From contig JAGVTS010000128.1 in assembly GCA_019136685.1 (NCBI GenBank), forward strand, positions 1 through 37,996: DNA of 37,996 nt, written 5' to 3'. Of this stretch, positions 1-37,996 are shown piece by piece. The stretch's first letter is position 1. Each line of letters opens with the position of its first letter. A program made the position numbers and the translations under genes. Origin of the DNA: Bacillota bacterium. Lineage in GTDB: Bacteria > Bacillota > DTU025. Below the pieces are notes generated by a model that was not told where the DNA came from, made no database searches, and saw only the letters and a program-made list of their open reading frames with translations.

Positions 1-64
1 TCCTGTCGATGCACGATTGCGCTTGATGTCGCCCGATCCTGCCTGATGCTGGAGGTGTTGTGTA

Positions 65-934
65 GTGGATCATGCTTATCCGAATGAGACAATGAGGTTA
101 CTGTGTGAGAGGGCCAGCTGTAGGAGCTTCAAGGATGAGCCTATTCCTGATGAAGTGTTGGACGCTGTGTTGACGGCGGCCACTTGCGCGGCCACAGGCG
201 GCAATTTGCAGCCGTACTCTGTGATTCGGGTGCTGGATGCCCAGGTGCGGCAGAGGTTGATGGTGCTCTGCGGTAATCAGCCTTTCATCGGGAAGGCCCC
301 TGTCAACCTGGTGTTCTGTATCGATTTCAACCGCCTGGAGCGGTGGGCGGCTCTAGAGAAGGCTCCGTTTTCGGCCAGGCGGGCTTTCCGCCATTTCTGG
401 ATTTCGTTCCAGGATGTGATCATCTGCGCCCAGACTGTTTGCACGGCCGCGAATGCGATGGGGCTCGGGGCAGTGTACGTGGGACCCGTACTTGAGTGTC
501 TAGAGGAACTGAAAGACCTGTTCAAGCTGCCCAAAGGTGTCTTCCCCGTGGTTATGGTCTGCCTGGGATACCCCAAGGGCCAGCTGGTTCCGAAGCGGAA
601 ACTCGGCGTGGATGTGGTGGTTCACGACGAGACCTACCACGAGATGACCGACGAGGAGTTGCTACGGGCATTCGATGAGAAGTACGGAGGCCAAACGTTC
701 GAAGCGACTCCGGATCGAGTGGACAGTATTGCTCAGGCGTGCCGGGAGGTGCACGGGGGGGCCTTCGCCGAGGAGTTTCTAGCCCGAGTGAACCGAGACG
801 GACATCTCAACATGGCCCAAAGGGTGTTCGGCTTGAACTACCCGGCCGACGAGATACCCAGACGCAACCAGTACATCATGGGCGCTGCTCGGAATGCGGG
901 GTTTGACTGGTTCGATCAGGAATCCCAAGAATAA
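65..934 (+). CDS. nitroreductase-family flavoprotein
   Basis: Likely an FMN-dependent cytoplasmic oxidoreductase of the nitroreductase superfamily, which uses NAD(P)H to reduce nitro compounds, quinones or similar substrates; the substrate here is unknown. Seen: an N-terminal RASCRSFKDEPIPDE segment (about residues 16-30) and AATGGNLQPYSV (about 42-53), the usual phosphate/FMN-binding start of the family, and a central GLGAVYVGPV (about 132-141) matching the second conserved block. At 289 residues it is much longer than simple nitroreductases (about 170-220). The extra roughly 90 C-terminal residues have no motif I recognise. The GTG start at 65 is chosen because GGAGGTG at 51-57 sits 7 bases upstream. 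It appears to be the last gene of a unit, since no same-strand gene follows closely. Confidence 0.85.
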   Translation: MDHAYPNETMRLLCERASCRSFKDEPIPDEVLDAVLTAATCAATGGNLQPYSVIRVLDAQVRQRLMVLCGNQPFIGKAPVNLVFCIDFNRLERWAALEKAPFSARRAFRHFWISFQDVIICAQTVCTAANAMGLGAVYVGPVLECLEELKDLFKLPKGVFPVVMVCLGYPKGQLVPKRKLGVDVVVHDETYHEMTDEELLRAFDEKYGGQTFEATPDRVDSIAQACREVHGGAFAEEFLARVNRDGHLNMAQRVFGLNYPADEIPRRNQYIMGAARNAGFDWFDQESQE

Positions 935-972
935 CGGCCAAGCTATCCCCTTTCCGGCTCCTACGCCGGACC

Positions 973-1008
973 AACCCTGGCCCTGGTACTGGACTTGGGG
1001 CCAGGGTT
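973..1008 (+). terminator. perfect 11-bp hairpin after the nitroreductase gene
   Basis: AACCCTGGCCC at 973-983 pairs perfectly with GGGCCAGGGTT at 998-1008, leaving a 14-base loop. It lies 38 bases after the nitroreductase stop. There is no long T-tract behind it (TTATCTG follows), so it may be a weak terminator or an mRNA 3'-end stabiliser rather than a classical intrinsic terminator. Confidence 0.45.
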
Positions 1009-1090
1009 ATCTGCACCTGACGGAGCTGCAGCTAGAGCCGGATGTGGCAGGGGGCCGGGTAATATGGGATAAACTAGGCTGTTCCTATTC

Positions 1091-1116
1091 CGAACACATT
1101 TTGGCGGATGTGTTCG
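1091..1116. repeat. 9-bp perfect inverted repeat
   Basis: CGAACACAT (1091-1099) and ATGTGTTCG (1108-1116) form a perfect inverted repeat around 8 bases, inside the gene-poor stretch. It could be a hairpin in RNA or an operator. The arms resemble LexA half-sites of Bacillota (CGAAC...GTTCG), but the spacing is wrong for a LexA box, so no regulator is assigned. Confidence 0.4.
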
Positions 1117-1510
1117 ATTTGGTGACAATGGTTGGTGCATAATCGAACGTATGGCTGCATAGAGCGTCGGAGATGCGGCATGAACGGCAGATAGCGGTAA
1201 TAAGCCTAGTCGGTTATGGAATGATAGTACAGAATATGGATATCGATAAACATATATCGCCAGTATCCTATGAGGTCTCCTTCGAAGTTCTCGATCGGGA
1301 TGCTTTATGCATGTATACGTCTCGTTATGAATCAGTTATTGTTCGATTTGGCGACACATGTCGGAAAATGCGTTCGCAAAACGAACAGGTCACAAAAGCC
1401 CAGCTAGAGCGCATGATACGCCTAAGGCCCAGCGTAAGGCGGATATGCAGGCCTCTGTCAATCGCCGTCGTGCTGTCTGCCGCATTGCCATGGCATCATC
1501 GGACTTCGCA

Positions 1511-2263
1511 TCACTTGGCGCCTGCCTTTTTTCGCCTCATCCGGGCGATGTACGAATCGCTGTACTGGCCCAGGGTCCTGATGATGGGCCCATCAGGCCG
1601 GTAGTGCCTCAGGGGAAGCCCGTCCACCTTCCTGAGCATCCCCTTGAATGTCAGGTCCTCGAAAGTAACCTCCACCAGGCGGACCCCGTTTCGCAGGCAT
1701 ACTCCTACTTTCTGATCATCTCTCAGTTGCTGTCTTGCTTGCGCATCTTCGTCAGGATAGGCCTGTGTCGGCCTGAAGTGCTGCTCTCCCTGGAATTCGA
1801 AGGCTACACCCAGTGAGCGATACTCTCGGTCAAGCTCCATGCGGTATCCGGTGTCGGCATTTCGGAGCCAGTCCGGCCTGGAGTTGTCGAGGTAGTCCAG
1901 AGCATCCACAAGGACGTCCAACCAGTCCCACATGAGCCATTGCCCCAGGAAAGCGACACTTTCCTTGTCGTCTGCAATCAGTGCCGCTATCCTCTCTTCA
2001 ACGCTCAGTGGCCACGTTGGAACAACTACCTTGCCGCGGCTGTCCTCACTGTCAATGCAGAATGCCCATCCTCTCTCGGTCAGAACCTCAACAGCCCTTC
2101 CTGTGCGTGCGCGGCCTGCACCAACCGCTGGCGCCAGTTCCGAAATTGACTTGAATCGATTGCGCTGTAGCGTCAGGTATATGCGGATGGACAAATCGCA
2201 GAGCCGCTTGTCCTGGACGAGCGCATTCGGGACGATACTCTCGATGTGCTGCCTAAGTGACAC
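1511..2263 (-). CDS. winged-helix protein with a PD-(D/E)XK-like nuclease domain, function unknown
   Basis: I do not recognise a named family. Residues about 15-60 (numbering from the GTG start) look like a winged helix: a LTLQRNRFKSISELAPAVG helix-turn-helix pattern followed by GRAVEVLTERGWAFCID. The C-terminal part has the layout of a Vsr/restriction-like fold: SLGVAFEFQGEQHF, then RDDQKVGVC and GVRLVEVTFEDL. The Glu of FEFQGEQH and the D-x-x-K of DDQK are candidate catalytic residues. A GTG start at 2263 is preferred because AAAGGTGG lies 7 bases upstream; an in-frame ATG at 2299 would add 12 residues but lacks a good SD. It is divergent from tex and shares a 26-bp inverted repeat region with it. 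It could be a DNA repair or defence nuclease or a regulator with a dead nuclease fold. Confidence 0.65.
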   Translation of the reverse strand: MSLRQHIESIVPNALVQDKRLCDLSIRIYLTLQRNRFKSISELAPAVGAGRARTGRAVEVLTERGWAFCIDSEDSRGKVVVPTWPLSVEERIAALIADDKESVAFLGQWLMWDWLDVLVDALDYLDNSRPDWLRNADTGYRMELDREYRSLGVAFEFQGEQHFRPTQAYPDEDAQARQQLRDDQKVGVCLRNGVRLVEVTFEDLTFKGMLRKVDGLPLRHYRPDGPIIRTLGQYSDSYIARMRRKKAGAK

Positions 2264-2342
2264 TCTGATCCCACCTTTCGGGGGCTTGGCTGGCCTCATT
2301 TCATGCCCGGCAGCACCTAGATTACTATCACGAGACGCAGGC

Positions 2343-2368
2343 CAAAATCGCCCAATCGGGCGATTTTG
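2343..2368. promoter_or_regulatory. 11-bp inverted repeat in the divergent region upstream of tex
   Basis: CAAAATCGCCC (2343-2353) pairs perfectly with GGGCGATTTTG (2358-2368) around a 4-base loop. It sits between two divergent genes, where a terminator is not expected, so an operator is plausible. Its A/T-flanked GC stem also resembles a bidirectional terminator, which would insulate the two transcription units. Confidence 0.4.
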
Positions 2369-2501
2369 CTGTGATGGCGACTATCCTGCAACATTCGGTT
2401 CGGGTAGGTCTGGGTAGGGCAGATTTGGATAGGTCGTGAAGTGGGTGGACCACTGTGATAAAATAGCAGCGCAGCTCACTGCGGATAACGGGAGGGTACT
2501 C

Positions 2502-4790
2502 ATGGAGAACAGAGAAGCCGAAGCAGAAGTGAAGACAAAGGCACGAGTCGAAGGGCGGATTGCCTACGCAATCAGCCGTGAACTTGGGGTTCCCCGCCCG
2601 CATGTGGAGAGTGTTGTGCGGTTGCTGGACGAGGGGAACACAATCCCGTTCTTGGCTCGCTACCGCAAGGAGCAGACCGGGGGACTCGATGAAGAGGTCT
2701 TGCGCGCCATTGAGCAGCGCTTGGAATACCTGCGGAACCTTGCGGACCGCAGGGCTGAGGTGATTCGGCTCATTGACGAACAGGGCGTCCTGACACCCGA
2801 GATAATGGAGGCGTTGGAGGCTGCCGCCACACTCCAACGTGTGGAGGACATATACCGCCCGTTTCGCCCCAAACGTAGGACCCGCGCAAGCGTTGCCCGG
2901 GAGCGTGGCCTGGAACCGCTGGCTGACTGGCTCATGTCGCGACCGGCGACGGGCGATCCGTTGCAGCGGGCCGGCGAGTTCGTGGATATCGACCGCGGGG
3001 TGGACACAGGAGACCAGGCCCTGGCAGGGGCACGCGACATCATAGCGGAGATTGTTGCCGATGACCCGGAGGTGCGCGCGTTCATGCGCCAGTGGACTGT
3101 CAGAAACGGGACGATAGTAGCCGAGGCAGTCGACTCGGCGGCGCGTACGCCGTACGAGCAGTACTACGAGTATAGCGAGCCTGTGGCTCGCATCCGTCCT
3201 CATCGGGTGCTGGCCATCAATCGGGGCGAACGGGGAAAGGCCATACGCGTCAAGATTGAGGTTCCTGCTGAGCAGGCGTTGGAGTATCTGCAACTATGGC
3301 TCATGCGCGGGGGCGGCGCTCGCCCTGCCGGTCATCCTGATGCAGGACTAGCGGCCAGCCCAGCCGACCCTGAACTGGCGCTGGCAGCAGCTGATGCCTA
3401 CACCCGTCTGCTCGCGCCCGCGGTGGAGCGGGACGTGCGCAATGCTCTGACGGAGCAGGCGGATGCACAGGCTATCCGGGTGTTTGGCGCTAACCTGAAG
3501 TCTCTGCTGCTTACGCCGCCGATTCGTGGCAGGGTGGTGATGGGTGTAGACCCCGCTTACCGTACGGGCTGCAAGGTCGCCGTGGTCGACGCCACGGGCA
3601 AGCTGCTCGAGGTGGCAGTCGTCTATCCGACGCCGCCTCAAAGACGCGTCGAGGAAGCTGAGCGTGTGCTGCTGGCGATGATCGATCGGCACGGAGTAGA
3701 CCTGATTGCCATCGGCAACGGCACAGCGTCCCGCGAGGCGGAGGCGTTCATCGCAGGGTTAATCCAAAGGGCCTCGCGTTCACAGCCGCTGGCATATGCG
3801 ATTGTGAGCGAGGCCGGCGCGTCGGTGTACTCGGCGTCGACAATCGCCCGCGAAGAGTTCCCGGAGCTGGATGTGTCGGAGCGCAGCGCGGTTTCGATTG
3901 CCCGACGCCTGCAGGATCCCCTGGCAGAGCTGGTCAAGATCGAGCCCAAGGCGATCGGAGTGGGGCAGTATCAGCACGACGTGGCCGAGAAGGAGCTGGC
4001 ATCGGCCCTGAGCGGAGTTGTGGAGTCGGCAGTGAACAGCGTGGGTGTCGACTTGAACACGGCGTCAGCGGCGCTCCTATCGCATGTGGCCGGGTTGAGC
4101 AAGACGGTATCCGGCAACATTGTGAAAAAACGCGAGGCGGACGGGCCATTCGCAGACCGTGCAGCCCTCAAGACCGTTCCCCGCCTGGGCCCCAAGACTT
4201 TTGAGCAATGCGCGGGATTCCTGCGGGTTCCTGATAGCCTGAATCCGCTGGACAACACCCCCATCCACCCGGAGTCCTACCCAATCGCGCAGCGCCTCCT
4301 TGCTGAACTGGGGTTCTCAGTGGATGACATAGACGGGGCCCGATCGCGGCACGGGCGACTCCGCGAAGCTCTGGGCTCGCTTTCGACCATTGCGGAGTGG
4401 GCCAGCCGTCTTGAGGTGGGAGTGCCGACGCTGCAGGATATCGTGGAGGCACTGGAGCGGCCAGGGCGGGATCCGCGGGACGAAATGCCCCAGCCGGTCC
4501 TGCGGACGGATGTGCTTACCATGGATGACCTGCATTCGGGGATGGCGCTCGAGGGCACGGTGCGGAATGTGGTCGACTTCGGCGCGTTTGTCGACATCGG
4601 GGTGCAGCAGGATGGGCTGGTGCACGTCTCTGAGCTGAGTGATGCTTTCGTGCGGCACCCGTTGGATGCTGTGAGTGTGGGCGATGTAGTAGGTGTACGC
4701 GTACTATCAATAGATAAGGAGCGAGGTCGCATCGCGCTGTCAATGAAGACAGCAAGGGACACAGGAGAGGACGCGCGCTGTCGCATGTAA
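2502..4790 (+). CDS. tex: Tex-family RNA-binding transcription accessory protein
   Basis: Tex is a cytoplasmic nucleic-acid-binding protein of the Tex/Spt6 type, linked to transcription and RNA metabolism. Seen in order: a helical N-terminus with the family-typical VVRLLDEGNTIPFLARYRKE, a YqgF/RNase H-like domain starting VVMGVDPAYRTG (about residues 345-357), tandem helix-hairpin-helix motifs (LNTASAALLSHVAGLS and KTVPRLGPKTFEQCAGF, about 510-570), and a C-terminal S1 domain (GTVRNVVDFGAFVDIG to RGRIALSMK, about 685-750). All parts are present and the length (762 residues) fits the family. The ATG at 2502 is chosen because GGAGGG (2491-2496) is 5 bases upstream; an upstream in-frame GTG at 2436 would add 22 residues of unlikely sequence. 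Confidence 0.95.
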   Translation: MENREAEAEVKTKARVEGRIAYAISRELGVPRPHVESVVRLLDEGNTIPFLARYRKEQTGGLDEEVLRAIEQRLEYLRNLADRRAEVIRLIDEQGVLTPEIMEALEAAATLQRVEDIYRPFRPKRRTRASVARERGLEPLADWLMSRPATGDPLQRAGEFVDIDRGVDTGDQALAGARDIIAEIVADDPEVRAFMRQWTVRNGTIVAEAVDSAARTPYEQYYEYSEPVARIRPHRVLAINRGERGKAIRVKIEVPAEQALEYLQLWLMRGGGARPAGHPDAGLAASPADPELALAAADAYTRLLAPAVERDVRNALTEQADAQAIRVFGANLKSLLLTPPIRGRVVMGVDPAYRTGCKVAVVDATGKLLEVAVVYPTPPQRRVEEAERVLLAMIDRHGVDLIAIGNGTASREAEAFIAGLIQRASRSQPLAYAIVSEAGASVYSASTIAREEFPELDVSERSAVSIARRLQDPLAELVKIEPKAIGVGQYQHDVAEKELASALSGVVESAVNSVGVDLNTASAALLSHVAGLSKTVSGNIVKKREADGPFADRAALKTVPRLGPKTFEQCAGFLRVPDSLNPLDNTPIHPESYPIAQRLLAELGFSVDDIDGARSRHGRLREALGSLSTIAEWASRLEVGVPTLQDIVEALERPGRDPRDEMPQPVLRTDVLTMDDLHSGMALEGTVRNVVDFGAFVDIGVQQDGLVHVSELSDAFVRHPLDAVSVGDVVGVRVLSIDKERGRIALSMKTARDTGEDARCRM

Positions 4791-4812
4791 GTGATATGGG
4801 GGAGGAAGCACT

Positions 4813-5457
4813 TTGCCGAGTGTGTTGAAAGACCCCGCCAGCGGGCTCAGCCATCTCGCGGGCGCCGTGTTGTCGGTCCTTGGGCTCGTGGCATTACTGC
4901 GGGTAGGTATCGCGAATCATGACACCTGGCAGATCGTATCGTTCGCCATATTCGGCGGCAGCCTAATTCTGCTCTACTCCGCAAGCGCTACGTATCATCT
5001 TCTGAGTGTGTCTGTGCGAGCAGAGGTTGTGCTGCGCAAGCTCGACCACATAATGATCTTCGTTCTCATAGCGGGAACCTACACCCCAGTCTGCCTCATC
5101 GCGCTCAGGGGCCCGGCCGGATACGCCATGCTGGCTGTCGTGTGGTCATTGGCCGTCGCAGGAGTGTTCTTCAAGGTGTTCTGCCTCAACGCTCCCAGAT
5201 GGGCCTACACCGGGGTGTATCTTCTCATGGGCTGGATGTCGCTTTTCATCATAGTCCCGCTTGCTCGTGCGGTCGGCCTTCGCACGTTGCTCTGGCTTCT
5301 GATTGGCGGAGTTTTCTACTCACTCGGGGCAGTAATATATGGCCTCAAGAAGCCCAACTTGATCCCAAGATGGCTGGGCTTTCACGAGATATTTCACCTC
5401 TTCATCATACTGGGCAGCCTGAGCCACTTCTACTTCGTCTACCTGCTTGCGCAGTAG
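4813..5457 (+). CDS. trhA: TrhA / hemolysin III family membrane protein (PAQR superfamily)
   Basis: A seven-helix integral membrane protein of the hemolysin III (TrhA/YqfA) family, related to PAQR receptors and implicated in membrane lipid homeostasis. Seen: seven hydrophobic segments over 214 residues, the early SATYHLLS motif, KLDHIMIF with the conserved Asp-His, and the C-terminal HEIFHLFIILGSLSHFYFVY carrying the metal-site histidines. The TTG start at 4813 is supported by GGAGG at 4801-4805. It begins 22 bases after the tex stop, so the two are probably cotranscribed, and it is followed directly by a strong terminator. Confidence 0.92.
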   Translation: MPSVLKDPASGLSHLAGAVLSVLGLVALLRVGIANHDTWQIVSFAIFGGSLILLYSASATYHLLSVSVRAEVVLRKLDHIMIFVLIAGTYTPVCLIALRGPAGYAMLAVVWSLAVAGVFFKVFCLNAPRWAYTGVYLLMGWMSLFIIVPLARAVGLRTLLWLLIGGVFYSLGAVIYGLKKPNLIPRWLGFHEIFHLFIILGSLSHFYFVYLLAQ

Positions 5458-5464
5458 CAGTATG

Positions 5465-5506
5465 CAGGCGCTCCAGCGCCCCGACGAGCGCTGAAGCGCC
5501 TGTTTT
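5465..5506 (+). terminator. intrinsic terminator after trhA
   Basis: CAGGCGCT (5465-5472) pairs with AGCGCCTG (5495-5502), and after one mismatch CAGCGC (5474-5479) pairs with GCGCTG (5488-5493). A TTTTC tract follows from 5503. It ends the tex-trhA unit and lies between convergent genes, just before the atoA 3' end. Confidence 0.85.
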
Positions 5507-5532
5507 CAGTACGCATTACCCGACCAGGCGCG

Positions 5533-6195
5533 CTACGATACCTGCATGACCCCTACATCATCAGGTACAGTGAGCGTTGCCTCAGTTGCAGCGATCATAT
5601 CGTCCACAGTCACTCCCGGGGCTAGTTCGCGCAGGACGGGCCCGTCAGGCGTGAATTCTATGACGCCCATATCGGTTACGAGCAGGTCCACTTCCTTGAC
5701 CGCCGTTAGGGGCAGTGTACACTTCTTAAGGACTTTGGACTTCCCGTCTCTCGTCCGATGCTCCATCGCCACGATAACCCGCCTGGCGCCAACCACGAGA
5801 TCCATGGCGCCTCCCATGCCGAATACCCTGCCGGGAGTGGCCCAGTTGGCCAGGTTGCCCTCTTCATCGACTTGCAGGCCTCCAAGAACCGTGGCGTCTA
5901 CGTGCCCGCCACGGATGATGGCAAATGACATGGCCGAGTCGAAGAACGCGCCGCCGGGGTTGATCGACACAGGCTGCCCACCTGCATTCACGACATCCAT
6001 ATCTTCTTCGCCGGACGCCGGCGGATTGCCAAGGCCGACAAAGCCGTTTTCGGACTGAAGGACGATTCGCACATCCTCCGGAAGGTGCTTTGCCACCTGA
6101 GTCGGGAGGCCGATTCCGAGGTTAACCACGTGACCATCCTTTAGTTCCCTGGCCACGCGCTTGACGATCAGCTCGCGAGGATCCAAAGCAGTCAC
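5533..6195 (-). CDS. atoA: 3-oxoacid / acetate-acetoacetate CoA-transferase subunit B
   Basis: Beta subunit of a type I CoA-transferase that moves CoA between acyl-CoA and a short carboxylic acid (acetoacetate, butyrate or similar), activating fatty acids in the cytoplasm. Seen: VNLGIGLPTQVA near the N-terminus, the catalytic-glutamate motif SENG (E about residue 49), and the conserved HVDATVLGGLQVDEEGNLANW and GMGGAMDLVVGA blocks. Length (220) is typical. It is the third gene of the atoE-atoD-atoA unit and starts one base after atoD ends. The exact acyl specificity cannot be read from the sequence. Confidence 0.93.
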   Translation of the reverse strand: MTALDPRELIVKRVARELKDGHVVNLGIGLPTQVAKHLPEDVRIVLQSENGFVGLGNPPASGEEDMDVVNAGGQPVSINPGGAFFDSAMSFAIIRGGHVDATVLGGLQVDEEGNLANWATPGRVFGMGGAMDLVVGARRVIVAMEHRTRDGKSKVLKKCTLPLTAVKEVDLLVTDMGVIEFTPDGPVLRELAPGVTVDDMIAATEATLTVPDDVGVMQVS

Positions 6196-6196
6196 C

Positions 6197-6847
6197 TCAG
6201 TTCACCTCCACTACTGCGTCTACAACGACGCCCGGCGTCATGACTAGGTCCGGATCGATTTCGCCGATGGGCTGGACTTTGGCGGCCTGAGCCACGACGT
6301 GATCAGCTGCCATGGCCATGAGGGGGTTGAAGTTCCGCGCCGACTTTCGGTAGACCAAGTTGCCTGCATGGTCGGCTACGCTCGCGTTGATCAGGGCAAA
6401 ATCGGCTCTGAGGGGAAGCTCGACAAGGTAGACGCGCCCGCCGATTTCCAGCTTCGCCTTTCCTTCCTCAACGATGGTGCCGACGCCTGTGGGCGTTAGT
6501 ATGCCGCCGAGCCCTGAACCGCCTGCCCGGATCCTCTCTGCCAGAGTGCCCTGCGGCACTAGCTCGGCGTCGATGGTCCCCTCGAGTTTCTGCGCGATGG
6601 AAGTAGGATTGAGACCCATGTAGGAGCAAATCACCTTCTTGATCTGCCCGGATGCGAAGAGCTTCCCGTATCCCCGGTCCGGCATCGCGGTGTCGTTCGC
6701 AATCAATGTGAGATTGCCGACTCCACGCCGGACGATCTCATCCACAAGGGCGTCCGGACACCCAGTTGCCAGAAAACCGCCGACCATGATGGTCATTCCG
6801 TCAGTCAGCCCGGCAAGCGCATCGCTAATGGTCTTGAGTTTCGTCAC
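6197..6847 (-). CDS. atoD: 3-oxoacid / acetate-acetoacetate CoA-transferase subunit A
   Basis: Alpha subunit of the same type I CoA-transferase. Seen: MTIMVGGFLATGCPDALVDE (about residues 19-38), the family's glycine-rich CoA-binding start; NLTLIANDTAMPDRGYGKL; the GGILTPTGVGT loop; and the FALINASVADHAGNLVY block. At 216 residues it is full length. It lies between atoE and atoA, 64 bases after atoE, and should form a heteromeric enzyme with atoA. Together with the AtoE-like carrier this makes a module for uptake and activation of short-chain fatty acids or acetoacetate. Confidence 0.93.
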   Translation of the reverse strand: MTKLKTISDALAGLTDGMTIMVGGFLATGCPDALVDEIVRRGVGNLTLIANDTAMPDRGYGKLFASGQIKKVICSYMGLNPTSIAQKLEGTIDAELVPQGTLAERIRAGGSGLGGILTPTGVGTIVEEGKAKLEIGGRVYLVELPLRADFALINASVADHAGNLVYRKSARNFNPLMAMAADHVVAQAAKVQPIGEIDPDLVMTPGVVVDAVVEVN

Positions 6848-6911
6848 GCCGACTCGTCACCTCCGCTGTGTAGTTGGTCATTTGGCTGGTCATGTAGCCA
6901 GTTCAACGGGA

Positions 6912-8267
6912 TCAAGCTATAAGCAGCGCTACTATGCTCAGAACGACTCCGCCCCAGAGGAGAACGAGCGTGGTGTAACCCATGATGTCGCGAGCCTTGA
7001 GGTTGGCCAGGCCCAACAAGGGCAAGGCCCAGAATGGCTGGATCATGTTGGTCCACTGGTCGCCCCATGCGACCATCATCGCTGCTTTGACCGGCTCCTG
7101 GCCTATCATCTGAGACGCCTGAACGGTGATTGAGCCCTGAGCCGCCCACTGCCCGCCGCCGGAGGGGATGAACATGTTTAGCAGGCCGGCCGCCCAGAAC
7201 TGGAGCATGTAGAAGGTGCGCGTGGTCGCCATGGCCACGAACCATCCCGCAATCACAGACGCCAACCCTGTGCCCATCATGAGGCCCTGGATGCCGCCGT
7301 ACAGGGGGAATTGCAGGGCGATGCCCCCTGCGCCCCTTATCGCTTTGTTCACTGCACGAGCGTAGTTGATTGGGCGCTCGTGCAGGATGATCCCGAGGAA
7401 CATGAAGATTCCGATCACTAGGTTGAGGTCAAGTGCGAACCCCTTCTGGATGAAGTAGTTGACCAAGTAGATTGCGCCCATGGCAGCGAAGACGTAGTTT
7501 ATGATGCGCGAATTTTCGATGCGCTGAGCCCATGTGTCCATCTGAACGTTCTTGCGCTCGGCCTCCTCCTGCTTCTCCTCTTCCTCGAGGCGGCCGATGG
7601 CCTCTTTCGACAGAGGCCTGGCCTTGTCGCGGGTGGGGACGGCCATGGCCAGCAGCCCCGCCACGCTTACGATCAGGAACATTGCAGGCCAGATGTTCCA
7701 AGAGGCGAACATCGTTTGAGTTACGGGGATGACCTGCCCGGTCAGCGTCTCGATGTGGTTGGCTGGGTTACCTGCAGTTGCGATAGTCAGAGGGGTGGAG
7801 CCGGATATACCCATGTGCCACGTGAGGAAACCTGCGTACGCTGCGGCGATGAGCAGTGGGTAGTCCACATCCTCCACGCGTTTTGCGATCTCAACTGCAA
7901 GCAGGCCGCCTACAATCAGGCCGAATCCCCACTGCAGCCAGGAGCAGATCCCGGCAACGAGCGCCACCAGGAATACAGCCTTAACCGGAGTGTTGGCTAT
8001 CCGCGCGATGCCGGCAAGCATCCGCTTGACCGGCGGAGCGAGGGCCAGGCTATGACCTGTTACCAGGATGAGAGTCATCTGCATCGCGAACGCGAGTATG
8101 CCCCAGATACCTCCCCACCACGCATTGATTGTTCCCATGAAACCTGCGTCGGTGAAGATGAGAGCCAGGATGAACGAGATGAAGGTCAGGATTATCGCGA
8201 ACAGGTAGGCATCGGGCAGGTACTTCTCCATCACCCTCGTGAAGAACTCGCCCATCTTCCGGATCAT
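6912..8267 (-). CDS. atoE: short-chain fatty acid transporter, AtoE family
   Basis: Integral membrane carrier of the AtoE family, thought to import short-chain fatty acids or acetoacetate. The 451-residue sequence has many hydrophobic helices, family-like blocks such as YLPDAYLFAIILTFISF, LQWGFGLIVGGLLAVE and NMFIPSGGGQWAAQG, and one long charged cytoplasmic loop (EEEEKQEEAERK, about residues 232-243). It is the first gene behind the sigma54-type promoter at 8313-8328, with atoD and atoA following. The ATG at 8267 is preceded by a G-rich stretch (GGGGGTG, plus-strand complement at about 8272-8279) that can serve as SD. Confidence 0.92.
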   Translation of the reverse strand: MIRKMGEFFTRVMEKYLPDAYLFAIILTFISFILALIFTDAGFMGTINAWWGGIWGILAFAMQMTLILVTGHSLALAPPVKRMLAGIARIANTPVKAVFLVALVAGICSWLQWGFGLIVGGLLAVEIAKRVEDVDYPLLIAAAYAGFLTWHMGISGSTPLTIATAGNPANHIETLTGQVIPVTQTMFASWNIWPAMFLIVSVAGLLAMAVPTRDKARPLSKEAIGRLEEEEKQEEAERKNVQMDTWAQRIENSRIINYVFAAMGAIYLVNYFIQKGFALDLNLVIGIFMFLGIILHERPINYARAVNKAIRGAGGIALQFPLYGGIQGLMMGTGLASVIAGWFVAMATTRTFYMLQFWAAGLLNMFIPSGGGQWAAQGSITVQASQMIGQEPVKAAMMVAWGDQWTNMIQPFWALPLLGLANLKARDIMGYTTLVLLWGGVVLSIVALLIA

Positions 8268-8312
8268 GTTAACACCCCCGTCAGATTTAGGTGAAATCCC
8301 AAGATATCAAGT

Positions 8313-8328
8313 AGCAAGACGTGTGCCA
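8313..8328 (-). promoter_or_regulatory. sigma54 (-24/-12) promoter of atoE-atoD-atoA
   Basis: Read on the minus strand the sequence is TGGCACACGTCTTGCT, matching TGGCACG-N4-TTGCW with one difference and the exact spacing. The predicted start of transcription is near 8302, about 35 bases before atoE. A sigma54 activator gene lies just upstream, as expected. Confidence 0.85.
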
Positions 8329-8444
8329 AGGATGTAGCGGGGGGTGTGATAGAGATGTGTTGTGCGCGAGACGCGTCCTAAGCAGCGATTTGGGGGTGGT
8401 GTGGTGAGATTGCGTTCGATTCTCCGAGGAGATGCTGCGAAATG

Positions 8445-8500
8445 AACTGCGCACTTTCACATTTAGGTGTGCAAGCGAGTTCGCAGTTGGCAGTGACTGC
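8445..8500. promoter_or_regulatory. candidate activator-binding region upstream of the ato promoter
   Basis: This 250-base gap between the activator gene and atoE holds several inverted repeats 115-190 bases upstream of the sigma54 promoter: AACTGCG (8445-8451) with CGCAGTT (8482-8488), and the palindrome GCAGTGACTGC (8490-8500). This is a usual place for enhancer sites of sigma54 activators. Which repeat is bound, if any, is inference. Confidence 0.4.
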
Positions 8501-8517
8501 AGTGGCGCAGACTGCGA

Positions 8518-9903
8518 CTACAGCCCGTAACGCTTAATCTTGAGTTGTAGTGATCGTCGGGAAATGCCGAGGTACTCGGCAGCCCGGGTGCGGTTTCCGT
8601 CGAAGATGCGGAGAGCCTCAACTATTCGCCTCTTTTCGGTCTCGGTGAATGCCCGCCGCCTCGATTCCTTCAGAGAAATCGGCGCTTTGAGCGGATCATC
8701 GCCGGCGACTCGGGCGAGCTCTGAGGGCTCTGCCAGGAGAATCCAGTCAGGCAGGCTGTGGGGCTCTACAACACTATCATCGCATAGCAGGGCCAAGTGC
8801 TGCATGGCGTTTTTCAGCTCGCGAACGTTTCCCGGCCAGTCATAGGCTAGGAGAGCATCGGTCGTACTGTCGCTCAGCGATGGCGACTGTCGGCCTAAAT
8901 CGGAACAGAACTCCTGCAGGAAGTGGCTTGCAAGTACTAGGATGTCTTCCTTCCTCTCACGAAGCGGTGGAATTGACACTGTGATCACGGCCAGTCGGAA
9001 GTAGAGGTCTTGTCGGAACCTGCCTTCGTTGACTTCCCGCCGGAGATCCCTGTTGCTGGCTGCTACTATCCGGACATCCACCGGGATCCTTCGGGTACCG
9101 CCCAACCGCTCGATGACCTTCTCTTCTGCGGCCCTGAGGATTTTGGGTTGCATGGCTAGGGGGAGGTCGCCCACTTCGTCTAGGAGGATGGTGCCTCCAT
9201 CCGCGATCTCGAACCTGCCGGGCTTGCGCTTGCGGGCGCCGGAAAATGCTCCTTCATCATATCCGAACAACTCACTCTCAAGAAGGCTCTCCGGAAGGGC
9301 GGCGCAGTTCACGGGCACGAAGGGCTTGTTCTTCCGCGGCGAGCTGTAATGTATGGCCCTGGCCATGAGCTCTTTTCCGGTCCCGCTTTCACCCTGCACC
9401 AGCACAGATGCGTCACTTGTAGATACCCTTTCCACCATTGCGAATATCCTGAGCATCTCGGGCGAGACGGTGATCATGTCGCGAAGGTGGACTACGTCGT
9501 CAAGGACTCGGCTGGAGTGACGCGTCTTACCTGCCTCCCCGGATAGCCGGAGCGACGACTCGATAGTCAGTCTGAGCTCGTCCATGTCGAAAGGCTTAGT
9601 GACGTAGTCGTGCGCTCCGAGTTTCATGGCCGCTACCGCTGTTTTGATTTCGCCGAAGGCGGTCATGACGATAACTGGCCCGCTGAAACCGTGCTTTCGG
9701 GCGGCCCGGAGGGTATCGATGCCGTCTGCGCCCGGCAGGCGCAGATCCAGCATGATCAGGTCTATGTCCAGGCAACGGAGGAGTTCGAGAGCCTGCTCGC
9801 CGGAGGAGGCCGCTACGATCTCGTAGTCGCCTGCGAATGCCTGGCTGAAAAGCCACGCCATGTTGGGCTCATCGTCCACAACGAGTATTCTTTCAGGATC
9901 CAA
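8518..9903 (-). CDS. atoC: sigma54-dependent response regulator, AtoC-like
   Basis: NtrC-family activator: phosphorylated receiver, AAA+ ATPase that remodels sigma54 RNA polymerase, and DNA-binding domain. Seen: receiver with acidic DDE (10-12) and phospho-acceptor D53 in LIMLDLRLPG, K in TKPF; Walker A GESGTGKE (171-178); sigma54-contact loop reading GAFSGA (218-223) rather than GAFTGA; Walker B ILLDEVG; C-terminal Fis-type helix-turn-helix NRTRAAEYLGISRRSLQLKI. It overlaps the upstream kinase gene by 11 bases, so the two are translationally coupled. The sigma54 promoter and ato genes lie directly downstream, which makes it the likely activator of fatty-acid uptake. The symbol is by context and similarity of domain order. 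Confidence 0.9.
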   Translation of the reverse strand: MDPERILVVDDEPNMAWLFSQAFAGDYEIVAASSGEQALELLRCLDIDLIMLDLRLPGADGIDTLRAARKHGFSGPVIVMTAFGEIKTAVAAMKLGAHDYVTKPFDMDELRLTIESSLRLSGEAGKTRHSSRVLDDVVHLRDMITVSPEMLRIFAMVERVSTSDASVLVQGESGTGKELMARAIHYSSPRKNKPFVPVNCAALPESLLESELFGYDEGAFSGARKRKPGRFEIADGGTILLDEVGDLPLAMQPKILRAAEEKVIERLGGTRRIPVDVRIVAASNRDLRREVNEGRFRQDLYFRLAVITVSIPPLRERKEDILVLASHFLQEFCSDLGRQSPSLSDSTTDALLAYDWPGNVRELKNAMQHLALLCDDSVVEPHSLPDWILLAEPSELARVAGDDPLKAPISLKESRRRAFTETEKRRIVEALRIFDGNRTRAAEYLGISRRSLQLKIKRYGL

Positions 9904-11677
9904 CGCCGCTCACCTCAGCCTGGCTAATCACCGGAAGCCTGACGATAAACGTAGTGCCCCTTCCTGTTTCCGATTCGAATTCCACGAATCCTTGGTGGTT
10001 GTAGACTATGCGCTGGACCAGGGGCAACCCAAGCCCTGTGCCGCTCACCTTTGTGGTGAAGAACATTTCGAATACGTGGTCGCGTAGCTCGGGAGCGATT
10101 CCTATGCCTGTGTCGGCGACGGCGATCTGCACGTAGCGAGCGCCCGGCCTCCACTTCACCGCTACTCGGAGCGTGCCGCCTGCCGGCATGGCCTGAATCC
10201 CGTTGAGCAGCAGATTGAGCATGGCCTGTGTGAGGTGGTCGTTGTCGCCGCAGAGCGCGGGCACATGGGCGGGGCATGTGAACTTGACGCTCACGCCCAT
10301 CTCCCTGCCATACTCCGAAATGAGATTGCAGGCGTTTTCGGCTATGCGACGGATGTCGGTGGAAACCATATGTGGCTGTGAGTATCGAGAGAACCTCAGC
10401 AGAGACTCGACCGTGCCATTGATTCTGTCCATCTCCGCCGTGGCGACCTGCGAGAATTGCTCGAGGAACTCTCGGTCATCCAGTCGCCGTGGGACTAGGC
10501 TGACGGCGCCCTTCAGAACGGCCAGGGGGTTCCTGATCTCGTGAGCCACGGCTGCGGCCAGTTCGCCCACTGCCGCAAGGCGCTCGGCTCGCTCAAGCCT
10601 TTCCTCGTGGGCCTGTGCCTCCTTGAGGTCTTCCAGTATTACGATATGGCCGAATCGGTTGCCGTTGTGGTTGCCGCTGCGATCGCCCAATCCCGCTGGC
10701 GCGGCCATAGGCCATTCGGCTCGTGTCGACACCATGGTTATGGGTCGTTCTCCTTCATGGGTCTTGATCGTGACGTTCACGAATCGATTGAGAGATCCGT
10801 CGGCGAATTCGTTCAGCGCAGTGTCGGGATCTATGCCCATACACTGCAGAACGCTGCGGATGTCGCGCGACACGAAGGATGCGGACGTCTCGCCCAGGAT
10901 GTCCTGTATGCCCTTGGACACGAAGGTTATCCGGCCATCGGCGTCGGACAGTATGACTGCGAGGCTGAGCGTGTTGAGAAACAGCTCGAGATAGCATTTG
11001 AGCTGTTCCACCCTGTGCGCCATCCGAGAGTCGGCGGAATGTGAGTCGATCGCTGACGAACTGCTGCCTGAGCGTGATTTGCCGAGCAGAAGGACCTTGG
11101 ATGCAAACAGGAGTATTCCTGTGAGACCCAGCAGAGGCTCGATCTCAGGGGAGAAGAACAGCTTGCCGGCGCCCACCTGGATCTGGGCGTAGATGTCTTC
11201 CAGAGCCTCGTTCGCCCACACGAACCCGACTGCCCTGCCTTGCCGGATCAGCGGGCGCATGCAGTTCATGATCTCGCCCCGCACCATGGATCCGACTGCG
11301 ACCGTCTCCTTGCCGGTGGCCATGGCCTGCCATCCGAGGTGATCAAGGCCCAAATCCGTGCCCACTTTCGAAGCGAAATCGCGACTGGGGCCGTAAGTAA
11401 GAATGGCGCGAAGGGCGCGTGAGTAGTAACCCACGCCAACGCCGGGGAAGGCAGCAGCGAGTTGGTCGGTGAACGGCGCCAGGCGTTCATTTAGGATGCG
11501 TATCCTTTCGGATTCGGGTGCAAGTGCTGCTTTCGGCCCGCCCACCGACAGCAACACATCATCGTAGTCGCCCTCAAGGTGCAAGTCGAGCAGCCGCGTG
11601 AGCCCAAACAGCTTGCTGCTCTTCTCCTCGATAAGCGCCGCCTCGGCCTTTTGGAAAAGGAGGTATCGCGATTTCAA
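9893..11677 (-). CDS. sensor histidine kinase partnering the AtoC-like regulator
   Basis: Probable sensor for the ato system. Order seen: an N-terminal sensing region (to about residue 190) with GVGVGYYSRALRAILTYGPS and GEIMNCMRPLIRQGRAVGFV, like a Cache-type ligand domain; one hydrophobic segment (LLGLTGILLFASKVLLLG, about 193-210); a PAS domain (VILSDADGRITFVSKGIQDIL); HisKA with H in VAHEIRNPLA (about 378); and an HATPase with DTGIGI and GTGLGLPLV. The TTG start at 11677 is chosen because GGAGAGGAGG lies 8 bases upstream on the minus strand; the frame stays open to 11818 but would overlap mcrB. No N-terminal membrane helix is visible, so how the sensing region is placed is unclear. Confidence 0.88.
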   Translation of the reverse strand: MKSRYLLFQKAEAALIEEKSSKLFGLTRLLDLHLEGDYDDVLLSVGGPKAALAPESERIRILNERLAPFTDQLAAAFPGVGVGYYSRALRAILTYGPSRDFASKVGTDLGLDHLGWQAMATGKETVAVGSMVRGEIMNCMRPLIRQGRAVGFVWANEALEDIYAQIQVGAGKLFFSPEIEPLLGLTGILLFASKVLLLGKSRSGSSSSAIDSHSADSRMAHRVEQLKCYLELFLNTLSLAVILSDADGRITFVSKGIQDILGETSASFVSRDIRSVLQCMGIDPDTALNEFADGSLNRFVNVTIKTHEGERPITMVSTRAEWPMAAPAGLGDRSGNHNGNRFGHIVILEDLKEAQAHEERLERAERLAAVGELAAAVAHEIRNPLAVLKGAVSLVPRRLDDREFLEQFSQVATAEMDRINGTVESLLRFSRYSQPHMVSTDIRRIAENACNLISEYGREMGVSVKFTCPAHVPALCGDNDHLTQAMLNLLLNGIQAMPAGGTLRVAVKWRPGARYVQIAVADTGIGIAPELRDHVFEMFFTTKVSGTGLGLPLVQRIVYNHQGFVEFESETGRGTTFIVRLPVISQAEVSGVGS

Positions 11678-11703
11678 GGTGTTTCCCTCCTCTCCGCCAT
11701 ACA

Positions 11704-13155
11704 ATGCCTCCATATGCAGCAATGTTCTACGGAATGCCGAGGAGTCCTGCCCCTGAAGGTGGCGCAAAGCCCCTTCTGGAAACTCTGTTTGGTGGGCGCT
11801 ACCACCAACGTTTCTCAAGTCAGGCAGCTATCCGTGATCCCCTGAGTCCAAATGTCGACGTTCCGTTTGCCGGCTTTATCCACCCCGACAACCCGACTTC
11901 CGGTGCCTATGGCGGTGCTAGCCTCATCTGGTTCCCCACTGATGGCAGTGGATCCATAATCACATTCGTTGTAGGCACAGCCGGCCTTTCACCAGACGAA
12001 GGCCTCTTGAGTCGCCCCGGCCACCGTCGGAGAGTGCGAGCCCTTCGCCACTACCTTGCCCAAGAGGGAGTGTGGGCGTGGGCCAAGCCGGATCCAACAG
12101 CTCTGGGGATCAGCATACCCGGTTTTGTGAGCCGCCGTCTGCCCGACTTCAGGAAGGCCCTGAGGAGGTATGGCGACGAGATCTACGCCATTGCAGAGGT
12201 CCCGGTCGATGATCCCAGGAGGGCTCGCCTTGTCACTCAGGCGTTCTTCGATCTGTATGCGTTTGAGCGGGGATGGATTGCTCTCAAGGAATGCGAACGG
12301 GAGCACCTCATGCTTATTGATGCTCTCCGGTCCGACTTGTTCGTGCGTGTCGAGGAAGGTGAGGTGTATCGACTGCTCCGCGAACGCCGCTTCGTGATCC
12401 TTGAGGGACCTCCGGGCACTGGTAAGACTCGTATGGCCGAGCGCATCAAGCGTGACTACTTCGGCGGTCACGGGGTCACCATTCAGTTCCACCCGGCGGT
12501 TACTTACGAAGACTTCATCATCGGCCTTTCGCCGGGTACCAGCGACAGGTCGCTGCACTTTGGCGTGCGGTCTGGTTGGCTCGTAGAAGCGGCAATATCG
12601 GCTCAAGAGAGACCTTTCCTACTGGTCATCGACGAAATCAACCGAGCCGATCTCGGCAAGATCCTTGGCGAAGCCATCTGCCTTTTCGAGCCGGGCGAGG
12701 AGACGCAGCGCACTGTGGAACTACCATACGCAGTGAACGGGAAGACCTCCTTCGCGTTGCCTCCGGAACTGTATGTTCTGGGTACGATGAACACCGCCGA
12801 CCGATCTATTGCCCCCGTGGATCTAGCGATCCGGCGCCGTTTCGCCTTTGTCACCCTGCCTCCCGACCTGGAGGCCATCAGAGATAACAGTGTCGATATA
12901 GGCGTCAGGGTTTTCGCTGCGCTACAGGATGCATTCACTGAGCATGCTCCTGACGATGCACTGGATCTGCTTCCGGGCCAGAGCTTCTTTCTGGCCAAGA
13001 CCGCCGAAGAGCTGCAGCGACGCTTTCGTTACGAACTGCTCCCGCTGCTTGATGAGTATCTGCGCGAGGGGCTTGTGGCCTCGTTCGGTGCAGAGCTTCA
13101 GGCCGTTCGCGATCAGATTGAAGGGTTCGTTCATCATGGCGTATGGACTGACTAG
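11704..13155 (+). CDS. mcrB: McrB-type GTPase subunit of a modification-dependent restriction system
   Basis: AAA+ motor of a type IV McrBC restriction enzyme, which cuts foreign DNA carrying modified cytosine using GTP. Seen: Walker A LEGPPGTGKTRMAERI (about residues 234-249), Walker B FLLVIDEINRADLGKI with the McrB-typical DEINR, and the McrB signature LGTMNTADRSIAPVDLAIRRRFAFV (sensor with NTAD). The N-terminal 200 residues (GFIHPDNPTSGAYGG, then WFPTDGSGSIITFVVGT) look like a target-recognition domain but I cannot name its family. The start is uncertain: in-frame ATGs at 11704, 11722 and 11734 all lack an SD, while an in-frame ATT at 11671 has AAGGAGGT 6 bases upstream. It overlaps mcrC by 20 bases. 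Confidence 0.9.
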   Translation: MPPYAAMFYGMPRSPAPEGGAKPLLETLFGGRYHQRFSSQAAIRDPLSPNVDVPFAGFIHPDNPTSGAYGGASLIWFPTDGSGSIITFVVGTAGLSPDEGLLSRPGHRRRVRALRHYLAQEGVWAWAKPDPTALGISIPGFVSRRLPDFRKALRRYGDEIYAIAEVPVDDPRRARLVTQAFFDLYAFERGWIALKECEREHLMLIDALRSDLFVRVEEGEVYRLLRERRFVILEGPPGTGKTRMAERIKRDYFGGHGVTIQFHPAVTYEDFIIGLSPGTSDRSLHFGVRSGWLVEAAISAQERPFLLVIDEINRADLGKILGEAICLFEPGEETQRTVELPYAVNGKTSFALPPELYVLGTMNTADRSIAPVDLAIRRRFAFVTLPPDLEAIRDNSVDIGVRVFAALQDAFTEHAPDDALDLLPGQSFFLAKTAEELQRRFRYELLPLLDEYLREGLVASFGAELQAVRDQIEGFVHHGVWTD

Positions 13156-14521
13156 GCAGACGGCGCCTAGGCAATTACCTCTGTATACGGCGGTTGACAA
13201 CGGTCCGCCCGTTACGCTCTCGCCACAGCACTTCGCTCCATCGCGGCGTGGTGGCGGATGGGGATCCTCTGCGGACTCGTTTTTTCGTTTCAACGAGGAG
13301 GCCTTGTCTGCTCTTGACGTGACAGCTGAGGCCCGGTCAGATTCGTCCGGCTTCGCCATCCAGCTTCGACCGGGAGGGCGGACTGGTGCCGTTCCCCTTC
13401 GCTCCGGGCAGACTGGCCAGGTTGCGGGCGGTGTGGTAGTCCAGCCTCGGTTTGGATGGCCAGGGGTGGGACGAGTGTTGGTGGAGACGGGTTGGCCGGC
13501 ACTGCCTCAGTTCCATGCTCTGCCGATGGTTCCTGGAAGCGGCCGAGAGGTACCGCCGTGGGTGTTGGCAGGGCCAGTTCTGTTGCGCCTGGAGGCTCTG
13601 ATGAACCAGATGCGCCGGGGATATCAGGAGCGTGAAGAGACCATGGCTCGGCCCCGAGGACGCATTCTCTGGCACCGCTACATCAGCGAATCGTTGACCA
13701 GAGGTCGTTGGGAGCAATTGCCCTGCCGCTTCCCTGACCTAACACATGACCCGCTGCTGCTCCGGCATATCCGTTGGGCTACGGAGAGAATACACACAGA
13801 TCTGATCCGCGTCGGACGAACCGACCTTGTAGCCGCGAGCCTTGCCCAACTGGCGCGGCGACTGCTTGTCATTCTGTGTGGGATTGCACCCGCACGCCCT
13901 CGCTTACCCGACTTGGCCCGATGGGCAAATGCGGGCCTGCTTAACGATGTCGTACGCGCAGGATTGGAAGCCCTGGCTTGGGTTGAAGAAGAGCGAGGGC
14001 TGGGTGGCGGCCGTGAGCTTGACGGAATCGCCTGGTCACTCTCGCTGAGCCAATTGTGGGAAGCCTACGTTGAAGGCGTCGTCCGGCGGGAAGCAGGCTT
14101 GACGGGCGCCGAGGTAAGGGCGGCTCGTCTGGGTGAGACTACGATTCCGCTCGCCTGGTCCGATCCGATGCATCGTTCGCTAGGGCATCTGGCCCCGGAC
14201 ATTATCGTGCGCCGTGGCCGTTTGGTTCACATTGTAGACGCCAAATACAAGGCTCACCTGGCCGAGCTCGACTCTGTGGGTTGGCGCCGCTTTGCAGAGG
14301 AAACCCGTTCGACACACCGAGCCGATCTCCATCAGGTGCTGGCCTATGCGTCGCTCTATGAGGCAGAGGAGATCACGGCTACCTTGGTCTACCCCCTGCA
14401 ATATGAGACATGGGTCACTCTGAAAAAGCAACAGCGTGACCGAGCCACCGCGGAGTTGGTTCATGGAGGCAGGCGGGTGGTACTGGAGTTGCGTGGGCTA
14501 CCCTTCGGATTGAGAGCATAG
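13136..14521 (+). CDS. mcrC: McrC-type nuclease subunit
   Basis: Partner of McrB that carries the endonuclease of the modification-dependent restriction complex. Seen: a C-terminal PD-(D/E)XK active site, LAPDIIVRRGRLVHIVDAKYK (D of PDI about residue 353, D-A-K about 367-369), followed by RADLHQVLAYASLY with the conserved DLHQ helix. The ATG at 13136 starts at the family-like MAYGLTRQT and overlaps the mcrB end by 20 bases, indicating translational coupling. The frame is open further upstream to 12929, but that part is antisense-quality sequence inside mcrB. 461 residues is within the range for McrC relatives. Confidence 0.88.
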   Translation: MAYGLTRQTAPRQLPLYTAVDNGPPVTLSPQHFAPSRRGGGWGSSADSFFRFNEEALSALDVTAEARSDSSGFAIQLRPGGRTGAVPLRSGQTGQVAGGVVVQPRFGWPGVGRVLVETGWPALPQFHALPMVPGSGREVPPWVLAGPVLLRLEALMNQMRRGYQEREETMARPRGRILWHRYISESLTRGRWEQLPCRFPDLTHDPLLLRHIRWATERIHTDLIRVGRTDLVAASLAQLARRLLVILCGIAPARPRLPDLARWANAGLLNDVVRAGLEALAWVEEERGLGGGRELDGIAWSLSLSQLWEAYVEGVVRREAGLTGAEVRAARLGETTIPLAWSDPMHRSLGHLAPDIIVRRGRLVHIVDAKYKAHLAELDSVGWRRFAEETRSTHRADLHQVLAYASLYEAEEITATLVYPLQYETWVTLKKQQRDRATAELVHGGRRVVLELRGLPFGLRA

Positions 14522-14657
14522 GAGATTGCTACAGCATTTGTCATTACCTGCGCAGCTTCGCGACTCCGTGGTTTCCCTGAGAAGGTATTGAGCACTGTAT
14601 GCAGAATCTAGAATTGCTTGATGCCCCAACTGTCAATCTATCCACGGAGGGATTCGT

Positions 14658-14894
14658 ATGCTCGTGCTCACACGCAAAGCCAAACAGAGCATCATGATTG
14701 GCGACGGAATAGAGGTAACTGTGGTGGAGATCCGCGGAGACGCAGTGAGGCTCGCCATCGATGCTCCCCGGCAGGTGCCCGTTCACCGCAAAGAAGTATA
14801 TGAAGAAATCCAGCGTGAAAACAGGGAAGCTTCGGCCGTGTCGGTGGAAGACGCTGCTGCTATAGAGCGACTATTGAGCGGCCAGGGCAGCTGA
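14658..14894 (+). CDS. csrA: CsrA translational regulator
   Basis: Small RNA-binding dimer that blocks or stabilises target mRNAs by binding GGA motifs; in Bacillota it controls flagellin synthesis. Seen: the canonical [20 protein letters not shown] start, the [15 protein letters not shown] core and [16 protein letters not shown] (key VxVHRxEVYxxI). The 78 residues include a C-terminal tail ([14 protein letters not shown]) usual for the family. GGAGGG upstream (about 14646-14651) supports the start. It stands before flaG-fliD-fliS as in other flagellar clusters, but its usual antagonist gene fliW and the flagellin gene are not in this window; mcrC is the upstream neighbour. Confidence 0.96.
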
Positions 14895-15041
14895 GAGCGG
14901 ATCGAGCGGGCGGCCCGGATCTTCCGAGAGAGCCTTCAGTGACGCGAGAATCTGCAACATCCCCCCGGGGCAACCCGGGCACTTTGCTTTCCCAGCGGGC
15001 CATGCTGTTCTGCGCCCGAGGCACCGAATGTGAATTCCGCC

Positions 15042-15068
15042 TAAACTCCTCCCTGCGCTTGCCGATAA
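15042..15068 (+). promoter_or_regulatory. sigma28 (FliA/SigD) promoter for flaG-fliD-fliS-flgN
   Basis: TAAA (15042-15045), 15 bases, then GCCGATAA (15061-15068). This is a perfect match to the flagellar late-gene consensus TAAA-N15-GCCGATAA. It predicts transcription starting near 15075 with a leader of about 100 bases before flaG. Confidence 0.92.
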
Positions 15069-15160
15069 GTATGACAAGGCATGAATGCGCCGGCCTGGAC
15101 AACGGATTGGGCCAGGCTCGCTCACATATGAGGCTCGATCATATATCCGGGAATCTCACA

Positions 15161-15170
15161 ACATGGAGGT
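15161..15170 (+). promoter_or_regulatory. CsrA-box match over the flaG ribosome-binding site
   Basis: ACATGGAGGT matches the CsrA core consensus ACANGGANGT at every defined position and includes the flaG SD. A second GGA lies just upstream (in CCGGGAATC, about 15148-15156), as the dimer would need. With csrA 270 bases upstream, repression of flaG-fliD translation by CsrA is a reasonable inference. Confidence 0.55.
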
Positions 15171-15177
15171 GTGACTC

Positions 15178-15480
15178 GTGTGTCCTGAGAGTAAGGTCAA
15201 CTCGATATCCGGGGTAGACATGAATGTGTTGAGAACCGCATGGGAGTGGCACATAGAGAAAAGCTCTGCCGACATCCGAAATCAGGTCCGGCGAGCTAAT
15301 CGGGCTCTAGAGGCCGTGGACATCCAGGCCAAGTTCTCCATTCACGAGGGCACCGGCGAGATCATTGTCAAGCTGGAGGACACTAATACCGGCGAGGTGA
15401 TCCGCGAGATACCTCCGGAAAAACTTCTGGATCTCGTGGCCAAGATGCAAGAAATGGCCCGGGGGATGGACGGCGAGTAA
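15178..15480 (+). CDS. flaG: FlaG-family flagellar protein
   Basis: FlaG is a small protein encoded next to the filament-cap gene that affects filament length. Seen: the family core FSIHEGTGEIIVKLEDTNTG followed by EVIREIPPEKLLDLVAKMQE at the C-terminus, with a variable N-terminal half. The length, 100 residues, is normal. A GTG start at 15178 is set by GGAGGT (15165-15170) 7 bases upstream. It is the first gene behind the sigma28 promoter and is followed 58 bases later by fliD. Confidence 0.92.
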   Translation: MCPESKVNSISGVDMNVLRTAWEWHIEKSSADIRNQVRRANRALEAVDIQAKFSIHEGTGEIIVKLEDTNTGEVIREIPPEKLLDLVAKMQEMARGMDGE

Positions 15481-15538
15481 CGGTCATTGGCTGTGGACGG
15501 CGGATTGCGGACAGCCAACATTGCGGGGGTGAGTGAAC

Positions 15539-17638
15539 GTGGCTGACAGGCTGCGTATCTCCGGGATTTCCACGGGTTATGATACCGCTCAACTCATAGA
15601 GCAGCTCATGGCGGTGGAACGCAGGCCCGTGTTGCTCATGCAAAAGCAGCAGAGCCAGATAAACACGAGGTCCGACGCGTGGCGCGATGCGGCGAGCAGG
15701 CTTGCGAATCTGAAATCCAGAGCGGCTGCGCTCAAATCCGCTTCGGTGTTCAACGTCAAGTCAGTGACGTCTTCGGCAGACAAGACGGTATCGGCCACCG
15801 CTGACTCTTCAGCAGCGACCGGCACTTACAGGGTGTGGGTGGACCGCCTGGCCACCTCCACCCAGGCTATCGGTGCGGCCCAGCTCGGCCGCGGGCTCGA
15901 TATGGCGGCAAAGCTTGCCGAGGCCGGCTTCTCGGTCACACCCACCGCGGGCATGTTCACCATCAACGGGGCGCAGATCCGCATAAACGCCGACACTGTC
16001 ATGAGCGACGGCGTGGACGATGCTGCCTCCAACTCGATTCTGGGCAAGATCAACTCCTCAGGCTCAGGTGTCACCGCGAGTGTGGTTGCGAACCGTATGG
16101 TACTGACAGCCAACGACGGAGCAAGCCCTGTGATTGTAGGCGGCGGCGGCGACACGAGCAACTTCCTAACGGCCGCGCGCCTGCTAGGGGCGCCCAGCGG
16201 CGCGACGATTACCAGCCAGGGCAGCCTGGGGGTGGCCAAGACCACGGTTGCCCTCACCGGCGCCAGGCTGGGCGTGACGATTCAGAGCTCGATTCTGGGC
16301 GGCACGGCTGAAGGTGAAACAGCCGGCAGACTGGCAACGGCGCTCGAAGGCACGGAGACTGTCACCTTCACCTATCAGGGCAGTACATACACAACCGAGG
16401 CCCTTACCGCGGGGGACGACATGGCTGCTGTTGCGCTCGACCTAGAGGCAAAGATGAACGCTGCGGCAGGTTTGGAAGCCGGGACTATCCGGGTGCGTGT
16501 GAGCGGTATGGAGGAGGGCGCGAACGACAGGTTCGTGATAACAGATACCGAAACGCCTATCGATTCCACTGAAAGCACAATCACCATCGGCGCGGACGAA
16601 GGCGACTCGCCGACCGCGCTGAAACTGGCTGCGTCCGACGGGGCGACGCACAAGGGGATGTTCAAGATAAATGGCGTGGCGATCGAGTATGATCGCACTC
16701 GAGATGCCGTGAACGACATAATCAACAGAATCAACTTGTCCAAGGCCAACGTGAGCGCGTCGTACGATCTGTTGAGCGACAAGATCGTCCTGACGGCCAA
16801 GCACACGGGCGAGATGTCGATCTCGGTAGAGGACGTAGGCGGCAACTTCTTGGCAACTGCAGGCCTGCCCGGCGCAGAGCAACAGTATGGAGTCAATGCC
16901 CTGTTCCGCGTAGAGGGCGTGAACAGTGGGGCTCAGCTCTCCTCGGCGTCCAACACGGTGAAGGGCATCATCAGCAACGTGACGCTCACTCTGAAGGACG
17001 TGAGCGAAGACCCGGCCACGATCACTGTCGCGCAGAATGTGGACTCGGCCTGTAGTGCCATAAAGTCGTTCGTGGACCAGTACAATTCGGTTATGGATCT
17101 GCTTGCCACACAGACGGCCTACGACAAGGACAAGAAGACCGCCGGCCCGCTGCAGGGCGACGGGGCAGTGCGAACGATCCAGCAGACGCTCCGCCGCCTC
17201 ACCACGACAGCGGTGGACGGATTGCCCCCGGGGCTCGACTCTCTGCTGGCTATCGGGATATCTACAGGAGCTGCGGGCCAGGGCGACTTCAGATCGGCGC
17301 AGCTCAAGATCGACGACGCCAAACTAAAGGATCTTCTCGCTCAGGATCCGGAGGCAGTGGCGAAGGTATTCATGGACAAGGATGATGGCATCGCTGTCAA
17401 GTTCGAGTCGTATCTGGGCGAACTGACCCGGGGTGTCACAGGTGTCCTGGCCAAGACCCAGGAGATCCTGAGCAGCCAGACCAAATCGATAGATAGGCGG
17501 ATCGCCGATGTAGAGAGGCGCCTGGAGAAGAGGAGAGAAGGCCTTGTGCGGCAGTTTACCCAGATGGAGAAGGTGCTCGCTTCCATGCAGCAGCAACAAG
17601 CCTGGATGAGCGCACAGTTCAACTCCATGCAGGTGTAA
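15539..17638 (+). CDS. fliD: flagellar filament cap protein FliD (HAP2)
   Basis: Secreted protein that caps the growing filament and helps flagellin fold into place. Seen: N-terminal FliD domain RISGISTGYDTAQLIEQLMAVERRP; two flagellin_IN-like segments, each starting GMF(T/K)INGxxI (about residues 142 and 375); and the FliD C-terminal domain IKSFVDQYNSVMDLL to a coiled-coil end (RIADVERRLEKRREGLVRQF, then MEKVLASMQQQQAWM). About 699 residues makes it longer than many FliD proteins (450-600); the extra length is in the variable surface domains. GTG at 15539 fits the SD-like GGGGGTGA (15525-15532) better than GTG at 15533, which is also possible. Confidence 0.94.
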   Translation: MADRLRISGISTGYDTAQLIEQLMAVERRPVLLMQKQQSQINTRSDAWRDAASRLANLKSRAAALKSASVFNVKSVTSSADKTVSATADSSAATGTYRVWVDRLATSTQAIGAAQLGRGLDMAAKLAEAGFSVTPTAGMFTINGAQIRINADTVMSDGVDDAASNSILGKINSSGSGVTASVVANRMVLTANDGASPVIVGGGGDTSNFLTAARLLGAPSGATITSQGSLGVAKTTVALTGARLGVTIQSSILGGTAEGETAGRLATALEGTETVTFTYQGSTYTTEALTAGDDMAAVALDLEAKMNAAAGLEAGTIRVRVSGMEEGANDRFVITDTETPIDSTESTITIGADEGDSPTALKLAASDGATHKGMFKINGVAIEYDRTRDAVNDIINRINLSKANVSASYDLLSDKIVLTAKHTGEMSISVEDVGGNFLATAGLPGAEQQYGVNALFRVEGVNSGAQLSSASNTVKGIISNVTLTLKDVSEDPATITVAQNVDSACSAIKSFVDQYNSVMDLLATQTAYDKDKKTAGPLQGDGAVRTIQQTLRRLTTTAVDGLPPGLDSLLAIGISTGAAGQGDFRSAQLKIDDAKLKDLLAQDPEAVAKVFMDKDDGIAVKFESYLGELTRGVTGVLAKTQEILSSQTKSIDRRIADVERRLEKRREGLVRQFTQMEKVLASMQQQQAWMSAQFNSMQV

Positions 17639-17672
17639 TGTGTCGGGGAGGGCGCGAAAGGATGATGGACTC

Positions 17673-18041
17673 ATGATGGCCACACCCTGCAACAGGTACA
17701 TGGAGATGCAGGTCCAGACTGCGCCTGCTGAGAACCTGGTGCTTATGTTGTACGACGGAGCTCTTCGGTTCGCTCGCCAGGCGCAGGTCGACTTGACGGA
17801 GGGCAGGATGCAGGATGCCCACAACGACCTCACCAGGGCACAGGACATCCTAGGCGAGCTGATGAGTTCTTTGAACATGGACGCAGGCGACATCGCCCAG
17901 AACCTGTTCAAGCTCTACGAGTTTATTCAGTACCGGCTGATAGTAGCCAACGTCAGGGCAGTGAGTTGGGCCGAAATGGAGATGAAGCTCAGCTGCGCGG
18001 ACTCGCGGAGCATATCCACAGGTGCCGAGCGGATGAGCTAG
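17673..18041 (+). CDS. fliS: flagellar export chaperone FliS, with atypical C-terminus
   Basis: FliS binds flagellin in the cytoplasm and keeps it from polymerising before export. Seen: the family start YMEMQVQTAPAENLVLMLYDGALRF, then QDAHNDLTRAQDILGELMSSLN and LYEFIQYRLIVANV, all good matches. After this the usual final helices (a ...LLxELRxAW-type ending) are missing and the protein ends with an unrelated 30-residue tail (CADSRSISTGAERMS). ATG 17673 or 17676 is the start, with AAAGGA about 10 bases upstream; the frame is open from 17640. The tail region overlaps the next gene by 76 bases in another frame, so a frame change near 17955-17985 is possible. Confidence 0.88.
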   Translation: MMATPCNRYMEMQVQTAPAENLVLMLYDGALRFARQAQVDLTEGRMQDAHNDLTRAQDILGELMSSLNMDAGDIAQNLFKLYEFIQYRLIVANVRAVSWAEMEMKLSCADSRSISTGAERMS

Positions 18042-18490
18042 AATACTACCGCAGCATTCTTGACCTTTCACGTGCTCAGCGAAATGCGATCGTGGAAGGC
18101 GACACCGACTCTCTTGCTCAGGCGACCGACGAGAAGGGCCGCCTGATCTCGCTGATAGACGCGATTGACCTCAGGATAGCCTGCCTGTTGGACGAGGTCT
18201 CCTATATCGCCGGCGCTCGTTCGCATGCGTGTATCTACGCTGACGCCGCCGCGACTGCGGTCACTGCCGCGACTCCGATAGGGGGATGTGCCCTTAATGC
18301 CAGGATAGCTGGTGTGATGGCAGAAATCCTGGAGGCTGAGCGCGCCAATCAGGAGCTACTGGAGCAGGCGATAGGAGGTGTGCACGAGGAGCTGAAACAG
18401 ATTGACGCGGGTAGTAAAGCCGTTCGGGCCTACTGGGGCCGGGGCGGCGAGACGCCACAGCCGGCATCGGCCATCGACGATAATGCATAG
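17966..18490 (+). CDS. flgN: FlgN-like flagellar export chaperone
   Basis: FlgN-type proteins are small helical chaperones for the hook-filament junction proteins. Seen: helical, charged ELEYYRSILDLSRAQRNAIVEGD, then SLAQATDEKGRLISLIDAID (about residues 26-70), which follows the FlgN pattern (LLxLxxxQRxAIxxGDxxxLxxLxxxKxxLI), and a helical C-terminal half. The only usable start is TTG 17966, with a weak AGGG upstream, lying 76 bases inside fliS. The sequence before residue 10 looks arbitrary, so the true N-terminus may have been altered. It ends one base before the stop codon of the convergent regulator gene. Confidence 0.65.
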   Translation: MGRNGDEAQLRGLAEHIHRCRADELEYYRSILDLSRAQRNAIVEGDTDSLAQATDEKGRLISLIDAIDLRIACLLDEVSYIAGARSHACIYADAAATAVTAATPIGGCALNARIAGVMAEILEAERANQELLEQAIGGVHEELKQIDAGSKAVRAYWGRGGETPQPASAIDDNA

Positions 18491-18491
18491 C

Positions 18492-19892
18492 CTACCCCCG
18501 TCCTACCGGCGGGCGCGAACCGGCGACGCCGAACCTCTCCATTCTCATGCGCAGTGTGTTCCTGTGAATACCCAGCTTCCGGGCTGCTAGTGACTGATTC
18601 CATCTGCATTCTTGCAGAGCCTGGATGATAGCGTCGCGCTCGGACAGCGATGCCTGAGAGCCTTCTGCACTACCGGCCGGAGGTACATGGGCCATCGGCG
18701 GCTCCGCCGCCGGGGGTTCCAGCAGAAGATCCACGGCCTGGATGTACGGCTCATCCCCCAGGAGCATCGCTTTGGCCAGGACATTTCGGAGTTCGCGCAC
18801 GTTTCCGGGCCATAGGTAGTCTACGAGGATGCCCATGGCGTCTTCGGAGACCCCGGCGAAGCTCTTGCCGAATGCCGCGTTCAGCTCGCCAATGAAATGC
18901 TGCACGAGCAGGCAGATGTCGCTCTTGCGTTCTCGGAGTGGGGGGAGCTCTATGGGCACCACATTTAGCCTGTAGTACAGGTCTTCCCTGAAAAGCCCTC
19001 TCTCGACAAGGTCTTTGAGGTCGCGGTTTGTGGCTGCGACTATACGGGCATTGGCGTGGAGCACGTGCTTGCCTCCGACTCGCTCGAATTCGCCTTCCTG
19101 CAGAACCCGCAGAAGCTTGGCCTGCATGCTTGGGGATGTGCTCGATATTTCGTCGAGGAAGAGCGTTCCTCTCTCCGCAAGTTCGAAGCGACCGGCCCTC
19201 TGTTCGCCCGCTCCTGTAAACGCTCCCTTCTCGTGCCCGAACAGCTCGCTTTCGAGCAGGGTTTCAGGAAGCGCTGCGCAGTTGAGTTTGACGAGCGGGC
19301 CTTCGCTTCTGTGGCTGTTGTGGTGGATTGCTTCGGCCACAAGCTCCTTGCCCGTGCCGCTTTCGCCTGTGATCAGCACCGTGACGTCGTGCGCGGCTAC
19401 TCTGAAGACGATGTCGTACACCTGGCGCATGGCTTCGCTGGCGCCGACCATCTTGGTGAACACCGGTTTTGGCGGGATCGTGTGCGGACCGCGCGCGCCA
19501 TGCAAGCGTCTGCCTGCATCCGAATCCGTGGGCTGACAGCAGCTGCGAATCACCCGTCTGACTTCATCCAGGTTGAATGGCTTAGTCACGAAGTCGCTAG
19601 CGCCTAGTTTGATTGCGTCAACAGCAGTCTTGATCGTTCCGTAGGCGGTCAACATGACTATAGGAGTCTCCGGCACAGCAGACCGGATTTCGCACAGGAG
19701 GTCAAAACCAGTCACGTCCGGCATCCTGAGATCGAGAAGAACGAGGTCCACAGGGTGAGAACAGAGCAATCCAAGAGCCTCAACTCGAGTGGATGCCGTC
19801 CGGACCCGATGGCCCTCATCGGTCAATACCCCTTCGAGAGTCTCTCGTATCCCCAGATCATCGTCGACTACCAGTATTCGCGCGGATAACAT
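18492..19892 (-). CDS. sigma54-dependent response regulator of the sugar operon
   Basis: NtrC-family two-component activator. Seen: receiver with D10-D12 and phospho-acceptor D54 (VLLDLRMPDV), TAYG and KPF; AAA+ with Walker A GESGTGKE (176-183), an intact GAFTGA loop (223-228), LFLDEIS Walker B, and R-finger segment FREDLYYRLNVVPI; C-terminal Fis-like helix-turn-helix NQSLAARKLGIHRNTLRMRM. It is the last gene of the binding protein-ABC-kinase-binding protein series, 5 bases after the second binding protein gene, and is presumably phosphorylated by the kinase at 20901-22343. Since that operon has a sigma54 promoter, it may activate its own operon. Its stop lies 1 base from the convergent flgN stop. 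Confidence 0.92.
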   Translation of the reverse strand: MLSARILVVDDDLGIRETLEGVLTDEGHRVRTASTRVEALGLLCSHPVDLVLLDLRMPDVTGFDLLCEIRSAVPETPIVMLTAYGTIKTAVDAIKLGASDFVTKPFNLDEVRRVIRSCCQPTDSDAGRRLHGARGPHTIPPKPVFTKMVGASEAMRQVYDIVFRVAAHDVTVLITGESGTGKELVAEAIHHNSHRSEGPLVKLNCAALPETLLESELFGHEKGAFTGAGEQRAGRFELAERGTLFLDEISSTSPSMQAKLLRVLQEGEFERVGGKHVLHANARIVAATNRDLKDLVERGLFREDLYYRLNVVPIELPPLRERKSDICLLVQHFIGELNAAFGKSFAGVSEDAMGILVDYLWPGNVRELRNVLAKAMLLGDEPYIQAVDLLLEPPAAEPPMAHVPPAGSAEGSQASLSERDAIIQALQECRWNQSLAARKLGIHRNTLRMRMERFGVAGSRPPVGRG

Positions 19893-19897
19893 GCGGA

Positions 19898-20842
19898 TTA
19901 CCCCTTTGTGACCTGCACTCCGACGCGTATCTCAGGTTCCACAGCCTTGCCTGCGAAGTACGATGCTATAGTGCGGATTATCAACTCGCCGATGGTCCTT
20001 GGATACTGAACGACGTCGCCATAGATCTTGCCGGCCTTTATCGCCCGCCCAGCCTCCTCCGTTCCGTCGTATCCCACGACTACAATGCGACGCAGATGCC
20101 GGGCGGCGTCAATGGCAGTGACCACTCCCATGGCTGAGTCGTCGTTTATGGCAAATACTCCGTCTACCTCGGGGTACATCAGAAGGAGGTCCTCCATGAT
20201 CGACATGGCCCGGTCTCGCTGGCCCCAGCCGGGTATGTCGCTCACGATTTCCAGACCCGGGTACTGTGCAACACAGTCTTTGAACCCGCGCACCCGCTCC
20301 ATTACCGATGCAACCCCGGGGTGATTGATGATCACTACTTTGCCTCGGCCGCCGAGGGCCTCGGCCATCAACGCGCCGGCTTTCAGCCCTCCCTCGTAGT
20401 TGTCGGAGGCCACATGCGACACCACCTGCCCGCGGCCTGACTTGTTGGCGATGTCCACTGTGAAGACTGGGACGCGTGCCCGGTTGGCAAGCTCAATGCT
20501 GGTGCCAACTTCGTTTGAGTTGCAGGGCGCGATGAGCAAGGCATCGACACGCTTGTCGATGAATGACTGGATCTGTTCGGCCTGCCGGACATGGTCGAAT
20601 TCGCCATAGCTGATCATCAAGTCGAATTCGCGACTCTTTGCCTCGCTCCTGATGGCATCTTCCAGATCACGGTAGAACTGATGCGACTGGCTGAGCAAGG
20701 ACACACCGATGCGTTTGCGAGGGGCGGGAGCAGCATCTGCCGGCGTCGCGAACCCTGCAAACCCGGAGAACGCCGTGAGCGCCATGAACGCTGCGGCGAC
20801 GCCCAGCGTCGCTGCAGATCGCAGGAGAGGCCCAGATTTCAT
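19898..20842 (-). CDS. sugar-binding protein, likely ligand sensor for the adjacent kinase
   Basis: Exported binding protein of the ribose/galactose type (periplasmic-binding fold, Peripla_BP_4-like). Seen: a signal peptide ending near TPADA|AP (no lipobox cysteine), then KRIGVSLLSQSHQFYRDL, the VDALLIAPCNSNEVG and VPVFTVDIAN hinge strands, and VFAINDDSAMGVV. It is a close relative of the transporter's own binding protein at 25194-26099, matching over nearly its whole length (for example HQFYRDLE, VFTVDIAN, GRGKVVIINHPGV, WGQRDRAMS shared). Placement between the kinase and the regulator genes suggests it presents the sugar to the kinase rather than to the permease. ATG at 20842 is chosen over the longer frame because GGGGGGAAGG stands just upstream. 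Confidence 0.88.
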   Translation of the reverse strand: MKSGPLLRSAATLGVAAAFMALTAFSGFAGFATPADAAPAPRKRIGVSLLSQSHQFYRDLEDAIRSEAKSREFDLMISYGEFDHVRQAEQIQSFIDKRVDALLIAPCNSNEVGTSIELANRARVPVFTVDIANKSGRGQVVSHVASDNYEGGLKAGALMAEALGGRGKVVIINHPGVASVMERVRGFKDCVAQYPGLEIVSDIPGWGQRDRAMSIMEDLLLMYPEVDGVFAINDDSAMGVVTAIDAARHLRRIVVVGYDGTEEAGRAIKAGKIYGDVVQYPRTIGELIIRTIASYFAGKAVEPEIRVGVQVTKG

Positions 20843-20900
20843 TGCCTTCCCCCCATGCTGCGCCGTAATCGAAATGCTACGATCGTACACACAGCACAGA

Positions 20901-22343
20901 TCACGCGGGCGACGCCGGCAGTGTCATGCGAAATACGGTTCCGCCTCCTGGGCGACATGCGAAGCCGATGGCTCCACTATGCTCTGACACCACTTGTGCG
21001 ACGACTGCCAACCCCAGTCCGGTGCCCTTGCTTCTCGTGGTGAAGAACGGCGTGAACACTCTGTCTGCGAACTCCTCAGATATCCCTTCTCCAGTATCAG
21101 ACACCGCAATTTCGATGGATGTCGAGTCCGGCGAAAGCTGTGTGACAACGCCGAGCGTGCCTCCGCTCGGCATGGCGTCTATGGCGTTGAACATCAGGTT
21201 GAGCGTGGCTTGCCGCAACCGGTCGGCATCTGCAAATACCATAGGCACGCTGGGATCGTACGACACCTCCGCAGTGATCCCTGCGAGCTTGGCCTTGAGC
21301 AGTGCCAGGCCGAGTGCTTCGTCGATGATCTGGGTCAGGTCGACGTACTGGAAGTCCACCGGCGCCGGTCGGGTGAAGCTTAGGAGTTGGCGGATAAGCC
21401 TGTCGACTCTGTCGGCCTCCCGGCTCACAATACTCGCGTATTTCGCAACCGCCTGATCGTTCTGGGCAATCTCCTCAATACGAGACGCGCATGTTCTGAT
21501 GGATCCCAGCGGGTTTCTGATCTCGTGCGCTACCCCTGCGGACATTTCGCCCAGCGCCACGAGCTTCTCGGATTCAAACATTCTTTTCTGCATCTGCTGC
21601 GCCGCCGCAAGCTCTCCGGTCATCGAGTTAAACGACTCAGCGAGCAGGCCGATCTCATCCTTGGAGGTCACGCTGATCTTGCGCGAAAGGTCGCCCGATG
21701 CGACGAGCTCAGTAGCTTGCACCAACTGCTGGACCGGCCTGGTGATCGTACGCGCAAAAAGATACGCCACGAGGCTTCCCAGCGCGAACGCGACTGCTGT
21801 TATCATCGCAGCGTGCCGCCAGGCGCCTGCTATGGCCTGCGATATGCCTGCGAGATCCAGCCCCACCTCAAGCGCGCCTGCCACGGAATTCAGAATGATG
21901 ATCGGGAGAGCTACTTTGAGAATGCCGCTGCGCCTGGCGCGCTCTATCAAGATGACCGGCCTGTCGCCGCGGTCCACTACTGTAATCGATGCCCCGAGTG
22001 CTTCCTCTATGAGAGGACCGGAATCGATGGTATCAATCAGGTCTACGTCAGTATGGGCGATGATTCTCCGGTCGGCATCGCAGATCTTAAGATAGCGGAT
22101 CCCCTGTGACCTTCTGGCTTCACCGGTTACGCGACCGAGGCCTGCGCTGACCATCATCGCATTTCCGGCTGAAAGGGCATAGGAGCGGGCAAGCGCCACC
22201 CCATCCGTCTGCACCTGAGCCAGGATATCCTGGGTCTCGCGGCGCGCCCCGAGGTAGGACGCCGACAGTGTGAGGGCGGCCGCAAGGACCATTATGTTCC
22301 TCATCAGCTTGGCCTGAAGGCTTCTGCCGGAGGGCGTCGCCAT
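20901..22343 (-). CDS. membrane sensor histidine kinase of the sugar operon
   Basis: Two-component sensor with an extracytoplasmic domain. Seen: first membrane helix (NIMVLAAALTLSASYLGA, about residues 15-32), a roughly 130-residue Cache-like outer domain (IRYLKICDADRRIIAHTDVD), a second helix (MITAVAFALGSLVAYLFA, about 179-196), HAMP (RPVQQLVQATELVASGDLSR), HisKA with H in VAHEIRNPLGS (about 275), and HATPase with DTGEGI and GTGLGLAVV. The ATG at 22343 has GAGGGGGGG 5 bases upstream and removes a 20-residue extension. It lies between the ABC permease and the second binding protein and should control the regulator at 18492-19892. Confidence 0.92.
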   Translation of the reverse strand: MATPSGRSLQAKLMRNIMVLAAALTLSASYLGARRETQDILAQVQTDGVALARSYALSAGNAMMVSAGLGRVTGEARRSQGIRYLKICDADRRIIAHTDVDLIDTIDSGPLIEEALGASITVVDRGDRPVILIERARRSGILKVALPIIILNSVAGALEVGLDLAGISQAIAGAWRHAAMITAVAFALGSLVAYLFARTITRPVQQLVQATELVASGDLSRKISVTSKDEIGLLAESFNSMTGELAAAQQMQKRMFESEKLVALGEMSAGVAHEIRNPLGSIRTCASRIEEIAQNDQAVAKYASIVSREADRVDRLIRQLLSFTRPAPVDFQYVDLTQIIDEALGLALLKAKLAGITAEVSYDPSVPMVFADADRLRQATLNLMFNAIDAMPSGGTLGVVTQLSPDSTSIEIAVSDTGEGISEEFADRVFTPFFTTRSKGTGLGLAVVAQVVSEHSGAIGFACRPGGGTVFRMTLPASPA

Positions 22344-22373
22344 GCCAGCCCCCCCTCGCCGCCGACATGGAGG

Positions 22374-22397
22374 CGCCTCCTGATTATGGAGGAGGCG
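22374..22397 (-). promoter_or_regulatory. hairpin between permease and kinase genes
   Basis: CGCCTCC (22374-22380) and GGAGGCG (22391-22397) form a 7-bp stem around 10 bases. An overlapping 12-bp perfect palindrome, GGAGGCGCCTCC, lies at 22369-22380. In the 159-base gap between rbsC and the kinase gene this could lower read-through from the transport genes into the signalling genes, or stabilise the upstream mRNA. No T-tract is seen. Confidence 0.4.
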
Positions 22398-22502
22398 AGC
22401 CATTATCGAGCCATTCTACGCGTTCGATTCGCCGCGAGGGTGATTGTTCCTTCACGTTACCGCGCGGCAATAAGCGATGAAACGGGGCATCGGCGGAGCG
22501 AC

Positions 22503-23564
22503 TCAATCGCGCTTCCTGAACTGGTCGAGTATGACTGCGCCCAGAATCACCAGGCCCAGTATGACGTTTTGCGTATAGGATTCCACCCCCGCCAGGTTAA
22601 GACCGTTGTTCAGTGTGCCTATGAGAAGGGCGCCGATGAAAGTACCGAGTATTGTGCCTTTTCCTCCGGAGAGACTGGTCCCGCCTACTACGCATGCGGC
22701 AATGGCGTACAATTCGTACATCTCGCCCGAATTTGGTTGCCCCGAGGCCAAGCGCGAGGTGAGCACCAGGCTGGCCAGGGCTGCGGAGACTCCTGAGGCG
22801 ATGTAGGCGATCATCCTGGCTTTGCGCACATTGATGCCCGATAGGCGGGCCGCTTCCATGTTGCCGCCCGTGGCGTATGCATACCTGCCTGTGCGAGTCC
22901 TGGTCAGTATTACGTGGGCGACGATCATGAACACCGCCATGATGATCACCGGAATCGGGATCCACGGGCCGAATACGCCCTCGAGAACATAACCGCGCCC
23001 GATTGTGTCGAACTGGATGGGGAGATTCCAGATGGGCCTGCCGTCACAGAGAATGAAAGCGACGCCGCGCGCGGCGGCCCACATGGACAGGGTGGATATG
23101 AACGGGGGGACCTTAAAGCGCGTCACGAAGAAGCCGTTCCATGCTCCCACGGCTCCTCCGACCACGAGGGCCAGGGCGCAGGACGCGGCAATCGCGGGCC
23201 ATATGGGCATGTGCAGCGCCAAAGCCTTAAGGATTCTGGCGGAGCTGACCGCCACAAGCGCCACCACCGATCCCACCGAGAGGTCGATGTTCCCGGTAGT
23301 TATGATGACGAAAGTCATGCCTGTGGCGATTACTGCGTTGATCGATATCTGCCTGAGCACATTCATGATGTTGTCCGGCCGTAGGAAAAGCCCTCCGGTC
23401 CACACAGCGAAGAGCACACACACACCGAGGAAGATCAGCACTATGCTGTATTCCTGCAGGAGTGCGCGGGAAGCGCCCGGCATCGACGGGATCTGGGCAG
23501 CCTGCGCAGCCTGCGTCGTCTCTCGGGCCTGGGTTGGTCCGATAGTCTTGGTGTCGGTGTTCAT
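22503..23564 (-). CDS. ABC sugar transporter permease, RbsC-like
   Basis: Membrane permease of a ribose-type (BPD_transp_2) sugar importer. Seen: about nine to ten hydrophobic helices in 353 residues, the family blocks ITTGNIDLSVGSVVALVAV, ISTLSMWAAARGVAFIL, VGGTSLSGGKGTILGTFIGA and NNGLNLAGVESYTQNVILG, and an unusually long Ala/Gln-rich N-terminus before the first helix. Its ATG overlaps the stop of the ATPase gene by four bases (ATGA), so the two are translationally coupled. The sugar cannot be told from sequence. Confidence 0.93.
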   Translation of the reverse strand: MNTDTKTIGPTQARETTQAAQAAQIPSMPGASRALLQEYSIVLIFLGVCVLFAVWTGGLFLRPDNIMNVLRQISINAVIATGMTFVIITTGNIDLSVGSVVALVAVSSARILKALALHMPIWPAIAASCALALVVGGAVGAWNGFFVTRFKVPPFISTLSMWAAARGVAFILCDGRPIWNLPIQFDTIGRGYVLEGVFGPWIPIPVIIMAVFMIVAHVILTRTRTGRYAYATGGNMEAARLSGINVRKARMIAYIASGVSAALASLVLTSRLASGQPNSGEMYELYAIAACVVGGTSLSGGKGTILGTFIGALLIGTLNNGLNLAGVESYTQNVILGLVILGAVILDQFRKRD

Positions 23565-25066
23565 GAGGCCTGACCCCCTCCAGTCGCATAGCGCATAATC
23601 GTCTCCCCATCAACCTGGCCGGCAGGGATTTCAGCGGCGATTCTGCCCTCATGCAGTACCAGTATCCGATCGCTCATGCCCATCACCTCCGGAAGCTCCG
23701 ACGATATCATGATGATTCCGATCCCGTCGGAGGCAAGACGCCGCATGAGCTGGTATATCTCCTGTTTGGCGCCGACGTCGATTCCGCGTGTCGGCTCGTC
23801 GAAGATGACTACCTTGGAGTTGGCGAACAGCCATTTCGCCAGGACAACCTTCTGCTGGTTTCCGCCGCTCAGATTCCTCACTTTCTGTTCGATGCCGGGC
23901 GTCTTGATCGCGAGTTTCCTCACGAAGTCCAGGGCGGCGCCGGATTCACGAGCCCTATCCACGAAGGCGCCTCGCGACACTGCCTGGAGGTTGGCAAGGG
24001 TAGTGTTCTCGCGCACGGTCATCCCGAGTACGAGGCCCTGTTCCTTGCGATCTTCGGTGGCAAGCGAGATTCCCTGGGCGATGGCGTTTTTCGGGGACGA
24101 CAGACTGAGCTTCCTGCCCTCCAGCATGACCCAGCCCGAGTCGACGCGATCGGCGCCGAATATAGCTCTCGCCAGCTCTGTGCGGCCTGCGCCGACCAGC
24201 CCGGTAATACCCAGAATCTCACCCTTGCGTAGCGTGAAGCTTATGCCGTGGAGCACTCCTGCTCGTGAGATGTTTTCCACGGCAAGGATAGTCTCGCCCA
24301 GCGAGTCGACGCGCTTTGGGTAATCGCCTGCCATCTCCCGCCCGACCATGCTGCGAATGAGGTCTTCTCTGCTGGTCTGACAGATGGGCTTAACTGCCGC
24401 GACTTTTCCATCTCGCAGGACTGTAACCCTGTCCGCTATGGTGAATACCTCTTCCAGGCGGTGCGATATGTACACAACGCTGACCCCCTGCCGGACCAAT
24501 GCGCGGATGAGGTCGAAAAGGCGGTCCAGCTCATGGAGAGTGAGAGTAGCTGAAGGTTCATCCATGACGATGATTCGGGCTCGGGTGGAGACGGCTTTGG
24601 CGATCTCGACCATCTGCTTCTGGGCCACGCTCAGGCGCGAGACAGGCGTCCTGGGACTCAGATTCAGCCCGAGCTCTGTCATCACTTGAGCTGCTACGCC
24701 ATGCAGCGCCGGCCAATCAATGAACCCGCCGGGGCCCGGGCGTATCGGCTCGCGGCCCAGCATGATGTTTTCGCTTATGCTAAGGTGCGGCACGAGTCCG
24801 AAATCTTGGTATATGACGCTGATGCCCAGATCCTTGGCCTGCCTGGGCTGCATGATCTCGACCACGCGACCGTCCAACTTCACCTCCCCGGCATCCTTGG
24901 ACTCAGCTCCGGCAAGGATTTTGATCAACGTGGACTTGCCTGCGCCGTTCTCGCCGACGAGTGCGTGTATTTCGCCGCTGCGCAGGTAGAAATCAACCTC
25001 ATCCAGAGCTGTAACGCCCGGGTATCTCTTGGTGATTCTGCGCATCTCCAAGATGTTCTCAGGCAA
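23561..25066 (-). CDS. ABC sugar transporter ATP-binding protein, RbsA-like (two ATPase domains)
   Basis: Duplicated ATPase of a ribose-type importer. Seen: first domain Walker A GENGAGKSTLIKIL (about residues 37-50), RbsA-typical signature LSVAQKQMVEIAKA and Walker B IIVMDEPSATL; second domain with the usual degenerate Walker A GLVGAGRTELARAIFG, signature LSGGNQQKVVLAKWL and VVIFDEPTRGIDVGAK. 501 residues is the family norm. TTG at 25066 is the chosen start because GGGGAGGAG lies 6 bases upstream; the longer frame to 25138 runs through the intergenic hairpin and is rejected. It lies 127 bases after the binding-protein gene and overlaps the permease gene by 4 bases. Confidence 0.94.
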   Translation of the reverse strand: MPENILEMRRITKRYPGVTALDEVDFYLRSGEIHALVGENGAGKSTLIKILAGAESKDAGEVKLDGRVVEIMQPRQAKDLGISVIYQDFGLVPHLSISENIMLGREPIRPGPGGFIDWPALHGVAAQVMTELGLNLSPRTPVSRLSVAQKQMVEIAKAVSTRARIIVMDEPSATLTLHELDRLFDLIRALVRQGVSVVYISHRLEEVFTIADRVTVLRDGKVAAVKPICQTSREDLIRSMVGREMAGDYPKRVDSLGETILAVENISRAGVLHGISFTLRKGEILGITGLVGAGRTELARAIFGADRVDSGWVMLEGRKLSLSSPKNAIAQGISLATEDRKEQGLVLGMTVRENTTLANLQAVSRGAFVDRARESGAALDFVRKLAIKTPGIEQKVRNLSGGNQQKVVLAKWLFANSKVVIFDEPTRGIDVGAKQEIYQLMRRLASDGIGIIMISSELPEVMGMSDRILVLHEGRIAAEIPAGQVDGETIMRYATGGGQAS

Positions 25067-25095
25067 TGGATACTCCTCCCCAAGAGCGACGGGAA

Positions 25096-25154
25096 GGAGG
25101 CGGGGAGCCAATGCGGTGTATGCGATGCGATGCGGCATGGCCGCTCCCGCCTCC
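25096..25154 (-). promoter_or_regulatory. large hairpin between binding-protein and ATPase genes
   Basis: GGAGGCGGGGAGC (25096-25108) pairs with GCTCCCGCCTCC (25143-25154): 12 base pairs with one bulged G, enclosing 34 bases with ATGCG/TGCGA repeats. It lies in the 127-base gap after the binding-protein gene. In other ABC operons such hairpins slow mRNA decay so that the binding protein is made in excess; the same role is inferred here. There is no T-run typical of a full terminator. Confidence 0.6.
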
Positions 25155-25193
25155 GTTTATCGCTCTGTCGTCAGAATGCGACTAGTTATGCTG

Positions 25194-26099
25194 CTAGTTA
25201 CTCTGGGTCCAGGCGCCGACCTCCACGGGTATAAGGGCAGGGACTGCCTTGCCGGAGAAGTAGTCATTGATGGCCTGTGCTGCAAGGATGCCTATCCGCG
25301 CTGGGTACTGAATCGCGTCTCCATAGATCTTGCCCGCCTTTATGGCTTCCTTGGCCTCGGGCGTCGCGTCGTAGCCGACTATGGTCACTTTGCCGGCCTT
25401 GCCTGCGCTCTCTATGGCGGCGAGGGCACCGAGAGCGGAGTCATCGTTGATGCCGAACACGCCTGCGATATCGGGCACTCTGAGCAGCATGTCCTCCATC
25501 ACGGACATAGCTCGATCACGCTGGCCCCACGCAGGTACATCCGCGATAATACTTATGCTAGGATACTTGGCTATCACTTCCCTGAACCCGGCAACCCGGT
25601 CGAGAACCGACGTGACCCCCGGATGGTTAATGATCACGACTTTGCCTCGCCCGTTCAGAGCCTTCGCCATGAGCATTCCCGCCTGCCTGCCGCCTTCGGT
25701 GTTGTCGGAGGCAATGTGCGCAACCACCTTGCCCTGGGTCGACAGGTTGGCGATATCCACTGTGAACACTGGTATCCCGGCCTTGTTGGCGGCAGCGATA
25801 GAGCTACCTACTGCCAGGGAGTCGCATGGGGCTACAACCAGAGCATCGACCTTTCTCGAGATGAAGTCGTCGATCTGGGCAGCCTGTCTGCCGGCGTCGA
25901 ACTCGCCGGCGGTTACGGTGACCTTGTAGCCGTACTTCTGGGCTTCGCTGACCAGGGCGGCTTCGAGGTCACGGTAGAATTGGTGCTCACGGGTGAGGAG
26001 CGTGACGCCGATAGTTTTGGGGGCGGCGAACGCGGGGAAGGCCGCCAGGGCGCTGAGGAGCAACATGCCGACGATGGCGCATACGCAGATCTTCTTCAT
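25194..26099 (-). CDS. ABC sugar transporter substrate-binding protein, RbsB-like
   Basis: Extracytoplasmic sugar-binding protein feeding the RbsA/RbsC-like importer. Seen: signal peptide MKKICVCAIVGMLLLSALAA ending near AFA|AP (the cysteines at 5 and 7 are too early for a lipobox), then TIGVTLLTREHQFYRDLE, VDALVVAPCDSLAVG, VFTVDIAN, VVIINHPGVTSV and VFGINDDSALGAL. 301 residues, full length. AGGAGGT 7 bases upstream fixes the ATG at 26099. It is the first gene behind the sigma54 promoter at 26151-26166 and is the paralogue of the second binding protein in the same operon. Confidence 0.93.
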   Translation of the reverse strand: MKKICVCAIVGMLLLSALAAFPAFAAPKTIGVTLLTREHQFYRDLEAALVSEAQKYGYKVTVTAGEFDAGRQAAQIDDFISRKVDALVVAPCDSLAVGSSIAAANKAGIPVFTVDIANLSTQGKVVAHIASDNTEGGRQAGMLMAKALNGRGKVVIINHPGVTSVLDRVAGFREVIAKYPSISIIADVPAWGQRDRAMSVMEDMLLRVPDIAGVFGINDDSALGALAAIESAGKAGKVTIVGYDATPEAKEAIKAGKIYGDAIQYPARIGILAAQAINDYFSGKAVPALIPVEVGAWTQSN

Positions 26100-26150
26100 C
26101 GCTGTAACCTCCTATGCAGATCAGTGAGTTGGGGTGCGTTGTTTGGTATC

Positions 26151-26166
26151 TGCAAAAGACGTGCCG
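26151..26166 (-). promoter_or_regulatory. sigma54 (-24/-12) promoter of the sugar transport and sensing operon
   Basis: On the minus strand this reads CGGCACGTCTTTTGCA, differing from TGGCACG-N4-TTGCA only in the first base and with exact GG-to-GC spacing. It predicts a transcript start near 26140 and a leader of about 41 bases before the binding-protein gene. A sigma54 activator is encoded both at the end of this operon and divergently next to it. Confidence 0.8.
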
Positions 26167-26259
26167 AGGCGGCTAAACACACTCCGGCAGGGCCATCGGC
26201 CGCGAGAGAGCTAACGCTGCACAGCACTGAACCGCTGCGGCAGTGCATTGTGCATGGCC

Positions 26260-26278
26260 GGTGTGCATCATGCACACC
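26260..26278. promoter_or_regulatory. 19-bp perfect palindrome, candidate enhancer site
   Basis: GGTGTGCATCATGCACACC: two 9-base arms around a central C. Its centre is about 105-118 bases upstream of the sigma54 -24/-12 element on the minus strand and 70 bases before the divergent regulator's start. A related half-site pair, GTGCATTGTGCAT, lies at 26243-26255. The position is typical for a sigma54 activator site; either neighbouring regulator could bind it. Confidence 0.6.
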
Positions 26279-26339
26279 CGCAGGATTTGTCGCGCCAAGG
26301 TCATGATCGGTTGCGGACATGAATTGGGAAGGAAAACCG

Positions 26340-27908
26340 GTGATACATGACGAAGTGTGGTCCGAAATGACAGATTCGGGGGACAATGTATTGACTATTA
26401 CTGGTGTAAGCGATGGCGCGCCGTGTCGCGGGCATGTGCTGATTGTTGATGACGAGGTCAACATGCAGCTGGTGTTGTCGGAGGCCTTTGAAGATGAGGG
26501 CCACAGTGTAAGCACTGCTTCGAATGGAGCAGAGGCCATCGCTGCCATTCAGGCCTCAGATTTCGATCTGCTCATACTAGACCTCAAGCTTCCTGACATG
26601 ACAGGCATCGACCTGTTCAGGGTGGCCCAGGAGATGCGGCCGGGCGCGGTGGCGATAATGATAACGGCGTATTCGTCCATCGATACGGCCATCGAAGCCA
26701 TGAAGATGGGCGCGTACGACTACATAACCAAGCCGTTCAATGTAGAGAAACTGCTGATGGTGGCGGGCAACGCTATCGAGGGGAGGATTCTGTCGGGGCC
26801 CCGATTGACGCACTGCGCCGAGCTGACGATGGAGGACGAGGAGTTCGGGGGAGTTGTGGGCTCATCGCTCAAGATGCGGCAACTTCTCGACATTTGCCGC
26901 AGTATTGCGCCGACTAACGCGACAGTTCTGATATATGGCGAAAGCGGCACAGGCAAGGAGCTTGTGGCGAGCTACATACACAAGAAGAGTCTTCGATCGA
27001 GCAAGCCCTTCATCAGGGTGAACTGCGCCGCCATACCTGAGACCTTGCTTGAGTCGGAGTTGTTCGGGCACGAGAAGGGAGCGTTCACGCACGCCATATC
27101 GCGCCGCATGGGCCGGTTCGAGCTGGCGCACACGGGCACGGTATTCCTGGATGAAGTGGGCGAGATGTCCTCCGCCATGCAGGCCAAGCTGCTCCGGGTG
27201 TTGCAGGAGAAGGAATTTGAGCGCGTCGGCGGGGTTGACACTATCAAGGTGGATGTGCGCGTGGTGGCGGCCACCAACCAAAACCTCAAGCAGGCGGTGG
27301 CCGAAGGAGCTTTCCGCGAAGACCTCTACTACAGGCTATCGGTGGTCCCGCTGTTTTTGCCGCCTTTGCGCGAACGAAAGCAGGATATCCCCGCTTTGGC
27401 GTCTCGGTTCATCCACAAGTACAATGAGGAGTTCGGCAGGAGTGTGTCGGGCATTACCCATGAAGCCCTGGAGCACCTCGCCTCGTACAATTGGCCCGGC
27501 AACATCAGGGAGCTAGAGAACGCTGTGGAGCGGGCCGTGCTTTTGGCGCGCGGCGATGGGCTGACTTCGGCCGATTTCCATCTTGGGGCTGATCCTGTAC
27601 AGGTCATCTCGTTCGGGCTAGGTTCGCAGCGCTTTGCCGATGCGGAAGCGGGCGATGCGGACGATACCGACGATATTGACGTTTCGGGAGACTCGCTCGA
27701 TTCGGACAGCGATGATGAGGAATGCGCCACTGATATTCTTGGCGATGTGTGGGTTCAGGAGGACGGCCCGATGTCGCTGGAGGAACTAGAACGCCGCTAC
27801 ATCGGGCAGGTCCTGGAGCAGTGTGGGGATAACCGGACCCATGCGGCAAGAATTCTGAGAATTACCCGGCGAACGTTGCTCAACAAGATAAAGAAGTACG
27901 GCCTCTGA
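26340..27908 (+). CDS. sigma54-type response regulator with GAFTHA loop
   Basis: NtrC-family two-component regulator. Numbering from the upstream in-frame ATG at 26319: receiver with D44-D45 and phospho-acceptor D88 (LLILDLKLPD); Walker A GESGTGKE (207-214); contact loop GAFTHA (254-259), where His replaces the second Gly of GAFTGA; Walker B VFLDEVG; FREDLYYRLSVVPL; a 30-residue Asp/Glu-rich linker (about 445-475); C-terminal Fis-like helix-turn-helix NRTHAARILRITRRTLLNKI. GTG 26340 is preferred as start because GGGAAGGA (26326-26333) is 6 bases upstream; ATG 26319 has none. It is followed by the split kinase and then the flagellar operon, and is divergent from the sugar operon. Confidence 0.9.
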   Translation: MIHDEVWSEMTDSGDNVLTITGVSDGAPCRGHVLIVDDEVNMQLVLSEAFEDEGHSVSTASNGAEAIAAIQASDFDLLILDLKLPDMTGIDLFRVAQEMRPGAVAIMITAYSSIDTAIEAMKMGAYDYITKPFNVEKLLMVAGNAIEGRILSGPRLTHCAELTMEDEEFGGVVGSSLKMRQLLDICRSIAPTNATVLIYGESGTGKELVASYIHKKSLRSSKPFIRVNCAAIPETLLESELFGHEKGAFTHAISRRMGRFELAHTGTVFLDEVGEMSSAMQAKLLRVLQEKEFERVGGVDTIKVDVRVVAATNQNLKQAVAEGAFREDLYYRLSVVPLFLPPLRERKQDIPALASRFIHKYNEEFGRSVSGITHEALEHLASYNWPGNIRELENAVERAVLLARGDGLTSADFHLGADPVQVISFGLGSQRFADAEAGDADDTDDIDVSGDSLDSDSDDEECATDILGDVWVQEDGPMSLEELERRYIGQVLEQCGDNRTHAARILRITRRTLLNKIKKYGL

Positions 27909-27934
27909 CAACGCGTGTGCGGATGTGATGTCAT

Positions 27935-28981
27935 ATGAGAGATGTTCAGGCGAGGCTCTGGGCGCCTGCCGCGGCAGTCGTGGCGATTGCCGCGGTGCGG
28001 CTAGTGTGTTCGTGGAAGTCGGCGGCTGTCCACAACTGGTGGACGATGGCAGGCGACGCGTTGCTGCTTGCAGGTGTTGCAGTGCTATCGGCTTACTACG
28101 TCACCATCATACTTCGCCGAACGCGGGAGGCCGGAATCGCTGCCGACAGGGTGAGTCGGCTTGAGATGGTCACCAGGGAACTTGTGGACCATGAGGCCAT
28201 GATCCGCGACGACCTAGTGCGAGGGCAGCGGGAGCTGAACGAGCGTATCGTCAGGCTGTCCGGCATACTTGACGCTTCCCGCGATCTGGTGGCGACGCGG
28301 GATTTCCGTGAAGTGTTGGAGCGCATAACCGACATGGCCAGGAGCGTTGTAGGCGCCGACTGGGCCTCTCTCACAGCGGACGCATCTTTGGCGGGTGCAG
28401 TCACAGGTGACGATGAGACGGTAGTCATCACGGCGGGCGCCACGGAAGGGGCGTCTTCGCTATTTCAGCTATCCACGCCCATCGTATGCCTCGGACAGGT
28501 TACAGGCCAGCTCACAGCGCATTTCAGCGCTGTTCGTCCGGGCGCGTCCGAAGTCACGCATCTTCTTGCCATCATCTCTTCCTTTGCGGGTGTAGCCATG
28601 GAAAACGCCCGTCTTTACCATGATCTGAGCAGTGCCAACTTAAGGCTTGAGGCGGCACGACGATATGCTGAAGGGCTGATCGAGGAGGTCCCGGTGGGAA
28701 TAGTCGTCCTCGATCGCGACTACCACGTCATGACCTGGAATCGGGTGCTTTCGGAGACCTTGAGGATGCCTGAGGAGGAGGTGCTTGGCAGGCGTCTCGC
28801 GGACCTAGTGGGGATGAATGAGGATGGGCTGGTCCAGATACTGGCTGAAGCAGCCGAGGACGCGCGCTCCATGTCTCCCCGCAATGCCGTGCTGTGTGAT
28901 GCTGGGGGCGGTCGGCACATAATGCGCCTTGTCGTCTCGCAAGTGGAGTCGCTGGTTGGGGGGGGGAAGAAGGCCTCATAG
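27935..28981 (+). CDS. sensor kinase N-terminal half: membrane helices, GAF and PAS, ended by a frame change
   Basis: First part of what should be one histidine kinase. Seen: two hydrophobic segments (LWAPAAAVVAIAAVRLV and LLLAGVAVLSAYYVTIIL, within residues 8-60), a coiled segment, a GAF domain (LDASRDLVATRDFREVLERI to AIISSFAGVAMENARLYHDL), and a PAS domain (VPVGIVVLDRDYHVMTWNRVL). The frame stops at 28979-28981, just after nine G (28958-28966). With ten G the frame would continue as GGGEEGLIVMAEDVTER straight into the HisKA half, the normal PAS-to-kinase joint. So the gene is frameshifted, phase-variable, or miscalled here. It begins 26 bases after the regulator gene and should be its partner. 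Confidence 0.8.
   Translation: MRDVQARLWAPAAAVVAIAAVRLVCSWKSAAVHNWWTMAGDALLLAGVAVLSAYYVTIILRRTREAGIAADRVSRLEMVTRELVDHEAMIRDDLVRGQRELNERIVRLSGILDASRDLVATRDFREVLERITDMARSVVGADWASLTADASLAGAVTGDDETVVITAGATEGASSLFQLSTPIVCLGQVTGQLTAHFSAVRPGASEVTHLLAIISSFAGVAMENARLYHDLSSANLRLEAARRYAEGLIEEVPVGIVVLDRDYHVMTWNRVLSETLRMPEEEVLGRRLADLVGMNEDGLVQILAEAAEDARSMSPRNAVLCDAGGGRHIMRLVVSQVESLVGGGKKAS
28958..28966 (+). repeat. run of nine G inside the kinase gene
   Basis: Nine consecutive G between GGTT and AAGAAGG, at the point where the kinase frame breaks. Ten (or seven) G would restore a single open frame. Poly-G runs of this length slip readily in replication and are known switches in other bacteria. Confidence 0.95.
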
Positions 28982-28983
28982 TC

Positions 28984-29739
28984 ATGGCCGAGGACGTCAC
29001 TGAGCGAGTTCGTTTGGGCGAGCAACTCAAGCAAGCGGAGCGCCTCCGGACGCTCGGCGAGTTCGCTGCGGGCATGGTCCATGAGATCAACAACCCTATT
29101 GGGATCATTTCCGCGTGCGCTGAGGTCCTGGGCCGGAAACTTGCGCGTCATGGCGACGAGTTCCACGAGTATGCGAAAACCGCCAAGATCATCGAGGATG
29201 AGGCGATCCGGTGTTCATCCATTGTGAGGAACCTTCTGAGCTTCGCGCGCGAGGCAGAGATGAACCCGGGTGAGGTGAACGTGGCAGGATTGCTGAGGCG
29301 GACCTCCGAGTTCATCAGGGGCAAGGCTTCTGAGCTCGGGGTTGAGCTGATTCTCGACATATCCGACAACATCCCGGCCATCATCGGCGACCGGGATCAG
29401 CTGGAGCAGGTCTTCTTGAACCTTGCCGTGAACGGGATCGAGGCTATGGAGGGAGGCGGCAGGTTGCATGTGTCCGCCGCGCGGAAGGCTAACGAGGTGA
29501 GGGTCTCATTTGCCGATACGGGCCCGGGGATTCCGACTCAGGATATACCGCGCGTATTCAACCCGTTCTACACTACCAAGCCGTCAGGCACCGGTCTGGG
29601 CCTGGCTCTCAGCTGGAGCATTATCGAGAGGCACGGGGGCGCCATTGAAGTAGACAACGTGTCGGATGATGGGGGCGCCAGGTTTGACGTGATCCTACCC
29701 CTGCAGTGGCACACCGGGCGAGAACAGACTACCCGGTAG
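28984..29739 (+). CDS. sensor kinase C-terminal half: HisKA and HATPase
   Basis: Catalytic part of the kinase begun at 27935. Seen: PAS-end/linker MAEDVTERVRLGEQLKQAERL, dimerisation and phospho-acceptor segment FAAGMVHEINNPIG (His about residue 33), N-box LEQVFLNLAVNGIEAM, G1 DTGPGI and G2 GTGLGLALS. In the given sequence it can be translated separately: ATG 28984 follows the upstream stop by 2 bases and GGGGAAGAAGG is upstream. That would give a soluble kinase fragment without its sensing domains. A terminator follows, then the flagellar sigma54 promoter. Confidence 0.85.
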   Translation: MAEDVTERVRLGEQLKQAERLRTLGEFAAGMVHEINNPIGIISACAEVLGRKLARHGDEFHEYAKTAKIIEDEAIRCSSIVRNLLSFAREAEMNPGEVNVAGLLRRTSEFIRGKASELGVELILDISDNIPAIIGDRDQLEQVFLNLAVNGIEAMEGGGRLHVSAARKANEVRVSFADTGPGIPTQDIPRVFNPFYTTKPSGTGLGLALSWSIIERHGGAIEVDNVSDDGGARFDVILPLQWHTGREQTTR

Positions 29740-29752
29740 ACGCTGCCCGGCC

Positions 29753-29773
29753 GGTGAGCAAAAACTACTCACC
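29753..29773. promoter_or_regulatory. inverted repeat upstream of the flagellar sigma54 promoter
   Basis: GGTGAG (29753-29758) and CTCACC (29768-29773) around nine A/T-rich bases, with weaker CCGGC/GCCGG flanks. Its centre is about 118 bases before the -24/-12 element, a usual distance for an activator site, but it also follows the kinase stop by 13 bases and could simply form an mRNA hairpin. Confidence 0.35.
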
Positions 29774-29814
29774 CTCGCCGGTCTGCGACGCGGAGTTTAC
29801 GCAATACCGCTTGT

Positions 29815-29856
29815 AGCAGCCATTCTTGGATAATTCGAGAATGGCTGCTTTCTTTT
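29815..29856 (+). terminator. intrinsic terminator after the regulator-kinase genes
   Basis: AGCAGCCATTCT (29815-29826) pairs perfectly with AGAATGGCTGCT (29838-29849), an 11-base loop lies between, and TTTCTTTT follows (29849-29856). It separates the two-component genes from the flagellar operon, so the latter depends on its own promoter. Confidence 0.93.
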
Positions 29857-29873
29857 CGTACTAGTTTCATGAG

Positions 29874-29889
29874 TGGCACCGATATTGCA
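29874..29889 (+). promoter_or_regulatory. sigma54 (-24/-12) promoter of the flgB-fliK operon
   Basis: TGGCACCGATATTGCA: TGGCAC at 29874-29879 and TTGCA at 29885-29889, the consensus spacing with at most one deviation. Predicted start of transcription near 29900, about 30 bases before flgB. It sits directly after a strong terminator, which argues that it is used. Confidence 0.88.
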
Positions 29890-29930
29890 TCACAATTAGG
29901 CGGGGTTTCTATTGTCTTTCCGAAGGGAGA

Positions 29931-30374
29931 ATGTGCGAGTTGAAGATCCTCGACGATCGCACGATGAGAACCCTTGAAATCGCGTTGGATGTAGCGTCTG
30001 CGCGTCACCAAGTGATAGCCGGCAACGTGGCTAACGTCAACACCCCGGGGTTCAAGGCGGCGGATGTGGACTTCGTGAGCAGTCTGGAGCAGGCCATGGC
30101 GGGGCGTGGGGATCCAACGGGCCACAGAGGGCTTACGAGCCGGGCGACGAGGGCGGGCCACTTCGCCATTTCGGGCCCTGCGACCGCCGGGCAGTCGCCG
30201 ATTGTACGGACTATGGACGAGGGCGTATCGATGAAAGTAGACGGTAACAGCGTCGATATCGATCTCGAAATGGCCAAGATGGCTGAGAACGAGACGATGT
30301 ACAACACATTCGCGCAATTGGTATCGAATAAGTTTAGCATTCTGAAATACGTGATCAGCGAGGGGAGGCGGTAG
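29931..30374 (+). CDS. flgB: flagellar proximal rod protein FlgB
   Basis: Rod protein of the flagellar basal body, exported through the flagellar secretion system. Seen: ALDVASARHQVIAGNVANVNTPGFKAADVDF (residues about 18-48), the rod-protein N-terminal motif, and the C-terminal VDIDLEMAKMAENETMYNTFAQLVSNKF. 147 residues is normal. Start ambiguous: ATG 29931 lies almost on top of GAAGGGAGA, while TTG 29940 (MKILDDRTM) has better SD spacing. First gene of the sigma54 operon. Confidence 0.93.
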   Translation: MCELKILDDRTMRTLEIALDVASARHQVIAGNVANVNTPGFKAADVDFVSSLEQAMAGRGDPTGHRGLTSRATRAGHFAISGPATAGQSPIVRTMDEGVSMKVDGNSVDIDLEMAKMAENETMYNTFAQLVSNKFSILKYVISEGRR

Positions 30375-30377
30375 CCC

Positions 30378-30773
30378 GTGTCCGTGATATCCACATTCAG
30401 CATCAGCGCATCGGGGATGGCGGCGGAGAGACTGCGCCTTGACACGATATCAAGCAACCTGGCCAACATCAACACAACGCGCACCCCTGAAGGCGGGCCC
30501 TACCGGCGACTGATGACGGTGATGGAGTCGGCGCTTGATGGACGTGGCGTGCGTGTTGCGCGCATAGCTCAGGATGAGTCGCCGCCGCTTGTGGTACACA
30601 ACCCGGGTCACCCTGACGCCGATGCCGACGGCAATGTGGCGATGCCCAACGTCAACCCGGTGCTGGAGATGGTGGACATGATCAGCGCAAGTAGGGCTTA
30701 TGAGGCCAACGTAGCGGCGTTTAACGCAGCCAAGGCCATGGCGGTCAAGGCGCTGGAGATAGGTAAGGCATAG
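30378..30773 (+). CDS. flgC: flagellar proximal rod protein FlgC
   Basis: Second proximal rod protein. Seen: the rod N-terminus FSISASGMAAERLRLDTISSNLANINTTRTPEGGPYRR and the C-terminal PNVNPVLEMVDMISASRAYEANVAAFNAAK. 131 residues, slightly short for FlgC but complete at both ends. GTG start at 30378, three bases after flgB, with GGGGAGGCGG upstream. Confidence 0.94.
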   Translation: MSVISTFSISASGMAAERLRLDTISSNLANINTTRTPEGGPYRRLMTVMESALDGRGVRVARIAQDESPPLVVHNPGHPDADADGNVAMPNVNPVLEMVDMISASRAYEANVAAFNAAKAMAVKALEIGKA

Positions 30774-30810
30774 CCATTGCATTCACACATGACATGGGAG
30801 GTGCGGCCTC

Positions 30811-31131
30811 GTGGCTGGAGTCGAGGGAATTGGGGCGAGAGGCAGACTGACCACGGGCGCAGCAACTGCGGCAGCTGCGACGGGAATGCCAGATGGTCAG
30901 ACCGACTTGGTCAGTGCCTTCGGGGGCGTGCTGGAACAGGCCCTGGATACTGTGAACGACATGCAAACGCGGGCCGACAGGCTGACTGAGAAGCTCGCCA
31001 CGGGCGAGGTTCGCGACATACATCAGGTCATGATTGCGGTGGAACAGGTGAACATCGCTCTTCAGCTCACCATGCAGGTGAGGAACAAGGTTATTGAATC
31101 GTACCAGGAAATCATGAGAATGCAGGTATGA
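30811..31131 (+). CDS. fliE: flagellar hook-basal body protein FliE
   Basis: FliE links the MS ring to the rod. Seen: FGGVLEQALDTVNDMQTRADRLTEKLATGEVRDIHQVMIAVEQVNIALQLTMQVRNKVIESYQEIMRMQV by its conserved parts (the DIHQVMIAVEQ and VRNKVIESYQEIMRM blocks, about residues 68-105). The first 30 residues are Ala/Gly-rich and variable, as usual. GTG start at 30811 with GGGAGGTG 7 bases upstream. Confidence 0.93.
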   Translation: MAGVEGIGARGRLTTGAATAAAATGMPDGQTDLVSAFGGVLEQALDTVNDMQTRADRLTEKLATGEVRDIHQVMIAVEQVNIALQLTMQVRNKVIESYQEIMRMQV

Positions 31132-31135
31132 GTGA

Positions 31136-32813
31136 ATGACACTGCCTTTACCTCAAGTAGGCGAACAGGCGGGCGCTGCCGCACAGACCCGCACTGGGCG
31201 GGCCGGCCGGGGAAACCGCGCGGAAGGCGGCGGATCATCTGGCGAGCCCGGGGGATCTGGCAGGCCCGGAGGAACTGGCGACCGCGGTGGGTCGGGCGGC
31301 CGAGGAGGGTCCGGCGACCGAGGCGATCGCGGAGGGCTGACCACCACGCAGAAGATCATCATCGGCGCGGTGGCCGGTGGGGTTCTCATTGCCCTCATCC
31401 TGCTCATGATCTCCAGTTCTACCAGCGACTTCGCCGTTCTCTATTCCGGCCTGCCGCCGGAGGACGCCGGCAGGATCGTCGAGTACCTGAAGGAGAGCGG
31501 TGTCAAGTACAAGCTGTCGTCGGGCGGCAGTACAGTCATGGCGCCGTCGGATCGCGTGTACGAATTGCGCATGGAGCTTGCGAGCAAAGGTGTGCCGCAG
31601 GGCGCTCCAAGGCGAACTGGCGCGAACGATCATGGCGCTCAATCCTGTTGAGCTTGCGCGAGTGCACATCGTCATCCCCGAGGAGAGGCTCTTCTCGGAA
31701 CAGCAAAAACCCACAACGGCATCGATCGTTCTCAAGCTGAAGCCGGGCGCCTACATCCTTGACGCGCAGGTGCGTGGGGTGGTCAACTTGGCGGCCAGCG
31801 CTGTACAAGGTTTGTCGCCGGAGTTTATCACTGTTGTAGATACTGATGGCAACATGCTGTGGCGAGGCGGCGGCGGTAGCCTGGCTCAGGGACCTTCAAC
31901 GGGCGCCTTGACCACGGCGCAGCTCGAGGCGAAGATGTCATTTGAGCAGGAGATGCAGCGGCGTGTGGAGACCATGCTCGACCGGGCGCTCGGCATCGGC
32001 AAGGCCGTGGTCAGGGTCTACGCCGACATCAACTTCGACTCCACCGAGCGGGCCAGCGAGATCTACCAGCCGGTTGCGGGCGGACTCGGTATTCCCATCG
32101 CCGAGCAGACCACCGAGGAACAGCGGCGTTCGGATGGTCCCGTAGCGTCAGGGGTGGCCGGCACTCCGACTAACGTCGAAGGCTATCCGGTTGTCACTGG
32201 AGCGGCGGGAGGCAAGTCCGACTACGTTCGCACGGATCGCACCATAAACTACGAGGTGTCGAAGGTAGTTGAGAAGGCCGTGATCGCACCAGGGAAGGTC
32301 GAGAGGATATCGGTAGCCGCCGTAGTGGACGGGATGCTCGCGCAGGACAGGCAGGAGTCCATTAGGCAGGTCATCGGCGCTGCAGTGGGCATACGTCCCG
32401 AACGCGGCGATGAGATCGCCGTCACCGGTATGGAGTTCGCTCGCTCAGCCGGCGATGTGGACATGGCCTCGGCGGAAGCGGACCTGGCCAAGACAGACAG
32501 GCGTTCGTTCATAATGCGCCTGGTCAAGATTATTACCCCAATCATACTGGGGTTCTTGATACTCATTTTCGCCCTCTCATTCCTGCGCTTTCTTCGCAGC
32601 CGGCCAGACTACGCGCCTGAGCTAGCCGTGGGCCGAAGAGTGGACGAAGTGCTGGCGCAAGAGCTGCCTCCGCCTGCGCTTTCAGCAGAGCAACAGAAGG
32701 CTCGCGCCGAGGACAAGCGCAGGTTGGAGGTGCGGCAGAGCGTGGAGACTCTTGCACGCTCCAAACCGGCAGACGCGGCCAAGATCCTGGAGACGTGGAT
32801 GGCGGAGGAGTAG
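31136..32813 (+). pseudogene. fliF: flagellar MS-ring protein FliF, disrupted by an internal deletion and frameshift
   Basis: FliF builds the membrane MS ring. The N-terminal frame (31136-31651) has a Gly/Arg/Asp-rich leader, membrane helix IIIGAVAGGVLIALILLM, and ring domain SDFAVLYSGLPPEDAGRIVEYL up to LASKGVPQG (about 31605). The C-terminal frame resumes at once (about 31603) as ALQGELARTIMALNPVELARVHIVIP and runs to 32813, with ring domains, a second helix (ITPIILGFLILIFALSFL) and the FliG-binding end PADAAKILETWMAEE. Between the two, the conserved stretch of about 25 residues normally found here (a GFEIFDKT...TDF...NYQR-like segment) is absent and the frame shifts. The 171-residue product would be nonfunctional. 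True deletion or assembly error cannot be told apart. Confidence 0.85.
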
Positions 32814-32828
32814 CGGACCGAGAGGCGG

Positions 32829-33854
32829 GTGCGAAGCGCGGTGAACGGATCGAGATCATCTGTCAGCGGGCGGCGAAAGGCGGCGATAGTCCTGGTTTCG
32901 CTGGATTCGGAGACCGCCGCGTCCATTCTCAAGCACATGAAGGATGAGGAGATCGAGCAGCTCACGCTGGAGATCGCCACTTTGGGCAAGGTGTCTCCTG
33001 CACAGCGCGACGCTACCGTCTCTGAATTTTACCAGCTCGCGTTGGCTCAGGAATACATAGCGCAGGGCGGCATCGATTACGCCAAGAGGATCTTGGAAAA
33101 GGCGCTTGGGGCTTCGCGGGCGATGGAGATCATTAACAGGCTCTCGGCGAGTCTGCAGGTTACGCCGTTCGACTTCGTCCGCTATGTCAGTCCCGAGCAG
33201 CTCACCAACTTCATCGAGGGCGAACATCCCCAGACCATCGCCCTGATCGTTGCGCATCTCCGCCCTGACCAGGCGGCCTTAGTGCTGTCGGCCCTTACTC
33301 CCGAGCTACAGGCGGATGTAGCTTTGCGAGTGGCGCAGATGGAAGGCGCTCGTCCGGAGGTCATCCGAGAGGTCGAGGCAGTGCTCGAACACAAGCTGAC
33401 AAGTTTCGGCACTCAGGAGTTCTCGGCGGCAGGCGGAGTGAAATCCCTGGTCGAGGTGTTGCAGAACGTCGATCGATCGACCGAGAAAGTCATCCTGGAA
33501 CGTCTGGAGGAGGAAAACCCCGAGCTAGCCGAAGAGGTCAAGAACCTGATGTTCGTCTTCGAGGACATAGTCTTCATGGAAGATCGCTACGTCCAGGTAG
33601 TCATCAGAGAGGTAGAAAGCAAAGACCTGGCGCTCGCGCTCAAGGCTGCGTCCGACGAGGTCAAGGATAAGATCACGCGGAACATGTCGGATCGTGCTGC
33701 GGCTATGCTTCGTGAGGAGCTGGAATACCTGGGTCCTGTGCGTCTGCGCAATGTTGAGGAGGCGCAGATGAAGATAGTGACCACGATCAGAAGGATGGAG
33801 GAGGCCGGGCAGATCGTCGCCATCCGGGAGAAGGGGGACGAGATGGTTGTCTAG
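32829..33854 (+). CDS. fliG: flagellar motor switch protein FliG
   Basis: Rotor protein of the switch complex that contacts the stator. Seen: N-terminal KAAIVLVSLDSETAASILKHM (FliF-binding part), the EHPQTIALIVAHL signature (about residues 132-144), the middle-domain QVAQ-like RVAQMEGARPEVIREVE, and the charged C-terminal torque helix region LREELEYLGPVRLRNVEEAQ. 341 residues, full length and intact. GTG at 32829 or 32841 may start it; GAGAGGCGG lies just upstream. It overlaps fliH by 8 bases. Confidence 0.95.
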   Translation: MRSAVNGSRSSVSGRRKAAIVLVSLDSETAASILKHMKDEEIEQLTLEIATLGKVSPAQRDATVSEFYQLALAQEYIAQGGIDYAKRILEKALGASRAMEIINRLSASLQVTPFDFVRYVSPEQLTNFIEGEHPQTIALIVAHLRPDQAALVLSALTPELQADVALRVAQMEGARPEVIREVEAVLEHKLTSFGTQEFSAAGGVKSLVEVLQNVDRSTEKVILERLEEENPELAEEVKNLMFVFEDIVFMEDRYVQVVIREVESKDLALALKAASDEVKDKITRNMSDRAAAMLREELEYLGPVRLRNVEEAQMKIVTTIRRMEEAGQIVAIREKGDEMVV

Positions 33855-34578
33855 TGTCTACAAGGGCACTGATGTCGTTCGTCCGGGGGCGCGGGAGGCA
33901 GCCTTTGTGCTTCCCACGGACCGGCCGGAACTTCTGGCGCGTCGTGATCTCCGGGATGAGCAGGAGGACGATGTGGGCCTGTCGCCTGAGGAGAGGGCCG
34001 CCCGCATCATGGCTGAAGCACGGCGAGAAGCCGACCGCATTCTGGCGGAAGCCCGGGCAGAGGCGGAGGCTATCCGCCGGCGGGCTCGTGAGGAAGGCCG
34101 TGAGGAAGGCCAGCGGGCCGGGATGGAGCAGGCCATGAGTGAGTATGAAGATGTGCTTGGCATCATGACTAGGATGGCAGATGCGATTGTGTCGAAGGCC
34201 GATGCCTTGGTGCGCGCCAGCGAGCGCGACATTGCCCGGCTTGCGGTGGCGGTGGCCGGGAAAGTGATACAGAGGTCGGTGGAGCAGGATCCGGAGATCG
34301 TGCTGGCGATAGCCAGAGCGGCGATCAGCCAGACCGAAGGGACGCGCAGTGTGGTGCTGCGCGTATCGCCCAAAGACATGGAACTGGTGCTGTTGGCCCA
34401 CGACGAGCTAGTGAAGTCCTCGCCTGATCTGCGCAATCTTAAAGTGGTTGAGGATCCCCGCATCGAACGGGGTGGGTGCGTCGTCGAGATGGAGGTTGGC
34501 CATGTCGATGCCAGAATCGACGAGCAATTGAGTGAGATAGAGAGAGTGTTCATGGAGGAAGCAGAGTATGCCGGCTGA
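33847..34578 (+). CDS. fliH: flagellar export apparatus protein FliH
   Basis: Cytoplasmic regulator/stator of the export ATPase FliI. Seen: a long charged coiled coil with repeated Ala/Arg/Glu spacing (RIMAEARREADRILAEARAE, then EGREEGQRAGMEQAM, about residues 54-98), including the G-x-x-x-G-like run, then the C-terminal domain VAVAGKVIQRSVEQDPEIVLAIARAAI and DPRIERGGCVVEMEVGHVDARIDEQL typical of FliH/V-ATPase E relatives. TTG start at 33847 overlaps fliG by 8 bases; GAAGGGGGA lies about 8 bases upstream. Confidence 0.9.
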   Translation: MSSVYKGTDVVRPGAREAAFVLPTDRPELLARRDLRDEQEDDVGLSPEERAARIMAEARREADRILAEARAEAEAIRRRAREEGREEGQRAGMEQAMSEYEDVLGIMTRMADAIVSKADALVRASERDIARLAVAVAGKVIQRSVEQDPEIVLAIARAAISQTEGTRSVVLRVSPKDMELVLLAHDELVKSSPDLRNLKVVEDPRIERGGCVVEMEVGHVDARIDEQLSEIERVFMEEAEYAG

Positions 34579-35908
34579 TAGCGTTGGCGCTGACGGTCTT
34601 GTGGTCGATGTGAGCAAGTACCACAACCGACTGGAGGAGCTCGACATCGTGAGGCAGAGCGGTCGCGTGGCCCAGGTGATCGGGCTGGTCATCGAATCCA
34701 ACGGTCCGCAAGCGCAGGTGGGAGAGGTGTGCTACATCCGCTCACGCAACTCGCTTGTGCCTGTCACTGCGGAGGTCGTGGGGTTTCGCGAAGGCAAACT
34801 CCTGCTCATGCCGCTGGGCGACATGGCCGGCATCGAGCCGGGCAGCAAGATCGTGGCGGGCGGCAAGTCATTGGGTGTGCGAGTAGGCGATGAGCTCTTG
34901 GGACGGGTCCTGGACGGGCTCGGCAATCCCATGGACGGTAACGGCCCGATACACGCGGTGGCTGAGTACCCGGTGTCGAGTTCGCCCCCTAGTCCTCTTG
35001 CGCGCCCGCGGATAATGCAACCCCTTACACTGGGTGTGCGTGCCATCGACGGCCTGCTCACGTGCGGCTCCGGGCAGCGTGTGGGCATCTTCTCGGGAAG
35101 CGGCGTAGGCAAGAGCACTCTGCTGGGGATGATCGCCCGTAACACCAGAGCCGATGTGAACGTGATTGGGCTCGTAGGGGAGCGCGGGCGCGAGGTGCTG
35201 GAGTTCATCGAGGGCGACCTGGGCGAGGAAGGGCTGGCCAGGTCGGTAGTGGTGGTGGCCACAAGTGATACTCCTGCTCTGGTGCGGATCAAGGGGGCCA
35301 TGGTAGCTACAGCTATCGCAGAGTACTTCCGCGACCGGGGGCTCAAGGTCATGCTCATGATGGACTCGGTGACCCGGTTTGCCATGGCACAGCGCGAGGT
35401 GGGTTTGGCCATCGGCGAACCTCCGGCGACCAAGGGGTACACGCCGTCGGTATTCGCGCTTCTTCCGAAGCTCTTGGAGCGCTCCGGCACCAGTGAACGA
35501 GGCACCATCACTGGCCTGTACACAGTGCTGGTAGACGGGGACGACCTGACTGAGCCCATCGCCGACGCGGTGAGGAGCATTCTGGACGGGCACATAGTCT
35601 TGTCACGGCAGTTGGCCGACAGAAATCACTACCCAGCGATAGACGTGCTCAAGAGTGTTAGCCGAGTAATGGACAACATCGTGTCGCCAGAACATAAGCT
35701 GGCCGCCGGCAAGTTCCGCGACGTTCTGGCCACATACCGGGAGTCGGAGGACCTCATCAATATCGGAGCGTATGTCGGCGGTTCGAACGCCAGGATAGAC
35801 CAGGCGGTAGAGATGATTGACTCGCTCAATGAGTACTTGCGACAAGCCAAGGAAGAGCGCGCCTCGTACGAGGAGGCAGTTGATAGGTTGCTCGCTCTGG
35901 CAGGCTAG
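34568..35908 (+). CDS. fliI: flagellum-specific export ATPase FliI
   Basis: Hexameric ATPase that energises flagellar protein export. Seen: Walker A GIFSGSGVGKSTLLGMI (about residues 173-189), GERGREVLEFI, Walker B KVMLMMDSVTRFAMAQRE, and the family PPATKGYTPSVFALLPKLLERSG, GTITGLYTVLVDGDDLTEPI and YPAIDVLKSVSRVM blocks. 446 residues, complete. ATG at 34568 overlaps fliH by 11 bases. Confidence 0.97.
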   Translation: MPADSVGADGLVVDVSKYHNRLEELDIVRQSGRVAQVIGLVIESNGPQAQVGEVCYIRSRNSLVPVTAEVVGFREGKLLLMPLGDMAGIEPGSKIVAGGKSLGVRVGDELLGRVLDGLGNPMDGNGPIHAVAEYPVSSSPPSPLARPRIMQPLTLGVRAIDGLLTCGSGQRVGIFSGSGVGKSTLLGMIARNTRADVNVIGLVGERGREVLEFIEGDLGEEGLARSVVVVATSDTPALVRIKGAMVATAIAEYFRDRGLKVMLMMDSVTRFAMAQREVGLAIGEPPATKGYTPSVFALLPKLLERSGTSERGTITGLYTVLVDGDDLTEPIADAVRSILDGHIVLSRQLADRNHYPAIDVLKSVSRVMDNIVSPEHKLAAGKFRDVLATYRESEDLINIGAYVGGSNARIDQAVEMIDSLNEYLRQAKEERASYEEAVDRLLALAG

Positions 35909-35924
35909 GAGGGTCAGGATCAAC

Positions 35925-36392
35925 ATGGACAGCTTCAACTTCAGGCTTCAACCTGTGCTGGAACACCGCAGGCGCCTTGAGAACCGGGCGAAGCAGGAGC
36001 TTGCCAGGGCGAAGACGGCTGAGCGCCAGGCCCGCGAGGTCCTCACAAGCATGGAGACTGCCTTCGGCAATGGCCAAAGCGACATGGCAGATGCCAGGCG
36101 TGCTGAGATCGACGCGTCGGAGGTGGCTGTATACCAGAGATACCTAAACCGCCTCAAGCAAGACATCGCCGAGCAGGGCGACATCGTTACGACACTTCAC
36201 GTTCATTCCGAGCAAAGGCGCTCCGAGGTCATTGATGGCATGAAGGCGCGCAAGGTCGTGGAGAAGCTTAAGGAGCGGCAGTACCGGGAGCACCAGATCG
36301 AGGTCAACCGCAACGACCAGAAGCAGGTGGATGAGTTTGCGACTACTAGATACAACCGCTTGAAGGGGCAGACCGGGGCTAAACAGGCGTAA
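35925..36392 (+). CDS. fliJ: flagellar export protein FliJ
   Basis: Small coiled-coil export chaperone that links FliI to the export gate. Seen: FNFRLQPVLEHRRRLENRAKQELARAK at the N-terminus (family start F-x-F-x-L-x-x-V-L), continuous heptad-like helices to VEKLKERQYREHQIEVNRND and a C-terminal DEFATTRYNR. ATG at 35925 is fixed by AGGAGGG (35907-35913) and gives 155 residues; the frame is open from 35817 but that part is inside fliI. Starts 16 bases after fliI. Confidence 0.92.
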   Translation: MDSFNFRLQPVLEHRRRLENRAKQELARAKTAERQAREVLTSMETAFGNGQSDMADARRAEIDASEVAVYQRYLNRLKQDIAEQGDIVTTLHVHSEQRRSEVIDGMKARKVVEKLKERQYREHQIEVNRNDQKQVDEFATTRYNRLKGQTGAKQA

Positions 36393-36439
36393 GCTCGGGT
36401 CGCGCCCTTAGCCTACGCGAAAGGAGGTGAACAACGAAG

Positions 36440-37996
36440 ATGAATGCAGCTACGACACTGATCATGCAAGGGTGCGCTTGCGGGCTGATTGCCCATCCGG
36501 CCGTAACCGATACTGTGGCTTCGACCATGTGTCCGGCTGTGGACACTCCGGTCGCGTGTGACGCAGGACCCTATGTCGAGTTCGGCGCCGTGCTTGAGCA
36601 GATGGCGGAGCAGCTGCAAACAGCGCAACCGCCGCATGGGGCAGAACCAACCGTGGCAGCAGAGGCCGCAAAGCGAAACGGGCATGGCGCCCGAGCCGCA
36701 TGCACCGACCCGGAAGTAGACATACAGCCTGCCCAGGATGACGATGGCGACGGTGATGAAGAGGTGGACGGCTCCGGCTCGACCGCCCTGCGGCAGATAA
36801 CGGTGATGGCAGCCGGATCTGTCGGGAAAGCGCCGGTTCAGACTCGCACAATGCGCCGGTCAATGCAAGATCAGACGGATAGCCGGAGCCGGGCAGCCCG
36901 ACAGGTTGAGGGCGTGCCGAGCGGATCCATGGCGGGCGAAGCGCCGATTCACGGTTTTGCCTTGGTGAGCGCGGAACCGCCGGGAGACGACATAGACCCG
37001 GAACCGGCCAAGCCCGAACCGAATGACCTGAAGTCCACTGTGCCGGATGACAGAGAAGAACCCACATGCGATGGCTCTGTCGGCTCTGTCGTGCCGGCGC
37101 CGGAGCCGCGCGTGATGCCGGGGCCGGAGAGACGTACGACGATCCGGTTGCACATGCGGGCTACAGCAGGCCTGGACGGCGACACGTCGGCGCCGCCCGA
37201 TGAACACGCTGCGGCAGGGATGGAAGAGCTGATGACTGTGGAAACTGGGCAACTGACAGGCGGCACGAGCCGAACAGCTGCGCAGGTGGAACCGAAGAAC
37301 CAGCATACCACTGCGCCTCCCGGGCGAGATGAACCGGTGCGAAGTGGTTCTCTCAGATCGATGGGTATCCCGGCCACAGAAACCGGTATGGCGCCATGGA
37401 TGCAAGAGGGCACGGTAGCAGTGATGCAGGAACGAGAAACAGCATGGCCAGAGGGACGCACGATGGTCCTTCCGGACATGCGCGGTACAGCAGATTCGGA
37501 CGGGAGCGCGCGAGTAACGCCCGAGAGACTGACGACGGTCGCGACAGAAGAGCCCATGGCCATAGAGCCGGAACAGCCAGCAGAGTCACAATCCCGAGAC
37601 GAAGAGAGCCGCGTGTCACAACAACCGAGGGATCGCACGTCGGCTTCAGTGGACGCCCGCGCGTCGCAGCCGGAAGGCACTCATATGGCGATGGACCAGA
37701 TGAATGACTCGACGGTCGGCCGGGTCGGTTCTGCAGTAGACAGGCCTCCGGCAGACAAAGCGTTGGTTCGCGAATCCGTCACGGTAAGCACCGAGCGATC
37801 GGTTGGAGGCAGGGTACGCACAGCACCACACGTGGAACCGGAAAACGCGCACACTTCCGCGAAGGTCGGGCGTGATGAACCTGCGCTCAACGGGTCTCCT
37901 AGGTGGGCGGATGCGCCTGTGACGGAACTAAGTACGGCGCCACGGACGCCGGAACAGCCGGAAGGCACCCACATGGCGATGGACGAGATGAATGAC
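36440..37996 (+). CDS. fliK: probable flagellar hook-length control protein FliK, N-terminal part (runs off the window)
   Basis: An open frame of 519 codons from ATG 36440 to the window end with no stop. The perfect SD AAGGAGGTGA (36421-36430) lies 9 bases upstream. Position after fliJ is where FliK is found in Bacillota. The visible protein is low-complexity, rich in Pro, Glu, Asp, Thr, Arg and Met, with degenerate repeats (for example QPEGTHMAMD at 37667 and 37955), as expected for the disordered ruler part of FliK. The globular C-terminal domain that would prove the call lies beyond the window. The N-terminus has an unusual Cys-containing segment (MQGCACGLIAHPAV). Confidence 0.65.
   Translation, partial: MNAATTLIMQGCACGLIAHPAVTDTVASTMCPAVDTPVACDAGPYVEFGAVLEQMAEQLQTAQPPHGAEPTVAAEAAKRNGHGARAACTDPEVDIQPAQDDDGDGDEEVDGSGSTALRQITVMAAGSVGKAPVQTRTMRRSMQDQTDSRSRAARQVEGVPSGSMAGEAPIHGFALVSAEPPGDDIDPEPAKPEPNDLKSTVPDDREEPTCDGSVGSVVPAPEPRVMPGPERRTTIRLHMRATAGLDGDTSAPPDEHAAAGMEELMTVETGQLTGGTSRTAAQVEPKNQHTTAPPGRDEPVRSGSLRSMGIPATETGMAPWMQEGTVAVMQERETAWPEGRTMVLPDMRGTADSDGSARVTPERLTTVATEEPMAIEPEQPAESQSRDEESRVSQQPRDRTSASVDARASQPEGTHMAMDQMNDSTVGRVGSAVDRPPADKALVRESVTVSTERSVGGRVRTAPHVEPENAHTSAKVGRDEPALNGSPRWADAPVTELSTAPRTPEQPEGTHMAMDEMND
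37667..37996 (+). repeat. direct repeats within the fliK-like gene
   Basis: The 42-base segment at 37667-37708 recurs at 37955-37996 with 39 of 42 bases identical and one amino-acid change (Q to E). More diverged copies of neighbouring parts are visible: VEP(K/E)N-HT-A--GRDEP-- near 37286 and 37832, and a MR-TA--DG block near 37154 and 37478. The array continues past the window end. Confidence 0.75.

Follow-up and report, generated by a model that had tools for sequence, protein, structure and literature searches.

The stretch of DNA analysed here (the window; 37,996 nucleotides) is the entire contig C213 of a draft genome of a Bacillota bacterium (G000; 254 contigs, 2.89 Mb). Within it, a response regulator gene is followed by two consecutive reading frames which encode the sensor and catalytic parts of a kinase, by a sigma54 promoter core and by the flagellar genes flgB and flgC. 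Two further flagellar genes, fliF downstream and fliS upstream, are damaged. The coordinates are collected in Table 1, where G001 is Firmicutes bacterium UBA5389, a member of the Bacillota from the same genus as the window genome.

Table 1. The kinase locus and the damaged flagellar genes, with positions in the window.
Feature	Position	Strand	Evidence
fliS, 3' end lost	17640..18041	+	Comparison with G001; FliS profile positions 2-91 of 115 only
Sigma54-dependent response regulator (receiver, AAA+, Fis-type HTH), intact	26319..27908	+	Pfam; syntenic in G001
Kinase sensor part (ORF1): two predicted membrane helices, GAF-like fold, PAS minus last strand	27935..28981	+	ORF; Pfam PAS_4/PAS; hydropathy; G001 ortholog model
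G9 run, frame-change site	28958..28966	+	Direct reading; tblastn with intact ortholog; homolog spacing
Kinase core (ORF2), HisKA-HATPase_c	28984..29739	+	ORF; Pfam; identity to G001
Perfect sigma54 promoter core TGGCAC-N5-TTGCA	29874..29889	+	Scan; 42 bp upstream of flgB
flgB	29931..30374	+	TIGR01396, 1.8e-29
flgC	30378..30773	+	TIGR01395, 1.1e-46
fliF, broken	31136..32813	+	tblastn and DNA alignment with G001; TIGR00206 split over two frames

Perfect matches to the sigma54 core are expected 0.0 times per window. G001, G002, G007 and G008 carry the same element, with no mismatch or one, in the interval that separates the kinase gene from flgB-flgC; with the window genome included, the core ahead of flgB is perfect in three genomes (G000, G001 and G008) and has one mismatch in two (G002 and G007), and the promoter arrangement is conserved in these five Bacillota genomes. 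The window genome also encodes RpoN (434 bits, over its cut-off) and FlhF (over its cut-off), the latter adjoined by a gene for a MinD/FlhG-like ATPase. The original prediction had placed a kinase and its sigma54 regulator beside a sigma54 flagellar promoter; this was confirmed, and is strengthened by the same arrangement in relatives. It is this module that is the solid finding: a kinase, a sigma54 response regulator, and then a perfect or near-perfect sigma54 promoter before flgB-flgC.

Several other loci in the window were noted. Between 18492 and 26099, sugar ABC transporter genes, with a pair of related periplasmic binding proteins, are accompanied by a HAMP sensor kinase and a further sigma54 regulator; this sugar-transport block sits inside the flagellar cluster here and is absent from this place in G001. 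A short-chain fatty acid transporter and a CoA-transferase pair at 5533-11818 adjoin a kinase and a sigma54 regulator in an AtoSC-like arrangement, with a perfect sigma54 promoter at 8313 (- strand) and a one-mismatch promoter at the same place in G001 (C82:71322). Overlapping genes for an AAA_5 ATPase and a McrBC component at 11704-14521 form a McrBC-like restriction pair, which is conserved in G001.

ORF1 of the kinase gene encodes 348 amino acids with a PAS domain and stops at a TAG at 28979-28981, while ORF2 encodes 251 amino acids with HisKA (1.5e-11) and HATPase_c (3.6e-25) matches in Pfam and is 82% identical to the G001 kinase core. Its best NCBIfam match is AtoS (2.5e-62, 211 bits), far under the curated cut-off of 646 bits. 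Two N-terminal helices are hydrophobic enough for membrane segments, judging from hydropathy and the model of the G001 kinase. The original prediction had called ORF1 a GAF-PAS frame; the PAS domain stands; for a GAF domain, Pfam gives no hit in the window protein and a weak one in a single ortholog, and such a domain is consistent with the predicted fold. No second copy of the kinase was found.

The assembly has exactly nine G at the frame-change site, as read directly from the sequence. When the intact G001 kinase was used as a tblastn query, its residues 2-341 aligned in frame 2 of the window and residues 341-605 in frame 1, with the switch placed at 28960; since one intact protein aligns to both frames in succession, both frames are one gene in origin. 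The claim that a nine-G tract separates two frames of a single kinase was thus borne out by the intact relatives. ORF1 ends ...VESLVGGGKKAS and ORF2 begins MAEDVTERVRLGEQ; the window sequence with one G added reads ...GGGEEGLIVMAEDVTER, and the corresponding joint in G001 is VESLVGNDEGFIIMAEDVTER. Tract lengths of seven or ten G are in frame, and eight and nine are out of frame. The break had been described as a PAS-kinase joint, which it is not: the PAS domain itself is interrupted, at the turn that leads into its final strand. The PAS_4 match in ORF1 covers profile positions 2-87 of 110, against 2-110 in G001, and in the model of the G001 kinase (mean pLDDT 70.5, a moderate value) the joint falls at the turn linking the two final strands of PAS (325-336 and 343-351).

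Orthologs of the kinase were sought by protein searches in 101 and then 399 genomes, with one genome per species. They were found at the level of genus, family and order (G001, G002, G003, G007 and G008) and in two more distant genomes (G050 and G091). The same-genus ortholog is intact at 605 amino acids, and the family and order orthologs (G002, G003, G007 and G008), three complete genes and one contig-end fragment, are uninterrupted. No G tract was found in any of the seven orthologs, all of which are open across the joint. The original prediction had named relatives with no tract and a fixed intact frame as the outcome that would refute a contingency switch, and this is what the comparison of related genomes returned. 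The spacing from the preceding strand to the motif EDVT is 16 residues in 11 of 14 homologs and longer in only three distant ones; in the window protein it would be 16 residues with seven G and 17 with ten. On these residue counts the conserved equivalent of the tract is seven G, ten being only the nearest in-frame length. The claim that ten G rejoins the frames therefore holds in so far as one added G restores an open reading frame, but ten adds one residue to the conserved spacing.

It does not appear that the tract belongs to a wider set of such loci. G runs of at least nine number four in the genome, where Markov models (orders 4 to 1) predict 6-37; there is thus no enrichment, and the tract does not exceed chance expectation. 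Nine is also the greatest length that a G run reaches here. Each of the remaining three G9 runs is either intergenic or part of a degraded permease remnant, and the reading frame is kept across the G8 runs of ispDF, purN and a carboxyltransferase gene in this assembly, on which grounds a genome-wide contingency system was rejected. The in-frame G8 runs of conserved genes also argue that single-base homopolymer error is not rife in the assembly. MutS1 is intact and scores over its cut-off. G runs of 23-30 bases occur at G002:C26:1-30, a contig end, and at G001:C99:90957-90979; these are probably sequencing artefacts of those drafts.

Two flagellar genes of the window carry larger lesions. In fliF, the essential MS-ring gene, 80 bp are absent relative to G001 near 31604, at a short GGGC microhomology, and the frame changes; a search of the genome's own assembly found no second copy. 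In fliS a gap of 111 bp against the G001 sequence, near 17957, removes the C-terminal quarter. A FliT/FlgN-like gene begins just past this gap (17640-18490 region). Of the 98 G001 genes that could be matched to the compared G000 DNA, only the kinase, fliF and fliS were judged broken; other flags were contig ends, spurious antisense frames and the variable middle of flgE, and about 95 other genes are unbroken, the comparison as a whole spanning roughly 33,000 aligned residues. The two kinase halves have dN/dS values of 0.20 and 0.11 against G001 and no further stops, which indicates normal constraint and a recent break. Taken together, the kinase and fliF halves range from 0.09 to 0.20, and this ordinary constraint likewise points to recent lesions. 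The flagellar genes of contig C181 (flhA, flhB, fliM, motAB, flgE and others) look intact; with main export, motor and hook genes preserved, general flagellar decay was rejected, and the claim is confined to a loss that is local or recent. Since the fliF and fliS gaps lie at short G-rich microhomologies they could be assembly joins, which would void the argument from flagellar damage. Either the population has lost flagellar function or the contig has local assembly faults; both weaken the reading of the tract as a switch.

The explanation we favour, at a probability a little short of even, is a lesion, namely a frameshift that arose recently in a single population, as opposed to a switch that has evolved and is conserved, because the relatives are tract-free, G runs are not enriched, MutS is present, and fliF and fliS are broken while about 95 genes are not. 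A consensus error at this single tract is possible and would count against it. Such an error, of homopolymer consensus or assembly, would mean that the true tract is ten (or seven) G and the kinase intact; it stands next in our ranking, and we regard it as unlikely while giving it some weight. It is consistent with a fragmented draft, with the open joint of every ortholog, with two further odd gaps on the same contig and with a tract at the longest run length of the genome. Against it, no other single-base frame error was seen in about 95 genes compared with G001, the conserved genes bearing G8 runs are in frame, and a real length of ten would lengthen by one residue the spacing that 11 homologs share, while a real length of seven would require an error of two bases.

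A species-specific contingency locus would slip reversibly between an off state of nine G and an on state of ten or seven, so that the sensor is disconnected from the kinase or rejoined to it and flagellar expression varies; this reading ranks below the consensus error and is improbable. At the tract itself there is a homopolymer whose change in length would switch frame, as at a phase-variable locus; its length is among those prone to mutate, a single added G would turn nine into ten, and both kinase halves are otherwise uncorrupted. Two supporting signs of phase variation, a tract kept in relatives and a genomic excess of long tracts, are absent. The claim of a switch finds no support, in view of the seven tract-free, open orthologs, the lack of G-run enrichment with MutS1 intact, and the two larger neighbouring lesions, which slippage could not reverse; the broken fliF would be expected to block flagella in whichever state the kinase is found. 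It is very doubtful that, in this species, slippage of the G run in the PAS turn detaches the sensor from the kinase core, so that cells alternate between flagellar expression with and without gating by the sensor while stop-restart translation continues to supply the core. Last in the ranking of the main readings, and more improbable than the contingency locus, is a split or recoded kinase, in which transcriptional slippage, -1 ribosomal frameshifting or a TAG/ATG stop-restart (28979-28986) would yield a working enzyme. The ATG of ORF2 at 28984 is two bases past the ORF1 stop, with a partial ribosome-binding-like AAGAAGG upstream, and translational restart is therefore possible; G GGG GGG is slippery in the direction needed, as read from the sequence. 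However, the relatives encode one uninterrupted protein, and the split falls inside the PAS fold and leaves ORF1 without its last strand. Programmed -1 frameshifting was rejected since the folding downstream of the tract is unremarkable (z = 0.54) and the relatives use one frame.

Precedents exist for frame changes of this kind, and by analogy with bvgS, swrA and flgS/flgR the idea of a switch is reasonable. The poly-C tract of bvgS in Bordetella pertussis occurs as C6 and C7 alleles in strains and mixed cultures; as here, a G/C homopolymer lies within a sensor-kinase gene and a change in its length truncates the kinase (PMC1891110), but the present case comprises one assembly and a tract absent in relatives. 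The poly-A tract of swrA in Bacillus subtilis switches at about 1e-4 to 1e-5 (PMC2831843). It too is a homopolymer frameshift in a member of the Bacillota, in a gene which raises flagellar operon expression (PMC2831843; PMC3874003); unlike the present tract, it consists of A, lies close to the 5' end of the gene for a small regulator and has switching rates that were measured. In C. jejuni both flgS and flgR are phase variable (PMC3930126).

For the module as a whole, the closest parallels are FlgSR (Campylobacter/Helicobacter), FlrBC and FleSR (Vibrio/Pseudomonas), the systems by which Gram-negative polar flagellates turn on their sigma54 rod and hook genes (PMC7064773; PMC3930126). An adjacent kinase and sigma54 response regulator, a sigma54 promoter before rod genes, and co-occurrence with rpoN and with FlhF/FlhG are common to them and to the window genome, a likeness to FlgSR and FlrBC which we take as one of arrangement only and not of orthology. 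Their kinases are mostly cytoplasmic and without membrane segments, a usual and not universal trait, whereas the Bacillota kinase has a PAS domain and two predicted N-terminal membrane helices. Kinases of the AtoS and ZraS type are the best NCBIfam matches of the core; they differ in that the match is far below the curated cut-off and the genomic partner here is flagellar.

Under the favoured reading of a recent lesion, a membrane-anchored PAS kinase and a sigma54-type regulator most likely activate the rod/basal-body operon flgB-flgC-fliE, much as FlgSR, FlrBC and FleSR do elsewhere; it is the gene arrangement from which this activation is deduced. In the one sequenced population, the G run in the PAS turn would have slipped out of frame, to nine G as opposed to the relatives' length of seven. 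The products would be a membrane-bound sensor that lacks the final strand of PAS and, given a translational restart at the ORF2 ATG, a free kinase core. The kinase break would then be a recent, local loss-of-function lesion, alongside those of fliF and fliS.

Were the switch real, an uncultured lineage of Bacillota would possess a contingency locus within a sensor-kinase gene, for which support is limited to a single assembly. The case also advises caution: relatives should be consulted before a frame change at a homopolymer is named phase variation. The conserved module is more useful than the switch. In a recent survey, sigma54 promoters were motility-enriched in other phyla, and for the Bacillota only individual organisms with predicted promoters were named (PMC12316311); the module suggests that a Bacillota order runs its flagellar operon by the FlgSR/FlrBC logic of Gram-negative polar flagellates.
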